A DNA stretch of 64,000 nt from Magnetococcales bacterium. Its GTDB lineage: Bacteria; Pseudomonadota; Magnetococcia; Magnetococcales; JADFYX01. Below are positions 1 through 64,000 of this stretch, in pieces; the stretch's first letter is position 1, and every line of letters starts with the position of its first letter. The position numbers were made by a program, and so were the translations under genes. The notes beneath the pieces are model-generated. The model did not search any database and had not been told where the DNA came from. It worked only from the letters and a program-made list of their open reading frames with translations. The DNA lies in the NCBI GenBank assembly GCA_002753565.1, contig PEAM01000007.1, positions 71,389-135,388 of the forward strand, in the 5' to 3' direction.

Positions 1-1797
1 GTGCGGCACAACCCCAACGATGCCACTCTCCATGACAGCCTGGCAACCGCTCTTTGGGAACAAGGGAACCAATCTGCCGCCCAAAAGCGCTATCGTAAGG
101 CACTGGAGTTAAACCCAAGCTTGGTTGAAACATGGTATAATCTGGGTTGTGTTCAACTGGAACTAAAGCAGAATCGGGAGGCCATTGAATCTCTCCTTCA
201 GGCGATTACCCTGCAACCGGATTTTTTCAGGGCCTATGGGAAGATCGCCAACGCCCACAAAGCCTGTGATGAGCTTGTTCTAGAAAACTATTACGTCACC
301 CTGTTCAAACATTTCTATCCCGGAGAGCTTGAAGAGCAACAGGAAGAGATTCACGATCTGTTTTTTTTGGATTTCCAAACAGCTCTGGCTACCGCAAAAA
401 AGAAAAACAGGTTTTCCCAAACGACCTACGTCACGGCAGCTCAGCTCTGTTATTACGTTGGAGATCCGGTAGAAGGAACACCAAAAACACTGATTTCACT
501 CCCTCTGAAAAACATGGCCCAGTTTGTCCATAATACCCGACTTCGCCTTCCAAAAGCTGTCCATTTTGACCCCTCTCAGCCGAGCGAGAGAGAGTCCGCC
601 TTCCAGATTGCCAACCTGCTGGAACAGCTGGCTGTTGCCAACAAACAGCTGGCAAACCACTATTATAACCAAAACAGAGTCCGCCAACCTATTTTTGAGC
701 CGGGCAAACCACTGCGTATTTTTCTCAGCGCTTCTCGTCAGACCGTGGTTATGCAGTACTGCTCTCGCTACCTGGCAGAGTCATTCAAACGTCTGGGACA
801 GGAGGTCTGTTTCTTGATTGAAGAGGATGACCGAGAGGAGCTGAGCCTGCTTCAGCAGATGAAGGTCTATTATGATTTCAACCCCCATGTGATCATCAAC
901 ATCAATCATCTGAGCAATCAATGGCTGCATCCGGATGTGTTTAATTTTACTTGGTGGCAGGATTTCATGCCGGAGTTGGGGGCTAAAAAGCCTCTTGCGT
1001 GGCGCAAACGAGATTACGCTTTAACAGCAGACCCTGTTCTCAACCCTCATCTGCAGCGAGTTGGCTCTCCCACTGTCTACCGCCAAGAGTTCTGCATTGA
1101 TCCGACTTTATTCAAGAACAGGACACCTTGGCAGGCACGTAAAAAGGCGGTTTTTATCGGGGTCTCCTACATCCACAGGTTGACCCATGTTGCAGGAGAA
1201 GCCAAAGCCATTCAGGCTCTCAAGTCGAAAATGTTGCAGGGGGAGCCCATCACCATGGATTTTTTAAAACAGGTGGCCAAAGAGACAGAGCTACCATTGG
1301 AGCAGGTCTATGACCTGGGGCCAATTTTTACCCATGTCGTGCGGGAAACAGCCGTGGAGTGGCTCTGCATGCTGGCGGATGATTTGGATCTTGATGTCGA
1401 GGTGTATGGAAGAGGTTGGCAGCACAACCCCATTACAGCCCCCTTTTTTAAAGGAGAGCTGTCCCATGGAGAGGATGTAGCCACGGTCTATAACTCGGCT
1501 CAGTATGCCGTTTCTGCCAGCCCTTATGTGGTAGATAGTCAGCGTCTGACAGAGATTGCTGCTTGTGGCGCCATTCCGGTCATGTTTGATGCTCGACCTT
1601 TTGCTCAAAAGCCTCATTGGGACGAGGAGTGTTTATGGTTCCACAACCAGGAGCAGTTCAACCGCTGCTTTACCCGTCGTCCTAAAAAGGATCCCGCTAT
1701 CATCGGCAAGACCAACTCGTACGATGCCTTTGCCCAGCGGATTTTAAACTGGGTGGATGGGGCGTTATCTGAAGATAAAAAGTCCCATAACAGCTAG
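1..1797 (+). CDS. TPR domain / CgeB-like glycosyltransferase (5' end probably outside window)
   Basis: The reading frame is open from the first base, so the GTG at position 1 is probably not the true start and more TPR repeats may lie upstream. Residues about 5-80 hold at least two tetratricopeptide repeats (WYNLGCVQLELKQNREAIES type). The middle starts a Rossmann-like half near residue 240. The last about 110 residues match the CgeB/Glyco_trans_1_2 pattern: a nucleotide-sugar binding region with YAVSASPYVVDSQRLTEIAA followed by a G-AIPVMFD segment. Such proteins transfer sugars to surface glycans or proteins. The gene converges with the methyltransferase on the other strand; the two stop codons overlap in the palindrome CTAG at 1794-1797. 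The family call is good; the acceptor is unknown. Confidence 0.75.
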   Translation: MRHNPNDATLHDSLATALWEQGNQSAAQKRYRKALELNPSLVETWYNLGCVQLELKQNREAIESLLQAITLQPDFFRAYGKIANAHKACDELVLENYYVTLFKHFYPGELEEQQEEIHDLFFLDFQTALATAKKKNRFSQTTYVTAAQLCYYVGDPVEGTPKTLISLPLKNMAQFVHNTRLRLPKAVHFDPSQPSERESAFQIANLLEQLAVANKQLANHYYNQNRVRQPIFEPGKPLRIFLSASRQTVVMQYCSRYLAESFKRLGQEVCFLIEEDDREELSLLQQMKVYYDFNPHVIININHLSNQWLHPDVFNFTWWQDFMPELGAKKPLAWRKRDYALTADPVLNPHLQRVGSPTVYRQEFCIDPTLFKNRTPWQARKKAVFIGVSYIHRLTHVAGEAKAIQALKSKMLQGEPITMDFLKQVAKETELPLEQVYDLGPIFTHVVRETAVEWLCMLADDLDLDVEVYGRGWQHNPITAPFFKGELSHGEDVATVYNSAQYAVSASPYVVDSQRLTEIAACGAIPVMFDARPFAQKPHWDEECLWFHNQEQFNRCFTRRPKKDPAIIGKTNSYDAFAQRILNWVDGALSEDKKSHNS

Positions 1798-2528
1798 GAG
1801 GTACTTTTGGAGTAGAGCAGGTGATAGGAACAATCCACACGAAACGCTGCCGGGAGATTATCCATATCATAGAAGCTTTTCACCCCTTGGACTGTCTGTA
1901 GATATTTGGATCGATAGCAGAGAGAATACCCCAACTCGACCTGCATGAACTGGCTAAGCTCATCTTGGTTGATAAAACGGAACGGAATTTTTTTACCATA
2001 GTAATCCTGTACCGTTATGAAGGTGGGCATCGCTCCCACCATCGAGTCAGAAAAGAGAAGATGGCGGGGTTGGTAGGCCACCAGTTGTTTTAGCAGCCCT
2101 TTCCAATCATCAACATACTGCAGAACACTACCAAGATGAACAATATGGACAGTATCCATCTGTTTGGGTAGCGTTTCATGAAAATGGATACCACTCTCTT
2201 CCCCATGGGCCTCCCGGCCAGCCTGACAGGAGGGGGGGTTATCGATGACGTGATAGTCCAGTTCAGTCTCTTGGGGCAGCACATCCCTCACCAGGGGAAA
2301 AAGGGTGCCAACACCACCGCCAAAGTCCAAAATGCACACAGCTCCCTTCTCTACACTCGTGGCAGCCAAGAGAGGGAGCCCGTACTCCTCGCAGACAGAC
2401 CCCTCCTGACAGGCCTTTTCAAGACGCCCCTTTGCACTGGTGAGCCATCGGTCACTCTCAAAGGGTTCATCTTGTTCAGGTATGTCTTGGAAGGTTTGAT
2501 AGATTCCGCTAAAAATCTGAAACGGCAT
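1794..2528 (-). CDS. SAM-dependent methyltransferase, TIGR04325-like
   Basis: This 244-residue protein begins with an SGIYQTFQD motif typical of the TIGR04325 (LIC12133) methyltransferase family. It has a class I SAM-binding loop, DFGGGVGTL, at residues 68-76, and a second motif around HVIDNPPSC. Family members usually sit in O-antigen or other surface-polysaccharide clusters, which agrees with the neighbouring glycosyltransferase, DegT aminotransferase and WbuC-type cupin. It lies 24 bases downstream of the B12-type radical SAM gene on the same strand and probably shares its transcript. The substrate cannot be read from the sequence. Confidence 0.75.
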   Translation of the reverse strand: MPFQIFSGIYQTFQDIPEQDEPFESDRWLTSAKGRLEKACQEGSVCEEYGLPLLAATSVEKGAVCILDFGGGVGTLFPLVRDVLPQETELDYHVIDNPPSCQAGREAHGEESGIHFHETLPKQMDTVHIVHLGSVLQYVDDWKGLLKQLVAYQPRHLLFSDSMVGAMPTFITVQDYYGKKIPFRFINQDELSQFMQVELGYSLCYRSKYLQTVQGVKSFYDMDNLPAAFRVDCSYHLLYSKSTS

Positions 2529-2552
2529 GACAACACACTCACTTTAAAAAGA

Positions 2553-4430
2553 TTAAGTGATGGAAAAGTGGGCTTGGCTCTGATGGCGAAGCTTGAGAAC
2601 GGTCTCAAAGGCTGAAGGTCGATCCTGGGGGAACGAATCCAACACCCATCCCAACTCAAAGGCACCAAAACGCTCTCGCCAATAGGGGCTTTTCTCCAAC
2701 ACGGTTCGGGTCTTATCCAGATAGTCCAAAGCCACCTGGGGGCGATTGGCTATCTGGTGCGCCAAGCCAAGAAAAAGAGCCATATAAGGGTTGGTCGGAT
2801 AGGGGATCTGTGCCATCTCCACCCAACCGATAAAATGTTGAACCCGACCCTCTGCCAGTAAATTTTTATTGAAAATAAAATTACCAACCAGATTAAAGGT
2901 AAACCAGATCTCCTGCACCTGCTCTTCATTGGGTTGGCTCTCTGGGTCAATTTGAAACACCTTATAACCGCTCAACACATCCCGAACCTGTTCAACCTGA
3001 CCACCTGCCCCACGGCGGGCAGGGTTAAAATTTTTCACATTGGCTCCCCCCCCCTCCATCTGCGCCTCAAAGTAGCTGCCAAAATCGGAAAAGGCCGAGG
3101 CTCCCCTGACTGTCTGACAGGTGTTGAAAGCGCCCCAATCCATGCCGCTTTGCAGATAAAAGCGGAAGGTATCCATCATCTGTCTGAACCGCTCCTCAGG
3201 AAAACCGATGATCAGGTTGGCCCCGGCAAACACCTCGGGGTAGCGGTTTAAAATCTGGCAGGCATCCCGGTATTTTTGGAGGGTGCCCCCCGGCTTATGT
3301 ACTGTTCGCAGCATCTCCTGGTTGCCGCTCTCAAAGCCCAGCTTGATGCCGATACAGCCCGACTCCCGAATCAGGGACATGGTTTGATCGTCAATAGCCG
3401 CGACAATCAGGCCGTTATTGGCAGACCAGGTGATCTTCCACTGCCGCCTGATAATCCCCCTCAAAATGGCCTGAAACTCCTTTTTATAAAAAAGCAGGTC
3501 GTCATCAAGCCACTCAAAATGGCACACACCCCGCTCTTCAATCAAAAAAGCCATCTCCGCCAAGACCGTCTCCACCTGCCGCCTGCGCACCCCTTTACCC
3601 ATCAGCCCCGGTACCGAGCAGAAGGTACAGGCGGCCCGGCAACCTCGATGGAACTGGATGGCGGCATAGGGGGTATCATCCACCCCCGCCATCCGCCCAA
3701 AGGGATTGAGGGAGCCATATTTATAGTGGTCCTCCACCCGCACCTGTTGATAGCTGTCAATCAGGTCCAGGTCAAAACGGGTGGCTTTGGTCGGACCTTG
3801 GCTCTCTTGGAGCCTCTCACCAACTGGAAAATAGATCCCTCCGGCCTCTGCGGTTGTCTCCCAACCAAAAAGTTGAGTGAGTAAAAAGGGTAGCTTGTTC
3901 TCCCCCTCCCCGGCTACGACAAAGTCACAGAGCTCTCGCTCCAGCAGGTTTTTCCACTCATGAGTTGGAATCAACCCCCCCGCAATGACAACCCGCTCAG
4001 GCGCCTCTCTGAGTCGCTGCAAGAGCACCAACATGGCATCAATCCCCATATCGAACATACAGGAGACACCCACCACCGACGGCTGAAACTGTTCAAGCTC
4101 CCGCGTAAAAATATCCAGCCACTGCCCGGAGTTAAAATCTGGCTCTTCATGGCTCTTGCGCAAGATTTCCAGGTTGAGATTGAGAATTCTCACCTCAACC
4201 CCCAGGGGCTTGACCGACTCATAAAGATATTGCAAACCGGTGGGAGGATAGTTGTAATATCCCCTGTTTCGGGCAATCTGGGGGTCGAAGGTGGTGAGAT
4301 CAACCTGGGGAACCTGTACCAGCAGCAGTTTAGGTGCCAGGGGACCATGACGGCGCAGTTTGGCGCAATAGTCAGACAACGCCTGGTTATCAAACAGTCC
4401 CGCTGGGGAGTGGGAGGGTAATGGGTTCAT
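2553..4430 (-). CDS. B12-binding domain radical SAM protein
   Basis: The 625-residue protein has an N-terminal cobalamin-binding-type Rossmann fold (about residues 35-185), lacking the DxHxxG base-off histidine motif. A radical SAM core follows, whose cluster ligands are C264, C268 and C271 (CRAACTFC, the CxxxCxxC pattern). The C-terminal about 200 residues are a helical extension of unknown role. Family members catalyse radical methylations, cyclisations or ring contractions. Its ATG overlaps the stop of the upstream SPASM radical SAM gene (ATGA at 4427-4430), so the two enzymes are almost certainly co-translated and may act in sequence. The product is unknown. Confidence 0.82.
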   Translation of the reverse strand: MNPLPSHSPAGLFDNQALSDYCAKLRRHGPLAPKLLLVQVPQVDLTTFDPQIARNRGYYNYPPTGLQYLYESVKPLGVEVRILNLNLEILRKSHEEPDFNSGQWLDIFTRELEQFQPSVVGVSCMFDMGIDAMLVLLQRLREAPERVVIAGGLIPTHEWKNLLERELCDFVVAGEGENKLPFLLTQLFGWETTAEAGGIYFPVGERLQESQGPTKATRFDLDLIDSYQQVRVEDHYKYGSLNPFGRMAGVDDTPYAAIQFHRGCRAACTFCSVPGLMGKGVRRRQVETVLAEMAFLIEERGVCHFEWLDDDLLFYKKEFQAILRGIIRRQWKITWSANNGLIVAAIDDQTMSLIRESGCIGIKLGFESGNQEMLRTVHKPGGTLQKYRDACQILNRYPEVFAGANLIIGFPEERFRQMMDTFRFYLQSGMDWGAFNTCQTVRGASAFSDFGSYFEAQMEGGGANVKNFNPARRGAGGQVEQVRDVLSGYKVFQIDPESQPNEEQVQEIWFTFNLVGNFIFNKNLLAEGRVQHFIGWVEMAQIPYPTNPYMALFLGLAHQIANRPQVALDYLDKTRTVLEKSPYWRERFGAFELGWVLDSFPQDRPSAFETVLKLRHQSQAHFSIT

Positions 4431-5428
4431 GGTTGGCTTGCCCCGACATTTTCTGAGAGCTGCCGCTTGGAGGGACGCCAGACCGTGCAGCCATCACAGA
4501 GCGGAATCTTGGTACGTCGGCCTGACAGGTGCCACGCTCTGGCTTGCTGCATGGCATCAGATTGCCAGATCTGGGCAATGGTGTGGTGGTTTAAATCCCC
4601 CAACGGATAGACACACTGGGTATCCATGCAGCAGATTCCAACCCGACCATCCGCATGAATACCCAACGTACCCCACAGGGAGATACAGGGAATATGGTTG
4701 ATGGTCTTCTCATCACCAAACTGAACCACCTCGGCATGGTTTGCCCAGTTATGGGCCCGCTGTACGGCTATCTGATCATGCTCTCCCAGGAGAGCCTCCC
4801 AGTGGGCGGCAAAGGCGTCTGGCTCCTGAAAATTCAGCTCTTGTTGCACCATCAAAACCCGAATGGTCAACGCCGGGTTGAGTTGATTGCGCAACCGAAT
4901 AAAACCACGGGTGTTGTCATAGACCGTATCAAAATCCAGCCCCACCCGGATCGCCTCATAGACCGGCTTTTTAAGAGAGTCGATGGTAATATAGATCTCG
5001 TCCAGGCCGGCCTCAATCAGCTCCCGGCCCCTTTTTTCGGTCAGCAGGCTGGCGTTGGTGGTCACGTTGACCAACTTGAGACCGGCCTCTTTAAGGTGTC
5101 GGACCCTCTTGTGGAGCGTACGATCCAGTAGAGGCTCCCCATCCAAGGCGATGATGATCTTTTCGATATGGTCCCGATGCTCGGCCATCTCTGCCACCAT
5201 TTTACTGAACAGATCGGGGCTCATGACCGCTTTTTGTTTGGCAGAAAAGTCGATCCCACACATGATGCATTCAGCATTACAGCGGTTGATCGGCTCCAGG
5301 GTAAAATATTTAGGGAAACGCAATAGCGGCTCCATGGGAAACCCTAAATAGGACTCCACAAAAGATTCCGCCTGCTTGCCTACCAGAGGTTTTTCGTAGG
5401 GATCATCCGCTGATTTTAGTCTATCCAT
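4427..5428 (-). CDS. radical SAM / SPASM domain protein
   Basis: A 333-residue radical SAM enzyme with cluster ligands C50, C54 and C57 (CNAECIMC). A C-terminal SPASM-type cysteine set follows: a Cys in CISLWGTLG, then GICCMDTQC and LCDGC near the end. SPASM proteins bind auxiliary iron-sulfur clusters and modify peptides, sugars or cofactors. Nothing nearby looks like a ribosomal precursor peptide, so a small-molecule or glycan substrate is more likely than a RiPP. It is the first gene of a three-gene minus-strand unit with the B12-type radical SAM enzyme and the methyltransferase. About 150 bases without a gene separate it from the upstream aminotransferase. Confidence 0.8.
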   Translation of the reverse strand: MDRLKSADDPYEKPLVGKQAESFVESYLGFPMEPLLRFPKYFTLEPINRCNAECIMCGIDFSAKQKAVMSPDLFSKMVAEMAEHRDHIEKIIIALDGEPLLDRTLHKRVRHLKEAGLKLVNVTTNASLLTEKRGRELIEAGLDEIYITIDSLKKPVYEAIRVGLDFDTVYDNTRGFIRLRNQLNPALTIRVLMVQQELNFQEPDAFAAHWEALLGEHDQIAVQRAHNWANHAEVVQFGDEKTINHIPCISLWGTLGIHADGRVGICCMDTQCVYPLGDLNHHTIAQIWQSDAMQQARAWHLSGRRTKIPLCDGCTVWRPSKRQLSENVGASQP

Positions 5429-5576
5429 AACCTTACCGTATCCTTACCATTCTCTATCCCTCGTGATTTTCTTTAATGGGTAAGCAATTAACAGACCAAC
5501 AGCCAAAGAGGCCATAAACCGCCTCGTCGAGAGCCCTTATGCCATTATTAACACTTGTTTTTTAGATGTTTAAAGG

Positions 5577-6665
5577 TTAGGAGGAATAAAACTCAACCAC
5601 CAGATCGGTTATGGTTTGCAGGGCCTCCCAGGAAAGATTTTCCTGGTTGGGCAGGCAAAGAATCTGCGTGACCAACTGTTCGGCTACGGGAATACTGCAG
5701 GGGTGAGAGCCCTTATAGGCGGTGTGGTAGGGAAGAAGAATCGGATGTTGAATTTTGGTCTCCACCCCTCTGACAGCCAGAAAGGCCTGTAGCTCATCCC
5801 GCCGTTCACAGAGGATGGTGTAGGAGTAATAGGTATGGAAATAGCCAGGATTTTCACCCGGACAGCCGACAATACCCGACAGTCTCTCGGCATAAAACCG
5901 GGAGATCTCCCGCCGCCGCGCTATCTTTTCTGGCAGATACGCCAGGGCAACCATAATCATGGCAGCCTGCAGGGTATCGAGTCGCCCATTCAGGCTGGGT
6001 CGATGGCAATCCTCTTTGTTGATGGTGCCAGCATAGCGTAGCGAGTCGATCTTATCCCGCAACAGCGGATCGTTCATCACCACAACCCCCGCCTCGCCAT
6101 AACCGGCCAACATTTTCATGGGGTTCATGCTAAAACAGCCCAGGGTACCAAAAGAGCCCGCCGGTTTTTCTCCATAACGGGCACCAAAGGCCTGAGCGCC
6201 ATCCTCTATCACCGCCAGACCATGACGTTGGGCAATCTCGACAATCTCGGTGATTCGGCACAACTGTCCGGTAAAGTGAACCGGCATGATGGCTTTCACC
6301 GCCGGGGTAATCGCCGCCTCAATCAGGTCGGGATTGATATTCAAATCCCGACCAACATCAACAAAAACCGGTTTGGCGCCGGTCATGGTGATGGCGTTTC
6401 CGGTGGCAATCCAGGAGAGGGGTGTGGTAATCACTCCATCACCCGGCCCGATATCCAGGGCACGCAGGGCTAAAAACAGGGCATCGGTGCCCGAATTAAC
6501 CCCAACGGCATAGCGGCTCTGACAAGCTGACGCCATCGCCTCTTCAAACTGCTGCACCTCTGGGCCAAGAATCAGCCGACCATGGGAGAGAACCCGATCG
6601 ACGGCAGCCAACAGGGCCGCCTTCATCTGAGGGTCTTGTACGCTTAAATCTCGATAGGGAATCAT
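5577..6665 (-). CDS. DegT/DnrJ/EryC1/StrS family aminotransferase
   Basis: A 362-residue PLP enzyme of the sugar aminotransferase family (fold type I). Visible landmarks are VNSGTDALFLAL at about 56-67, the VIEDGAQAFGA aspartate region near 152-162, and the Schiff-base lysine K184 in SMNPMKMLAGYGEAG. Length and the GTDAL and GEAG motifs are normal for the family. Such enzymes aminate keto-sugars for amino-deoxysugar synthesis, or make other amino compounds. With the WbuC-type cupin just upstream and the glycosyltransferase and methyltransferase beyond, a role in surface glycan or modified-sugar synthesis is likely. The exact sugar cannot be named. Confidence 0.85.
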   Translation of the reverse strand: MIPYRDLSVQDPQMKAALLAAVDRVLSHGRLILGPEVQQFEEAMASACQSRYAVGVNSGTDALFLALRALDIGPGDGVITTPLSWIATGNAITMTGAKPVFVDVGRDLNINPDLIEAAITPAVKAIMPVHFTGQLCRITEIVEIAQRHGLAVIEDGAQAFGARYGEKPAGSFGTLGCFSMNPMKMLAGYGEAGVVVMNDPLLRDKIDSLRYAGTINKEDCHRPSLNGRLDTLQAAMIMVALAYLPEKIARRREISRFYAERLSGIVGCPGENPGYFHTYYSYTILCERRDELQAFLAVRGVETKIQHPILLPYHTAYKGSHPCSIPVAEQLVTQILCLPNQENLSWEALQTITDLVVEFYSS

Positions 6666-6705
6666 CGGCTAAAACCTTATGTTTTATCTTCTGTTATCTA
6701 AAATC

Positions 6706-7197
6706 CTAACACACACGAGCGGCAGCACGCCGCAAGAAGGCTGCCAGATCATCTCCCCCCTCCGGCGCCCAGTCGGGATAGAACCCCCCACCCTTGTCAA
6801 ACGGGCCGGACATGGCTTCAAAAATAACAACCGGATCGGTCATGGGCACACAGGCGTACCATTCGCCAAGGGAAAACCGAGTTAAAAACGGCAGACCAGA
6901 GGCCGGGGTTCCCATCTCAAAACAGCGTATCACCCGCCCCTCTGCATCAAAATGGGGAACTCTAAGCACCCCCTCCAACACCAGAATGGAGAGGCTTTTG
7001 CCCTCGTGTCGGTGGGGGCGATCCAGAGAGCGCCGAGAGTGGACAATCACCATCTCCTGGACCGGGTCCTCATGGTCCCGGTGGATACAGGCCCGTGACC
7101 GCCCCAATTCGGCTGTCAGAGCCTCTTTTTTCAGAAGGTCGAGGGTTTTCCGGTCCAACAGCGGAAAAGGTTGTGGGGAAAAGATAACAGAGGGCAT
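6706..7197 (-). CDS. WbuC-like cupin-fold metalloprotein
   Basis: A 163-residue single-domain cupin. The segment with ACIHRDHEDPVQEMVIV and later RPHRHEGKSLSILVLEG matches the WbuC family, whose members are found in O-antigen clusters. The histidines in PHRH and the following glutamate would bind a metal. The role of WbuC is poorly defined; isomerase or epimerase activity has been suggested by context. It lies 40 bases upstream of the DegT aminotransferase on the same strand and is probably co-transcribed. Confidence 0.75.
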   Translation of the reverse strand: MPSVIFSPQPFPLLDRKTLDLLKKEALTAELGRSRACIHRDHEDPVQEMVIVHSRRSLDRPHRHEGKSLSILVLEGVLRVPHFDAEGRVIRCFEMGTPASGLPFLTRFSLGEWYACVPMTDPVVIFEAMSGPFDKGGGFYPDWAPEGGDDLAAFLRRAAARVC

Positions 7198-7325
7198 CGG
7201 TTTAACTCTTAACCCAACAAGGGTATCTTACTTACATTAACAGCACTTACAGTCAAGCAGCTACTATACCCAAAAAAGCGGATAGGGCAAGAGCTTCAAC
7301 AAAAAGCAGCCCAGATTCTCACTTA

Positions 7326-9167
7326 TTACAGCCTGACAGAGCCACCATGAAGCGTCTCCCAAGCCCGTTTTTGGGCGGCAATGGCATCGGCGTGGCGGCG
7401 AAAACGGGGCGGAATACGCGCCAACACCCCCGCCTCTTCTGGACCATACCTCAAAGGCAGACTCTTTAGAGTCTCAGCGTCCAGCCAATCCAGCTCGGCA
7501 TCCAGAGTTGCCTGAAACAGCTCAACCCCTCTCTGGATTGGCTGAAGTGTATCCTTATCACAATTGGCCTGCTCCAACATCAGCAAGGTTTGATAGATCA
7601 ACAGACTGTTTTTCGGCTCGCAGGCTTGGCTCAACAGCGCCCCTTTGATGGCATTCAGGTTTTCCACAGAAGTAACGGCAAAATCCACCAGCCCCCCACA
7701 GCCCGCCATCAAATCCCACTTTTCCCGAATCGCTCCCACCCACCGCTCCAGACGCTCTATAGGTGGCTGATCAGGGTTTTTCAGGGTAAGAGCATGAAAA
7801 AAATCACCCACAGCCGGGTGGTAATAGGTGAGTATTTCAGCCCAGATCCCCCATTGAAACGCCGTATTAACCGCCTGCTTGGGAAAGCTTTTCGTCTCAA
7901 CCACCGGATGGGGTGGTTCCGGTAGGCAGATCAGACCCAAGGCACGCTGCTCTTCATAAAAACGGGTGCCCGGAAGCAGAAAGACCGGGTAGTTCAAAAC
8001 CAGCCGAGTGGGTCGCAGGGTCAGAACATCATTGAGGGTGGCACGAAACCCCTCTGGCGTATCCTTGGGCAGAGGCAGCATCACATCCACCACCACCTGG
8101 ACATCCTCCATCCAGCCCCGCAACAGTTTAAGCCGTTGGGTATAGACCTCCGGCTTGGGACGGGTCACCCCAATGGCAGAGAGCGCCTCTGGATTGGTGG
8201 TTTGAATGGCAAAGACAAACTGAAAGTCGGGCAGTTGTGCCAATTTTTCTATGATCGATCGTTTGGCCTGGGTAATGTTACGGGCATCCAGCTCAAAACT
8301 CGAGGCGGTATCGGCCCCCTTGGCGATCAACCGGTCGATCATCCACTCCGCCCGCTGACGACGGATAAGAAAGTCCGAGTCGCTAAAATAGACATGCTTG
8401 ACACGCGGTTCACTGTAGAGAAGGTCAATTTCCTGCTCCACCCGCTGACGAGGAAAATAGTCCATCTCTCGCCCGCCAGAGCCCCAAAAGCAGTAGCCAC
8501 AATCGAAGGGACAGCCTCGGGCGGTCTCTAGAATAACCGTATGGTCGGTCTGGTCATCAAAGGTGATGGTGCCATCCAAAAAGGGGGAAGGTATGTCGGT
8601 CAACGCCAACGCCTCCACCATTCCTGAGCTTTTTTCAACCGCCCCCTGCCCGTTCCGATAGGCCAGCCCCGCCACATCATTCAGGGGTGTCTGGTGGATA
8701 AGCGCCATGATAAGATGGAAAAAAATCGTCTCCCCCGGTGCGGTAACATAAGGGATGATATCGATAAAATCCTGCTGATCAAGCAATGATTCCGCAATAG
8801 GAGAGACCTGCGGCCCCCCCATGATGAGGGTGATGGCCGGATGGCTTTGTTTGATAAGACGGGCGCAGAGAAAGGTCTCACGCTGATTCCAGACATAGAC
8901 CGAAAAGGCGATAACATCCGGCGATTGGGCAAGCAGATCTGCCGCCATGGCCTCTGGGGTGTCGTCGGGACCAAACAGACTGATACCAAAGGTCACCAAC
9001 CCCCTCTTCTCCTTTGGCAGTCGCCAGTTTACATAGGACTTTAAAACGTACGGGGCGGGAGAGAGAACCTTCAACCCTCGGCTTACCCGTGGGGCAGCCG
9101 TGGCTATCCACACCCGCAGAGGAGTGCCGACCGTTGGTGGAGAGGTTGTTGGAGAAACGCCAGTCAT
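7326..9167 (-). CDS. B12-binding domain radical SAM protein (DUF4080-like)
   Basis: A 613-residue protein with an N-terminal Rossmann-like B12-binding-type domain (about 15-165), again without a clear DxHxxG motif. The radical SAM core has ligands C219, C223 and C226 (CPFDCGYC). The C-terminal third is helical and resembles the DUF4080 extension of this class. It is a second, divergent B12-type radical SAM enzyme within 9 kb and shares little with the 2553-4430 protein outside the cluster motif. It stands as its own unit: about 130 bases separate it from the cupin downstream and from the pyruvate kinase upstream. Substrate unknown. Confidence 0.8.
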   Translation of the reverse strand: MTGVSPTTSPPTVGTPLRVWIATAAPRVSRGLKVLSPAPYVLKSYVNWRLPKEKRGLVTFGISLFGPDDTPEAMAADLLAQSPDVIAFSVYVWNQRETFLCARLIKQSHPAITLIMGGPQVSPIAESLLDQQDFIDIIPYVTAPGETIFFHLIMALIHQTPLNDVAGLAYRNGQGAVEKSSGMVEALALTDIPSPFLDGTITFDDQTDHTVILETARGCPFDCGYCFWGSGGREMDYFPRQRVEQEIDLLYSEPRVKHVYFSDSDFLIRRQRAEWMIDRLIAKGADTASSFELDARNITQAKRSIIEKLAQLPDFQFVFAIQTTNPEALSAIGVTRPKPEVYTQRLKLLRGWMEDVQVVVDVMLPLPKDTPEGFRATLNDVLTLRPTRLVLNYPVFLLPGTRFYEEQRALGLICLPEPPHPVVETKSFPKQAVNTAFQWGIWAEILTYYHPAVGDFFHALTLKNPDQPPIERLERWVGAIREKWDLMAGCGGLVDFAVTSVENLNAIKGALLSQACEPKNSLLIYQTLLMLEQANCDKDTLQPIQRGVELFQATLDAELDWLDAETLKSLPLRYGPEEAGVLARIPPRFRRHADAIAAQKRAWETLHGGSVRL

Positions 9168-9303
9168 GAATTGATTTTCTATCCAGTTAAATGGCAGAAT
9201 CTACCAGTCGCCCCCATAAAAGGCAAACTGTCCCAAGAGAGTATCCCCTGACACTGCGACTACCTGCTTTTTGAAAAACGACAACCTGAACATCGTTCAT
9301 ATC

Positions 9304-11019
9304 TCAACACCCCTCCTCTTCCCTATATTTTTCCAGATCTTCCGATTTTTCAATCTGGATGGCTTGGGTAGGGCAGAGACGAACACACGCCTCATCCAAA
9401 GAGCAGGCATCGACATGTTTATCGTGGATTTTGGGCAGGGAGTTGCCCCCCTCCTCCCGAAACCAGATTTCATGAGGGCAGGCAGCCACACAGTTTTGAC
9501 AGGCCACACAGCGGGATAAATCGATGCGAACCATCCCCTTGCCAGAGATAGGCTCCTCCAGAATCTCTCCCTCCCCATCCTGATCGTCGCCACTCCCCTT
9601 GACAATTTCAACCCGAATGGTACTCGAAGAGCCACGGGTCGCAACATGGCTTCCACTGTCGGTCAGGACCACCTTATCTCCCTGGACAATTTGACCACTC
9701 TCCTGCAAGAACAAGAGCGCCTCCTCATCCAAATCCGGATGGGACTGTTCATCCAGGTCGAAGAGGGCCGGCGTAATCCCCCAGTAAAGTGCCATACGTC
9801 GAACTGCTTCGATGGTTCTACCCACCCCCAAAACCGGGATAGCCGGACGATAACGGGCAATCTCCCAGCAGGAGTTACCCGATGAGGTGAGGGAGATGAT
9901 CCATTTGGCATTGACCTCTTCGGCCAACCGGGCCGATGCTTTCATGGCGGCGGCGCTAATGCTGTAGGCCGATGTTTTGATGGGCAGGTCTCGGGGAAAA
10001 TGTTCTGCCTCTCGCACCAGTTGGCTCATGGTTGCCACGGTTTCGGAGGGATAACTGCCCACCGAGGTCTCTGCTGACAACATGACAGCATCGGTACCAT
10101 CCCAGATGGCATTGGCCACATCTGTCGCCTCAGCACGAGTGGGAACCGGGTTGTGGATCATGGACTCCAACATCTGGGTCGCCGTAATCACCATGGTCCC
10201 CTCTCTGCGGCACAAGCGGATAATGTGTCGCTGCAGGGCGGGTACTTTATGGTTGCCAACCTCTACCGCCATATCTCCACGGGCTACCATCACCACATCG
10301 GAAACAGCAATAATCTCTTCGATATTTTCGATGGCTTCCGGGCGTTCGATCTTGGCTACCACGGGAAGGGAAAGCCCTCTTTCATGGAGCATATATTTGA
10401 CATTGCGCAGACAACGGGCGGAACGAACAAAAGAGAGGGCCACATAGTCGATCCCGTGGCGCAGCCCAAAAAACAGATCCTGCTGATCTTTTTTGGTCAG
10501 AGAGGGGGCTGAAATCTGTGAGTCCGGCAAGTTGATCCCTTTATGAGATTTCAGCACCCCGCCATGGGCTATTTTAATGATGAGGGCTCTTTTATTGCTC
10601 TCTACCGCATGGGCCAACAGGGTGCCATCATCAAACAGAACCCGCTGGCCTTTTTGGACATCTTTAGCCAACCCCCGGTAGGTAGTCGGGATAATGTGAC
10701 CAGCAAAAGCCTGCAACCACCCCCCCTCACTCCCATCCGGCACAATAGCCCACTGCTCCCCTGCTTTAAGCTTCAGGGGTTCATCCAGATGGCCCACACG
10801 GATTTTAGGCCCCTGAAGATCCAACAAAAGGGCTACTTCACGCCCCTCACGACGAGAAGCGTTGCGGACATTGGCAATGGTTTTGGCGTGTTCATGGTGG
10901 GTGCCGTGGCTCATATTCAAACGAGCCACATCCATACCGTTACGAATCAGACTGGCGATCTGATCCTCTGTATTGGTAGCAGGGCCAAGGGTTGCAATAA
11001 TTTTGGCTCTTCGGTCCAT
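9304..11019 (-). CDS. pykA: pyruvate kinase (PykA type) with C-terminal 2[4Fe-4S]-like ferredoxin domain
   Basis: Residues 1-475 are a complete pyruvate kinase. NMSHG lies near 35, the KIE catalytic lysine is K223, the metal/phosphate region is VARGDMAVEVG, and SAETSVGSYPSETVA lies near 315-329. LDLQGPKIRVG has lysine (K72) where potassium-dependent enzymes carry glutamate, the signature of K+-independent PykA-type enzymes. After an acidic linker (about 476-496) comes a two-motif ferredoxin domain: C504, C507, C510, C514 (CxxCxxCxxxCP), then C539, D542, C545, C549, where the second cysteine is aspartate (CxxDxxC), as in Pyrococcus ferredoxin. Usual PykA length is about 480; this protein is 571. 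The enzyme converts PEP and ADP to pyruvate and ATP; the added domain suggests redox sensing or electron-carrier docking, which is inference. Confidence 0.9.
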   Translation of the reverse strand: MDRRAKIIATLGPATNTEDQIASLIRNGMDVARLNMSHGTHHEHAKTIANVRNASRREGREVALLLDLQGPKIRVGHLDEPLKLKAGEQWAIVPDGSEGGWLQAFAGHIIPTTYRGLAKDVQKGQRVLFDDGTLLAHAVESNKRALIIKIAHGGVLKSHKGINLPDSQISAPSLTKKDQQDLFFGLRHGIDYVALSFVRSARCLRNVKYMLHERGLSLPVVAKIERPEAIENIEEIIAVSDVVMVARGDMAVEVGNHKVPALQRHIIRLCRREGTMVITATQMLESMIHNPVPTRAEATDVANAIWDGTDAVMLSAETSVGSYPSETVATMSQLVREAEHFPRDLPIKTSAYSISAAAMKASARLAEEVNAKWIISLTSSGNSCWEIARYRPAIPVLGVGRTIEAVRRMALYWGITPALFDLDEQSHPDLDEEALLFLQESGQIVQGDKVVLTDSGSHVATRGSSSTIRVEIVKGSGDDQDGEGEILEEPISGKGMVRIDLSRCVACQNCVAACPHEIWFREEGGNSLPKIHDKHVDACSLDEACVRLCPTQAIQIEKSEDLEKYREEEGC

Positions 11020-11187
11020 GGGAGAAAAAACCTTTTATATAACGTGTTAAGATCAGACATCCCAGCCATTATACCACCAAGGGGTTGGGTTGGGTATAAA
11101 GTGTCTAAGATAATGTACTTGGACCAAGCGTTCTGTTAAAACCTGTTTTTTTTATCTGGTCACACAATCTGAAAAAGGGGTTCTCTC

Positions 11188-11979
11188 ATGAAAAAACGGT
11201 GGTTTGGTTTTATACTGGGGCTTATTCTCTCCCTCTCCGCAGCCCATGCCCACCCCCAACAGGATGCAGGGTTGGCCGACCTGCTGCGCAAGGCCCAGGC
11301 GGAGGGGTGTATTGCCTTGATGTCAATTGAACAGGCGTGGGTTCGGGTCTCCAACCCAACCCAATGTCAAGGCCGTACACCACCAGCCTCTACTTTCAAA
11401 GTATTGAATACCCTCATCGCGTTCGAAACCGGTGTGGTCGATGACACCGAGCTTTTTCCCTGGGATGGCAAACCCCAGTTTCTTAAAGCCTGGGAAAAAG
11501 AGATGACCATCCAAGAAGCCATGGCACACTCAGCCGTACCGGTTTTTCAGCAGATTGCCCGACGTATCGGCAAGCAACGGATGGCTGACTGGCTTGAGCA
11601 AGTCGGTTATGGCAATGCAGAGGTGGGTGAGAGAGTTGACCGTTTCTGGTTGGACGGTCCCTTGGTCATCTCCCCTCTGGAACAGATTCGGTTTCTTTCT
11701 CAGTTGCTCACGGGAAAGTTACCTTTTTCAGCAGACAGCCTCACAAGGCTGCGTCGAACCCTTCCTCAAGAAAAAATTGGCGAGGCCCGTCTTTATGGAA
11801 AAACGGGGTGGTCCTCTTCTACCAAGCCCAAATGGGGCTGGTACGTCGGCTGGATGGAAAGCCAGGGGGAGATCATGGTAGTGGCTCTCCGCATCAAGAT
11901 GGACGCACTTCAAATGGCCCCTTTGCGCCAAGCTCTTGCTCGGGCTGCGTTACGGCATGCTCAAGGATATGCTGAATAA
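11188..11979 (+). CDS. class D (OXA-type) beta-lactamase
   Basis: A 263-residue exported protein with a Sec signal peptide (KKRW n-region, hydrophobic core, cleavage near AHA-HP). All class D landmarks are present: S68-T-F-K71 with the carbamylatable lysine, S115-A-V117, Y141-G-N143, W154 in FWLDGPL, and K205-T-G. It should therefore be an active serine hydrolase in the periplasm, opening penicillins or other beta-lactams. It is divergent from the pyruvate kinase with about 170 bases between them. No integron, IS or resistance neighbours are visible, so it looks like a resident chromosomal gene. Substrate range cannot be deduced. Confidence 0.88.
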   Translation: MKKRWFGFILGLILSLSAAHAHPQQDAGLADLLRKAQAEGCIALMSIEQAWVRVSNPTQCQGRTPPASTFKVLNTLIAFETGVVDDTELFPWDGKPQFLKAWEKEMTIQEAMAHSAVPVFQQIARRIGKQRMADWLEQVGYGNAEVGERVDRFWLDGPLVISPLEQIRFLSQLLTGKLPFSADSLTRLRRTLPQEKIGEARLYGKTGWSSSTKPKWGWYVGWMESQGEIMVVALRIKMDALQMAPLRQALARAALRHAQGYAE

Positions 11980-12076
11980 GTGCGCTGTAGAGATTTTTAG
12001 TCTATTGACTTTTCAGTCATTGCGTGAGATCGTGGATGTTGTGCCTACAAGCTCACCTTCAATGTTGCCCTGCCAT

Positions 12077-12102
12077 AAACAGTGCCTTCAGGCTCACTGT
12101 TT
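12077..12102 (+). terminator. possible terminator hairpin after the beta-lactamase gene
   Basis: An inverted repeat, AAACAGTGCC...GG-CT-CACTGTTT, lies about 100 bases after the beta-lactamase stop. The stem has 8 + 2 pairs with a two-base bulge and a four-base loop. The trailing T-run is short, so this is a weak candidate. The surrounding 11980-12319 holds no convincing gene. Confidence 0.35.
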
Positions 12103-12319
12103 ATCATCTCCATAAGCAAACAATCCATTCTCCATTTTTCAGACGGCTCCATCTCGTTTTGGAGACACGGGACTTTTCGTCGCCTTTTACCCGTCGAGAA
12201 TTCCGGAAATGGCGGTTTTCAGGTTTAGCATCCGGATTGTTGTACTCTAGCTTCTGCTGGTCGCACTCTTCACACAGCAGGCTGTCAAATCGACAGCCTC
12301 ACAGGCAAAGGATAAAAAG

Positions 12320-12481
12320 ATGGAATTAACCAATCTTCAAAAAATTGTTGGTGGTATCGTTATGGTTGTCATTGTCGGTTTTGCGGTATTCATGGCCATG
12401 GATGATTTGAAAAACAGCAAGAAAAAACAAGGAATACATGCCATAGAGGCCCCTGTTGTAGTCGAGCCCATGACAAAATAG
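12320..12481 (+). CDS. 53-residue single-span membrane protein, unknown
   Basis: A small ORF with ATG at 12320 preceded by AAAGGA at a spacing of about 7 bases. It encodes 53 residues: a short N-terminal stretch, one strongly hydrophobic segment (about 9-27, IVGGIVMVVIVGFAVFMAM), a basic cytoplasmic-looking stretch (KNSKKK) and a short tail ending VVVEPMTK. No family is recognised. The good ribosome binding site and the coherent membrane-segment pattern argue that it is real. It sits alone between the beta-lactamase and the CI-like gene. Confidence 0.5.
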   Translation: MELTNLQKIVGGIVMVVIVGFAVFMAMDDLKNSKKKQGIHAIEAPVVVEPMTK

Positions 12482-12628
12482 GGCCAGACAATCCTAAACC
12501 CACTCTCGTATCAAAACTCAAATTGGAAAGGCTCATCTCATTCAAGGTTGCTTCACCCAAGCAGAATAATCTGCAATAATCGTCTCAAAGATGATAGACT
12601 CTGATATGGTTTTATCCAAAGACACTCT

Positions 12629-13294
12629 TTGCAGGAGGCAACGCTCATAGCCAAACTTTTCGATCGCCAAGGGTTTCACCAAAGGCTCGGGGTATTAACA
12701 GGTCACGAAGACCCCTTTGTCTGGGCAAAAAAAATGGGCCTTTCCAAACAGGTTTTCACCTCTATCTGGCAAGAAGGGTCCACCCCAAGTCTGGACTTTC
12801 TGATTCTGGTTCAGAAAAAAACCGGGGTGAGCCTTGACTGGCTGCTGGACACCCAGGCAAACCCTCCAAAAAACAGTAAAGAAAACCCCTCTCAGTCCAT
12901 GAAAGAGGAGTATGAAGATACCTTTGTTGAAGAGATGTACGAAAAAGCCCGCTCCATCTGTTGGCAAGATGACTCCGATGAAAAAATCATGCCTGCAACA
13001 GAAGACGAACTGTCGAAACTGACCGAAGTACTTTGTCAAATTTTTACCAACTACCGCCGTCGTCAACTGATTGAGGACGAGGAGCAAAGTGAGTGTCTAG
13101 AGCGCATGCAGGCCTCTGAACAGGCCGAAGAAGAGGCCATCAAGAAACATCACAGCGCCCTTAAATCGGCAGAGATGGTCGCAGCAGACCAACGGCGAAA
13201 GGCTTCGGTGAGAGCAAGAATTGATGCGGTAGAGAGACGTCAAGATGCCGAAGTTCGAGCCAGGGGCAAGGAAAAACTGGTACGGATTTCTTGA
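12629..13294 (+). CDS. CI-repressor-like HTH protein with charged coiled-coil tail
   Basis: The N-terminal about 70 residues look like the phage CI-type helix-turn-helix domain (GLSKQVFTSIWQEGSTPSLD, then KKTGVSLDWLLD). The second half is a highly charged, probably coiled-coil region rich in Glu, Arg and Ala with no peptidase or dimerisation domain recognised. The start is odd. Coordinates given here use TTG at 12629, but the only strong Shine-Dalgarno sequence (AGGAGG, 12633-12638) lies inside that version. It sits 8 bases before an in-frame ATA at 12647, giving a protein starting AKLFDRQGFHQRLG after the initiator. The first in-frame ATG, near 12734, would cut the HTH. DNA targets are unknown, and no other phage genes are nearby. 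Confidence 0.62.
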   Translation: MQEATLIAKLFDRQGFHQRLGVLTGHEDPFVWAKKMGLSKQVFTSIWQEGSTPSLDFLILVQKKTGVSLDWLLDTQANPPKNSKENPSQSMKEEYEDTFVEEMYEKARSICWQDDSDEKIMPATEDELSKLTEVLCQIFTNYRRRQLIEDEEQSECLERMQASEQAEEEAIKKHHSALKSAEMVAADQRRKASVRARIDAVERRQDAEVRARGKEKLVRIS

Positions 13295-13375
13295 CAGTAA
13301 CAGTGCTTTGATTCAAATCAGGCACTCTCCAGCCAAGCAAAAAAGATACTTATAAAGGGTGTTATAACGCCACTT

Positions 13376-14320
13376 TCATTCAGCTGAGAAGTTTTCCTGT
13401 GCAAAAGCGACCCGTTCATCCAAACTTTTTAAACTCTGCCTCTTTTGGGTCACCTTTTCCAGACGGTTGCCCAGGCCGGTCCTGTTGGCAATCTGGATTC
13501 CCAGACCCGGGCGAGCATTAAGCTCCAACACCAGCGGCCCCAGCTCTTTATCCAAAACAATGTCGATACCCTGATAGGGCAAGCCGGTTAGCTCCAAGGA
13601 GCTGGCGGCAATAGTCAGCAGCCTCTTCCAATGGGGAATAGCCACCCCCATGACCGGATTCCCCGTATCGGGATGCTCTTCAATGATATCATTCTTATAG
13701 ACCGCTTTGAGGGTGGTCCCGGTTGACATGTCTACTCCTACACCAATGGCCCCCTGATGGAGGTTGGCCTTGCCAGACGAGGCACGGGTAGGCAGGCGAA
13801 CCATCGCCATGACAGGAACACCATGAAAAACGATAATGCGAATGTCCGGCACACCGTTGTAGGTAATGTCTTCGAATACCGGATCAAACTTAACCCGATA
13901 CTCAATCAAAGCGACATCCGGCTGCCCACCCAGGCTGTAAATCCCGCTCAGGGTGTTGTTAATGTGAAAAGCAATCTCTCCCAAGGTGACAAGGGTGCCA
14001 TTGGCCAACCGATAGCCTCTTTTTGTCTTGCCCACCACAACCAAAATACCGTCGCCACCGCTGCCGTGGGCTGGTTTGACAACAAAATCGGAAAAACCTT
14101 TCAGCTTATCCAACATATCGAGGGTTTGATGGGGGGTCTCCACAACACCGTAGAGTTCTGGAACCGCCACCCCTGCCTTGGCAGCCAGTTTTTTGGTCAG
14201 CAGCTTATCATCGACCAAGGGATAGAGCCGACGCGGGTTATGAGGAAGAATATAGGCACCATTACGTGCATTCAGCCCCAAGACACCTTTTTGTCGAAGT
14301 CGTCGGATAAGGGATAACAT
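13376..14320 (-). CDS. RimK-like ATP-grasp ligase (alpha-L-glutamate ligase-like)
   Basis: A 314-residue ATP-grasp protein. DFVVKPAHGSGGDGILVV (about 95-112) is the phosphate-binding lysine/glycine loop, and VLELNARPGLGIQIANRTGL (about 265-285) holds the Mg-binding Glu and Asn. The family is annotated as alpha-L-glutamate ligase-like and is found beside UUP1 membrane proteins and retropepsin-like proteases. Its ATG overlaps the UUP1 stop by one base (TAATG at 14318-14322), so the two are translationally coupled. By analogy it should ligate an amino acid or peptide to an acceptor in the cytoplasm; the acceptor is unknown. Confidence 0.85.
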   Translation of the reverse strand: MLSLIRRLRQKGVLGLNARNGAYILPHNPRRLYPLVDDKLLTKKLAAKAGVAVPELYGVVETPHQTLDMLDKLKGFSDFVVKPAHGSGGDGILVVVGKTKRGYRLANGTLVTLGEIAFHINNTLSGIYSLGGQPDVALIEYRVKFDPVFEDITYNGVPDIRIIVFHGVPVMAMVRLPTRASSGKANLHQGAIGVGVDMSTGTTLKAVYKNDIIEEHPDTGNPVMGVAIPHWKRLLTIAASSLELTGLPYQGIDIVLDKELGPLVLELNARPGLGIQIANRTGLGNRLEKVTQKRQSLKSLDERVAFAQENFSAE

Positions 14321-15846
14321 TACGCCTCTTTCGCCAAAACCCGGAAACGCACCAACTCCATTAATCGGTAGCCGGTATAACGACCCAACAACAGGGTAAT
14401 GGCCAGCAGAACAAGCAGCAACTCAGGGAAGACAAAGAGAAGATGCTCAACCATATCGTGGGTCATGACAACATAGCACAAGGAGGCAACCGCCAAGCTG
14501 CTAATGCCGTGTTTGATAGCCTGGGCCGGTCCCCGTTCATCCCACAAAATGGAGATTCTCTCTACGGTCATGGTAAGAATAACCATCGGGAACAGCGCAA
14601 CGGAAAGACCGCCACCCAAGCCCATTTTATGACCCAAAATGCTCAACCCTGCCATCACTAAAATGACCACAATCAGGAGGGCAGCCAGTCGTGGAACCAC
14701 CAGTAACTTTAAACTTTCGAAGTAGATGCGAACAATCAGGCTAATACCGATGATGATGGTAAAGAGCAGGATACCCCAAAACAGCTCGGTCTCCCGAAAC
14801 GACATGGCCATCAATACCGGCATAAAGGTACCAAAAGTACCAATACCAATCACGTTTCTTAAAAAAACCAGCAGCAGAGCCCCCAGCGGTGCCACCACCA
14901 TGATCCGATAGACCTGCTGGACATCCAACGGCAGAGAAAAGAAGGAGACGTTCAGCAACGCCTTTTCCACATCGTTGGTGGCCTGTTTGACAGAGAGCAG
15001 AGCGGACTCCTCACCCCAGGATACGGAAAGATTGGTAACCGGCCTTTTTCCCCCCTCCATTTGCACAAAGGGGAGAGCTCCCCGCCACCAAGGAAAATGG
15101 TTTTCCAAATCGGTTGGCTGACCGGTTATGAGAGAATACGGTTGCCAAACCCCGTTATCAAACAGCTCCAACCAATGGGAAAAGTGGGGCTGATAGTGGG
15201 CACGGTGAAGGCTGAGACCATGAACAGAACGGGCAGGAAGCTTGGCAAGGGAGAGAATGCCCGAGACGATTTCTGCCTTGGTCTCCAGTGAGCGCTGTTT
15301 GCCGAAGAGTACCCTGGCATGGGAAGCAGACGCTTTGGCCTCCAGCTGCTCGATAATGGCAACGATAAGCGTAGGTGTGTCGGCGGATTTTACCGTCGCA
15401 GCATCCAGTATGGCCTGGGCTGCCACCAAGCGAGACCCCTGCCAGGTGACGGGATTAATATGGGGCGCGTCCTTTTTTTTCCTCGCTTTATTCAGCCCTT
15501 TGTCCAGCACGGTAAACCGATAATAGAGATTCTGCTCGCCGGAGACCTTTCTCTTAGAAAAAGTAATCCGCTTCTGGCCCTTCTCCTGTGTGGTGGTCAG
15601 GCCATATCCGGGAGAGACAAAAGCTTGATCGATAATGGAGAAACGGCTCTGGCTCTGGGCGAGAATCTGTGAAATTTTAACCGGACCGCCACTGCCTCGG
15701 AAGGATAAATGGGCTTCCACCTCCCACAAGTTGGACTTGTTTTGTGGTGTAAGCGGCAGACCAAAAATCATGAGTTTGGCGACAAACAGCCCCACACCAA
15801 CCAGTGTAAGAAAAGCAGACAGAACATACAGGTGACGATTACTCAT
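14320..15846 (-). CDS. UUP1-family protein: inactive transglutaminase-like domain with about 7 TM helices
   Basis: The protein starts with one membrane anchor (about 8-30), followed by a large periplasmic part. There a transglutaminase-like fold can be recognised around LPARSVHGLSLHRAHYQPHFSHWLELFDNG but without an obvious catalytic cysteine. From about residue 310 it has a polytopic C-terminal half of about seven TM segments. This is the UUP1 architecture. The start is ATG at 15846 (5 bases after AGGAG); a GTG one codon upstream is possible but too close to the Shine-Dalgarno. TGATG at 15844-15848 couples it to the protease upstream, and TAATG couples it to the ATP-grasp downstream. It probably links a periplasmic signal or peptide to the cytoplasmic ligase (inference). 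Confidence 0.85.
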   Translation of the reverse strand: MSNRHLYVLSAFLTLVGVGLFVAKLMIFGLPLTPQNKSNLWEVEAHLSFRGSGGPVKISQILAQSQSRFSIIDQAFVSPGYGLTTTQEKGQKRITFSKRKVSGEQNLYYRFTVLDKGLNKARKKKDAPHINPVTWQGSRLVAAQAILDAATVKSADTPTLIVAIIEQLEAKASASHARVLFGKQRSLETKAEIVSGILSLAKLPARSVHGLSLHRAHYQPHFSHWLELFDNGVWQPYSLITGQPTDLENHFPWWRGALPFVQMEGGKRPVTNLSVSWGEESALLSVKQATNDVEKALLNVSFFSLPLDVQQVYRIMVVAPLGALLLVFLRNVIGIGTFGTFMPVLMAMSFRETELFWGILLFTIIIGISLIVRIYFESLKLLVVPRLAALLIVVILVMAGLSILGHKMGLGGGLSVALFPMVILTMTVERISILWDERGPAQAIKHGISSLAVASLCYVVMTHDMVEHLLFVFPELLLVLLAITLLLGRYTGYRLMELVRFRVLAKEA

Positions 15847-16373
15847 CACTTCTCCTCTCGCTTTTTACAGCGAGGCTTTTTTTGGACAAATTTGTGGGCA
15901 GAATCCACTAAAAAGGATTGGGATAAAAAGCGTCGACCAATGAGCATGGGATAGTTCATCCCTTCCCGCTCCGTCAGGTTGACCTCTCCCTCTTTGAAAT
16001 AACCTCCCACGCACAAGCCAAGCTTGACAACCGGTCGCTCATCCCGCTTGGCTCCAGCCCGGCGGATACGTGTACTGCGCTCAACAGGAAGGGATAGCAA
16101 AATAGGCTCCCCATCATCATCCGTCACACTGAATCGCACCCAATCTTCACCCTGTTGGGAAAAAAAGACAAGATGGTTGACATCCAAGGAGGAGGTTTTA
16201 GCCCCCGTATCAATTTTTGCTTTGATCACAATATGGCTTGAAGGCAGATAGATTTTTACCTTCTCTACATACCCCACAATCGGTAACGTAGAAGAAGAGG
16301 AATCACGGGCATAGGCCATGGGAGAGAAAATCCAAGTCAAGGCAAACGTCAAAAAAAACAGCCTTCCAATCAT
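15846..16373 (-). CDS. exported retropepsin-like aspartyl protease ('ATP-dependent zinc protease' family)
   Basis: About 175 residues from the ATG at 16373; a TTG at 16388 would add five. It has a Sec signal peptide ending near AYA-RD. The domain matches the Zn_protease/RimB-type family, now seen as retropepsin-like: AKIDTGAKTSSLDV contains the catalytic DTGA (D55 in this numbering), and a second GRRFLSQSFLVD strand follows. Family members cleave products of their partner ATP-grasp enzymes. Here the signal peptide places it in the periplasm, unlike cytosolic RimB. It is first in a tightly overlapping three-gene unit with UUP1 and the RimK-like ligase. Confidence 0.82.
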   Translation of the reverse strand: MIGRLFFLTFALTWIFSPMAYARDSSSSTLPIVGYVEKVKIYLPSSHIVIKAKIDTGAKTSSLDVNHLVFFSQQGEDWVRFSVTDDDGEPILLSLPVERSTRIRRAGAKRDERPVVKLGLCVGGYFKEGEVNLTEREGMNYPMLIGRRFLSQSFLVDSAHKFVQKKPRCKKREEK

Positions 16374-16452
16374 AACGGACACTTTCAAAAAAGAGTAATT
16401 CTAAACGGCAAGCTGTACATAACCCTGGATTATAAGAGCAAATAGCGGGCTT

Positions 16453-16482
16453 CCTGTCAAGATGGGGGAGCCCCTTGACAGG
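16453..16482 (-). terminator. stem-loop between the two ATP-grasp modules
   Basis: CCTGTCAA (16453-16460) pairs with TTGACAGG (16475-16482). Inside, GGGG (16464-16467) pairs with CCCC (16471-16474) after a three-base bulge. It lies 19 bases after the stop of the GshB-like gene and about 80 bases before the protease start. It lacks a T-run, so it may be a Rho-type or RNA-stability element rather than an intrinsic terminator. Confidence 0.5.
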
Positions 16483-16500
16483 ACTCAAGGGACAACAGCG

Positions 16501-17550
16501 TTACAAGGTAGCCATCTCCAGATTGTCGAAGTTACGGCGATAGAACTTCATGTATTCAACCTTACGCTCCAGAGCTTCGATAACGGGAACACTGAAATTG
16601 ACGTTTTCAAAGGTTTGCGCACTCCCCAGCCCACCAGGACTGAATACATTGATCTCCATCAATTTATCACCAACAATATCCAGCCCTACAAGAAACATTC
16701 CATCCTGCACCAGCTTGGGTCGAACCACCTCGGCAACATGAAGCATGGCGTCGGTTATCTCTGCCTGCATTTTTTTTCCGCCAGCATGGAGGTTGGAGCG
16801 AATATCGCCCCCCAGGTTTACCCGACGAAACGCAGCCAGCCTGTTTTTATAGCGCAGAGGATAGCCGTTCATCATAAAAAGCCGGGTATCTCCATCGGCC
16901 GCCGCCGGGAGATACTCCTGGGCAATCACATAGCCATCCCGACTGATGGCTTCCACCATCTGGTTGAGGTTGGAGATGTCATCTTTTCGGAGCAGAAAAA
17001 CCCCCTGGCCTCCCGAGCCTTGCAACGGTTTGAGGACAACCGTCCCCCCCATCTCCTTGGCAAAGGAGCGGATCTCCGCTTTATTACGAGAGATCAGGGT
17101 TTTAGGTCGAACCTCTTCGGGAAAAAGCTGCAGGTACATTTTATTCATGGCACGCCCCAGACTACTGGGATCATTGAGAACGACCACCCCATGTCTGACG
17201 GCAACCCGCCCAAACTGAATGGCAGAACTCCGCGCCCAAGAGCGCCCCTCTCCCTCTTCCCCAGCGGGATCGTTGCGTAACATCAAAATATCAAGCTCAG
17301 AGGCACAAATACGCTCCTTGCGTGCTTTGGCTCCCTGCACATCAGCCAGAAAATTTTTAAGGATTTTAAAGTTGGATCTTGAAGGACCCACAGCATCGGC
17401 ATAGAGCTTATCATCACTGGCGTAAGAAAAATCTCCCGGAGAGATATACCAGACCTCGTGGCCCATGTTGGTCGCGGTCATGGCCAAACGGGTTGTCGTA
17501 TAACCCACCTCTTCGGTCTTAACACTATTGATGACAAATCCAAGTTTCAC
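16501..17550 (-). CDS. GshB-like ATP-grasp protein
   Basis: An ATP-grasp protein of glutathione-synthetase type. It has an N-terminal KLGFVINSVKTEEVGYTTTR domain, then VVLKPLQGSGGQGVFLL for ATP binding. Next come AQEYLP and DTRLFMMNG, and MEINVFSPGGLGS carries metal ligands, as in GshB. The start is GTG at 17550, six bases after AAGGAG. The longer TTG start at 17565 would place this Shine-Dalgarno inside the gene and overlap the upstream stop. The upstream QEGLA gene ends at 17562, so the pair is closely coupled. No GshA is nearby. In this gene context the enzyme more likely makes a peptide-like compound than glutathione, but true GshB activity cannot be excluded. Confidence 0.8.
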   Translation of the reverse strand: MKLGFVINSVKTEEVGYTTTRLAMTATNMGHEVWYISPGDFSYASDDKLYADAVGPSRSNFKILKNFLADVQGAKARKERICASELDILMLRNDPAGEEGEGRSWARSSAIQFGRVAVRHGVVVLNDPSSLGRAMNKMYLQLFPEEVRPKTLISRNKAEIRSFAKEMGGTVVLKPLQGSGGQGVFLLRKDDISNLNQMVEAISRDGYVIAQEYLPAAADGDTRLFMMNGYPLRYKNRLAAFRRVNLGGDIRSNLHAGGKKMQAEITDAMLHVAEVVRPKLVQDGMFLVGLDIVGDKLMEINVFSPGGLGSAQTFENVNFSVPVIEALERKVEYMKFYRRNFDNLEMATL

Positions 17551-17561
17551 TCTGTTCTCCT

Positions 17562-19592
17562 TCAAGAATTAATTAAATCGATGACGCCCATACCAGAGCG
17601 AATTTTTTCCATTCTTTCCCGAACCTTCAATTCGTGCATGAATCGAGGTGTCAGGGGGGCCGGATCCAGGACTTTACGCCAACGAAGCTCCTGAATAAAT
17701 GGAATGTGCCGATACCCTATCTTACCAATCCAAAGAGGTTCCAGATCGCCCCCTTTACCCAGATAGTCGAGCAACCAGTCCAATCCCCGCAAATAAACAA
17801 GATCCTTTGTCAATCCACCGCCTCGGTATACTCGCATGGCCACATGAAAAGCAACCGATCGAGAAAAACCATGGGTAGCATGGAGCAGTTGAAAAAGATC
17901 GATAAAGGTCGCCCCTGAGATAAGAGCTCGTACCGCCAATACCCGAGCGGCAAGAATTCTGATTCGGGAGTTGACCAGCCCCCCCACCAGATACTCAGCC
18001 AATACCGCCAACCCCTCCTGCAACTCTTCGTATCCGGCCAGACCATGACTCAAAAGCTTGAAGGGCTGTGTTTGACCATTAAACCATGTGAGCAGATGAA
18101 CGCCAACTTCGTGCTGCAAGAGCGCTTCGACACGATGGGAAGGGAGCTTGGTCTTGTTGCCGATATAGAGCTCGCCTCTTGAGACCAAAAAACCGTTAGG
18201 CATATCCTCTCTAATCTGTGCCGAAACCTTAAAATTCGGGTTGAGACCTCTGTAATGGCGGATCTCCTCCTCAGCATGCTGGGCCAATCTTTGGGCTGTG
18301 ACCGGTTTGGATCGCGGTGTTTTACTTCGTGGAGAGACCCGCTCCAGGATGGTCAGTGCCAAATTTTCCAGCCTCTCATCCACCTGGCCGAACACTTGAA
18401 TACTCTCGGGAAGAAACCGGGGGGTGTTGCGATCACCCATCAGGGAGATCACCCGATCCAACTCTTCCTGCTTTTCCCGAAACAGAAAGGAGAGCGCGGG
18501 ATCATCCACCTCCTCGACAGGAATCTGAAAGAGTTGACGCTTTAGTTCGGAAGTATCACACGGCAGAGGCCGATAAATAAACTCTGGATCTTTCTGAAAC
18601 CCCTTTTTCTGAAAAGCCAGCCAGGCTCCGTGGCTGTTAACCGGTGTAACCTGGAAGAGATAGTCGAAGTTATCACATACCTGGGCCAGACGATGATCCA
18701 CCTCCCAGACCAGTTTTTTGAGTGCCCTGGGACCCAATGCCTGAAAATGTGGGGGCTGATGGCTGGTCTGACTTTCAATAAACCTAAAAAGGCTTTTACG
18801 GATAGATCGGCTCAAGCCTCGACGAAAACGGCGAAACAGAATCGGGAAAATCTCCCCCTTCTCTACCCCGCCAACAGAGCGGAAGATAGGGCGAATCTGC
18901 AATCCAATCGCCGCACAATCAACCCCCTCTACCTTGCTGGGAAGAGCCAATGGGGGCAAACCATGAACCCCAGGCATGCGTCTGGCCTGGTGCAGGGTTA
19001 CACGGGATCTCCTATCCTGAAACTTCAGCGTCATCAAGCTCTGTTCCAGGGTGCGAATGGTGGCACTCAGATCGCTGTTTTTTTGATAATAGAGTTGAAA
19101 ATCTGGCGACTCAACAGTTGGCACCTCGCTCTGCTCTTCCACCACCCTATCGGGTTCAGACCAGATCTCGACAATCAAGAAGGCACCAAATTGGGGGCCA
19201 ATGGTCTCGACGATTTTCATGAGAATGGCCGACGCCAACCGGTTGGACCGTTTATCTCCCGAAACAGCCAGATAGGAGGCCTCGCCAGCAAGAAGGTCAC
19301 CCATCCCCAAATCACCTTGACCAACAGGTTGGCGATAGAGACAGATAAAAGGCAAGGCTCGATCAATATGCAGCCGTCCCCATCCTGGAAGCGCGGTTCT
19401 AATCCGCCCTTTTTTAGAGAGTTCACGACCCACTTTATCCAAAAATTCCCTCTCCTCTTTTTTCCAGGAGGGCCCCCCTCTGGTCGATTTTTTCTCCCGC
19501 CCTTTCTCTTGTAGAGCAGAGCGTGCGGATAAGGAAGGATCGACTACCGGTGATGGCAGGACGTTTTGCCCGTTTTGGTCCGTCTGTAACAT
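17562..19592 (-). CDS. QEGLA-motif zincin (DUF1704/MATCAP-like carboxypeptidase)
   Basis: A 676-residue protein of the DUF1704 family, annotated in bacteria as flavohemoglobin expression-modulating QEGLA motif protein. The zinc-binding HEVGVH is at 494-499 and the third-ligand region YEELQEGLAV at about 521-530. Eukaryotic relatives (MATCAP) are tyrosine carboxypeptidases acting on tubulin. The bacterial family is usually about 420 residues; the extra N-terminal about 250 residues are less familiar. ATG at 19592 has GAGGAGA eight bases upstream. It sits between the N-formylglutamate amidohydrolase and the GshB-like ATP-grasp, a recurring arrangement. It probably trims the ligase product (inference). 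Confidence 0.82.
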   Translation of the reverse strand: MLQTDQNGQNVLPSPVVDPSLSARSALQEKGREKKSTRGGPSWKKEEREFLDKVGRELSKKGRIRTALPGWGRLHIDRALPFICLYRQPVGQGDLGMGDLLAGEASYLAVSGDKRSNRLASAILMKIVETIGPQFGAFLIVEIWSEPDRVVEEQSEVPTVESPDFQLYYQKNSDLSATIRTLEQSLMTLKFQDRRSRVTLHQARRMPGVHGLPPLALPSKVEGVDCAAIGLQIRPIFRSVGGVEKGEIFPILFRRFRRGLSRSIRKSLFRFIESQTSHQPPHFQALGPRALKKLVWEVDHRLAQVCDNFDYLFQVTPVNSHGAWLAFQKKGFQKDPEFIYRPLPCDTSELKRQLFQIPVEEVDDPALSFLFREKQEELDRVISLMGDRNTPRFLPESIQVFGQVDERLENLALTILERVSPRSKTPRSKPVTAQRLAQHAEEEIRHYRGLNPNFKVSAQIREDMPNGFLVSRGELYIGNKTKLPSHRVEALLQHEVGVHLLTWFNGQTQPFKLLSHGLAGYEELQEGLAVLAEYLVGGLVNSRIRILAARVLAVRALISGATFIDLFQLLHATHGFSRSVAFHVAMRVYRGGGLTKDLVYLRGLDWLLDYLGKGGDLEPLWIGKIGYRHIPFIQELRWRKVLDPAPLTPRFMHELKVRERMEKIRSGMGVIDLINS

Positions 19593-19690
19593 GAACAGCT
19601 CTCCTCATATGGGACAGGGAACACCCGTTGCAACCGTGGGTTGAATGGACCCTACCCCCTTTTATCCAGTCATCGATGGGGGTTCTATCT

Positions 19691-20521
19691 CTAAATGGCG
19701 ATCGGCAGGGGTCGGCGGACCACTTCTAAGTTGTGCATAAGCGCTGGAATGGTAGAGGCCAGCGCCGAGCCGACCATATCCAGATAGAGTTGGTCCACCT
19801 GTCCGGTCCACTCATTCATAAAAAATTTTTTCACCTCAACCGAGAGAACACAAGCGGAATCGGGATATTTCTGGTGAGCCCAGCGAGCCAACTCTCCCCC
19901 AAAAAATTTGACATTTTCCCTGACATCCAGGTTTCTGCCAAAAAAATTGAACTGGGCCAGGTCATGAATAAACGGATCAATCAATCCCGCCCACCGTTGT
20001 CGATCCATGGTACCGGTACCAATGTTGATCTCTGGGTTCAATGCCTGGGAGTCCAGTGGAGCGTTGGCCCCGCCACGACGACCATTATAAGAGTGCAGAT
20101 CCAACACCACAAACTGACCCCATTGAGCCTGAGCCTGATTGAAAATCAGCTCCATTTGCGCATAAAAATCATCGTAAAAGGTCAGGGCGCTCTGAACCAT
20201 GGGCAGAGGCAAGGGTTGTTTCCACAGGTTTAATCCCCATGCATCCTCAGGGGATTGATAGACCGCCCGCAGACGGGGCCGGTTCAGATCAACCTCAAAA
20301 CGGGATCTGTTAACCACAATGCTGGTAGGAGCCATGCTTGTCCAGCTTCCTGTGTAGGGATCCTCTTCACGAAGCCGCTCCAGGTCATCCAGAGCGCTCA
20401 GATTAAGCAGTTGCGGTGAGATGAAATGACCGTTATGAAGCGCCACAGCAATCAGGGGGCTGTTGCTGTTTTTCAGTTCCCACAGAGGATATCTCTTATT
20501 TTTTTCAATTTGATTGTTCAC
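19691..20521 (-). CDS. N-formylglutamate amidohydrolase family protein
   Basis: A 276-residue member of the N-formylglutamate amidohydrolase (HutG-like) family. Visible motifs include FVVLDLHSYNGRRGG, the expected DxHS-type metal site, and NIGTGTMDRQRW downstream. The start is GTG at 20521, preceded by GGAG at a suitable distance. No histidine-degradation genes are nearby. Its downstream neighbours are the QEGLA zincin and the GshB-like ATP-grasp, so it probably acts on an acylated amino acid or peptide made by this module, not in histidine catabolism. It is divergent from the HdfR-like regulator. Confidence 0.85.
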   Translation of the reverse strand: MNNQIEKNKRYPLWELKNSNSPLIAVALHNGHFISPQLLNLSALDDLERLREEDPYTGSWTSMAPTSIVVNRSRFEVDLNRPRLRAVYQSPEDAWGLNLWKQPLPLPMVQSALTFYDDFYAQMELIFNQAQAQWGQFVVLDLHSYNGRRGGANAPLDSQALNPEINIGTGTMDRQRWAGLIDPFIHDLAQFNFFGRNLDVRENVKFFGGELARWAHQKYPDSACVLSVEVKKFFMNEWTGQVDQLYLDMVGSALASTIPALMHNLEVVRRPLPIAI

Positions 20522-20580
20522 GGACCGTTCTCCATAAAAAAATCCGATTAAAGCGACTTAGAGAGACTGTTCGAAAACAA

Positions 20581-20760
20581 AATAGGCCCTAATACAGTAG
20601 AATGTAAAACGAAATATAATGAACAATACTATCACTATTCTCCATCGATAATATTACATTGTCAGCATTAACGTATTACATCGAAATACTTTAATGGTTA
20701 CGATTAACAATACTTGATGAAATATTGTAAACATGACAATCTAAAAAAATGATCGTCTCA
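20581..20760. promoter_or_regulatory. AT-rich divergent control region with repeated operator-like motifs
   Basis: The 338-base gap between the amidohydrolase and the LysR gene is far more AT-rich than its surroundings and holds no gene. TATTACAT occurs at 20652-20659 and 20674-20681, exactly 22 bases apart. AATACTT occurs at 20685 and 20709. ACAATA (20707-20712) and TATTGT (20723-20728) form a 22-base inverted repeat that contains LysR-type T-N11-A boxes; another ACAATA is at 20623. These are good candidates for binding sites of the divergent LysR protein. Confidence 0.5.
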
Positions 20761-20859
20761 GACTCTAAGGGAGGATTGATCGTAGATTCGGCGGCTAAAA
20801 GCCTGTATAAATGTGGGGTTGTCGGAGAGGGATGGAGGCTGTTTGACTAACTGGGGAGG

Positions 20860-21726
20860 ATGGGTAGTTTTTCCGTGGATATCGATCTGTTAAGAACCTT
20901 TTTAGAAGTACACCGCACGCGCCATTTTGGTCGGGCCTCCCACAATCTTTTCATTACCCAGTCCGCTATCAGCACACGAATCAAGCAGTTAGAAGAGATC
21001 TTGGGGGTCCGCCTGTTTAGCCGAAAACGTAACGACATTCAGTTGACCCCGGCAGGTCAGCGGTTTCTGAAAGGGGCCGAATCCCTCCTCAGCCTCTGGG
21101 AAGAGACCAAAAGAAGCGTTATTCTCGATGAGTGCAGCAACCCCATTTTAACCATTGGCGCCCAACCCAGTTTGTGGGACTCCTATCTGCCGGTCTGGGT
21201 GGAGACCATGCGCCGAGACTTTTCTCAACTGGCTATTCGTTGCGAAACCCACGGCAGCGAGGCGCTGATTCAGGGTCTCAGGGCCCGAACCCTGGATATC
21301 GGCTTTATGTTTGAGCCGCCAAAAATCCGGGAACTGCTGGTTAAAGAGGTGAAATCCGTCGAGCTGGTCATGGTCTCAACCAAACAGGGGGTCAAAGCCC
21401 AAGAGGCTGTAACCGAAGACTATATCAACTACATCATGATGGACTGGGGCGTCGCCTTTTCCGTCGAACATTCCCGCTGGTTCCCGGAGCTCCCCTCCCC
21501 GTTTCTGCACCTGGATCGAGGCAGAATGGCCTATAATTTTCTTAAAAAATTTGGGGGAGCCACCTACCTGGCACGTACCATGGTAGAGAAGGATCTGGCC
21601 TCAGGAAAGCTGTTTTTGGTAGAGGATGCCATACCATTCAAACGGATGGCCTATGCGGTGTTAGCCGGGAAAAGTGACAACCTGGCGGTTATTGATGAGG
21701 CCCTGAACTATCTCAACGTCACCTGA
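20860..21726 (+). CDS. LysR-family transcriptional regulator, HdfR-like
   Basis: A 288-residue LysR protein. The winged HTH at the N-terminus (DLLRTFLEVHRTRHFGRASH, then TQSAISTRIKQLEEILGVRL and RNDIQLTPAG) strongly resembles HdfR. The rest is the periplasmic-binding-like effector domain. In enterobacteria HdfR affects flhDC, but here the gene is divergent from the amidohydrolase/ATP-grasp module, so that module is its likely target. The start is uncertain. ATG 20860 follows GGGGAGG with almost no spacing, while GTG 20875 would give a start closer to that of HdfR but sits 16 bases from the Shine-Dalgarno. Confidence 0.85.
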   Translation: MGSFSVDIDLLRTFLEVHRTRHFGRASHNLFITQSAISTRIKQLEEILGVRLFSRKRNDIQLTPAGQRFLKGAESLLSLWEETKRSVILDECSNPILTIGAQPSLWDSYLPVWVETMRRDFSQLAIRCETHGSEALIQGLRARTLDIGFMFEPPKIRELLVKEVKSVELVMVSTKQGVKAQEAVTEDYINYIMMDWGVAFSVEHSRWFPELPSPFLHLDRGRMAYNFLKKFGGATYLARTMVEKDLASGKLFLVEDAIPFKRMAYAVLAGKSDNLAVIDEALNYLNVT

Positions 21727-21772
21727 CAGCCTGACCAGCCTGTCGGACATTCCCAAGGGTAAAAGAGGGCTT

Positions 21773-24361
21773 TCAGGTAATTTTTTTCACAATCCGTTCG
21801 ATCTCATGACAACTGTTTCGTACAATCTCTTCCAGTTCAACAGCGACTTCCCTGGCCTTTTCCAGCGCCTCTTCCCGAGCCAGTCGCTCAAGGGTGTTGG
21901 TGAGATTCCCCAGGGAGACCGCCCCCAACTGCAAGCTGGTACCCTTGAGCTTATGGGCCAACGGCTCAATCTCACCGGAATCTCCCTGCCCCAAGGCCTC
22001 TTGCAACACCAAGGCACGCTCCTTTATTCGAATCAGGGCAACTTGAATAATAGGCTCAAACGACTCCTCACCCACCTCATCAAGAAGCACCCTGAGCCTG
22101 TTTTCATCGATAAGATTATCGGCTGAGGCTCTGCCGGTCTTGCCAAGTGAGGCAGCCTTTTTTTCCTCGCCAACCCAACGTAAAAGCACCCGGCGCAGAT
22201 CTCTGCTATCGACAGGCTTACAAAGATAATCGTCCATGCCAGCCGCCAGACACATGCGCTCATCCCCCTCCAAGGCAAAGGCGGTGAGAGCCACAATGCT
22301 GGTGTGTTCATTATGTCCAGCCAACTTTTCCTGCTCTCTCAATGCCCTGACGGCTGTGATGCCATCCATCTGGGGCATCTGCACATCCATAAAAATAAGT
22401 TCATAACGCTTCTGAGCAACCCTATCCAGCACTTCCAGGCCGTTTTGAGCCAGATCCGGCACCAAGCCCATTCTTTTGAAAATTTTCAACATCACCAACT
22501 GGTTGATAGGATCATCTTCCGCCAATAATATGGAGGTGTCTGGGGGAACAATGGCCTGTGTATCAGCATTTTTCACCAGGGGAGGTTCAGAAAATGGAGT
22601 GCCAAGGTCGGATTTTTTCAGCAACACTTCTGACTGCTGATCCCCTTGCATCGTTTCCACATCAACCACCTCCATCGGGATTTTAAACAGAAACTTACTC
22701 CCTTTTCCCGTGGCACTTTCAACCCAGATCTTACCCTCCATGGCCTCAACCAAACGTCTGGAGATAGCCAGACCCAATCCGGTTCCACCATACTGCTGAT
22801 TGATGGTTCGATCTGCCTGGACAAAATTTCTAAAAATAGCCTCCAGCCGCTCCTCGGGGATGCCAATACCGGTATCCTTTACCGAAAAACAGAAGCTCAA
22901 CCTATCATCCCCCGAAGCATCAGCATCTACGGCGACGAGAATCTGTCCACTGTCGGTAAATTTAATCGCATTGCCAACCAGGTTGATGAGGATCTGGCGA
23001 ATCCGCCGAAAATCGCCGGATACTGCCATGGGCACCTCCGCCGGAACATAGGTATCCAGCTGGAGTTTTTTTTGTACAGTGGCCGGATAGAACATGATAC
23101 TGCGCACACTTTCAATCAGATCTCGCAAAGAGAAGACCTCATTGGCCAGCCCCACTTCGCCAGACTCTATTTTGGCGAGATCCAGGATATCGTTAATCAG
23201 CGTCAACAGTGCCTGGCCAGACTCTTTGATGACCGACATGGCCTCCGACCTCTCCTCTTGGGAGGTCGACTCTTCCACAAAGTCCGACATACCGATAATG
23301 GCATTCATGGGGGTACGAATTTCATGGCTCATGGTAGCCAGAAAAGCACTTTTCGCCCGGTTGGCGGTTTCGGCCTCCTCTTTGGCTCTTTTAAGAGAGT
23401 GCTCGATCTCCCGGCGCTGGCTATCATCCCGAAAGGTAAAGACCAATCCGGAGATCCCTTGTTCGTTGAAAGTTGGCGAAACAGTGTAGCTTGCCGGAAA
23501 CCTGGCCCCTTTTCGTCGATGCAGATAACCACCTAGTATCGAGCGACTTTTTCCATCTTGCAGGGTCTCTACAACCGGATCATCCTCTTGAAGAACCCGA
23601 TCGCCATTGGTGTGCTGAGGGCGGAGTATTTTACGAATATCCTTACCCAGCAGATCTTCAATAAGCCAGCCAAGCATGCCAGAGGCCGAGGGGTTGGCAA
23701 AAATAATGTGTCGGCTGGCATCAACACCGAGAATCCCCTCCGCAACAGTATCTAGAATACGGGTATTGCGCTCCGCCAGCTCAGAAATCTGATCTTCCGC
23801 CATCTTCCGTTTGCTGATATCAAACACCACAGTCAGGCAGAGGGGTTGGTCCTTATCGGGATTTTTGGTCAGGCGGCTCTCTAGGAGGCAGTGAACGGGG
23901 TCATGGCGTTTATAGAGAATTTGCAGTTCGTCACTGGCTGTCTCTGACCTGAACACCCGTGCAAAGTGGTTGCTCAGATGTTTTCGGTCCTCTTTGGCAA
24001 CAAAAGGGAGAAACGGCTTACCCAGCAGCTGGTTTTTTTCGATGCCGAACAGTTGACCGGCCGCATGGTTGGTCTCGATAATTTTATGCCAATGATCAAC
24101 CACAAAATAGGCCACGGGCGAGTCCATGAATAAGATGGAATATTTCCCCAAGAGCTCCTCTGTTCGCTCTCGTGTCAGGATCAACTCCTCATTTTGACTG
24201 CGCAACTCCTCCTGATGCACATTAAGGTCATCCAGAGTCGTTTCCAACTGGTTTTCCAGGTCGGAAAAGTGGGACTCTCTCTGTTTATACCCCTCAACCT
24301 GCTTTTTGAGGCGATTGATTTCCCGTTCAATTTCGATACGGGTTTTGGTTGTTCTGGTCAT
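21773..24361 (-). CDS. hybrid sensor histidine kinase (coiled coil-PAS-PAS-HisKA-HATPase-REC-HPt)
   Basis: The ATG at 24361 is chosen over 24394. It gives an N-terminus (TRTTKTRIEIEREINRLKK) matching two paralogues at 31269 and 34053. Order: coiled coil about 5-70 ending in NVHQEELRSQNEEL; PAS about 75-195; PAS about 205-330; HisKA with SHEIRTPMN; HATPase with DTGIGIP and GTGLGLAIS; receiver with FMDVQMPQMDG; C-terminal HPt with LAHKLKGTSLQLGA. No membrane segment, so it is a soluble kinase with an internal phosphorelay. It diverges from the CheB-CheR gene. The signal is unknown. Confidence 0.88.
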   Translation of the reverse strand: MTRTTKTRIEIEREINRLKKQVEGYKQRESHFSDLENQLETTLDDLNVHQEELRSQNEELILTRERTEELLGKYSILFMDSPVAYFVVDHWHKIIETNHAAGQLFGIEKNQLLGKPFLPFVAKEDRKHLSNHFARVFRSETASDELQILYKRHDPVHCLLESRLTKNPDKDQPLCLTVVFDISKRKMAEDQISELAERNTRILDTVAEGILGVDASRHIIFANPSASGMLGWLIEDLLGKDIRKILRPQHTNGDRVLQEDDPVVETLQDGKSRSILGGYLHRRKGARFPASYTVSPTFNEQGISGLVFTFRDDSQRREIEHSLKRAKEEAETANRAKSAFLATMSHEIRTPMNAIIGMSDFVEESTSQEERSEAMSVIKESGQALLTLINDILDLAKIESGEVGLANEVFSLRDLIESVRSIMFYPATVQKKLQLDTYVPAEVPMAVSGDFRRIRQILINLVGNAIKFTDSGQILVAVDADASGDDRLSFCFSVKDTGIGIPEERLEAIFRNFVQADRTINQQYGGTGLGLAISRRLVEAMEGKIWVESATGKGSKFLFKIPMEVVDVETMQGDQQSEVLLKKSDLGTPFSEPPLVKNADTQAIVPPDTSILLAEDDPINQLVMLKIFKRMGLVPDLAQNGLEVLDRVAQKRYELIFMDVQMPQMDGITAVRALREQEKLAGHNEHTSIVALTAFALEGDERMCLAAGMDDYLCKPVDSRDLRRVLLRWVGEEKKAASLGKTGRASADNLIDENRLRVLLDEVGEESFEPIIQVALIRIKERALVLQEALGQGDSGEIEPLAHKLKGTSLQLGAVSLGNLTNTLERLAREEALEKAREVAVELEEIVRNSCHEIERIVKKIT

Positions 24362-24464
24362 GGCGTTCCCGAATGATTGCAACAGATAAAACACAAAAAA
24401 ACAGACCCCTATTTTTGGCAGAGAAAGTCTACACGGATTGATGAAAGGATGCTATATTAAGTTA

Positions 24465-24495
24465 TTGAATCAATTGTTTTACATAGAGATATAAT
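24465..24495 (+). promoter_or_regulatory. candidate promoter for the CheB-CheR gene
   Basis: TTGAAT (24465-24470) and a perfect TATAAT (24490-24495) are separated by 19 bases. They lie about 65 bases before the ATG at 24561. The -10 box is inside the first copy of the TAGAGATATAATAGAG repeat, so a protein binding that repeat would block this promoter. Confidence 0.45.
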
Positions 24496-24528
24496 AGAGC
24501 TTTATTTAATTTTAGAGATTTAATAGAG
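24484..24528 (+). repeat. two direct copies of a TAGAGATWTAATAGAG motif
   Basis: TAGAGATATAATAGAG (24484-24499) and TAGAGATTTAATAGAG (24513-24528) match at 15 of 16 positions, 29 bases apart, in the divergent gap between the hybrid kinase and the CheB-CheR gene. Related TAGAG units recur in front of the HTH-receiver gene at 37216-37240. They look like operators. Confidence 0.5.
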
Positions 24529-24560
24529 ATTTTTTAAAGAAATCCTCTACGGAGAAGAGC

Positions 24561-27500
24561 ATGACCACCCGGAAAAAGAGCCTGCCCAGACGCGTATCCC
24601 CAAAAAAGAGATCGGCTTCAGGAGAGGAAGAGCTCAATACCGAAGAGGAGACAAATGGAACAGGAGCCCAAAAAAGAGAAGCAACCCTCAAAGAGCAGAT
24701 GTTCGTGGTCGGAATCGGTGCCTCTGCCGGGGGACTGGAGGCCTTGCGACCCTTGGTTGCCAAACTATCGGCCAGCGCCAACATGGGGTATGTGGTCGTA
24801 CAGCACATGGCCCCCCAATACAGAAGCATGATGGTTGAACTGCTGGCCAGAGAGACCAAAATCCCCGTCATCGAAATTAAAGACCGCACACCGATCCTTC
24901 CTGGCGTGGTGCATATTACCCCCCCCAACCACGATGCCGACATCAAAGATGGGGTCATCTTCCTCAAACCCCCCACCAATCCTGTCGGCCCCAAGCCTTC
25001 CATCGACAACTTTTTCTCCGCTCTGGCCGAAGATCAGGGTGAGCGGGCCATTGGCGTCATTCTTTCGGGTACCGGATCTGACGGCGCTTTGGGTATGCGG
25101 GCCATCAAAGCCCATGGTGGCTTTACTTTGGTCCAAGACCCGGAGTCGGCCAAATATAACGGCATGCCCCTGGCAGCCATCGAAACCAACCTCATCGACC
25201 TGATCTTGACCCCTGACCGAATTGGCCAGAATCTGCCTGAGATCGTGCAGACACCCAATAAAATGTTAGAGCTGATGGAGGATGAAAAATCGGGTCTTTC
25301 TGGTCTGGATGAGATCTTTGCCATGGTGCGCAAACGGACCGAGATCGACTTTTCCAAATATAAACAGACCACCCTTTGCCGAAGGATTGAACGCCGAATC
25401 AACTCAACCGGCACGAGAGATCTACCCAGTTACATCCTCTATATGAAGGATAACCCCAACGAGGCCGAGTCTCTTGCCAAGGATATCCTCATCTCGGTCA
25501 CCAAGTTTTTCCGGGACAACGACGCCTTCCGCTCCCTGGAGGAGGCGATACATGAAATTTTGCGTAACAAAGAGCCTGGAGATGAGATCCGCTTTTGGGT
25601 TCCCGGTTGTGCCACAGGTGAAGAGCCTTACACGTTGGCTATTTTACTCTCCGAAAAGCTGGGGGTAAAAGTGGGTGGCTACAAAATCCAGATTTTTGCC
25701 ACCGACATCGACATGGAAGCCCTGGAAGCGGCCCGTAAGGGGATCTACCTGGAGGCGGCCCTCAAAGAGACCCCACCCCAGTATCTCGACCGCTATTTCA
25801 CCAAAAAGGGCGATAAGTTCCATGTCTCCAAAGATCTGCGAGAGATGGTTGTGTTTGCCCGTCAAGATCTGGCTAAAGATCCCCCCTTTGTTCGGGTAGA
25901 TCTGATCACCTGCCGAAATGTACTAATCTATTTCAATCAAGATCTTCAAGACCGGGTCTTCTCCTCCTTTCATTTTGCCCTGGCCTCGACCGGCTTTATG
26001 TTTTTGGGTAAGTCCGAAGCGCTGGGTCAAAGTGCGGAGATGTTTTCGACCACCAGCGCCAAACATAGAATCTATCAAAAGAAAGTTGGTGTGGCAGATC
26101 GATTTGGTCGTATCCCCATTGGTGAACGGGTCCGGTCCACCTGGCCTGGCTCTACCCATAAAGTCGTTGAGCAGAAAAAAATCAGTGTGGAGGAGGCCAT
26201 GCGCTCGACCATCATGCGCATCTATGCCCCCAAAAGCTTGATGGTCGGCGATGATGGCGCGGTCTATCAGATCAACGGAGATGTCACCGGGTATATGGTT
26301 TTGGGCTCGGGCAAGGGGGATCTCAACGTTACCAGAATGCTGATCCCGGAGCTACGAGGCGAGTTTTGGGCGCTGTTTGCCAAGGTTAAAAAAACCGGAG
26401 ACTCCGCCATCGGATCGGCCAAGCCGGTGGTCTTCAACGGCAACCGCAAGGGTGTTCGCCTGGGCATTCACCCGGCCACACGGGTCTCCCAAGTCAACAG
26501 CCTCTACCTGATCAGCTTTGAAGAGTTTGAAATTTCTGAAAAAAATGTTCGAGAAGAGACCGGAGAAGTTGTGGTAGGGGATAGCACCCGAGTCCCTGAA
26601 CTGGAACAAGAACTGGTGGCAACCAAAGAGCATCTGCAAACGGTGATTGAGGAGTTGGAAACATCCAATGAGGAGCTACAAGCCCTCAATGAAGAGCTGC
26701 AAGCCTCCAACGAAGAGATGCAGTCCACCAATGAAGAGCTGGAGACCGCCAACGAAGAGCTGCAATCCACCAATGAAGAGCTGACCACTGTCAACGAAGA
26801 GCTGCAGACTCGCACATCTGAACTCATGGTGGCCAATGCCGACCTGGAAAACATGCAGAAAAATGTCGGTTACTCCCTGATTATCATCGACCCGAAACTG
26901 CGGGTTAAACGGTTCTCTCCGGCAGCCGTGAAGTTTTTCGGGCTGGCACCAGAGGATATCGGCGAGGTTATCACCACGGTTCCTTCTCATCTGGAGATTA
27001 AAAACCTGAAGAAAAAGATCAGTCTGGTGATCAGCAGTGGCAAAGAGCATCAAGAGGAGCTTCTCACCAAAGATCTCTCCCTGTGGTTTCGAATTGTCCC
27101 CTATATCTCCATGGAGAACAAGATTGAAGGGGCGGTTATGGTCATTATTGACCAATCGGAAATCTACAGTATCCGTCAAGAGTTGGCCCATGCCGAACGG
27201 ATCCAACGCCTGATGTCAGACTCCATGCCCATGGGTGTGGCCCTGGTTAGTTCAGACAGGCGGCTTGTCAATGTCAACCATAAGCTCAATGAGTGGTTTG
27301 GGCAGGAGAGAAAACTGCTTGGCAAACGGCTCTTCACCGCCTTCGGAAGAAAGATTTATGACCGCCTGAAACCTCTGATCAGCAAACCGGATCAGGGGGA
27401 GTCATCCTGCTTGGAGCTGGAGCACAATCTGTCGGAGAAGGAGACGAGAGTTTTTCAACTGCTCATGTTCCCTCAACTGGATGAAAAAAGAGCGTTGACC

Positions 27501-27926
27501 GGTGGATTTATTCTCATTTTCGAAGATATTACCGAACTCTCGACAACACGAAAGGATCTCAAGGACTCACGGGAACGCTACCGTACCCTGGCGGAGTCTG
27601 GCATCCAGGGGGTGTTGATCCACCAAAAGGGCAAGCCTCTCTACTGCAATCACGCTTTCGCCCGCTATTTCGGCTATTCCAACCCGGAGCAGATTATCCG
27701 TAAAGAGAGTGTGGAACATCTGCTGACCGATGCCGAGCGACAAGAGGGGGCGAATCAATCCAAACTGTTTGGCTCCGGCCATGCGCCCGAAATTCATGAA
27801 GCCCAGGGTTTATCCAAAGAGGGCAAGACACTGCAACTGCTCTCCTCCTCCCGTATTGTGACCTGGGAGGGTCAGCTTGCCATTCAAACCACGGTTGTTA
27901 ATATTAAACCCATAAAGGAAGATTAA
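24561..27926 (+). CDS. CheB-CheR fusion protein with coiled coil and PAS domains
   Basis: An 1121-residue multidomain protein. CheB methylesterase about 48-235 has all three catalytic parts: Ser in GIGASAGGLE, His in VVQHMAP and Asp in SGTGSDGALG. CheR methyltransferase about 255-515 has VTKFFRD, VPGCATGEEPYTLA and ITCRNVLIYF. A heptad coiled coil built of NEELQ repeats (about 690-770) is followed by two or three PAS domains to the end. There is no kinase domain, so output must come from methylation/demethylation or from partner kinases. GGAG sits seven bases before the ATG. No chemoreceptor genes are nearby, so the target of its methyl chemistry is unknown. Confidence 0.9.
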   Translation: MTTRKKSLPRRVSPKKRSASGEEELNTEEETNGTGAQKREATLKEQMFVVGIGASAGGLEALRPLVAKLSASANMGYVVVQHMAPQYRSMMVELLARETKIPVIEIKDRTPILPGVVHITPPNHDADIKDGVIFLKPPTNPVGPKPSIDNFFSALAEDQGERAIGVILSGTGSDGALGMRAIKAHGGFTLVQDPESAKYNGMPLAAIETNLIDLILTPDRIGQNLPEIVQTPNKMLELMEDEKSGLSGLDEIFAMVRKRTEIDFSKYKQTTLCRRIERRINSTGTRDLPSYILYMKDNPNEAESLAKDILISVTKFFRDNDAFRSLEEAIHEILRNKEPGDEIRFWVPGCATGEEPYTLAILLSEKLGVKVGGYKIQIFATDIDMEALEAARKGIYLEAALKETPPQYLDRYFTKKGDKFHVSKDLREMVVFARQDLAKDPPFVRVDLITCRNVLIYFNQDLQDRVFSSFHFALASTGFMFLGKSEALGQSAEMFSTTSAKHRIYQKKVGVADRFGRIPIGERVRSTWPGSTHKVVEQKKISVEEAMRSTIMRIYAPKSLMVGDDGAVYQINGDVTGYMVLGSGKGDLNVTRMLIPELRGEFWALFAKVKKTGDSAIGSAKPVVFNGNRKGVRLGIHPATRVSQVNSLYLISFEEFEISEKNVREETGEVVVGDSTRVPELEQELVATKEHLQTVIEELETSNEELQALNEELQASNEEMQSTNEELETANEELQSTNEELTTVNEELQTRTSELMVANADLENMQKNVGYSLIIIDPKLRVKRFSPAAVKFFGLAPEDIGEVITTVPSHLEIKNLKKKISLVISSGKEHQEELLTKDLSLWFRIVPYISMENKIEGAVMVIIDQSEIYSIRQELAHAERIQRLMSDSMPMGVALVSSDRRLVNVNHKLNEWFGQERKLLGKRLFTAFGRKIYDRLKPLISKPDQGESSCLELEHNLSEKETRVFQLLMFPQLDEKRALTGGFILIFEDITELSTTRKDLKDSRERYRTLAESGIQGVLIHQKGKPLYCNHAFARYFGYSNPEQIIRKESVEHLLTDAERQEGANQSKLFGSGHAPEIHEAQGLSKEGKTLQLLSSSRIVTWEGQLAIQTTVVNIKPIKED

Positions 27927-28149
27927 GCCTTGGCAAGTATAGTCCTATATGGTCCGCCCCACCGAGCAAGGAACACTTTCCATTGAGTAAAAGAGGAAAA
28001 GTTACATCCCTATATCCGGCCTTTGGTTGAGAGTGTTTTTGCTCTCTGGCCCTGATGGAAATTCGCGCATTCCTCTCCTCATCAATTAAGCGGCATTCTG
28101 AATGCCTTTGACTCTGCCACCAGTCGAGTGCTGGCGAGGAACCAGTCCC

Positions 28150-28563
28150 CTACTTTGGCATCAATCCCAACTGCTCCAATATTTCAACCAGTTGAATAAA
28201 ATCGACCGGCTTTTTCAGGTAGCTGTTAGCCCCCAGATTGTATCCACGAACCACATCAATCTCTTCATCTGAATTGGTGAGAATGATCACCGGAACATCT
28301 TTGGTAGTCGGCGCTTCCCGGATCGTCTTGAGCACATCCAGACCATTGACTTTGGGTAGTTTCAGATCGAGAAGAATTAATCGGGGAATGGGGTTGTCGC
28401 TCTCCGCCCCTCCAAACAAAAAATCCAACGCCTTCTGCCCATTTTTTGCCACAACGATTCGCTGTTCATCCACACCACTTTTGGTAAAGGCGTGTAGAGC
28501 AATTTGAATTGCGGCCGGATCATCTTCCACCATCAACATCATATCGTTGTCGTTATGCATCAT
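28150..28563 (-). CDS. single-domain response regulator (Rcp1-like)
   Basis: A 137-residue receiver with no output domain. Acidic residues in VEDDPAAIQIAL, phosphoacceptor D66 in LILLDLKLPKVNG, and LTNSDEE and KKP positions are all present. The form, with the xxPRLILLDLKLP pattern and an insertion for a FLFGG loop, is that of Rcp1-type regulators usually served by phytochrome-like kinases. AAGGAGA precedes the ATG by about 12 bases. It lies 99 bases downstream of the PAS membrane kinase, its likely phosphodonor. Confidence 0.88.
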   Translation of the reverse strand: MMHNDNDMMLMVEDDPAAIQIALHAFTKSGVDEQRIVVAKNGQKALDFLFGGAESDNPIPRLILLDLKLPKVNGLDVLKTIREAPTTKDVPVIILTNSDEEIDVVRGYNLGANSYLKKPVDFIQLVEILEQLGLMPK

Positions 28564-28662
28564 GGGGTCTGTCTCTCCTTACAAAGTATCAACCTGAGCA
28601 TTCAGCCGTGAGGCTATCATAACTTGGTATCATCTTCCACACCCTCCTCGGCTTACACCTGT

Positions 28663-31272
28663 TTATTTTCCGATGGTAAAATAGAAGGTCGCCCCCTCTC
28701 CCAGAGTAGACTCAGCCCAAATCTTTCCCTCATGGCGATGAATAATACGCTGAACCGTTGTCAAACCAATACCTGACCCATCAGATATTCCCGGATCGTG
28801 CAGACTTTCGAAAGGTTCAAACAGCCGGTTGGCATAGTTGTCATCAAAGCCAATGCCGTTATCACGCACATAATAGGCACGGTCACCGCCCTGTTTGTTG
28901 ACGCCAAAGTGGATCACCCCTTTTTCCTCTTTACAGGTAAATTTAAGAGCATTGGACAGAAGGTTTTCCGCAACCACAGTGAGAAGATCCTTATCTCCAT
29001 GTACCATGAGATTGGGTGTAATCTCCATGGAAACGGTGAGGGTTTCCGGATGAAGCTGTTGGATCAGGTGGGCCGCATGAGCAAACAGCTCAGATAGGTT
29101 GACCTTTTCATGCCGCAAAGCAACCCGGGTGGAGCGAGCCAGTTTCAGATAGTCGGCAATACGCCTTGTCATCTGCTTACCACTTGCATCCAGCCAATGC
29201 AGATACTCCCCCCCCTCCTTTCCCAGCTTGTCATGGTGTTCATCGAGCAAGATTTTGGAAAAGCCCAAAATATTATTCAGAGGCGCGCGCAAATCATGGG
29301 CCACCGAGTAGGAGAAGGCCTCCAACTCCCTGTTGGCCGCCTCCAACTGATGGGTGCGTTCAATCACCCGGCTCTCCAAATTGGCGTTCAGATCTTTCAG
29401 CTTCTCTTCAACCTCTTTAAGTTCGGTCATATCATGCACCGTACCCATCATCCTGATGGCTTGCCCCTTCTCATTGCGTATCACCTCGCCCTGCTCCCTG
29501 ACCGTTCGCAACGCTCCCCCCGGACGAACCACCCGGTGTTGAATATCATAACTCACCTTGGGGTCAACGATGGCCTCTTTAACGGCTTGGGAGACCCGCT
29601 CTCTGTCATCACAATGGATCGCCTCAATAAAACCGGCATAACTGGCTTGGCATTGTGACGGATCCAGACCAAAGATTCGATAAATCTCATCTGACCAATA
29701 GAGGGTATTGTTGACAATATCCCAATCCCAGTTGCCCAACCGGGCAATTCTCTGGGCCTTAAACAAGCGACTCTGGCTCTCTCGCAAGGCATCTTCGGCC
29801 CTTTTCCGCTGGGTGACATCACGAAAGATACCCTGAATAACCTGCTTATCACCCAGGTCCGTCACACCGGCCCGAATTTCAACCGGAATCAACCGACCAT
29901 CCTGATGAACCACGACAACATCGGTCAGAACACCAGAACCATATTGAATCTGGTTTTGAAAAAAGGCTTTATACTCCTGCTCTCTCCCCGCAGGGTGAAG
30001 GCGGGATTGGTGCATGCCGATAATCTCATCCACCGACCGACCCAACAGATTGGCAGCAGCCTTGTTGGCATCCAAGATGATGCCGGTCCGTGTGTCTGCG
30101 ACAAAAATGGCATCGTTGGCATACTCCATGAGCAACCGATATTTTCTCTCCGATTTTACCAGGGAATCTTCAGCCTCTTTTCGTTCGGTGATATCCTTGG
30201 ACATCAACACATATCCCACCAATTTTCCCTCTTCATCCAAAATACTCGATGCCCTGGACTCTAAGGTTCGGATACTCCCCCCTACCTCTCTCTGAACTTG
30301 ATAGAGATGGCTGCCCACAACAGCGATCCGCTCCAGACCCTTTTGAAAGTCGCTGGGATCAACCTCCTCCCACTCATGAACCTCCAGAACGGAGCGACCA
30401 AGAATCTGCTCTTTGGTATAGCCAAACAGTTTTTCTGCCGTAGGATTATAATAACGGATCAAAAAGTTTTCATCCGTTGCCACGATGGAGGTGTCCATCG
30501 CCGAACTGAGAATATTATCCAGATAGATGGCCTTCTCTCGGATGATACTCTGAGCCTGCATGAGCTTGAGCCGACTGTGTCGCAGCGCTTCCGACTCCAT
30601 CAAGGTCGCCACCATGGGTTCCGAAACATAAGAAAACACCACAATGCCCAAACCAATGATGACAACAGAGAGGGTAAAGAGGATGATAGCGGCCCGAATA
30701 AAAGGGCGACGGATCTCTGCCAGATCAATTTTGGCAACCACACCAAAATTAAGCACATCAACCGGCTCATAGGCGGCAAGAACCGTCACACCTCGATAGT
30801 CCAACCCCACCATGGTACCGGAATGGCCCAACAGCGCATGGCGCATGGGTTCGGCAATATGGTCATGATCTTCATCATGCTGGAAAGGGACCGATTTGGA
30901 TCCGTCCAGGACGGTGTGGCGATGGCGGAGAACAAAAATAATTTCGTTCCCTTGCCGTTTGGCCAGAGCAAACTCACCGGTTTCACCAAAACCTTTATAA
31001 TTATCGTGAGCCTCCTCAACCTGGGTTAAGGTGGCATGATAGGGGCCCCCTGGATAGCTATGGCTATGGATCTGGTCAAAACGGGCAATGGCCTCTATCA
31101 TACGGGCGCGACTCTGGGCGGTATCGGTCAGGCGGGATTTGGCTTCATCAAAAGCGGTCTGATAGAGAACAATCAGTGACATGCCCCCAACCGTCATGGC
31201 CACAACAGCCATAATCAGGACCAACGGCAGGATTCGCCTCCATTCAGAGGGTATTAAGGGCATTACACTCAC
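28663..31272 (-). CDS. membrane PAS sensor histidine kinase
   Basis: An 869-residue kinase. TM1 about 14-37, a periplasmic sensing domain about 38-195 containing the histidine-rich stretch FQHDEDHDHIAEP, and TM2 about 196-218 come first. Then come three or four PAS domains, HisKA with SVAHDLRAPLNNILGFSK, and a HATPase ending GSGIGLTTVQRIIHRHEGKI. The HisKA subtype is that of phytochrome-like kinases paired with Rcp1-type receivers, consistent with the downstream gene. The start is GTG at 31272, overlapping the upstream stop (GTGA); an ATG at 31263 is an alternative. The signal is unknown. Confidence 0.87.
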   Translation of the reverse strand: MSVMPLIPSEWRRILPLVLIMAVVAMTVGGMSLIVLYQTAFDEAKSRLTDTAQSRARMIEAIARFDQIHSHSYPGGPYHATLTQVEEAHDNYKGFGETGEFALAKRQGNEIIFVLRHRHTVLDGSKSVPFQHDEDHDHIAEPMRHALLGHSGTMVGLDYRGVTVLAAYEPVDVLNFGVVAKIDLAEIRRPFIRAAIILFTLSVVIIGLGIVVFSYVSEPMVATLMESEALRHSRLKLMQAQSIIREKAIYLDNILSSAMDTSIVATDENFLIRYYNPTAEKLFGYTKEQILGRSVLEVHEWEEVDPSDFQKGLERIAVVGSHLYQVQREVGGSIRTLESRASSILDEEGKLVGYVLMSKDITERKEAEDSLVKSERKYRLLMEYANDAIFVADTRTGIILDANKAAANLLGRSVDEIIGMHQSRLHPAGREQEYKAFFQNQIQYGSGVLTDVVVVHQDGRLIPVEIRAGVTDLGDKQVIQGIFRDVTQRKRAEDALRESQSRLFKAQRIARLGNWDWDIVNNTLYWSDEIYRIFGLDPSQCQASYAGFIEAIHCDDRERVSQAVKEAIVDPKVSYDIQHRVVRPGGALRTVREQGEVIRNEKGQAIRMMGTVHDMTELKEVEEKLKDLNANLESRVIERTHQLEAANRELEAFSYSVAHDLRAPLNNILGFSKILLDEHHDKLGKEGGEYLHWLDASGKQMTRRIADYLKLARSTRVALRHEKVNLSELFAHAAHLIQQLHPETLTVSMEITPNLMVHGDKDLLTVVAENLLSNALKFTCKEEKGVIHFGVNKQGGDRAYYVRDNGIGFDDNYANRLFEPFESLHDPGISDGSGIGLTTVQRIIHRHEGKIWAESTLGEGATFYFTIGK

Positions 31273-33989
31273 TTTTTCATAGGTTGTGGAGCCACGTTTG
31301 ACTGTTTGAGATAGCCCCTTAGCTTAGACAAAGGCATGGGTGGGCTAAAGAGATACCCCTGCATGTTCTGACAATCGATATCGTTTAAAAAGTGGCTCTG
31401 TTCCACTGTTTCAACCCCCTCTGCCACTGTAGAGAGCCCCAAACTATGGGCCAAGGAGATGATGGCATGAACGATGGCCACATCATCTTCATGTCCCGGC
31501 ACATCCTTAACAAAAGATCGGTCAATCTTTAAGGTGTGGATGGGAAAACGCTTCAGATAGCTCAGGGAGGAGTAGCCGGTGCCAAAATCATCCACCGCAA
31601 TAGAGATACCCATTTGGCGAATTTTGGTCAGCTTGGTGATGGCCTCCTCCACATTATCCGCCATCATGCTCTCGGTAATCTCCAGCTCCAGCAGATGGGG
31701 GTGAAGCTGGGTCTCCTCTAGAACCATCTGCAGCTTTTCCACCAGATCCAACTGTTTGAGTTGGCGAATAGACAGGTTGACCGAAACAGTAGGCGGAGCC
31801 ACCCCCTCTTTTACCAAGGCCACCATGGTCTGGCAGGCCTCTCTCAACACCCACTCCCCTATCTCCAGAATCATCCCCGACTCCTCTGCAATCGGAATGA
31901 ACTCCCCAGGGGAGACCAGACCAACCTCAGGGCGATTCCACCTGACCAGAGCCTCCATGCCGACAACCTGATTGGTGGCTGAATCTATTTTGGGCTGGTA
32001 GTGGAGTGTGAGGTGGTTTTCCTGTAACGCCAGTCGCAAACCGTTCTCTATATCCATTCTGTTGAGCGAACGGGTGTTCAGCTCTTCCGTAAAAAAGGCG
32101 CAGGAGTTGCGCCCCATCGCTTTGGCATGGTACATCGCCGCATCGGCATTTTTGATCAACACTTCCGACTCTATCCCGTCATCAGGATAGAGGGTAATAC
32201 CGATACTGCAGCCAACCGTCACCTGATGCTCTCCCAACTCTACCGGTCGTTTGAGAGCGCGGAGTATATTATAGGCAACATGAGAGATGGAGGCCTCATC
32301 CTCCACATCGGTCAAGATAACGGTAAACTCATCTCCACCCAGCCGAGAGACCGTATCCGAGACACGCACACAGGCTTTAATGCGGTCAGCCATCTCTACC
32401 AGCAGTTGATCACCCGCCGCATGCCCCAACGAGTCGTTGACATGTTTAAAATTGTCCAGATCAAGAAAAAACAGGGCAATTTTTCTCTTGTGGCGCTGAG
32501 CGGAAGAGAACTCATGCTCCAAGCGTGTTTTAAAAAGGGCTCGGTTGGGCAGGTTGGTCAACCCATCAAAAAAGGCCAGCCGCTCCAGCTTGGCTTCGGC
32601 ACTTTTGACGATACTGATATCAGAAAACACACCAATACAGTTCACCAGTTGGTTGGCGCTGTTTTTCACCGTGTTGATCGACAGCCACTTAGGATAGATC
32701 TCACCACTTTTACGACGATCCCAGATCTCACCCTGCCAGAAGCCATTCTTCCAGATAGAACGCCACATCTCGGAGTAGAAGGCCCGATCATGACGACCCG
32801 ATTTCATGAAGCCAGGGTCCCGGCCGATAACCTCTGCCGAGCTATAACCGGTAATGTTTGAAAAGGCGGGGTTTACCTCCACCATTTTGTTACTGCCATC
32901 GGTAATGACAATGGCTTCGGAGGTGCTGTCGAACACTTGGGCTGTCAATCGAATCCGATCATTGACCTTTTTCAACGCTCGGGTTCGTGCTTCTACCCGC
33001 TCCTCCAACTTATCCGTTGCCTTCCGTACCGCCTCTTCGGCCAATTTACGCTGGGTAATGTCTCTAAAAGTCATCACCAATCCAGAAATGGTGTTCTCTT
33101 CAAAGGTAGGCGCCACATTATACTCTACCTGAAAGCGGCTTTTATCCCGGCGTTGAAAGCTGTGCTCGGAGAGTGACCGATCTTCCCCATCTTTCAGGGT
33201 AAGGTACAGAGCAAAATTTTGAGCCAGAACAGGCTGGCCCTTTTCATCCTGAGGTTTTAGAATCTCCTGTGGCGAGCCACCCAACAGCTTGGTATCAGGC
33301 CACTGCAACATGGTTTCCGCCGCTGAGTTGGCAAAAATAATCTTCCCTTCACGGCTGATTCCAACAATTCCCTCCCTGGCTGCATCCAGAATGCGTCGAT
33401 TCCGTTCTGCCAACATGGCAATCTGCTGTTCACTCTTTTTACGCTCAGATATATCAAAAACCACGGTCAGGCTGACCGGCTGCTCCCGGTCGGTATCGAT
33501 GATCTGATGGCTTTGAAAAACACACGGAATCGCTACACCGTCCAGAGGGAGTAACTGGATCTCATCCGAGGCCCGGTCACCGGCAAACACCCTGGTAAGA
33601 TGCTGGCTCAGTTTTCTGGTGTCGGAACGAGTGACATGTTTGACAATGGGTTTGTTCAACAGCGCAGGTTTGGCAATGTTCAGCAGACGGGCCGCCGCAT
33701 GGTTGGTCTCTAAAACCCGTTGCCGTTGGTCAAAAACAAAATAACCTACCGGAGACTCATCGAACAGAACAGAGTATTTATGGTAAAGAGACTCCAACTT
33801 TTCCCGAGATAAAACCAGCTCTTCATTTTGAACATTCAGCTCTTCTTGATGCACAGAAAGGTCATGCAGTGTCCCTTCCAGCTCTCTCTCCAACTGCTCT
33901 AAACGATGTTCATCCTCTTTATATCTACCCAGCTTCAAACGAAGGTCTGAAATTTCATCCTCTAATTTATTATCGCTTTTTGTCGTCAT
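31269..33989 (-). CDS. PAS-GGDEF-EAL c-di-GMP turnover protein
   Basis: Start chosen at ATG 33989 (GAGAG seven bases upstream); it aligns with the paralogous N-termini. Order: coiled coil about 5-65; three PAS domains; GGDEF with RLGGDEF and an inhibitory-site RVSD five residues before it; EAL with MEALVRW, the EITESMM glutamate, DDFGTGYSSLSYLKRF, KIDRSFV and AEGVET. Catalytic residues of both domains look intact, so both synthesis and hydrolysis of c-di-GMP are possible. It overlaps the membrane kinase downstream by four bases. The PilZ proteins at 60291-62771 are possible effectors in the same window. Confidence 0.88.
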   Translation of the reverse strand: MTTKSDNKLEDEISDLRLKLGRYKEDEHRLEQLERELEGTLHDLSVHQEELNVQNEELVLSREKLESLYHKYSVLFDESPVGYFVFDQRQRVLETNHAAARLLNIAKPALLNKPIVKHVTRSDTRKLSQHLTRVFAGDRASDEIQLLPLDGVAIPCVFQSHQIIDTDREQPVSLTVVFDISERKKSEQQIAMLAERNRRILDAAREGIVGISREGKIIFANSAAETMLQWPDTKLLGGSPQEILKPQDEKGQPVLAQNFALYLTLKDGEDRSLSEHSFQRRDKSRFQVEYNVAPTFEENTISGLVMTFRDITQRKLAEEAVRKATDKLEERVEARTRALKKVNDRIRLTAQVFDSTSEAIVITDGSNKMVEVNPAFSNITGYSSAEVIGRDPGFMKSGRHDRAFYSEMWRSIWKNGFWQGEIWDRRKSGEIYPKWLSINTVKNSANQLVNCIGVFSDISIVKSAEAKLERLAFFDGLTNLPNRALFKTRLEHEFSSAQRHKRKIALFFLDLDNFKHVNDSLGHAAGDQLLVEMADRIKACVRVSDTVSRLGGDEFTVILTDVEDEASISHVAYNILRALKRPVELGEHQVTVGCSIGITLYPDDGIESEVLIKNADAAMYHAKAMGRNSCAFFTEELNTRSLNRMDIENGLRLALQENHLTLHYQPKIDSATNQVVGMEALVRWNRPEVGLVSPGEFIPIAEESGMILEIGEWVLREACQTMVALVKEGVAPPTVSVNLSIRQLKQLDLVEKLQMVLEETQLHPHLLELEITESMMADNVEEAITKLTKIRQMGISIAVDDFGTGYSSLSYLKRFPIHTLKIDRSFVKDVPGHEDDVAIVHAIISLAHSLGLSTVAEGVETVEQSHFLNDIDCQNMQGYLFSPPMPLSKLRGYLKQSNVAPQPMKK

Positions 33990-34052
33990 TTCCATACTCT
34001 CAACAGGATAAAATAGTCTTTGGAATTTAACCTGGAAACAGCCACTGGCCAG

Positions 34053-36569
34053 TCACGGTTTGGAAATTTCCAGAAGAAGGGCTTTTTGAGCCTGCTCGCA
34101 GGCCTCCTCAAACTGAGGCATCAGCTTAACCGCTTTCTTTCCTTTTCCAGAACGGGCAAAACCATCCATTATTTCAACGATTGCTGACAACTTATCCAGC
34201 CCAACCTGTCGGCTGCTACTTTTTAAAGGGTGCGTCTGCAGATGGATGGCCTCACCATCCAATGAATCTGCCGCTTTCTGAATGGCCTGGACCCTTTGGG
34301 GAAGTATCTCCAGAAACAGTTCGATGATCATCTCGAAATCATCTCCCATATCCTGGCGCAACCCTTCCAACACAACCTGATTGACCAGAGAGGTCTGGTC
34401 CGAAGAGGTGGTGGGTTTGGCTGACGGTTTTTTCAGCCAACGGATCAACAGCAATTTAAGCTTGTCATGGATAAGAGGCTTGGTAATAAAGGCGTCCATA
34501 CCGGCTTTCATGCAGGCCTCCTGATGCTCGTTCAGTGAATAGGCTGTGGTGGCAATGATGGGGGTGCGGTGAGAGCGTTTCTCTTTTTTTTCAAATTTTC
34601 TAAACTGCCTGGTCGCCGTCAGGCCATCCATCTCCGGCATCTGTATATCCATCAAAACCAAGCTGAACCGCTTTTCCTTGAGCAGATCAAGTGCCACTTT
34701 TCCATTTTCGGCCACCTCCGCATGCAACTGCATCCTTCTTAACATGCCCATGGTCAACGCCCTGTTCACCACATCATCTTCAACCACCAAAAGACGGGCA
34801 TCCTTGGGAAACAGCTCGGTTTGCTCGGGAACAAAACCGGTTACAAGAGGCTCTTTAGGTAAAAGAAAGGTTCCGGGGGAGGCTAGAGGCAGGGTAAAGG
34901 AGAACGTGCTGCCAACACCCAGTTTACTTGTAAGATCTATGCGCCCCCCCATCCCTTCCACAAACCGTTTGCACAAGGTAAGCCCCAAACCGGTGCCGCC
35001 ATATTTTCGGGTATTGGAGGAGTCCACCTGAGTAAAGGGCTGAAATACATGGTGTATATTTTTTTTGGCTATACCAACCCCTTTATCGGTAATAGAAAAA
35101 AGCAGAGCGTGAAGCTCTTTTCCCCGGCCCTTTCTCTTGCCTTTTACCGTCAGATTGACCTGGGCGTTGGCAGAAAATTTAATGGCATTACTCAGAAGAT
35201 GGAGAAGAACCTGCCTTATTTTTCTCTCATCACCGAACATGGTTTCTGGCACCTCTGCAGAGAAGGATGAGACCAACTCTATCTTTTTTTCCCTTGCAGA
35301 CGGCAGGACTATTTTAAACACCCCATCCACCAACTCAACCAGATTGACCGACGAATGGGTGAGCTCCTGCTTTCCGGCATCGATACTGGATAGCTCCAAA
35401 ATATCACTGATCAACGACAACAACCCCCGCCCCGATTGCTGGATGGTCGCAGCAAAATCCCTCTGTTCATCTGTAAGTTTAGAAGCTAGCAGGAAGTCGG
35501 TCATACCCATGATGGCATTCAGGGGGGTTCTCAACTCGTGGCTGGCGATGGAGAGAAACTCCGACTTGGCACGACTACCGGCCTCTGCAGCATTTTTGGC
35601 TTGCATCAAAGCCTTTTCAATTTTTTTTTGTTGCGATACGTCGCGGAAGGTGACCACCAAACCCGAAATAGCCCCCTCATCAAACGTGGGAGCGATCACA
35701 TACTCGACTGCAATCCATCTCCCGTCCCGACCTTGAAAGGATACCCCAGAAATTTTCCTGGTCTCACCATCGCTAAAGGTTTTCCCAAACAGGGAGTCAG
35801 CCGAGGCAACCTCATCACCCTCTTCCCCTTTGGGCTTCAGCAGTTCAAACGGCTCTCGTCCCAATAAGCTATCGCTGCCCCAACCCAGAATGCTCTCGGC
35901 AGCCGGATTGGCAAAAACAATAAAGCCCTCCAAACCGATCCCCAACACCCCCTCCCCTACTGAGTCGAGAACTCTCCGATTCTGCTCTGCCAGGTAGGCG
36001 ATCTGCTGCTCGGCTTTTTTTCGTTGGGATATGTCGAATAAAACCGTCAAGCTGACCGGTCGGCGGGTGTCGGGGTCGGCAATGCGCTGGCTTTGGAAAA
36101 TATAGGAGGTCAACGAGTGGGATTTGGGGCTAAGGACGATTTCGTCGGTGGCGGAACCTGAGAGCATCACACGTCTGAAATGGTCGCTGACTACCGCAAT
36201 GGACTTTCTTGGCAGGTGGGTCAAAAGAGTTTTACCAATCAGATCCTCCTTGGCCGATTGCAGCAACGTAGCGGCCGCTCGGTTGGCATTGACAACCCGC
36301 TGTCGGGTGTCGATGGCAAAGTAGGCCACAGGAGAGTCTTCAAACAGGACCGAATATTTACCAAGCAGCTCTTCAAGCCTTTCATAGGCTCGATTCAACT
36401 CCTCATTTTGCGACCGCAACTCCTCTTGATGAACCCCAAGATCATAAAGGGTTCTATCCAACTGTCTCTCCACATCTTGGAGCTTGAGTTTATCTCTTTT
36501 GTACGCCTTCATCTGAACCCGAAGACGTGCTACTTCCTCGTCGATTTCATTGCTGCTTTTCGTCGTCAT
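34053..36569 (-). CDS. hybrid sensor histidine kinase (coiled coil-PAS-PAS-HisKA-HATPase-REC-HPt)
   Basis: The ATG at 36569 overlaps the stop of the HTH-receiver gene (ATGA, 36566-36569), which fixes the start; the longer 36629 start would intrude into that gene. Order mirrors the 21773 kinase: coiled coil, two PAS, HisKA with ASHELRTPLNAIMG, HATPase with DKGVGIA and GTGLGLTLCKRF, receiver with LMDIQMPEMDG, and HPt with THPLKSSSRQVG. It is soluble. The shared module order and N-terminal motif VHQEELRSQNEEL show that the two kinases are paralogues made by duplication within this island. Confidence 0.88.
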   Translation of the reverse strand: MTTKSSNEIDEEVARLRVQMKAYKRDKLKLQDVERQLDRTLYDLGVHQEELRSQNEELNRAYERLEELLGKYSVLFEDSPVAYFAIDTRQRVVNANRAAATLLQSAKEDLIGKTLLTHLPRKSIAVVSDHFRRVMLSGSATDEIVLSPKSHSLTSYIFQSQRIADPDTRRPVSLTVLFDISQRKKAEQQIAYLAEQNRRVLDSVGEGVLGIGLEGFIVFANPAAESILGWGSDSLLGREPFELLKPKGEEGDEVASADSLFGKTFSDGETRKISGVSFQGRDGRWIAVEYVIAPTFDEGAISGLVVTFRDVSQQKKIEKALMQAKNAAEAGSRAKSEFLSIASHELRTPLNAIMGMTDFLLASKLTDEQRDFAATIQQSGRGLLSLISDILELSSIDAGKQELTHSSVNLVELVDGVFKIVLPSAREKKIELVSSFSAEVPETMFGDERKIRQVLLHLLSNAIKFSANAQVNLTVKGKRKGRGKELHALLFSITDKGVGIAKKNIHHVFQPFTQVDSSNTRKYGGTGLGLTLCKRFVEGMGGRIDLTSKLGVGSTFSFTLPLASPGTFLLPKEPLVTGFVPEQTELFPKDARLLVVEDDVVNRALTMGMLRRMQLHAEVAENGKVALDLLKEKRFSLVLMDIQMPEMDGLTATRQFRKFEKKEKRSHRTPIIATTAYSLNEHQEACMKAGMDAFITKPLIHDKLKLLLIRWLKKPSAKPTTSSDQTSLVNQVVLEGLRQDMGDDFEMIIELFLEILPQRVQAIQKAADSLDGEAIHLQTHPLKSSSRQVGLDKLSAIVEIMDGFARSGKGKKAVKLMPQFEEACEQAQKALLLEISKP

Positions 36570-37183
36570 TTTTTTTCTTGAACCTGATCTAACAAAGTAA
36601 TTTTCTGACGGATGATCTCCTTGAGCCACGAAAACTGGACCGGCTTCTGCAACACCATCACATCCTCAGGAATCCCCCCTTTTGCCTGAATATCTCTTGC
36701 CTCTAAAATGGTGATAACGATAAGATGAATGGACTGCATCTCCACATCTTTTCTCAACTCCTTGATCATACGAAACCCGTCCAGATCGGGCATGACCAAA
36801 TCGGTAATGATCATATCTGGCCGCCTTTTAGCGACCTGAATGAGGGCTTCGACACCGCTGGCTGCCGTGTCGACCTGCATGGCAAACTCCCACTTGCGCA
36901 GATGCATCTTGTAGGTCATCGCCATTCTGGGGTCATCTTCAACCACCAGAAGATGGAAAGGGGCTGAATGATCTCTCTTCTCAGGTTTGCCAACCCGCTG
37001 GTCCAGGAGAGAGAGCACCGATTTTTTCAGAATGCGGCGATGACCACCCGGTGTTCTCCATGCATCTAACAGCCCCTTTTCCACCCATTGGTGAATCGTC
37101 TGAACGGCCACCCCGAGCATATTGGCCGTCTGGCTTACGGTAAGAACCGGCTCATCTCCCGGTTTTGTCAATGGAGGCTTCAT
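36566..37183 (-). CDS. HTH (MerR/excisionase-type) DNA-binding protein with receiver domain
   Basis: About 205 residues from the ATG at 37183 (a TTG at 37204 would add seven). An excisionase/MerR-like winged HTH comes first (LTVSQTANMLGVAVQTIHQW, then TPGGHRRI), followed by a receiver with VVEDDPRM, the phosphoacceptor Asp in MIITDLVMPDLDG, and a KPVQ lysine. The HTH-first order is the reverse of most response regulators. It is the first gene of the minus-strand signalling operon and directly overlaps a hybrid kinase, its likely partner. TAGAG repeats just upstream may be autoregulatory sites. Confidence 0.82.
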   Translation of the reverse strand: MKPPLTKPGDEPVLTVSQTANMLGVAVQTIHQWVEKGLLDAWRTPGGHRRILKKSVLSLLDQRVGKPEKRDHSAPFHLLVVEDDPRMAMTYKMHLRKWEFAMQVDTAASGVEALIQVAKRRPDMIITDLVMPDLDGFRMIKELRKDVEMQSIHLIVITILEARDIQAKGGIPEDVMVLQKPVQFSWLKEIIRQKITLLDQVQEKK

Positions 37184-37215
37184 GTTCTTTAAAAAACGAT
37201 CCAATCGCCCTTAAA

Positions 37216-37240
37216 TAGAGTTAATAGAGTTTTGGTAGAG
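37216..37240 (+). repeat. three TAGAG units upstream of the HTH-receiver gene
   Basis: TAGAG occurs at 37216-37220, 37225-37229 and 37236-37240, two of them as AATAGAG. They start 33 bases upstream of the HTH-receiver ATG. The third continues as TAGAGCTTTAT, like the sequence at 24496-24506 beside the CheB-CheR gene. The rest of 37205-37576 holds no convincing gene; an 11-codon ORF (37282-37317) follows AAGGAGG and may be a leader or chance. Confidence 0.4.
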
Positions 37241-37576
37241 CTTTATGATATTCAGGAGACTATAAGGAGGTCTAAAAAAAAATGCAAGTCGCTCTGTTCC
37301 AACCCTTCCAACTCTGAGGTAGAGTGAGAGGGTTGGTCTGGGTATCATGGGGAACCCCAAGGCTTGCAATCCGGCCCCCTTAACAGCGCCATCGGCCAAA
37401 AAAGAGCCCCGACAAAAACTTTTTTTTAACACGCCACTATCAAGCTCTAAGAACCCCTCTCCCTCTTCAAACTGAAAGAGAGACGGCACACTCCCTTTGC
37501 AATTCTCCACCGGCATACCTATCTGACTAATCAAGCGTACCATCGTTATTGATTTGGATGTTTTTGGAGAAAAACC

Positions 37577-40150
37577 ATGCAAGAGGATACCCTGACCACC
37601 AAAACCCGTGAAGCCTTCCAACAGGCTCTGGGGATAGCTGCACGTCATACCCATCAACAACTGGAACCAGAACATCTTCTGTCGGCTTTTTTGGATCAAC
37701 GGGATGGGCTGGTTCGTCTGATTTTAGAAAAAATGGGGCTATCCATAGAGCGTATAGCCTCGGAACTGAGTCACGTTTTAAGCCGGTTTCCCAAGGTTGA
37801 AGGGGCCGGAGCCAATCAGGTAATGGTCTCTCGACGTCTTCATGGCATACTGGCCGTAGCTGAGCAGATTAAAAAAGAGTGGCGAGATGAGTATGTCTCT
37901 ACCGAACATATTCTGCTGGCCATGAGTCGGGAAAAAGGGGGGGATGTCGCTCGAATCCTCACCGCTTCCGGGGCCAGCGACAGCAAGATTTCTGAAGCGG
38001 CCCAAGCCATACGCGGCAGCCAGCGCATTACCACACCCGACCCGGAAGGGGGGTTTCAGGCCCTGGAGAAATATTCCCGCGACCTGACCGCTCTGGCGAG
38101 AGAGGGCAAGTTGGACCCGGTCATTGGTCGGGATGAGGAGATTCGCCGGACCATGCAGGTTCTCTCTCGCCGCACCAAGAACAACCCTGTCTTAATCGGA
38201 GAACCGGGGGTAGGCAAGACCGCCATCGTCGAAGGTCTGGCTCTGAGGGTGGTACGGGGAGATGTGCCGGACTCCCTGAAAAACATCCGCTTTGCCGCCC
38301 TGGATATGGGCGCCTTGATTGCGGGCGCAAAATATCGTGGTGAGTTTGAGGAGCGTCTCAAAGCCCTTCTGCGGGAGGTAGAGGAGGCATCGGGCCGCAT
38401 CATTCTGTTTATTGATGAGATGCACACCCTGGTCGGAGCGGGAAGAACCGATGGGGCGATGGATGCCTCCAACCTGCTCAAACCGGCCTTGGCCCGAGGC
38501 GATCTTCACTGCGTAGGCGCCACCACCCTGGACGAATACCGCAAACATGTGGAGAAAGATCCAGCTCTGGAGCGGCGTTTCCAACCGATCATCATACGGG
38601 AACCGGGTGTGGAAGATGCCATCTCCATTCTGCGAGGTATTAAAGATAAGTATGAGATGCACCACGGGGTCCGAATCAAAGACCAGGCTATCCTTGCGGC
38701 GGTGACCCTTTCTCACCGCTATATTGCCGACCGGTTTTTGCCGGACAAAGCCATCGACCTCATGGATGAAGCCGCCGCCAGAACTCGCATGGAGGTGACC
38801 TCCAAGCCCCAGGAGATTGACGATATCGACCGTAAAATCCTACAACTGGAGATTGAAGCCGCCGCTCTGTCCAAAGAGAGCGATGACGGTTCTCAGAAAC
38901 GGTTGAAGAGTGTAGAAAAGGAGTTGGCAGACCTGAAAGAGAAGTCTTCGGCCTTAACAGCCAGATGGTTGATGGAAAAAGAGGCTATCGAGGGAAGAAG
39001 CAAACGTAAAGAGGCGCTGGAACAGGCTCGGATGGCCTTGGCCAATGCCGAACAAAAGGGTGACTTTTCCGAGGCAGGAAAGCTGAAATATGGGCTGATT
39101 CCCGAACTGGAAGAGGCTCTGCGCCAGGATGGAGAGGGACGGGAAGATGGACTGCTCAGGGAAGAGGTGGGCGAGGAGGATATTGCTGCCATTGTCGCTC
39201 GCTGGACAGGGGTTCCGGTGGCACGGATGTTGGAAGGAGAGAAGGCCAAACTGCTGGCAATGGAAGAGAGGCTGGCCAAACGGGTCGTAGGCCAAGAGAT
39301 GGCCTTGCAAGCGGTTTCCAAAGCGGTCAGACGGGCCCGCGCTGGCCTTGGCGACCCCAACCGGCCCATTGGCAGCTTTCTGTTTTTGGGGCCGACAGGG
39401 GTTGGCAAAACCGAACTCACCAAAGCTTTAGCGGCGTTTCTCTTTGATGATGAACAGGCCATGGTACGCCTGGATATGTCGGAATATATGGAGAAACACT
39501 CCGTTGCTCGCCTGGTGGGGGCCCCTCCGGGGTATGTGGGCTACGAAGAGGGAGGACAGTTGACAGAGGCGGTTCGTCGCCGTCCCTATAGTGTGGTTTT
39601 GTTGGATGAGATTGAAAAAGCCCATCTGGAGGTGTTCAACCTGCTTTTGCAGGTGATGGATGAAGGACGCCTCACTGACAGCCAGGGCCGTACGGTTGAC
39701 TTCAGAAACACGGTGGTCATCATGACCTCCAACATCGGCTCCGACGCATCAAGCACCGATAAAGAGACCGATCAAGCAGCCATACACGCCCGTATGATGA
39801 AGGCCTTGCGTGGCTATTTCCGCCCGGAATTTCTCAACCGGCTGGATGAGTTTATTGTTTTCAACGCACTGACCCGTCACGACATGGACTCCATTGTCGA
39901 GATTCAGCTTGGCTATCTCAGAAAGCTCCTTGCCGCCCGTCAGGTCACGTTGGATATCAGCCAAGAGGCCCTCTCTCTATTGGCTGATGAAGGGTTTGAC
40001 CCGGAGTTTGGTGCCCGACCGTTAAAACGGGTCATACAGCGCCGTGTCCAAGATCCGTTGGCCGAAGCCATCTTGTCTGGAACCCTCAAAGAGGGGGGGG
40101 TTGCCCATGTAAACCGTTTAGAAGGAAACGGACTGGGTTTGACCTTTTAG
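37577..40150 (+). CDS. clpB: ATP-dependent disaggregase ClpB
   Basis: 857 residues, the usual ClpB length. The N-terminal Clp repeat domain is at about 1-145. AAA-1 has Walker A GEPGVGKT near 207-214 and Walker [10 protein letters not shown]. The middle coiled-coil domain, about 405-520, marks ClpB as opposed to ClpA. AAA-2 has GPTGVGKTE near 605 and [11 protein letters not shown]. It lacks a ClpP-binding loop. It resolves aggregates with DnaK. GGAG lies about seven bases before the ATG. No clear heat-shock sigma promoter was found in the preceding gap. Confidence 0.96.
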
Positions 40151-40200
40151 CCTGGAAACGGCAGGTGGGCGCGCATGAATGGCACAAGATATTGGTTTAG

Positions 40201-40908
40201 CTACTGTTCACAGATAAACTGGTAGCCAACACCATGCACAGTCACCAGTATTTTCGGCTCTTTGGGGGTGGATTCCAATTTTCTGCGCAGACGGTTGACC
40301 ATCACGTCGATGGTGCGATCATTGGGCATCCACTCCCGACTGCTGACCGCTTCCAGGAGTTGATTTCGTGAGAAAACCTTACCCGGATGTTGGGTAAAGG
40401 CAGAGAGGAGCAAAAATTCACCGTTGGTTAGGTGAACCACCTCACCATTGGGGTCGGTCAGGCGGCGCTGTTCGGTATTGAGATCCCAACCGTGAAAGCG
40501 GTAATTGAGTGTCTCGTCCTGTGGTTTGGTACCAATTTGGCTGGTTCGGCGCAGCAGGTTTTTAACCCGGACCAAGAGTTCCCGCTCATTGAATGGCTTG
40601 GTAACATAATCATCCGCCCCCAGCTCCAGGCCGATGATACGGTCGATATCCTCTCTTCGGGCCGTAACCAGAATAATACCGATATCCGATTGATAACGCA
40701 GATTTTTGGTCAGTGAAAAACCATCTTCTCCTGGAAGGTTGACATCCAGAAGAACCAGATCGATGCTGGACTCAGCAAGCACATCCCACATCTGCTGACC
40801 ATTGATTGCCTCGGAAACCAGATACCCAGATTTTTCGAAGTAGGCGGTTAACAGGCTCCGTGTGACAGGATCATCTTCGACAATCAATATGTTTTGTTTT
40901 TGTTCCAT
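40201..40908 (-). CDS. OmpR-family response regulator (TorR/ArcA-like)
   Basis: About 235 residues from ATG 40908; the TTG at 40920 would add four. The receiver has NILIVEDDPVTR, phosphoacceptor D55 in VLLDVNLPGEDG, VTAR and KPFNERE. The C-terminal winged helix is of OmpR type, with RRLTDPNGEVVHLTNGEF and RTIDVMVNRLRRKLE. The receiver sequence is closest to the TorR/ArcA type. No histidine kinase is adjacent, so it is an orphan here. It converges with clpB with 50 bases between. Confidence 0.88.
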   Translation of the reverse strand: MEQKQNILIVEDDPVTRSLLTAYFEKSGYLVSEAINGQQMWDVLAESSIDLVLLDVNLPGEDGFSLTKNLRYQSDIGIILVTARREDIDRIIGLELGADDYVTKPFNERELLVRVKNLLRRTSQIGTKPQDETLNYRFHGWDLNTEQRRLTDPNGEVVHLTNGEFLLLSAFTQHPGKVFSRNQLLEAVSSREWMPNDRTIDVMVNRLRRKLESTPKEPKILVTVHGVGYQFICEQ

Positions 40909-41211
40909 GTCGCCAGTCAATTTTGAAAGGGTAAAGGGCTTGGCAAATCATCGACAACAAACCAAGGGTTAAGCTTCCCGACTTTAAAAAATGGAAGCAA
41001 AATTAAACCGACAAGCTCTCCTTTCAGAACTGAAAACAGCAGGACCGACTCTTGGCCCTTTCAGTTTCTGGCACCCCCATGCCATCCTACTCTCAAAAGG
41101 TTTAAGTATAATTCATTATTCCGAAAAGACAAGAGTCGATTAGAGGTATCTTTGTTTCCTTTTTTTTCATAGAGAAAAAACCTCTGAACACGCATGATAT
41201 ACGCTTTGGTA

Positions 41212-41240
41212 TTGACAGACCCGAGCAAACTATTTTATCC
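41212..41240 (+). promoter_or_regulatory. possible sigma70-like promoter for the TPR lipoprotein gene
   Basis: A perfect TTGACA is at 41212-41217. The -10 is poor: TTATCC after a 17-base spacer or TTTTAT after 15. It lies about 100 bases before the lipoprotein ATG. The rest of 40909-41342 holds nothing I can call. Confidence 0.35.
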
Positions 41241-41342
41241 ACTATGGGCGAATAAAACCTAACACGTTGCAAAGCCCTGCCCACCCTCCGTTTTGGGCCG
41301 CCAAACCATGGCAGATGTTGGAGGGGAGAGAGGAGAAGACCC

Positions 41343-42119
41343 ATGAACAGATCTCTGCTTTCCACCTTATTCCTGGCTTTTTTCCTGTTGTCTGGCTGTT
41401 CCTCTACGTCCAAACTCAAGGAAAAAGGGCTTAACGCCACCGCCTTCGAGGAGGCGCGAAAAGGGTTGCGTCATGCCACACTGGGAGAGCCAACCAAAGC
41501 GGTAGAACATTTTTCCAACGCCGCAAAAAGTCCCAACCTCTCTCCATCTCAGCGGGCTAAAATTCTCAACAATCGTGGCGTTGCCCATAAAAATGCCAAG
41601 GCCTACGCCTTGGCAGAAGCTGATTTTACTCAGGCCCTCAGCCTCTCTGAAGAGGGAGCAGCCCGAGCCAGACATAACCGAGGTATTGTCCGTTTTATCC
41701 AAGGAGACTATCTGGGAGCGGCCCGAGATCTGGAAAAATTCCTGGCCGCCGGAAAACTCCCCTCCCCCTACCCCTATTTATGGCTCTACATTGCCTTGGA
41801 ACGGGGCGGAGAAGAGGGTAAAAAACTGTTGAGCCAAGAGCGTGAACGCCTCTCCCAAATGGCGTGGCCGGGGGTACTGGCAGACTATTTATTAACCCAC
41901 AAAGGGGAGGAAGATCTTCTGGGGGCAAGTGAAGTGGTCGATATCGAGCAGTCCCAGGAGAACCGCTGCGACCTCTACTTTTTTCTGGGTGAGGCCGCCC
42001 TCATCGCGGGCAACCAACTGGAGGCAATCTCTTGGCTGAATAGAGCCATCAACACTAAGATGACCCATCTGAATGAATTTAAAGCAGCCGAGGCTGAACT
42101 AAGCCGGTTGGCTCAATAG
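41343..42119 (+). CDS. TPR-containing lipoprotein
   Basis: 258 residues with a lipoprotein signal peptide; the lipobox is LLSGC near residues 15-19, so the mature protein starts at Cys and is probably in the outer membrane or periplasm. Three or more TPR-like helical repeats follow (AEKHFSNAAK-type, NNRGVAHKNAKAYALAEADF, RHNRGIVRFIQGDYLGAARD). The Shine-Dalgarno GGAG lies before the ATG. It converges with the HspQ/CopD-like pair. Similar TPR lipoproteins serve as adaptors for secretion, pili or envelope assembly; no specific partner is visible. Confidence 0.82.
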   Translation: MNRSLLSTLFLAFFLLSGCSSTSKLKEKGLNATAFEEARKGLRHATLGEPTKAVEHFSNAAKSPNLSPSQRAKILNNRGVAHKNAKAYALAEADFTQALSLSEEGAARARHNRGIVRFIQGDYLGAARDLEKFLAAGKLPSPYPYLWLYIALERGGEEGKKLLSQERERLSQMAWPGVLADYLLTHKGEEDLLGASEVVDIEQSQENRCDLYFFLGEAALIAGNQLEAISWLNRAINTKMTHLNEFKAAEAELSRLAQ

Positions 42120-42133
42120 CGCCTGCAACGGCT

Positions 42134-42451
42134 TCAGTGTAGGGCTATCCGTCGGTGGTACAGTCCCTCTGCGAAGGATTGGAAATATTTATATAGATGG
42201 GGGTTTTTTACCGGCTCTTGGGATTCGTCGATGCGAAGGTTGCGCTCGGCTACATAGCTTTCGCTCTTACTGTCATGGACCAAAATCTGATACCACGGCT
42301 GATCTTTGGGTGGCCGGGTGCGAGCCATACGGTCATACCAGGCCATATCCTTCTGGTAGGAGGGGTCGACATCGACGATGACCCCCCGATAGTCGAACAG
42401 ATTGTGGCAGACCACTTGACCTACATAAAATTTAGAGACAGAAACAGACAT
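42134..42451 (-). CDS. hspQ: HspQ/YccV-like heat-shock protein
   Basis: 105 residues from the ATG at 42451. The longer open frame upstream is the out-of-frame shadow of the CopD-like gene. It matches the YccV/HspQ (hemimethylated-DNA-binding fold) family: KFYVGQVVCHNLFDYRGVIV near the start, then PWYQILVHD and YVAERNL. In E. coli HspQ is a specificity factor for Lon. It follows the CopD-like gene after 11 bases and is probably co-transcribed. The window also has ClpB and HtpG. Confidence 0.88.
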   Translation of the reverse strand: MSVSVSKFYVGQVVCHNLFDYRGVIVDVDPSYQKDMAWYDRMARTRPPKDQPWYQILVHDSKSESYVAERNLRIDESQEPVKNPHLYKYFQSFAEGLYHRRIALH

Positions 42452-42462
42452 TTCAACCCAAC

Positions 42463-42930
42463 CTAGTACCAAAATCGTCCTGCAACAGCGACAACTGTCG
42501 TAATCAACCCCAAAAACAGATTGATGGTGACAAGGGTGCGGATTTTCAGCATGAACATACCCGCCTCGGGAAACAGCGCCTCTTTCTCCCGAATTTTCAT
42601 CTGCTTGAACGGGCCAAAATAGACCATAAAAAAGAGCAGGATCATCAGCCAACCGATACCCTGCATCAGATGGATATGCAGCCCCAGCCCCTCCATACCG
42701 CCGTAGTAGGCAAAGACCAGCCAATATCCACTCACGGGAAGAGCAATGACAGCCACCCAAACCATCCGCATAAAACGATTCAAAACCTGGGTCCAGAGTT
42801 TGATCCGCTCAGGCAGGGGAAGCGCCTCGGCAGAGGGGCGGAGAACAAAATGGGCAAAAAACATTCCGCCTACCCAGACCAGTGCAGCAAGAAAATGGAT
42901 GGTCAACAATAGAGACACAATACCCCTCAC
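42463..42930 (-). CDS. CopD-like four-helix membrane protein
   Basis: 155 residues with four predicted membrane helices (about 3-24, 50-75, 80-105 and 130-152). The first carries histidines in LTIHFLAALVWVGGMFFAHF, a pattern of the CopD/DUF2269 superfamily of putative copper or heme membrane proteins. GTG start at 42930 with AGGA five bases upstream. It is first in a two-gene unit with hspQ. The role is uncertain. Confidence 0.72.
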   Translation of the reverse strand: MRGIVSLLLTIHFLAALVWVGGMFFAHFVLRPSAEALPLPERIKLWTQVLNRFMRMVWVAVIALPVSGYWLVFAYYGGMEGLGLHIHLMQGIGWLMILLFFMVYFGPFKQMKIREKEALFPEAGMFMLKIRTLVTINLFLGLITTVVAVAGRFWY

Positions 42931-43128
42931 TTTTTCCTAGAGTCCTGTTTACTGCCTGCAGGATACCACCCTCCCGGCCTTTTTGCTACCCGTTGGTGAG
43001 GGAGGGATGCCAGCACCGAGAACAGGCTATTCATCCAATAATAGATTGAAAGCAGCCATGAGAGCAGGTACGCTGAAGAGCGCCTTTAGGCAGGCTCTCT
43101 TCTACCCCTCTTTTATTTGATAAAGGTC

Positions 43129-44361
43129 ATGTCCGAACACAACTTGCTACCCGATCCCCTGATGTTGACCAATCCACTCCACCAGCAGCAGATCCGTCTA
43201 GGGGCAGACCGTTGGCTTGCTGCGGGGCTGAGCTATCCACAACTCATCGACCAAGAGCAGCAGCAGAGCAAAAACCGGGATCACTACCCCTTCGCCGCCC
43301 AACTGGCCCTTAAACTGGCTCGCTCCAGACAGTTTCTTGCGCACATGGAGCAGCCCCTCCATCTATCGGTGGTCTTCGCCATCTATAAAGAGCATACCCG
43401 CATTCTCAGCCGCGATGAACACCCCCACGGGGAGGATTTTCTGCGGGAGAAAATTCGACAGATGCAGTGGCTCTGCCGGGATCTTCCCCTCATCACCTGG
43501 GATATGATTGTCGTTGACGACGGCTGCCCGGAGGGGAGCGGTGTGTTGGCAGAGCAGACTCTTGCCAACCATCCCCGTCGCAAGGGGGTAGAGGTGCTGT
43601 TTTTACAGCAGGCCATTCAGCAGCGCCACCCAGCCATTCAGCCTCTCACCTCAACAGAGCAGAGCCGTAAAGGGGGCGCGGTAACCCTGGGTATGTGGCA
43701 AGCGGCTCAACGCCCCCATCCCAACTCGATCATCCTGTTTACCGATGCCGACCTCTCCACCGACCTGGGGCAGTGCGGTCTGCTGGTTGAAGGAATTGTG
43801 GAGGGAAAAGGCGATGCTGCCATCGGTTCCCGGCGGGAACCCTGCTCTATTGTCATCAAGGGAGGCCAACGCAACCATCGGGGCAAACTGTTTATCTATC
43901 TCTGGAAACGACTGCTTCCCAATCTGTCGGAAATAATCGATACCCAGTGTGGTTTCAAGGCGTTCAAAGCCTCAACGGCCCGCTTGATACTGGACGACCT
44001 CCAAGAGAAACAATTTGCCTTCGATATCGAACTGCTCCTAAAAACCGAACTCAACCGCCCCGGCTCCATCGAAAAAATTCCCATCGCCTGGTTTGATAGC
44101 GAAGCGGCATCAACCACCACCGATCTACAGCCCTATCTTCCCATGTTACGCAGTATTGTCGGCTTTTACCGGCGCTATCTCCCCCCGCAACCGGAAGCCG
44201 AAGGGTTTGCCCAACTCATCGATCAACTGGATGAGACCACCTGGCATCAACTGCTCTCTCACATGCCCGCAGAGATCAGCCAAAGGGAGCCTGCCCTGTT
44301 CAACCACTCCCAAGGCCTGACTGCCAACGATCTGGCTAAAGCGGCCGGTCTGTCATTGTAA
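43129..44361 (+). CDS. family 2 glycosyltransferase
   Basis: About 410 residues from ATG 43129 with AAAGG just upstream; TTG 43117 is less likely. The GT2 fold is clear: LHLSVVFAIYKEH strand, VVDDGCPEGS for nucleotide binding, SRKGGAVTLGMWQA, the DxD-like FTDADLSTD, and IDTQCGFKAFK, a pattern shared with dolichyl-phosphate-type transferases. There are no membrane helices. It probably adds sugars to a lipid carrier or other acceptor; the substrate is unknown. It ends at a strong shared terminator facing htpG. Confidence 0.82.
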   Translation: MSEHNLLPDPLMLTNPLHQQQIRLGADRWLAAGLSYPQLIDQEQQQSKNRDHYPFAAQLALKLARSRQFLAHMEQPLHLSVVFAIYKEHTRILSRDEHPHGEDFLREKIRQMQWLCRDLPLITWDMIVVDDGCPEGSGVLAEQTLANHPRRKGVEVLFLQQAIQQRHPAIQPLTSTEQSRKGGAVTLGMWQAAQRPHPNSIILFTDADLSTDLGQCGLLVEGIVEGKGDAAIGSRREPCSIVIKGGQRNHRGKLFIYLWKRLLPNLSEIIDTQCGFKAFKASTARLILDDLQEKQFAFDIELLLKTELNRPGSIEKIPIAWFDSEAASTTTDLQPYLPMLRSIVGFYRRYLPPQPEAEGFAQLIDQLDETTWHQLLSHMPAEISQREPALFNHSQGLTANDLAKAAGLSL

Positions 44362-44363
44362 TA

Positions 44364-44401
44364 AAAAAAGGCTGGAAACAGAGTCGTTCCCAGCCTTTTT
44401 T
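44364..44401. terminator. bidirectional intrinsic terminator
   Basis: AAAAAAGGCTGGAAAC (44364-44379) pairs with GTTCCCAGCCTTTTTT (44386-44401) with one A-C mismatch, a six-base loop, and T-runs on both strands. It serves the convergent glycosyltransferase and htpG genes. Confidence 0.9.
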
Positions 44402-44425
44402 GGTCATTGCACAACCGGATACCGT

Positions 44426-46375
44426 TTAGGAAGAGATCTCCAGTAACAGATTGTTGAGACGTTTGACAAAGTTACTGGGGTCTTCCAACTGCCCCCCTTC
44501 ACTCAATAGAGCCTGATCGTGAAGAATCTGGCTGAGATCGGCAAACCGTTTTTCGTCGGTCTCATCATTGAGACGCAGCACCAAGGGGTGGGTGGGGTTG
44601 AGTTCCAGAATCCGCTGGGTGGCTCCAACCTGTTGTCCCGCCTCCTTCATGATGCGTTCCATGGTGGCGCTCATATCATGCTCGCCCCCCACCAAACAGG
44701 CCGGAGAGTCAGTCAGACGGTTGGTGATGCGAACCTCCTTCACCCGTTCGTCTAAGGCTTTTTTTACCCGCTCTACCAAGCCTTTAAAGTCATTCTCAAC
44801 CTTCTCCCGATCTTTCTTCTCCTCTTCATCCTCCAACTTGCCCAGATCCAACCCCCCTTTAGCAACAGATTGCAGGGGTTTGCCGTCAAATTCGGTCAGG
44901 TGGGAGGTGAGCCATTCGTCAACCCGGTCGGAGAGAAGCAGAACTTCGATCCCCTTCTTCTTGAAAACCTCCAGATGGGGGCTGTTTTTGGCGGCTGCAT
45001 AGCTCTCCCCCGAGACATAATAGATCTTCTCCTGCTCGGGTTTCATGCGGGAGACATAGCTCTCCAAAGAGACAGTCTGGCTATCCGACTCGCTCTGGGT
45101 GGTGGCAAAACGCAACAGATTGGCAATGCGATCCTTGTTGGAGAAATCCTCGATAATCCCCTCTTTAAGAACCAAGCCAAAGGCGTTCCAGAATTTTTGA
45201 TATTTTTCGGCCTCATTTTTAGCCAGATCTTCAAGCAGGGCAAACACCTTGCCGACAGCCCCCTTTTTGATTCCCTCTACCATGGGGTTGTTCTGCAAAA
45301 TTTCTCGGGAGACGTTCAGTGGCAGGTCGGAGGAGTCGATCACACCGCGAACAAAGCGCAGGAAGCGTGGCATCAGCTCCTTGGCACCCTCCATGATGAA
45401 GACCCGACGGGTGTAGAGTTTTACACCATTTTTTGCATCCCGATCCCACAGATCGAAGGGGGCATTTTCTGGAATATAGAGCAGAATCGTATACTCCTGG
45501 GTCCCCTCCAAACGGGCATGGATATGGGCCAGGGGGTCGGCAAAGTCGTGTCCGACATGTTTGTAGAACTCGTTATACTCCTCATCGGTGATTTCACTCT
45601 TGGAGCGACTCCACAGTGCAGAGGCCCGGTTGACCTTCTCCCACTCCGGTACTTTGGCCTCTTTCTCTTCCTCAGGCACCTCTTCACTCCCCTCCTCCTC
45701 TTCGGTTTTGGGCATCTGAGGCATCTCTTGCTTGAGCATCATGATGGGCCAGGAGACATGGTCTGAAAATTTACGGACCACGGAGCGCAGACGGTAATCT
45801 TCTAAAAACTCTTTCTGGTCTTCTTTGATGTGCAGAGTGATCTCTGTGCCTCGCTGCTCCTTTTCCACCTCTTCCAGGGTGTACTCCCCATCTCCGGCGG
45901 ACTCCCAACAGACAGCCTGGTTTTTTTCTGCGCCAGCCCGGCGGGTGATCAGGGTTACCTTGTCGGAGACAATGAAGGAGGAGTAAAACCCGACACCAAA
46001 CTGGCCAATCAGGTTGGAGTCTTTGGCCTGGTCACCGGTAAGAGATTTTAAAAACTCCTTGGTGCCAGACTTGGCGATGGTACCAATGTTGCCAACCACC
46101 TCCTCTCGGCTCATGCCAATTCCGTTGTCGGATATGGTCAGGGTGCCCGCTTCGGGGTCAGCGGTAATCCGTATGGAGAGATCGGCATCACCTTCGTACA
46201 GATCATTGTTGGAGAGTGCCTCAAAACGCAATTTATCCGCCGCATCAGAGGCATTGGAGATTAATTCACGGAGAAAAATTTCCTTGTTGCTGTATAGGGA
46301 GTGAATCATCAGGTCCAACAACTGCCGAACCTCTGTTTGAAACACCCGTGTCTCTTTTTGTTCTTCCTGACTCAT
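44426..46375 (-). CDS. htpG: molecular chaperone HtpG (Hsp90)
   Basis: 649 residues from ATG 46375. The six-residue longer start at 46393 has no Shine-Dalgarno, while GAGGT lies upstream of 46375. The N-terminal GHKL ATPase has the [21 protein letters not shown] and [11 protein letters not shown] motifs. A middle domain with an acidic Glu-rich insert (about 215-240) and a C-terminal dimerisation domain follow. Length is slightly above the E. coli protein because of that insert. It is an ATP-dependent cytosolic chaperone. Confidence 0.96.
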
Positions 46376-46652
46376 GGTATTCGCTAACCTCATAGATTAA
46401 TATTTTACGAAACAAAAAAATCTTCCTCGGCTAGATATGGTCATTAAAAACCAATCTGCAACTTTTTTTTAAAAAAAACCGGATACCAGCCGTTTCCAGC
46501 TTTGAAGCGCTGTGGCAACGTGATTCCCTCGCGCTTTTCCTACCCTTCACAAAAAAACCCTCAATCAGCCAATAAAAAGGTGTTCTGCAGAAGAAAATAG
46601 CTTATGAATAGAAGCTCTATCTTGATTTTAGAACAAAAAGGAACCCACGCTT

Positions 46653-47303
46653 ATGAACATCATCAAAAACATTCCTCTCTTCTCTTTGCTTCTGCTCCTG
46701 TATAATGCGGCCGCTTTTGGTGACACTTATCAACCTCAGTTTACCCTGGAAACCCTGGTAGCCCAGTTTACCCTGGTCTCTGGTGCTGTGTTCCGTCTTA
46801 ATGTGGGAGATGTTCTCTTGGTGGCCGGGGTTGCCCTGCTCTTTCAAGAACTTCTAAAAGCCACCCGGACCACCAAGCCCTACCTGCGGGAGCATCTGCT
46901 CTCCATGGCGGTTTTCCTGATCTTCATCATCGAATTTTTCACGGTTCCTCAAGCGGGCACCGTGGTCTTTCTTCTCCTGACCATCATGTCTCTGCTGGAT
47001 GTGATCGGCGGCTTCACCGTTACCCTCTCCCGCCATGTTGTCCTGCCGGGAACCGCGGCCGCTTTGGCGGTTGCCGCAGCTGAAACCCTGCAAGAGACTG
47101 CCGAGCAGGATACAGCTGACGAAAAAAAACCAGAGGATGCTGTCACCTCAGAAGAGCCAACCCCTGCTGATTCCGACAAACCCGAAGAACAGGAAAAACC
47201 GGAGCAAACAGAAGCCGAAAAACCAGCCGATGAAAAAGAGGCTGAAAAACTGGAGATGCCTGTTGATCTAAGAAAAGTTGAACCCCGGTTTTCCCAATCC
47301 TAG
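46653..47303 (+). CDS. membrane protein with acidic Pro/Glu/Lys-rich tail, unknown
   Basis: 216 residues. An N-terminal signal or membrane segment (about 8-22) is followed by three likely TM helices up to about residue 130, including LLVAGVALLFQELL and FLIFIIEFFTVPQ. The last about 75 residues are a low-complexity, strongly charged tail rich in Glu, Lys, Pro and Asp, likely cytoplasmic and unstructured. AAAGGAA lies about 10 bases before the ATG. The zapE gene starts 27 bases later, so they may be co-transcribed. No family recognised. Confidence 0.65.
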   Translation: MNIIKNIPLFSLLLLLYNAAAFGDTYQPQFTLETLVAQFTLVSGAVFRLNVGDVLLVAGVALLFQELLKATRTTKPYLREHLLSMAVFLIFIIEFFTVPQAGTVVFLLLTIMSLLDVIGGFTVTLSRHVVLPGTAAALAVAAAETLQETAEQDTADEKKPEDAVTSEEPTPADSDKPEEQEKPEQTEAEKPADEKEAEKLEMPVDLRKVEPRFSQS

Positions 47304-47330
47304 GCGCCCCCGGGTCGATACGTTCTCGCC

Positions 47331-48563
47331 ATGATCAACACCCTATTCAACAAAGCCCGATCCCTCACCGGCTTGTCCCAGGGCAAAAGCCCCAGAGGGG
47401 GGCAGCCGAGGGAGACGGACCACCACCCTGCCAAACAGACTCAAGAGCAGGGAAAAAAGCCCCCTTCGAATCCCACCCCCGAAACCATGGATCACAGCCA
47501 TCTCCCGCTCCCCTCCCAGCAGTTCAGGGAGAAGCGGGATCAGGGCCTGCTGAAAGCTGATCGGGATCAGGAGGCGGTGCTGCCACTATTGGACCGTTTT
47601 GTCGAAGATCTCCACTTAACGGTTAAAAGAACCTCCTGGCGGGGCGTTGACATATGGCGGGGAGCCAACGGAACACCCTTCACCAAAGGGCTCTATTTGT
47701 TTGGCCCGGTGGGACGGGGAAAATCTTTACTGATGCAGCTGGTGTTTGATGCGGTTGCCTTCCCAGAAAAACGCCGGGTTCACTTTCACCCCTTTATGGA
47801 AGAGCTGCACCAGCGGATGCACGATACCACCCCAAAACCGGGGTGTGATATGATGTTTCAGGTAGCCAGTGAGCTCTCCGGTGAGGCACGACTGCTCTGT
47901 TTCGATGAATTTTTTATCGACAACATTCAAGATGCCATGCTACTTGGCCGTCTGCTGGACTATCTGTTCCAGTGCGGTGTCACCCTGTGTGCCACCAGTA
48001 ACTGTGGGCCGGAGGGGCTGTTTAAAGGGGGCTTCAACCGCAAACGTTTTCTTCCGCTGCTGGACAATCTCCAGGCCAACATAGATGAAATCAACCTCAG
48101 CGACGGCACCGACTGGCGACGGGATGAGGGGCCAGAAACCATCCTGCACAAACAGACCCCACAGCAGATGTTCTGCCAGCTAACCCACTCTACACCTCAC
48201 CCGACAACTACCGTTCTGGATCGGATGATCATCCCCGCTCTGGGGGTTGATCAGGGTATCTATTGGTTTGATTTTCTCTCGTTGTGTGATCAACAGCTGG
48301 GTCCGGCCGAATATATGGATCTAAGCCAAAAAGCTCGAGCTGTTCTCATCTCCGACCTGCCCGCCTTGGGTGAAGATGGAACCGATGCAGCCATACGGCT
48401 GATTATTCTTATCGATCTACTCTACGAATATCAAGTACCCCTGCGCCTTTTCAGCCATGTCCCACTGGAATCCGTCTGTAAGACCGGTCCAGCCGCCTTC
48501 CCCTTCAAACGGGCCATATCTCGTATTTTTGGCCTGATGAAGTTGGAGATCACTACCGTCTGA
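47331..48563 (+). CDS. zapE: cell division ATPase ZapE (AFG1-like)
   Basis: 410 residues. After a poorly conserved basic N-terminus of about 50 residues comes the AFG1/ZapE core. [16 protein letters not shown] is followed by Walker [14 protein letters not shown] near 126-138, then [15 protein letters not shown]. Walker B is [18 protein letters not shown], and [21 protein letters not shown] follows. ZapE acts at the Z-ring in late division and binds the inner membrane periphery. The neighbouring unknown membrane protein is a possible partner. Confidence 0.9.
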
Positions 48564-48655
48564 CCCTTTTTCATCAATTGCTATTTGTGGCTAAATCAGC
48601 TAGATTTTGCCCGGAATTAAAACCGACAAACACCCCAACAAGTGAGCCGATAAAA

Positions 48656-50008
48656 ATGAATAAAACAACATTTTTACTGGAAGAGTCCGATATTCCAACC
48701 CATTGGTATAACGTTATTCCCGACCTGCCAACCCCTCCGGCTCCCCCTCTGGGTGGTGATGGCAAACCCATCGGCCCGGATGCCCTCTCAGCCATTTTCC
48801 CCGATGCCATCATCGAACAGGAGATGTCTGGCGAGCGCTGGATTGAAATTCCTGAACCGGTCCGGGAGATCTATCGATTATGGCGCCCCTCCCCCATGAA
48901 ACGGGCGATTCGACTGGAGCAGATGTTGGGCACGCCGGCCAAAATTTATTATAAATATGAAGGGGTCAGCCCAGCCGGTTCTCATAAACCCAACACAGCG
49001 GTACCCCAGGCATACTACAACAAGTTGGCTGGCATCAAACGGATCACCAGCGAAACCGGTGCCGGTCAATGGGGCTCCTCCATTGCCCTGGCCGGGCAGA
49101 TGTTCGGTATCGATGTGCGGGTCTATATGGTGAAGGTCAGTTATGGGCAGAAGCCGTTCCGCCGCTCCATGATGGAGACCTGGGGAGCGGAGGTGTTTGC
49201 CAGTCCCACCAACATGACCAACTCTGGTCGAGCGGCCCTGGCAGAAGATCCCGACAATCCCGGCTCTCTGGGGTTGGCCATATCGGAAGCTGTGGAAGAG
49301 GCCGCCACCAACGCCGACACCAACTACGCCTTAGGTTCGGTTTTAAACCATGTCCTTCTGCACCAGACGGTGGTGGGTCTGGAGGCTAAAAAACAGTTTG
49401 AAAAGGCGGGGGATTATCCCGATATTATTATTGGCTGCTGTGGTGGTGGTTCAAACTTTGGTGGCACAGCCTTTCCCTTCCTGGCTGACAAGGCCGCAGG
49501 CAAAGATATCCGTTTGATTGGTGTCGAACCGGCCTCTTGCCCCACCTTGACACGAGGCCACTACGCCTATGACTTCGGCGATACCGCCAAGCTCACCCCC
49601 CAAACCTTGATGTACACCCTGGGAAGCCATTTCATGCCCCCCAGCATTCATGCCGGAGGACTCCGTTATCATGGTCAGTCTGCCCTGGTTTCTCAGCTTG
49701 TTCATGCCGGTATTCTAGAGGCCCGCTCCGTACAACAGCTGGCAACCTTTGAAGCTGGCGTCACCTTTTCCCGGGCAGAAGGGATTATTCCTGCACCAGA
49801 ATCTTGCCACGCCATCCGTACCGCCATCGATGAGGCACTGGTCTGTAAAGAGAGTGGCGAGGGCAAGACGATCTTCTTCACCCTCTCCGGCCATGGTCAC
49901 TTCGACATGTCCTCTTACGATAAATATTTTTCCGGTGAGCTAGAGGATTATGAATATCCTGAAGAGGCCATCCGGGAAGCCCTTTCACGGCTGCCCAAAA
50001 ATCCTTAA
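48656..50008 (+). CDS. TrpB2-type tryptophan synthase beta-like PLP enzyme
   Basis: 450 residues from ATG 48656; the longer open frame starts at 48578 but the extra 26 residues are not TrpB-like. This is the TrpB2 class, longer than canonical TrpB and typically without TrpA. PLP lysine is in [13 protein letters not shown], the glutamate in [12 protein letters not shown], and the phosphate loop in [11 protein letters not shown]. TrpB2 converts indole and serine to tryptophan or acts on phosphoserine-like substrates. No trpA or other trp genes are nearby, so this is a stand-alone copy. Confidence 0.88.
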
Positions 50009-50015
50009 CACGCTC

Positions 50016-50060
50016 ATCTCCCCTTCATCACCTGCTGCCTGATGGTGATGAAGGGGAGAT
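50016..50060. terminator. perfect 17-bp stem-loop between convergent genes
   Basis: ATCTCCCCTTCATCACC (50016-50032) pairs perfectly with 50044-50060 across an 11-base loop. There is no T-run on either side. A second, overlapping inverted repeat (GCCTGATGG 50037-50045 with CCATCAGGC 50064-50072) could form instead. It lies between trpB2 and the copper-storage-like gene and probably ends both transcripts or blocks 3' decay. Confidence 0.65.
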
Positions 50061-50066
50061 CGCCCA

Positions 50067-50633
50067 TCAGGCGGCTAGGAACGCCTTGCACTGTCGGATA
50101 CACTCAGCACAAGCCTCAGCGCAGTTTTTGCACTGCCAATGATGACCCGCATGTTTGCGGCACTCTTGTTCACACTCTTCACACACAACAAGACAGTATT
50201 CGACATACTTTTTCAGATGCTTGGTGTTCATGCTGGCCAACTGGCCCAAGGTGTTGCAGGATGGAATCATCTCAGAGGCTGTACGCAGACACTCTCTTAG
50301 AGAGGTATCCCCCTGGCTGATGAGGGTAATACAGTGATTAACGCAGATATTGGCCGCAGTCAGACAGTTTTGGGCTGACTGCATGAGTTGAACGTTGGGG
50401 GGCATGTTGGCAGGCATGTTGGACGGCATGTTTTGGGGCATGTTGGCGGGCATCTGGTTCATGCCTCCCCCTTGGTGCATGGTGTGGTTGCCATGATTGT
50501 GGCTATTGGCATGGGCTGAGCCGGAAAGAAGTGCCGAAGCCAATACACCTGCTCCCACTGTTCCTGTTCCGGTTAATACCTGGCGCCTGCTGATCTCTTC
50601 ACGCTTGTTTTGGTTTTTGGTTGTGGTCGACAT
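50067..50633 (-). CDS. Tat-exported four-helix copper-binding (Csp-like) protein
   Basis: 188 residues. A twin-arginine signal (EEISRRQVLTGTGTVGAG, hydrophobic stretch, cleavage near SAHA-NS) is followed by a His/Met-rich linker with five NMPx units. A Cys-rich four-helix-bundle domain (about 80-188) has many CxxxC pairs, for example CEECEQECRKHAGHHWQC and CAECIRQC. This is the copper storage protein (Csp1-like) pattern, in which thiols line the bundle and bind many Cu(I) ions; Tat export would place it in the periplasm. AAAGGGG lies five bases before the ATG. The CopD-like protein at 42463 is not adjacent. Confidence 0.85.
   Translation of the reverse strand: MSTTTKNQNKREEISRRQVLTGTGTVGAGVLASALLSGSAHANSHNHGNHTMHQGGGMNQMPANMPQNMPSNMPANMPPNVQLMQSAQNCLTAANICVNHCITLISQGDTSLRECLRTASEMIPSCNTLGQLASMNTKHLKKYVEYCLVVCEECEQECRKHAGHHWQCKNCAEACAECIRQCKAFLAA
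50401..50454 (-). repeat. 12-bp in-frame tandem repeat encoding NMPx
   Basis: GGCATGTT occurs at 50401, 50413, 50425 and 50437, then a diverged GGCATC at 50449, a strict 12-base period. It encodes the methionine-rich NMPA/Q/S/A/P linker of the copper-storage-like protein. Four-codon periodicity could vary in copy number between strains by slippage. Confidence 0.7.
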
Positions 50634-50712
50634 AGCATCCCCTTTAGTTAGATTAAAAGGTGCTATGAAACCATATAATTTCCAGACAATAAAGGGAGAA
50701 TATTAAGGAACC

Positions 50713-53037
50713 CTAATATTCCTTCGGTGCTACCGCTCTCTTTTTCAGATAGTCCCGCCAACAGCCCTCCAGACACTCTTCCAACGCCTTTAAATGTTGA
50801 TTCCAATCAAAAAGAGGGGTAGTCAGGCGGCGGTCAGCTACCCTCTTTTTAAGACGAGCCAGTTTTTCGGGGTTGAGGGCCAGTTCAATAGCAAGGGTTT
50901 GGTAGGCCTCTTGGGAGTGGGCAACCAACTCCGGCAGTTCCATGGCGTGCAGAATGCTGGAACCAACCCGAGAAGCAAAATGTTCGCCCTCTTGGGTGAT
51001 GAGAGGCACACCGGCCCAGAGCGCATCGCAACTGCTGCTCTGTCCGTTATACCGTCTCGTATCCAGGGCCAGATCAACCAATTGATACCGTGCTTGGGGT
51101 GTAAAATAGGCTGGAGCCTGAGAAAAAACCAACCGGCCTGGGTCGATCTTTGCCCGCTTGGCGCTACGCCTCAGATTTTCTTGGGCCGGAATTGGCATGG
51201 GGCTTAGCCATAAAACAGAGCCGGGTACCGCCGACAGAATCGTCATCCAGTCTGCAAAAAGAGCCGCATCAATTTGATAAGGGCGGTTAAAAGAGCTGAA
51301 AATCGTCCCTTCATTCGGCAACCCACACCCTCGCCTGGTCAGGCGCTGTTGAGCAGCCTCGTCGGGGTAGCGCCCAACCATATAGCTATGAGGCAGCCGC
51401 AGCACTTTTTCGCTGTAGAAGGGCAGATGCTCATCGGGAATGGTGATGGCATCGGCAATAATCCCATCGATAAACTGGCTGCCAGAACTACCCGGAAAAC
51501 CCAGGTAGGAGAGCTGTACCGGCGCTGGACGCAAGGCACAGATCTCCAGCCGGTTTCCGGGACAGTACCCCGTCAAGTCGATGAGAATATCTATTTTATC
51601 GTCATGAATCTGTTCTGCTGCCTGAGTAAAACTCATCTCTTGAATATCGACAAAATGGTCCAACTCAGCGATCATTTTTTTCCGTATGGGGCTGGCATCC
51701 TCTTTGCAGTAGCCATAACCAAAAAGTTCAAACCGGCTCCTATCGTGGTGTTTAAAGAGGCCGTAGGCCTGATAGGCAAGGGGGTTTTTGCTCTCAAAAC
51801 CGTTACTCAGATAACCGATCCTGATTTTCCCCTCTCTTGTGTGAGGGTCGGACCTGCCGCTGTCAATCTCGTAGTGAAAGGGATCAGGGCGGTGAATCTT
51901 ATTGGCGATAAAATGACTTCTGGAGCGGGCCACCGCCAAATTGAAGGGAGGGTCACAATGGCGGGTTATGTTATTAAAGAGTGGCTCTGGAGAGCACTCG
52001 CCTCGATCGACCAATTTTTGAATTTGCCTGTCCAGGCGGGGTTTGATCTCAGCCAGCTCCTGCCATTCGCACAGCTCCTGCAACAAAAAGGATAAGGATG
52101 CCAAGGCGGCCGGGTCTTCCGGGCTGATTTGCAGCGCCTGCTGATAGGCTCTCCCCGCATTGTCAAATCGATTGAGCAGACGATAGGCTCCCCCCAGGTT
52201 GATCAGGGCGGCCGAATAGTCTGGGTTGATATCCACAGCCTTCATCAGGGAGAAGGTGGCTTGCCCCAAATCACCAAACTCCCGCAGCATATGGCCCAGG
52301 GCATTGTAGGCCTGAAAAAAACCGGGCTTGGCCTCAATGGCCTTGCGAAAGCTCCTTTCGGCCTTGGCCATCTCTCCCAGGTCAAAGTAGGCCCGGCCAA
52401 GCCCCAACCAACCCTCGCCGGAGAAGGGGTCCAAACGAACCGACTCCTTGTAATAGGGGATGGCTCTATCTGAGTAGCCCTGGCGCCGCAGGACATAGCC
52501 CAGATTAGAGTAGGCTTCGCTGTAATCCTTTTTTAAACTGATGGCTTTTTTATAATAGAGAACCGACTGACCATAGGCTTTGAAACCTTGAACCACATTG
52601 CCCAGATTGTTGTAGGCTTGCGCAAAATCCGGTTTTTGTTCTACCGCTCTTTTATAGCAAAAAAGGGCCTCTTCCAACTCTCCTGCCTCGTGGAGTGTCT
52701 CACCAAAATGGTTGATAATCTCCGGGTCGTTGGGGTTGAGAGCAATGGCCAGGCGAAATAGCGAAATAGCCTCATCCAAACCACCCAAATTCTGGCACAG
52801 GGTTGCCATGGAGCGGTAATAGTGGGACTGGTTTTTATTGGTCGTCTCAATTTGAATCTGGGTAAACAGGCTAAGCTGTTGAGAGATGAAGGAGAGCAGA
52901 TGGTTGAAATCCCCCTGTTCGGGTAGCTGCTTGAGGATCTGACGGGTAAAAAAGTCTGCCTGGAGATAAAACCCCTCCTGATGTAAATCGATGGTTTTTT
53001 GCAGCAGCGGGAATACGGAATCCGTCTTATCCATCAT
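50713..53037 (-). CDS. TPR / O-GlcNAc-transferase-like (SPINDLY-type) glycosyltransferase
   Basis: 774 residues. About nine TPR repeats occupy about 60-340 (AYNNLGNVVQGFKAYGQSVLYY, AYSNLGYVLRRQGYSDRAIPYY and so on). A GT41 catalytic region (about 400-760) follows, with RIGYLSNGFESKNPLAYQ, GYCPGNRLEICALRPAPVQL, FSSFNRPYQID, and YNGQSSSCDALWAGVPLIT in place of the usual DTFPYNGHTT-type motif. Such enzymes transfer GlcNAc or fucose to Ser/Thr; in motile bacteria some act on flagellins. The acceptor is unknown. It is monocistronic. Confidence 0.88.
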   Translation of the reverse strand: MMDKTDSVFPLLQKTIDLHQEGFYLQADFFTRQILKQLPEQGDFNHLLSFISQQLSLFTQIQIETTNKNQSHYYRSMATLCQNLGGLDEAISLFRLAIALNPNDPEIINHFGETLHEAGELEEALFCYKRAVEQKPDFAQAYNNLGNVVQGFKAYGQSVLYYKKAISLKKDYSEAYSNLGYVLRRQGYSDRAIPYYKESVRLDPFSGEGWLGLGRAYFDLGEMAKAERSFRKAIEAKPGFFQAYNALGHMLREFGDLGQATFSLMKAVDINPDYSAALINLGGAYRLLNRFDNAGRAYQQALQISPEDPAALASLSFLLQELCEWQELAEIKPRLDRQIQKLVDRGECSPEPLFNNITRHCDPPFNLAVARSRSHFIANKIHRPDPFHYEIDSGRSDPHTREGKIRIGYLSNGFESKNPLAYQAYGLFKHHDRSRFELFGYGYCKEDASPIRKKMIAELDHFVDIQEMSFTQAAEQIHDDKIDILIDLTGYCPGNRLEICALRPAPVQLSYLGFPGSSGSQFIDGIIADAITIPDEHLPFYSEKVLRLPHSYMVGRYPDEAAQQRLTRRGCGLPNEGTIFSSFNRPYQIDAALFADWMTILSAVPGSVLWLSPMPIPAQENLRRSAKRAKIDPGRLVFSQAPAYFTPQARYQLVDLALDTRRYNGQSSSCDALWAGVPLITQEGEHFASRVGSSILHAMELPELVAHSQEAYQTLAIELALNPEKLARLKKRVADRRLTTPLFDWNQHLKALEECLEGCWRDYLKKRAVAPKEY

Positions 53038-53292
53038 TTACTCAATTCCTCGGGTACCGAACGACTCTTGGCAAATGAATACCATCCTAATCGGATAGAA
53101 AGAAAACAGCATCAGGACAACCCCTCAAACAGTCCTCCCAAAAGGGAGCCTGTTCTTCACCCCACCCCAGTGTAACAAAAACGTTATTCATTGTATCCGC
53201 TTTTTACGGCGGACAGATACGTTTTAATCTCAATCTATCTCAATCTTCAAAGAATACAGAGCGTTTTACAGGCTTTTGGTTTGACAAAACCC

Positions 53293-54267
53293 TTAAGGGT
53301 TGGCAGGAGAAAGGCAGTTGGTGAGATCGACTGCCAAAGCCCACATGGTTTTAAAATAGTGATCCGGGCCAGGCTCAACAGCACTACCCAAAGGGTCGAT
53401 CACCCCCCGTTTAGCCGAACTACCCTCAATAACAGATTGGACCATTCTGGCATAAAACTGTGGCTCTTGGAACAGACAGCGAACGGCCCCACTCATGACA
53501 AGGGTACGAACCTCCCGCATCCGCCTGGCCCCTGGTTGGTGTTCTGGTGATGGGGTGATGGCAGCCAGGGGGCTGAGTTGATAACGGTGGTCAAAATAGT
53601 GAAAGCCATCATGAAAAACAATATATGGCTCTCCCTTCACCGACTGCAGACGATGGGCAATCTGCTTATCCAGTCGCTCCAAGCGGTCCAACAGACTCTC
53701 CATACGGTATTGATACCCCGCCCGATTGATCGGGTCAGCCTCCATCAGGGCATGAGCGATACCCTTTACCAAAACCTTGGCGTTATGGGGATCTAGCCAG
53801 AGGTGCATATCTTTCTCCCCATGGCCATGCTCTGCAGCGTGGTCTCCCCCCTCCTCGCTCTCATCAGCTGCCTCAGACCACTCCCCAGCTTCTCGATTAT
53901 CCAGCAGGTTAAGGGCTGGCAGCGTGTGCAGCGTCACCACACGAGCCGAAAGGTGGCCACTTGAAAGAGGTTTAACCAAAAAGGCTTCCAACCCCGGCCC
54001 GATCCAGAAGACAAGGTCGGCCTCTTGAAGAGCCTGAGCATCGGAAGGCCGCAAAGAGGTGGTGTGGGGAGAGCCCCCCCCCCGAACCAGAAGATGAGGA
54101 GCAGCACTCCCCTCTACCATCAGTCCGGCAACCAAAGAGTGGATGGGGGCAATGGAGGCCACCACCTTGAGAGAACGGGCGCTCAGAGCCGAAGTGAGCA
54201 GCCCCATCAAGATGAAGAACGCCAGAAAACTGAGAAGAGAAAAACGAACAAGTGACTGGACGATCAT
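53293..54267 (-). CDS. znuA: zinc ABC transporter substrate-binding protein ZnuA
   Basis: 324 residues from ATG 54267, which starts the signal peptide (SLLSFLAFFILMGLLTSALS). The longer frame to 54507 runs through the divergent promoter and is not coding. Mature features are VVASIAPIHSLVAGLM, GGGSPHTTSLRPSDAQAL with the first metal histidine, and a His/Asp/Glu-rich loop around GGDHAAEHGHGEKDMHLW typical of ZnuA. VFHDGFHYFDHRY and the C-terminal DPLGS are also present. It delivers Zn2+ to ZnuBC in the periplasm. It diverges from zur; a Zur-like box lies 60 bases upstream. Confidence 0.93.
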   Translation of the reverse strand: MIVQSLVRFSLLSFLAFFILMGLLTSALSARSLKVVASIAPIHSLVAGLMVEGSAAPHLLVRGGGSPHTTSLRPSDAQALQEADLVFWIGPGLEAFLVKPLSSGHLSARVVTLHTLPALNLLDNREAGEWSEAADESEEGGDHAAEHGHGEKDMHLWLDPHNAKVLVKGIAHALMEADPINRAGYQYRMESLLDRLERLDKQIAHRLQSVKGEPYIVFHDGFHYFDHRYQLSPLAAITPSPEHQPGARRMREVRTLVMSGAVRCLFQEPQFYARMVQSVIEGSSAKRGVIDPLGSAVEPGPDHYFKTMWALAVDLTNCLSPANP

Positions 54268-54326
54268 AGTCAGATTGCTTCCTTGAATAAAGAGTGAAGA
54301 GAGCCTGTTGGCAGACCAAGAGTGAA

Positions 54327-54343
54327 ATGTTATTGTGTTACAT
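54327..54343. promoter_or_regulatory. Zur-box-like operator between znuA and zur
   Basis: ATGTTATTGTGTTACAT is an imperfect palindrome preceded by GAA, close to the Zur operator ATGTTATANTATAACAT family. It is 60 bases from the znuA start and 51 from the zur start, so one site could repress both divergent units when zinc is plentiful. Confidence 0.7.
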
Positions 54344-54393
54344 ACTTTATGCCGGTTCAGATAGATGGTGTCAATGTCAACAGGAGCCCCCCC

Positions 54394-54894
54394 ATGCCAC
54401 AAACCTACTTTCCCGAGGCGGGACACAACCACGAAAGGTGCAAGCTGACTATTCTCGCTATCGCTGAAAAACGGTGCCGGGATAACGGTGTCCGTTTTAC
54501 CCCGCAAAGAAGGCAGGTACTGGAAATTTTAGCCCAAAGCCACCGTGCATTGGGTGCCTATGATATTCTGGAACGGTTTCAACCCAACAGAGAGGGGCGA
54601 ACAGCGCCGGTCACCATCTACCGGGCTTTGGACTTTTTAATGGAGAATCAATTAGCCCACCGACTCAGCAGTCTCAACGCCTTTGTGGCCTGCTCCAGAC
54701 AACATGACGGGCCGGATGTCCAGTTTCTGGTCTGCAACAGCTGCCAATCTGTCGCCGAACTTTCCACCCCCACCCTGCATCAAGCCATCCACCAAGAGGT
54801 CGACTCTGCCGACTTTACCATTACCACCCCCTTGGTCGAAATTGGTGGGATCTGCAGTACGTGCCAACAAGATGGGCGTGATCATGGACACTAA
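54394..54894 (+). CDS. zur: zinc uptake regulator Zur (Fur family)
   Basis: 166 residues from ATG 54394, seven bases after AGGAG; a longer frame to 54322 overlaps the operator. Winged helix with RFTPQRRQVLEILAQSHRALGAY and PVTIYRALDFLMENQLAHRL. The metal-binding part has ACSRQHDGPDVQFLVCNSCQSV and a second CxxC, GGICSTC, near the end, the structural zinc site of Fur/Zur. Its position before znuCB and opposite znuA identifies it as Zur rather than Fur. It overlaps znuC by 11 bases. Confidence 0.92.
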   Translation: MPQTYFPEAGHNHERCKLTILAIAEKRCRDNGVRFTPQRRQVLEILAQSHRALGAYDILERFQPNREGRTAPVTIYRALDFLMENQLAHRLSSLNAFVACSRQHDGPDVQFLVCNSCQSVAELSTPTLHQAIHQEVDSADFTITTPLVEIGGICSTCQQDGRDHGH

Positions 54895-55693
54895 CAGCCC
54901 CCTTATCGAAGCCCAGGACGCTGGTTTGCAAAGTGGAGGCGTCACACGGCTCTCTCATGTTTCCATGGCGGTCCATCCGGGAGAGATTGTCTGCATCATC
55001 GGCCCCAATGGGGCGGGAAAAACCTCTCTCATCCGCCTGTTGATGGGTCTGGAACCCCTCAGTTCCGGCAAAGTTGTTCGGCGGGAAGATTTGCGAATCG
55101 GTTATGTTCCCCAAAAAATGCCCATCGACCCCACCTTGCCCCTGCCGGTTCATCGTCTGATGACCCTGACCGTGCGCAAACCCAGAGCCAGCGTACTCTC
55201 TGCCCTACAAGAAACCGGGGTGGCCCATCTCATCGATGCGCCGGTCTGCAACCTTTCTGGGGGGGAGTTTCAGCGGGTTCTTTTGGCGCGGGCTTTACTG
55301 AGAGAGCCGCAACTTTTGGTGCTGGATGAGCCGGTCCAAGGGGTGGATTTTACCGGTGAAGCGGCGCTTTATGAGTTGATCGGACGGCTTCGCACAACCC
55401 ATGGCTGTGGCGTACTCCTGATCTCTCACGATCTCCATGTGGTTATGGCTGCTACCGACCGGGTTATCTGCCTCAACAGGCATGTCTGCTGTGCCGGTTC
55501 GCCGGAGACCGTCAGTCGGCATCCCGAATTTGCCCAACTTTTTGGGGGAACCACCAGTCAAGCCTATGCCGTCTACTCTCACCACCACACCCACGGGCAC
55601 ACTCTGTCCGGCAACATTCTATCCCAAGAGGAGCCCTCCATGCATCAACCAACCCTAAAGGGGCAGGCCGAGTGTGGTGATGATCATGGATGA
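54884..55693 (+). CDS. znuC: zinc ABC transporter ATP-binding protein ZnuC
   Basis: 269 residues from ATG 54884; an ATG at 54872 is also possible and the larger open frame is a shadow of zur. Walker A GPNGAGKTSLIRLL, signature LSGGEFQRVLLARALL, Walker B LLVLDEPVQGVD, and switch histidine in LLISHDLHVV. The C-terminus is His-rich (YSHHHTHGHT), as in other ZnuC proteins. It powers zinc import with ZnuA and ZnuB. It overlaps zur upstream and znuB downstream; both junctions carry the same GATCATGGA string around the start codon. Confidence 0.93.
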   Translation: MDTNSPLIEAQDAGLQSGGVTRLSHVSMAVHPGEIVCIIGPNGAGKTSLIRLLMGLEPLSSGKVVRREDLRIGYVPQKMPIDPTLPLPVHRLMTLTVRKPRASVLSALQETGVAHLIDAPVCNLSGGEFQRVLLARALLREPQLLVLDEPVQGVDFTGEAALYELIGRLRTTHGCGVLLISHDLHVVMAATDRVICLNRHVCCAGSPETVSRHPEFAQLFGGTTSQAYAVYSHHHTHGHTLSGNILSQEEPSMHQPTLKGQAECGDDHG

Positions 55694-56486
55694 TTTTTTC
55701 TGGCGGGCACTTCTGGCGGGCATCGGCGTCTCGCTGGCCACCGGCCCCATGGGCTGTTTCATGGTCTGGCGGCGGATGTCCTACTTTGGCGAGACCATGG
55801 CCCATTCTGCCCTGTTGGGGGTGGCGCTGGCCTTTCTGTTTGAGTGGGAGTTGACCGTCGGCGTCATCCTCATCACCACCCTCATCGCGCTGTTATTGGC
55901 TGCCATGCAGCAAAATCGCTTTATCTCCAACGACACCCTGCTGGGAATACTCTCCCACTCCGCCCTCTCTGTCGGACTGGTCACCATCAGCCTGATGGCC
56001 TGGCTGCGTATCGACCTGTTGGCCTATCTGTTTGGAGATATTCTGGCGGTAACACAGGAGGATCTGATCTGGATCTATAGCGGCGCCCTACTCTGCCTGG
56101 CTCTGCTGGCACTGATCTGGAGACCGCTGTTGGCGGTCACCGTCCATGAAGAGTTGGCACGGGCTGAAGGGGTTAACTCCCCCTTGGTTCGACTGGTTTT
56201 CATGCTCTTGCTGGCCTTCATGATTGCCATTGCCATGAAGATTGTCGGTATTTTACTCATCACCTCACTTCTGATCATACCGGCGGCCACAGCCCGCCGC
56301 TATGTCACGACACCGGAACAGATGGCTCTGTTTGCTGCCTTGATCGGCTCTGGTGCCGTTGGTCTAGGGCTGAGCGGTTCGTTGGCTTTTGACACCCCCT
56401 CCGGCCCCTCCATCGTTGTGGCCGCCATGCTGCTTTTTGCAGTCAGTCTGTTGCGACAGCCTAAACAGAGCCGTCGACCCAGCTGA
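55686..56486 (+). CDS. znuB: zinc ABC transporter permease ZnuB
   Basis: About 266 residues from ATG 55686; ATG 55680 or GTG 55674 are alternatives two to four codons upstream. It is a polytopic ABC-3 family permease with about eight TM helices. It has MVWRRMSYFGETMAHSALLG near the N-terminus and the EELARAEGV cytoplasmic coupling loop, followed by AMKIVGILLITSLLIIPAATAR. It completes the zur-znuC-znuB operon, with start and stop codons overlapping znuC by eight bases. It converges with the TolC-SPOR gene. Confidence 0.92.
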   Translation: MDDFFWRALLAGIGVSLATGPMGCFMVWRRMSYFGETMAHSALLGVALAFLFEWELTVGVILITTLIALLLAAMQQNRFISNDTLLGILSHSALSVGLVTISLMAWLRIDLLAYLFGDILAVTQEDLIWIYSGALLCLALLALIWRPLLAVTVHEELARAEGVNSPLVRLVFMLLLAFMIAIAMKIVGILLITSLLIIPAATARRYVTTPEQMALFAALIGSGAVGLGLSGSLAFDTPSGPSIVVAAMLLFAVSLLRQPKQSRRPS

Positions 56487-56510
56487 TGAGAGAGAGCGGC
56501 AACCTCCTGG

Positions 56511-59099
56511 CTATTGATTGCTGGCTACCGGCCCCATCCAGCTTTTGATATCATCGGATGTCTGCTTGGGGCTGCTCCAGGAGACATTGGTGATGAAAGC
56601 TGCTTTATTTTCATGGTCTCGATAGTATTTTTGAGCATTTTTGGCCCGTTTACTATCCTGATAGAGTCCAATCCAGATACGTTTGAACTGGCGCCCTTTG
56701 CTGTCTTCCGCCTCCCAAACCACCGGGGAGTACCCCTTCTTGGAGAGCTTTGCAACCAAGTCATTCGCCGCCTCTTCCTCATAGATAGCCGCAACTTGGA
56801 CCGCAAAACGCCAAGGCTCCAGTGCAGTCAGATCTTTTTGTAGCAGCAGATCTTCAATCTGTCGCCTTTCCGCTGCCCGAATCTGTTTTAACGACGCTTC
56901 ATCCAGAGGGGCCATGGACTCCACCTGGCTCTTGAACGCCACCTCGACAACCTCCGCAGGCTGTTGGCTGGCAATCACATCAGTTGTAGAGGCCCTATCC
57001 TGCTCTGGCTCGTCAGGAGCCGTTTCAACAAGAGGGGCAGAGGAAGAGAGGGGATCTGGCAATACATCGGCCGGAGGGGCCTTCTTTTCTATCTGGGGTG
57101 TTTGATCTGTTGGAATGACCGGCTGCTGTTCAATCACCTTGAACACCAACTTTTGAGCCTTGTCGGCAGACTTGATCGGCTGTTTCTGCTCTGCCAGTTT
57201 CTGGACTGCCAGTCTCTTTAGCTTGAGGTTCTCGGCATCTTTAGACGCCACCTCTTTGATTCTCTGCAGCCGTTTTTCCTTCTGTTTGGCAAGCAGATCT
57301 TGAACACCGGCATCAAACTGTGCCTGTTTTTTGGCCAGATCATCTTGAATGCGCTTTTCAACCTTCTTGGGTGGATCGGATGGCATCGACTGGCTGACGG
57401 TTCTCTCTTCAGGCCATGGCGCCCCCACCGGCTCAGGCAATTTGCCCGGTGTCTGGACAACAAACGGGGAGATAACCACCTTCCCAACGGTTTCAGCATG
57501 GGGCATCTTCTTCTCTTCGGCAGCGAGAGATTGCGGCCCATCCGATGACTTGACATCCGCAAGAATGGCAAGGGTGCGCACCTCGTTGAGCCAATGAGAA
57601 CGGCTGTCTTGGATCATTCTTGTCAATTCCATGACAGGTAAAGTCTGAATGTGATGCTCGGGAAAAGCAGTAAATCCGATGGAGGCCTTCAACCTGCCAA
57701 TGGCATTTTGCAGCCGGGCCGCATCGTCATAGCGACGCACCCGATTAAGAAGTTCATCGGCAGAGCGTCGAATCGTTGTCAGGTGGTCCAGCAGTTTGGG
57801 GCCATCGGTTAAGCTTATCTGCTCTTCTTGTTCCGGAAACCGGTGGCCGTTTTCAAAAGCCTGCTTGGCCGCAGCATACTCCCGATAGGCTATGTTGGTT
57901 TGTCCCAAAATGGTTTGCGCCAGCATCTGGCTCTTCTCCTCCTCACTCAGGGTGCTTTCACGAAACAGATCCCCAATCAGGTGAGCGGCGGCCAACTCCC
58001 ATTTTTTATTATTCAACAGGGTTTTATCTTCTATGCTATCAGAAAAATCCAGATGTATTCCAGCCAAGCTCTTCTCAAAGCTTTCTCTGACCATTGGATG
58101 TTTCAGACTGCTTTTTCCCACCGTTTCACCCTGCAACTCCGGCCTGAGAAGGGTAGCCAACTGTTCCATCTGCTCCAAAGAGAGCGGCAGCTCTGGGTTT
58201 AACCGTTCATCATCTGCGGTATCCAACAGCTTCAAGGGTTGGGAAGGGTCGTGATGAATCAGATGAGCCAACTCGTTCTGGGCCAGCTGTAACTCTGCTC
58301 GTAACTGCTCCAACTGCTGAACAATCTCCAACATACCCAGTTGATAGTTCAACCGTTCGATAGGAAAACCATTCGCCTTCTCTTCCGCCAAACGGGCGGT
58401 ATGGATAGACTCGGTGGCGATATCCAAAATCAACTCAGCCTCTTGAACACCCTCCTGGGCCGTCACCGCCTTCCAGTATCGGGTGCGGGTCTCTTTGATC
58501 AAGGCCTCAATATTTTTTCTCTGCAGATATGCCTCTCTTCCCTCGGTGTTGGCACGATGGTAGGCCTGAAAATAGTTCAACCCATAGTCCATCATCTCCC
58601 AGGTGGAAGCCATCCGAACCGCCGTCAATCGATAGCGCTCTGTTTGCAGACCGCTCTCTACCTCGTCACCGGACTCCAATGAGGGGAGAGACTTATCCTT
58701 ATGACCCTCTGCAAAGGGGTTCAACTGAGAAGCGATGGTTCGATATTCGGACTTTACCTCCATCTGTGCCATCTGTTGCTTCATCTGCTCGGTACGGCGG
58801 GACAGATTAAACTTAATCGCTCTGGCCATCGCCTCTTCCAGTGAGAGAGGCGTTGTCAAAACAGCGATCTCTTGGGGTTGCTTGTCAGAAAATTGTGTCG
58901 TCTGAAGGGTCTGATCACCTTGGGAGAGCGTCGAAGGGTTAACCGCACACCCCCCCAAAGCCAGCGCCGCCACAACCGCCGATGCCATCAACGAAGAGGG
59001 TTTGGATCGAGAGGGAATAACGGAGCTATTTTTACTTTTTTTCTCAGTAAGATGGCAGGATTTTGGTTGGCTGTTTCTCTGTTTAAGGGACATGTCCAA
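56511..59099 (-). CDS. TolC-like outer-membrane lipoprotein with C-terminal SPOR domain
   Basis: 862 residues. A long basic n-region is followed by MASAVVAALALGGC, a lipobox with Cys51. Residues about 75-500 resemble the outer membrane efflux (TolC-like) fold: SLEEAMARAIKFNLSRR, and paired long helices such as ERLNYQLGMLEIVQQLEQLRAELQLAQNELAHL in the first half and KKWELAAAHLIGDLFRE in the second. A Pro-rich and then coiled-coil Lys/Gln/Glu-rich linker covers about 550-720. A SPOR domain covers about 775-850 (FAVQVAAIYEEEAANDLVAKL, then FKRIWIGLYQDSKRA). SPOR binds denuded septal peptidoglycan. No membrane-fusion or pump genes are nearby. TolC plus SPOR in one chain is unusual. Confidence 0.75.
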   Translation of the reverse strand: MDMSLKQRNSQPKSCHLTEKKSKNSSVIPSRSKPSSLMASAVVAALALGGCAVNPSTLSQGDQTLQTTQFSDKQPQEIAVLTTPLSLEEAMARAIKFNLSRRTEQMKQQMAQMEVKSEYRTIASQLNPFAEGHKDKSLPSLESGDEVESGLQTERYRLTAVRMASTWEMMDYGLNYFQAYHRANTEGREAYLQRKNIEALIKETRTRYWKAVTAQEGVQEAELILDIATESIHTARLAEEKANGFPIERLNYQLGMLEIVQQLEQLRAELQLAQNELAHLIHHDPSQPLKLLDTADDERLNPELPLSLEQMEQLATLLRPELQGETVGKSSLKHPMVRESFEKSLAGIHLDFSDSIEDKTLLNNKKWELAAAHLIGDLFRESTLSEEEKSQMLAQTILGQTNIAYREYAAAKQAFENGHRFPEQEEQISLTDGPKLLDHLTTIRRSADELLNRVRRYDDAARLQNAIGRLKASIGFTAFPEHHIQTLPVMELTRMIQDSRSHWLNEVRTLAILADVKSSDGPQSLAAEEKKMPHAETVGKVVISPFVVQTPGKLPEPVGAPWPEERTVSQSMPSDPPKKVEKRIQDDLAKKQAQFDAGVQDLLAKQKEKRLQRIKEVASKDAENLKLKRLAVQKLAEQKQPIKSADKAQKLVFKVIEQQPVIPTDQTPQIEKKAPPADVLPDPLSSSAPLVETAPDEPEQDRASTTDVIASQQPAEVVEVAFKSQVESMAPLDEASLKQIRAAERRQIEDLLLQKDLTALEPWRFAVQVAAIYEEEAANDLVAKLSKKGYSPVVWEAEDSKGRQFKRIWIGLYQDSKRAKNAQKYYRDHENKAAFITNVSWSSPKQTSDDIKSWMGPVASNQ

Positions 59100-59217
59100 G
59101 CACCTTTATTTGCATTAAAAATAGCCCAAGGGGCACACGACGTTTTTTTAAGGAGTTGCATCCGATTTTCAGAAAGATCTCCCCAAGAACGATTAATGCA
59201 GTTATCATGCCATAGAA

Positions 59218-59238
59218 ATGTGCCAGCCTTTGGCACAT
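59218..59238 (-). other. 8-bp stem-loop upstream of the TolC-SPOR gene
   Basis: ATGTGCCA (59218-59225) pairs with TGGCACAT (59231-59238) across a five-base loop. It sits between the stop of the DHH gene's terminator and the TolC-SPOR start, so it could be an operator or a 5' leader structure. Confidence 0.45.
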
Positions 59239-59258
59239 GAGCAGGCGCTCTCCCATAA

Positions 59259-59283
59259 AAAAAAGGTCCCAAGGACCTTTTTT
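59259..59283 (-). terminator. intrinsic terminator after the DHH phosphoesterase gene
   Basis: AAAAAAGGTCC (59259-59269) pairs with GGACCTTTTTT (59273-59283) across a three-base loop, with a T-run in the minus-strand direction. It lies about 40 bases after the stop of the DHH gene. Confidence 0.85.
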
Positions 59284-59319
59284 AAAAGCAGCTATTGATT
59301 AGACAAAACAGAAAAACAA

Positions 59320-60261
59320 TCAGCCATCCCGGTTAATTTGAGCAATCAGCTCGTTACGCACCTTAAAGGCTGTTTCGGTCTCCACCTGACAGGTTCCCGC
59401 TCCCTGGTGTCCCCCGCCACCATATTTCAGGCACAATTTGCCGACATGGGTTTTGGAATCTCGATTAAAGATGGATTTCCCCAAGGCAAACACGGTTTTT
59501 TTACGGTCAATCCCCCACAAAATATGCATGGAGATATTACACTGCGGGTAGAGAGCATAGACCATGAAACGGTTTCCGGGAAAAATCTGCTCCTCCCCTC
59601 GAAGATCCACAACCGCCAAGTTACCATGAATTTTGGTACAGAGCTGAATCTGATTTTTGAACATCTCCTCCTGCTCAAAAAAATAGTCAACCCGCTCTTT
59701 CACATCCGGCAGAGCAAGCACCTCTTCAATGGTGTGTTGCCGACAGTAGTCGATCAAATTCATCATGAGTTGATAGTTGGAGATGGTAAACTCCCGAAAT
59801 CGGCCCAGACCGGTCCGAGGATCCATGAGAAAATTCATCAACATCCACCCCTTGGGGTACAGAACATCCTCATCGTCAAACTGGGCAGAGTCGGCTTTAT
59901 CCACCGCTTGCATCACCTCTTGCCACCTCTCATGGGGAAAACGGCTCTCCCCACCAAAATGTCGATAGACGACCCTGGCCACCGAGGGGGCAGTGGGATC
60001 GTTGATATGTTCGGGGATCTCCTCTCCCTTCAACCGGACGGACTCACTACCATGATGGTCGAAGGAGAGATAGAGCCCTGGGGTGTAGGGCAGATTGGTT
60101 GAAATATCATTCTGGGTAACCGCAATTTTTCCATCCTGCATATCCTTTGGCTGAACAAAAAGGATATCTTCAATCATATCCAACTCTTTCAGAAGCATTG
60201 CACAAACCAAACCGTCAAAATCACTGCGGGTAATCAGACGATATTTTTGTTGTTCCGACAT
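59320..60261 (-). CDS. DHH/DHHA1 family phosphoesterase (exopolyphosphatase-like)
   Basis: 313 residues from ATG 60261; GGGGAG lies about eight bases before it, inside the longer 60276 version. DHH motifs: TRSDFDGLVCAMLL near the start, then the LYLSFDHHGSE catalytic DHH box near 62-72. DHHA1 ends with KYGGGGHQGAGTC. It hydrolyses a phosphodiester or phosphoanhydride such as polyphosphate, oligonucleotides or cyclic dinucleotides; the exact substrate cannot be read. It lies 29 bases downstream of the large PilZ gene, so the three-gene unit PilZ-PilZ-DHH is likely, possibly linking c-di-nucleotide binding and turnover (inference). Confidence 0.82.
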   Translation of the reverse strand: MSEQQKYRLITRSDFDGLVCAMLLKELDMIEDILFVQPKDMQDGKIAVTQNDISTNLPYTPGLYLSFDHHGSESVRLKGEEIPEHINDPTAPSVARVVYRHFGGESRFPHERWQEVMQAVDKADSAQFDDEDVLYPKGWMLMNFLMDPRTGLGRFREFTISNYQLMMNLIDYCRQHTIEEVLALPDVKERVDYFFEQEEMFKNQIQLCTKIHGNLAVVDLRGEEQIFPGNRFMVYALYPQCNISMHILWGIDRKKTVFALGKSIFNRDSKTHVGKLCLKYGGGGHQGAGTCQVETETAFKVRNELIAQINRDG

Positions 60262-60290
60262 CCATGCTCTCCCCATTAATAATAGAACAG

Positions 60291-62147
60291 TTACTCTTTA
60301 AGATTCTCTTTCAAAGCCGCTTTTTCTGCCAATATTTCCCGCTGTCTTCTCGCTATATGGGTAGTAATGAGCAACTTGAACTGCTTGGGCATGGGATCAA
60401 TATGGGTCGCAATCTTCAACTTATTGTCCAATGGCCCCTGAACAAAGACAACCCGTCCAAAACAGTTGACCGGCTGAAACCTCTCTCCTCCCGTGCTGAG
60501 AAAAATTCTCATCTCCAACAGGTCACCCTTTTTAACACCTAATCGACGTGTCCGAAAGGCCAAACCCGTGGCACTCAAATTGACGGTAAAAAGATCTTTA
60601 CCATCTGGCGAGGTGGCTGCTGGAATATCCAATTGGGTTAAATCCACCTCATCGACCAGATCTTTGAAGAGACGAAATTTTTTCGATAGATTGGGATTGA
60701 TCCTCTCCAACTCCTCTATTATTTTAGCCGATTGAGGATGAAGATTGACCAGATTCTCCTTGGCCTTCTCCAGCTTTTTGGCCTCGGTAATGGGGTTGGA
60801 TAGATCACGAATTCGCTGGTTTTCCATTTGAGCCTTCAGTTGCAACATCAACTGAGCCACCCGACGCTCCGCCTGACCCAGCCCTTGACGGGTAGTCAGT
60901 GACTCGACAATACCCAGAAAAAGGGCGGTCATGCCCTGATAATACTCCTCTTCATTTTCCGTCGCCGCCCGAAGAAACAGATGAGAAAGCTCTTCTTGAA
61001 TCCAGATGGCATATTTTCTCGATTTAGACCGTTTTTTACTCAACAGAACAAAATGGGGTTGAAACTGCTTTAGAAGATATTGTTGGTCCTGAATCCGCTT
61101 GCGTAAACCAAACTCCTTGTTGGTCTTAAAAAAGGGCAGACACTCCTTTTCAAAGGTCTCATCATTCACCACACTCCAAACAAAGGGAATTCGATCGTTT
61201 ACCCGATAATCTTTTCGATCATCACTCACCCTCGGGGCTGGCTCGCTCGCCTTCACCTCAGCAGAAACAATCTCCAACCCCTTTTGTATAATCTCATCTA
61301 TCTTGGAGGAGCTACCCAGCGGCTGTTTCGGGGCAACAGGTTGGCGGTTGGCTGGTCTTGGCCGGTTGTCAGATTTTGATGTGGGCATTGCCTTGGGGAT
61401 ATCCTTAACCACGCGTGTTGAAACAGGTCTGGTTATTTTGGGCAGCAGCTGCCCCTTTATCTTTTTTTCTGATGGGGTTGAGGCAGAGCTCTTGACAGGA
61501 ACAGAAGGGGCCGGCTTGAGAGTGGTCATGGTCGCCTTGACCTGGGATGGAGAGGCGACTTGCTTAACGGGTCGCACCGGCCTGCTCCTTCTGGCTTGCT
61601 CAGCCGGACTCTTTCTTTTCTTGATGAGAGCCGGACTGCTCGCTGTCTCAAATTGGCAGATGACCCGCGTTAAATGGGTAGCTGGGTTCTCTTCCACCAC
61701 CTCCAACACCCTGCCGTAACAGTGAACAGGAAATTGGGCCATGGAGGAGGATGAAAACTGCAACTCCAACAGATCATCCTGCTCAATAGCCGGCTTCTCC
61801 ATCCAGATGGTCAGCCCAGTACCATCGGTACTGAAACTGACCGCAGAGTTGAGAGACTCCGTCGGCATGATGGCATCAAGAATTTTGTTCAGTTTTTGGT
61901 TCTGGACCTCCAAAACCGCCATTCTATCCTGAGACCGCCCTCTCGCCACCAATCCAGACCGCCCCATCCGCCCTTCCAGGCCCAACAGCGCATCCATCTC
62001 CCGCTCCAACCCCAGCCGCATGGTCGGCAGGAAGGCCCCCAGGCGGTGACATTTGGCAATGCGAGAAATTTGGATCGGTGTGACAACCCGCCACCACAAG
62101 GAGACAGACTGGCTTTTCTCACCAGAGGATAATTGTTTGTTTGCCAT
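60291..62147 (-). CDS. large PilZ-domain protein with insertion-split PilZ
   Basis: 618 residues. N-terminal about 70-170 is one PilZ-like barrel (LNSAVSFSTDGTGLTIWME, then HCYGRVLEVVEE). A disordered Lys/Pro/Ser-rich linker covers about 175-300. RKDYRVNDRIPFVW (RxxxR motif) is near 322. After about 215 helical residues comes NLSATGLAFRTRRLGVKKGD, with the NxSxxG motif, near 540, and a final barrel strand set. The two c-di-GMP-binding motifs are normally about 30 residues apart; here a long helical insertion separates them. It precedes the DHH gene and follows the smaller PilZ gene. Confidence 0.72.
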   Translation of the reverse strand: MANKQLSSGEKSQSVSLWWRVVTPIQISRIAKCHRLGAFLPTMRLGLEREMDALLGLEGRMGRSGLVARGRSQDRMAVLEVQNQKLNKILDAIMPTESLNSAVSFSTDGTGLTIWMEKPAIEQDDLLELQFSSSSMAQFPVHCYGRVLEVVEENPATHLTRVICQFETASSPALIKKRKSPAEQARRSRPVRPVKQVASPSQVKATMTTLKPAPSVPVKSSASTPSEKKIKGQLLPKITRPVSTRVVKDIPKAMPTSKSDNRPRPANRQPVAPKQPLGSSSKIDEIIQKGLEIVSAEVKASEPAPRVSDDRKDYRVNDRIPFVWSVVNDETFEKECLPFFKTNKEFGLRKRIQDQQYLLKQFQPHFVLLSKKRSKSRKYAIWIQEELSHLFLRAATENEEEYYQGMTALFLGIVESLTTRQGLGQAERRVAQLMLQLKAQMENQRIRDLSNPITEAKKLEKAKENLVNLHPQSAKIIEELERINPNLSKKFRLFKDLVDEVDLTQLDIPAATSPDGKDLFTVNLSATGLAFRTRRLGVKKGDLLEMRIFLSTGGERFQPVNCFGRVVFVQGPLDNKLKIATHIDPMPKQFKLLITTHIARRQREILAEKAALKENLKE

Positions 62148-62174
62148 AGAGCCAGGTCAGTCGAATGTTGATTT

Positions 62175-62771
62175 CTAACGCCGTCTTCGGGAGCGAATTT
62201 CATCCGTTTGCCGTCTGAAGATATGCTGAATCAGTGCTTCTCGATCAACATCAAGAATAGGATCGAATTGGCAGGCCACCTTGGAGAAGCCATCCTCTTG
62301 CGGTGGAAAAACTTTCATAATACGAACATAGCAGAGAATGGTTGCCATTGTTTCCAAAGAGAAGGCAAGACGCAACTCCAGCACCTCCCCCGCTTCCAGA
62401 TCACAATTCTCCTCTTTGAAGGCAATGCCACCCCCACTCAAATTAACCCAGGTAGGGGCCAGAGGCCGATCCTGCTCCCCAGGGTGAAACAGCCTGAGAA
62501 GTAAGTTGAGTTTGATATCCATCCGCCCTAAAATCCGGGCAAGGGTGGGATCAGATCCCTCTAGTTTTTTAAGCTTTTCGGCAACATCCAAAGAAGACAA
62601 AATCTGTTCAACATCATTTTCCCGAGAAGGAAAGGCCCGAAACTTCTCATAGTGGGCCATGATATCAGCCATCTCCCGAGGGTCAACTCGCCGCCAAGCC
62701 AAGGGGAGCGTATCATCTACCCGAGCAAATTCCCGTTGCTGATTGGTAAGAGTGGATTTTTCTTGTGCCAT
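62175..62771 (-). CDS. small PilZ-domain protein with insertion-split PilZ
   Basis: 198 residues. REFARVDDTLPLAWRRV near 13-30 has the RxxxR motif and VNLSGGGIAF near 107-116 the NxSxxG motif, separated by about 80 residues of predicted helix. The remaining strands (EVLELRLAFSLE, VRIMKVFPP, KVACQFD) complete the barrel. The same layout as its 618-residue neighbour shows the pair is related by duplication or shared descent. It lies 96 bases downstream of motB on the same strand, which suggests a link between c-di-GMP and the flagellar motor. Confidence 0.75.
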   Translation of the reverse strand: MAQEKSTLTNQQREFARVDDTLPLAWRRVDPREMADIMAHYEKFRAFPSRENDVEQILSSLDVAEKLKKLEGSDPTLARILGRMDIKLNLLLRLFHPGEQDRPLAPTWVNLSGGGIAFKEENCDLEAGEVLELRLAFSLETMATILCYVRIMKVFPPQEDGFSKVACQFDPILDVDREALIQHIFRRQTDEIRSRRRR

Positions 62772-62867
62772 AATGAATGTCTTCTCTCATGATCAGGCTC
62801 TTTCCCGGTCACACCTCTCCCCCTGTACCCTTCAACACCCCATAAAACAGAGAGCTGTTCCAGGTGA

Positions 62868-63629
62868 CTATTGAGCCTCTTCCTTGGGAGCTTGGATGAA
62901 ATCGGTACTCTCTAGAATCTGATTTTTTTCAATGGGCGGCGTCTCACGAGAGATAAGAATCTCAATCCGTCTATTTTTTGCCCTGCCCTCCTCGGTCTCG
63001 TTAGACTCAACCGGAGAGTACTCCGCCATCCCCCTGGCCTGCAACCTTGCAGGGTCCACACCACCCTCAGTCGCCATGAAGGTGACAATGGACGATGCCA
63101 TCGCCGCAGAGAGAGACCAGTTGTTGGGATAGGGTCCGTTGGGATCAGGAGGCTGGTTGTCAGTGTGGCCAGAGATAAAAACCATATTGGGAACATCAGC
63201 CAATAAAGTGGCAATCTGTTGGAGTTTTGGCTTAATGGCCTCACGAACCGCCAAAGAACGATCAAAAATAAGATCATTGGTCAAGCGGACCATAAAGCCT
63301 TTTTCCAGTTCAATCACCTCCGCCTCACCATTATCGGTCTGGTTGACCAAAATCACATCCAACTGCTCTTTAAGGTGAACCAGCACAATCTGTTGTTGAA
63401 AATCCGTTGCCATCATGGTCTCACCAGTCGGCATCGGATTAACCTGTTGCAGGGTTTGAATACCAAAGGCATCCTTCAAAGAGCCAGAAGCCTCTTCAAA
63501 TTTGACGATATCCAACTGGGCAAACGACAACAACAACACAAAGAAGGTGAGCAGAAGAGCCATCATGTCACCAAAGGTAACCATCCAGCCCGGCGCGCCC
63601 TTTTTACAAGGAGGACATTTTTTAGCCAT
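62868..63629 (-). CDS. motB: flagellar stator protein MotB (PomB-like)
   Basis: 253 residues. A short N-terminus with KKCPPCKKGAP leads to one TM helix, WMVTFGDMMALLLTFFVLLL, with the ion-conducting Asp21. A plug/linker region follows, and a C-terminal OmpA/MotB peptidoglycan-binding domain with FISGHTDNQPP, NWSLSAAMASSIV and RAKNRRIEI. The FFVLLLSFAQ pattern is closer to PomB/LafU types than to E. coli MotB, so the coupling ion (H+ or Na+) is not settled. MotA is encoded 74 bases upstream. Confidence 0.92.
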   Translation of the reverse strand: MAKKCPPCKKGAPGWMVTFGDMMALLLTFFVLLLSFAQLDIVKFEEASGSLKDAFGIQTLQQVNPMPTGETMMATDFQQQIVLVHLKEQLDVILVNQTDNGEAEVIELEKGFMVRLTNDLIFDRSLAVREAIKPKLQQIATLLADVPNMVFISGHTDNQPPDPNGPYPNNWSLSAAMASSIVTFMATEGGVDPARLQARGMAEYSPVESNETEEGRAKNRRIEILISRETPPIEKNQILESTDFIQAPKEEAQ

Positions 63630-63703
63630 TTTTCTCTATCAACCCTCTTCTATGGGAAAAAGGTACCAGGTAATCGGTGCAAAAGAGACTATAAAACAAG
63701 GGA

Positions 63704-64000
63704 CTATTCCATATCTCTCTGAGAAGGAGGCAACGCCGCTTTCAAGGCCTCTTGGAGCATCCGAGGGTTAACACCTTTTTGAATACCAATCATACCGTCA
63801 ATAATAATCTGACGAACCATCTGCTCCTCTTTACTGTATGCCCCCAACTTGACCGCAATCGGAATGGCAATCACGTTGGCAACAATCGAACCGTAAAGAG
63901 TGGTTAACAGAGCCACAGCCATCGCAGGACCAATGGATGAAGGGTCTTCCATACTAGCCAACATCTGCACCAGACCAATCAAGGTTCCAATCATACCAAA
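63704..64000 (-). CDS. motA: flagellar stator protein MotA (PomA-like), N-terminus outside window
   Basis: Only the C-terminal about 98 residues are inside the window; the frame continues past the right edge. GTLIGLVQML and PAMAVALLTTLYGSIVANVIAIPIAVKL are the conserved third and fourth TM helices of MotA/PomA. The tail carries the short cytoplasmic end (RQIIIDGMIGIQKGVNPRML). It forms the 5:2 stator with MotB encoded just downstream. Confidence 0.92.
   Translation of the reverse strand, partial: FGMIGTLIGLVQMLASMEDPSSIGPAMAVALLTTLYGSIVANVIAIPIAVKLGAYSKEEQMVRQIIIDGMIGIQKGVNPRMLQEALKAALPPSQRDME

Follow-up and report, generated by a model that had tools for sequence, protein, structure and literature searches.

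The window, by which we mean the whole 64,000-nucleotide stretch of Magnetococcales DNA analysed here, carries on its reverse strand a single uninterrupted open reading frame of 862 codons (56511-59099, minus strand). Many of the nearest named matches come from Magnetococcales metagenome bins, in keeping with a genome of this order. The mechanical start of this frame is a TTG at 59099, and residues are numbered here from that codon (862 aa). The ATG two codons later, at 59093, is the likelier start because a ribosome-binding-site-like motif, AAGGTG, lies just upstream of it; the coding sequence would then occupy 56511..59093 (minus strand) and specify 860 aa. From N to C terminus the frame encodes a signal peptide with a lipobox, a region of about 450 residues homologous to outer membrane factors (OMFs), a long charged linker and a SPOR domain. 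Upstream lie a DHH-like gene, two PilZ-domain genes, motB and motA, and the PilZ(618)-PilZ(198)-MotB-MotA block (60291..63994, minus strand) is a conserved neighbourhood by which the locus can be recognised in genomes of the same genus. Between the DHH-like gene and the OMF+SPOR gene is a perfect, terminator-like hairpin, AAAAAAGGTCC-CAA-GGACCTTTTTT (59257..59283, no strand assigned), read from the sequence, and the OMF+SPOR gene (56511..59093) is probably transcribed on its own. A scan for consensus promoters and terminators did no better on this DNA than on shuffles, and the hairpin is absent from its list. On the downstream side the gene converges on znuB across a gap of 24 bases. A functional link to the adjoining znuABC genes was set aside, as they encode a metal importer, are convergent and have no features in common with the OMF+SPOR gene. 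No ABC-exporter membrane domain, HlyD_3 or OEP match occurs within the window, in agreement with the preliminary description, which had noted an absence of pump genes nearby.

Direct scans of the whole protein against Pfam, NCBIfam and PADLOC, together with a search of PDB sequences, return the SPOR domain only: the N-terminal half has no NCBIfam or PDB match by these direct scans, and Pfam OEP finds nothing in the protein at E<=1. Matches to the protein were found in 55 of the 100 relative genomes searched, some of them covering the SPOR part only, and residues 37-510 align across both repeats with OEP-positive relatives. OEP is matched by 30 of the 31 aligned proteins, the window protein being the sole failure among the 31, and a profile built from 53 non-redundant family members recovers OprN (E 4e-8) along with MtrE and SilC. 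Because so many of the aligned proteins match OEP, the homology of the N-terminal region (residues 51-500; 57600..58949, minus strand) to OMFs is real, though too divergent for the Pfam model, and the OMF-like domain that had been proposed at 56511-59099 stands. The window protein also keeps nine invariant residues of the family, among them W167, W209 and W367, and the OMF-derived domain is thus under some constraint.

The signal peptide and lipobox (58947..59093, minus strand) end in ALGG-C, that is, an LGG-C lipobox with the predicted lipid-accepting cysteine at residue 51. The residue at +2 after Cys51 is alanine, which is compatible with sorting to the outer membrane. The lipid anchor of the preliminary description is thus present, with one correction. 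Since a cysteine occupies the lipobox column in all 31 aligned relatives, lipidation appears to be the family norm, as in OprM and CusC, rather than a peculiarity of this gene, and we dropped the anchor as a novelty for that reason. The linker, also as first described, covers residues 521-755 approximately (56835..57539, minus strand); it is charged, contains prolines and reads as a coiled-coil/proline segment.

The SPOR domain lies in the same chain, as had been claimed, at residues 764-834 (56598..56810, minus strand), and matches Pfam PF05036 with E 1e-8 and 35.8 bits against a curated cut-off of 21. The SPOR region alone has no match among PDB sequences. In RlpA, DamX and FtsN, the SPOR glutamine and the alanine that follows it touch denuded glycan (PMC6895207). 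By alignment, the window protein keeps both as Q768 and A771, and K806/R807 provide basic residues by position. The domain would thus be expected to bind denuded glycan and to place the protein at the septum.

The locus itself suggests where this SPOR domain came from. The PilZ-PilZ-motB block is present in same-genus genomes, and in the two whose contig extends far enough past it (G003 and G004) the block is followed by a SPOR protein of 260 and 317 aa, respectively, that has no OMF part. The window SPOR domain shares 65% and 59% identity with these stand-alone proteins, compared with 44-45% with the SPOR domains of its closest OMF relative (L052, in genome G003), and in the SPOR tree, poorly resolved because the alignments are short, no rows stand closer to it than these two. 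The alignment to the G003 stand-alone protein also takes in linker residues 681-760. The resemblance of the SPOR tail to the stand-alone protein of the same motAB-PilZ locus suggests, as the simplest account, that the window gene arose when the local SPOR gene was joined to one for an OMF-derived lipoprotein. A merger of two genes by faulty assembly or gene calling, conceivable in a draft genome of 92 contigs, is largely refuted and very improbable: the frame is open throughout, the linker itself matches the stand-alone SPOR protein, and the same architecture exists in an independent genome.

That second instance is L052, whose OMF part is followed by three SPOR domains and which lies at a locus other than motAB-PilZ. 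L052 opens an operon; behind it come an ABC exporter gene, two further genes, one for a canonical OMF (OEP 7e-34) and one for an HlyD protein. As the operon holds a canonical OMF of its own, its exporter has no need of L052 as a duct, and the placement of L052 at the head of such an operon suggests an accessory role.

The arrangement at the motAB-PilZ locus could also be read as a recent fusion by rearrangement, in which the SPOR part alone keeps an old task at this locus and the OMF part, a passenger in decay, provides no more than a signal peptide, a lipid anchor and a spacer. The OMF-free SPOR proteins at the same place in G003 and G004, and their closeness to the window SPOR domain in identity and in the tree, would all be explained in this way. 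At the same time, the OMF part is an intact frame of 470 residues that retains the invariant residues of its family, the short SPOR alignments resolve the tree poorly, and in G003 the OMF+SPOR order of L052 stands at a different locus, so that the pairing is older than its occurrence beside motAB-PilZ. We therefore regard a decaying passenger as unlikely.

One departure from a working OMF lies in the tunnel. The distance between the invariant S4 tryptophan and a glutamine of helix H7 that is nearly invariant is exactly 45 residues in all 51 other non-redundant homologues; it is 36 in the sister L052 and 33 in the window protein (W367 to Q400, S4 and the top of H7; 57900..58001, minus strand). 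Compared with this fixed spacing, the window protein has lost 12 residues at the top of H7, a helix that in OMFs has to span the tunnel. The region that forms the S1-S2 barrel hairpin in relatives (58590..58754, minus strand) has changed as well: its LPxL...AGY..R motif is largely lost, with 4 of 14 conserved positions remaining. A sequencing error was set aside as the cause of the S1-S2 loss, an independent genome having a similar deletion. Over the whole domain, 8 of 23 conserved barrel positions are kept as against 47 of 77 in the helical part (Fisher p 0.03), a weak difference that carries no weight in our argument. The window protein and L052 are sisters (support 100, stem 1.18), with end branches of 1.29 and 1.30 against a median of 0.42, and are thus a fast-evolving pair on long branches.

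AlphaFold monomer models of the window domain and of a canonical relative, made on the same alignment of 53 sequences, point in the same direction. The window model (pLDDT 82.9, pTM 0.84) contains no beta strand of 3 or more residues, against the four strands that each protomer of an OMF gives to the 12-stranded trimeric barrel, and its H7 measures 43 residues. The canonical control has three of the four strands (75-81, 115-123 and 303-308), an H3 of 72 residues and an H7 of 65. AlphaFold thus missed strand S4 in the control too, and for that reason the lack of strands in the window model would by itself be weak evidence from an imperfect test; moreover, the S2, S3 and S4 stretches of the window protein can still be read as possible amphipathic strands, with alternating polar and apolar residues. 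For these two reasons we describe the barrel as probably lost rather than lost. A fold search with the control model reached TolC, OprM and OprN (E 1.6e-11, TM 0.5-0.62); with the window model the best E was 2e-4 and TM 0.25-0.35, and the CusC entries 4k34 and 4k7k took ranks 2, 3, 5 and 6. These entries are CusC C1S and deletion mutants, without the lipidated cysteine, in which the barrel is disordered (PMC4486845), and their high rank is suggestive only. The expectation that the N-terminal half would model as an OMF barrel and tunnel therefore failed: no strands were predicted, whereas the canonical relative on the same alignment has strands and matches TolC and OprM.

Overall, we favour a reading in which the window protein is an OMF-derived tether, or scaffold, between outer membrane and glycan that no longer functions as a transmembrane duct, and we give this reading about even odds. 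The preliminary description had left open whether the protein is a septum-targeted secretion channel or a tether; the strand-free model, set beside a control that has strands, and the H7 deletion at an otherwise fixed spacing disfavour the first and favour the second. The predicted lipobox and the SPOR domain with Q768 and A771 also speak for a tether. A lipidated OMF ancestor of the TolC/OprM superfamily would have become an outer-membrane lipoprotein that no longer forms a duct. Held in the outer membrane by its N-terminal lipid, this lipoprotein would extend what remains of the helical domain into the periplasm, and at division sites or young poles the linker would let the SPOR domain reach strands of denuded glycan. 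The outcome would be a tether from outer membrane to glycan, or a scaffold that keeps a separate export machine at division sites or young poles. The loss of channel function, the binding to glycan, the localisation and any partner are what we infer from these features.

The most serious rival is that the protein still works as an OMF, a very divergent, lipidated orphan duct which, like TolC, would serve pumps encoded elsewhere and which SPOR would place at the septum. The family is one of secretion OMFs, whose relatives adjoin HlyD, GAF-HlyD and M50-HlyD genes and genes for giant DUF4347 proteins; the invariant residues of the family are kept; and the window genome holds several ABC exporters and HlyD proteins, as well as OMFs that match OEP strongly and bear a SPOR tail. 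Against these points stand an H7 shorter by 12 residues where spacing is otherwise fixed, the strand-free AlphaFold model, the loss of conserved barrel residues and the separate OMF inside the sister's operon. A working duct consequently seems improbable to us, though somewhat less so than a decaying passenger.

Several known systems help to place the protein. With the lipidated OMFs OprM, OprN, CusC, MtrE and SilC it shares the N-terminal lipidated cysteine, the two-repeat architecture of the helical tunnel and profile homology; it differs from them in the absence of predicted strands, a shortened H7, and an added linker and SPOR domain. The CusC C1S and delta-C1 mutants (PDB 4k34, 4k7k; PMC4486845), which are among its best fold matches, likewise have the helical part of an OMF without an ordered barrel; they are laboratory changes to a normal channel, whereas the window protein changed in nature and retains its cysteine. 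FtsN, DamX, DedD and RlpA, SPOR proteins of cell division, likewise carry a single C-terminal SPOR domain with the glycan-contact glutamine, and RlpA is an outer-membrane lipoprotein, as the window protein is predicted to be; unlike the window protein, they lack any OMF-derived domain. YbjP (DUF3828), the lipoprotein partner of E. coli TolC, is also an OMF-accessory lipoprotein, a separate globular protein unrelated in sequence to the window protein, and no avid binding of peptidoglycan was found for it (PMC13082787, PMC13095208). In several of the window protein's relatives, the OMF itself bears an NTF2-like (Cds6_C) tail, an arrangement that may be reminiscent of YbjP bound to TolC.

The survey of OMF and SPOR fusions showed the architecture to recur in Magnetococcales. 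Within the window OMF family, 15 of the 31 Magnetococcales-centred members carry SPOR, three carry NTF2-like Cds6_C and two AMIN, and the tail is thus exchangeable, with AMIN or Cds6_C in place of SPOR. AMIN tails were seen at L074 and L076, and NTF2-like tails at L080, L091, L154 and L123. Among eight long OMF tails, seven of them from outside Magnetococcales, none contains SPOR. In the window genome, OEP and SPOR share a frame in 4 of 10 OMF genes, the window gene included. The other three, which lie outside the window, have OMF, linker and SPOR in one chain as the window protein does, and differ from it in their strong OEP matches, adjacent pump genes and membership of other OMF subfamilies. 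One, CusC-like (OEP 3e-56, SPOR 2.6e-14), shares its operon with genes for a CusB-like adaptor and an RND pump of the AcrB/CusA type (L070:7783-14053, G000:C21:27782-34052); two adjoin ABC exporters and HlyD genes (L087:7681-9912 and L088:6829-8964, G000:C81 and C3; OEP 1e-52 and 9e-42), with weak SPOR tails just over the cut-off (2e-4 and 1.5e-4). Given those OEP matches and adjacent pump genes, these three may be better candidates for a SPOR-targeted duct than the window gene. Counted elsewhere by matching places and frame lengths, the combination occurs in 1 of about 10 OMF genes in G014, 2 of about 13 in G016, 0 of about 5 in G021, and 0 of about 25 in three other genomes of the phylum.

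Perhaps this wider pattern, across several pump types in one order, is of more interest than the single gene. We consider it possible, as a rather speculative extension, that Magnetococcales fix whole trans-envelope pumps to the wall through the SPOR tails of their ducts, and that in one branch the duct has lost its barrel and turned into a scaffold bound to glycan, which places an exporter, or a different polar machine such as the flagellar motor of the adjoining genes, at the septum or new pole. If the tether reading is true, an exit-duct fold without its pore has been retained as an envelope tether, of which we found no earlier description in the open-access literature, where we found no paper on fusions of OMF/TolC with SPOR or peptidoglycan-binding domains and no relevant paper on DUF4347 with TolC. 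If the wider pattern is true, SPOR, AMIN and NTF2-like tails on OMFs are a recurrent way in which one order may fix or place pumps and adhesin exporters relative to the wall, and where and how tripartite pumps cross the peptidoglycan becomes testable with simple fusions.

Other loci met in the survey deserve mention. SPOR- or long-tailed OMF relatives at L053, L055, L056, L058, L059, L060, L061, L065 and L081 are divergent from genes for giant proteins, of which the one scanned with Pfam, at L053, contains DUF4347 and several share an LEKRLMFDAAG-like start; such loci probably serve the export of giant surface proteins. At L068:240-6372, L071, L074, L076, L077 and L080, OMF genes lie by small HlyD, GAF-like/HlyD and M50-peptidase-HlyD proteins, and an ABC ATPase is absent from these blocks. 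At L084:8384-14278 (G000:C25), the gene directly after an OMF-ABC-HlyD exporter operon is a separate one for PEGA+SPOR, an arrangement that looks as though SPOR were provided in trans. In family f13 (L198:8519-12012 and L199), the place that the SPOR gene takes in the window's genus, after motA-motB-PilZ-PilZ, is occupied by two other genes, one ABC exporter-like and one HlyD-like. Finally, the window itself encodes, at 50067-50633 (minus strand), a cysteine-rich protein of 188 aa with a Tat signal, a predicted four-helix structure and a likeness to copper-storage proteins, to which no Pfam family matches.
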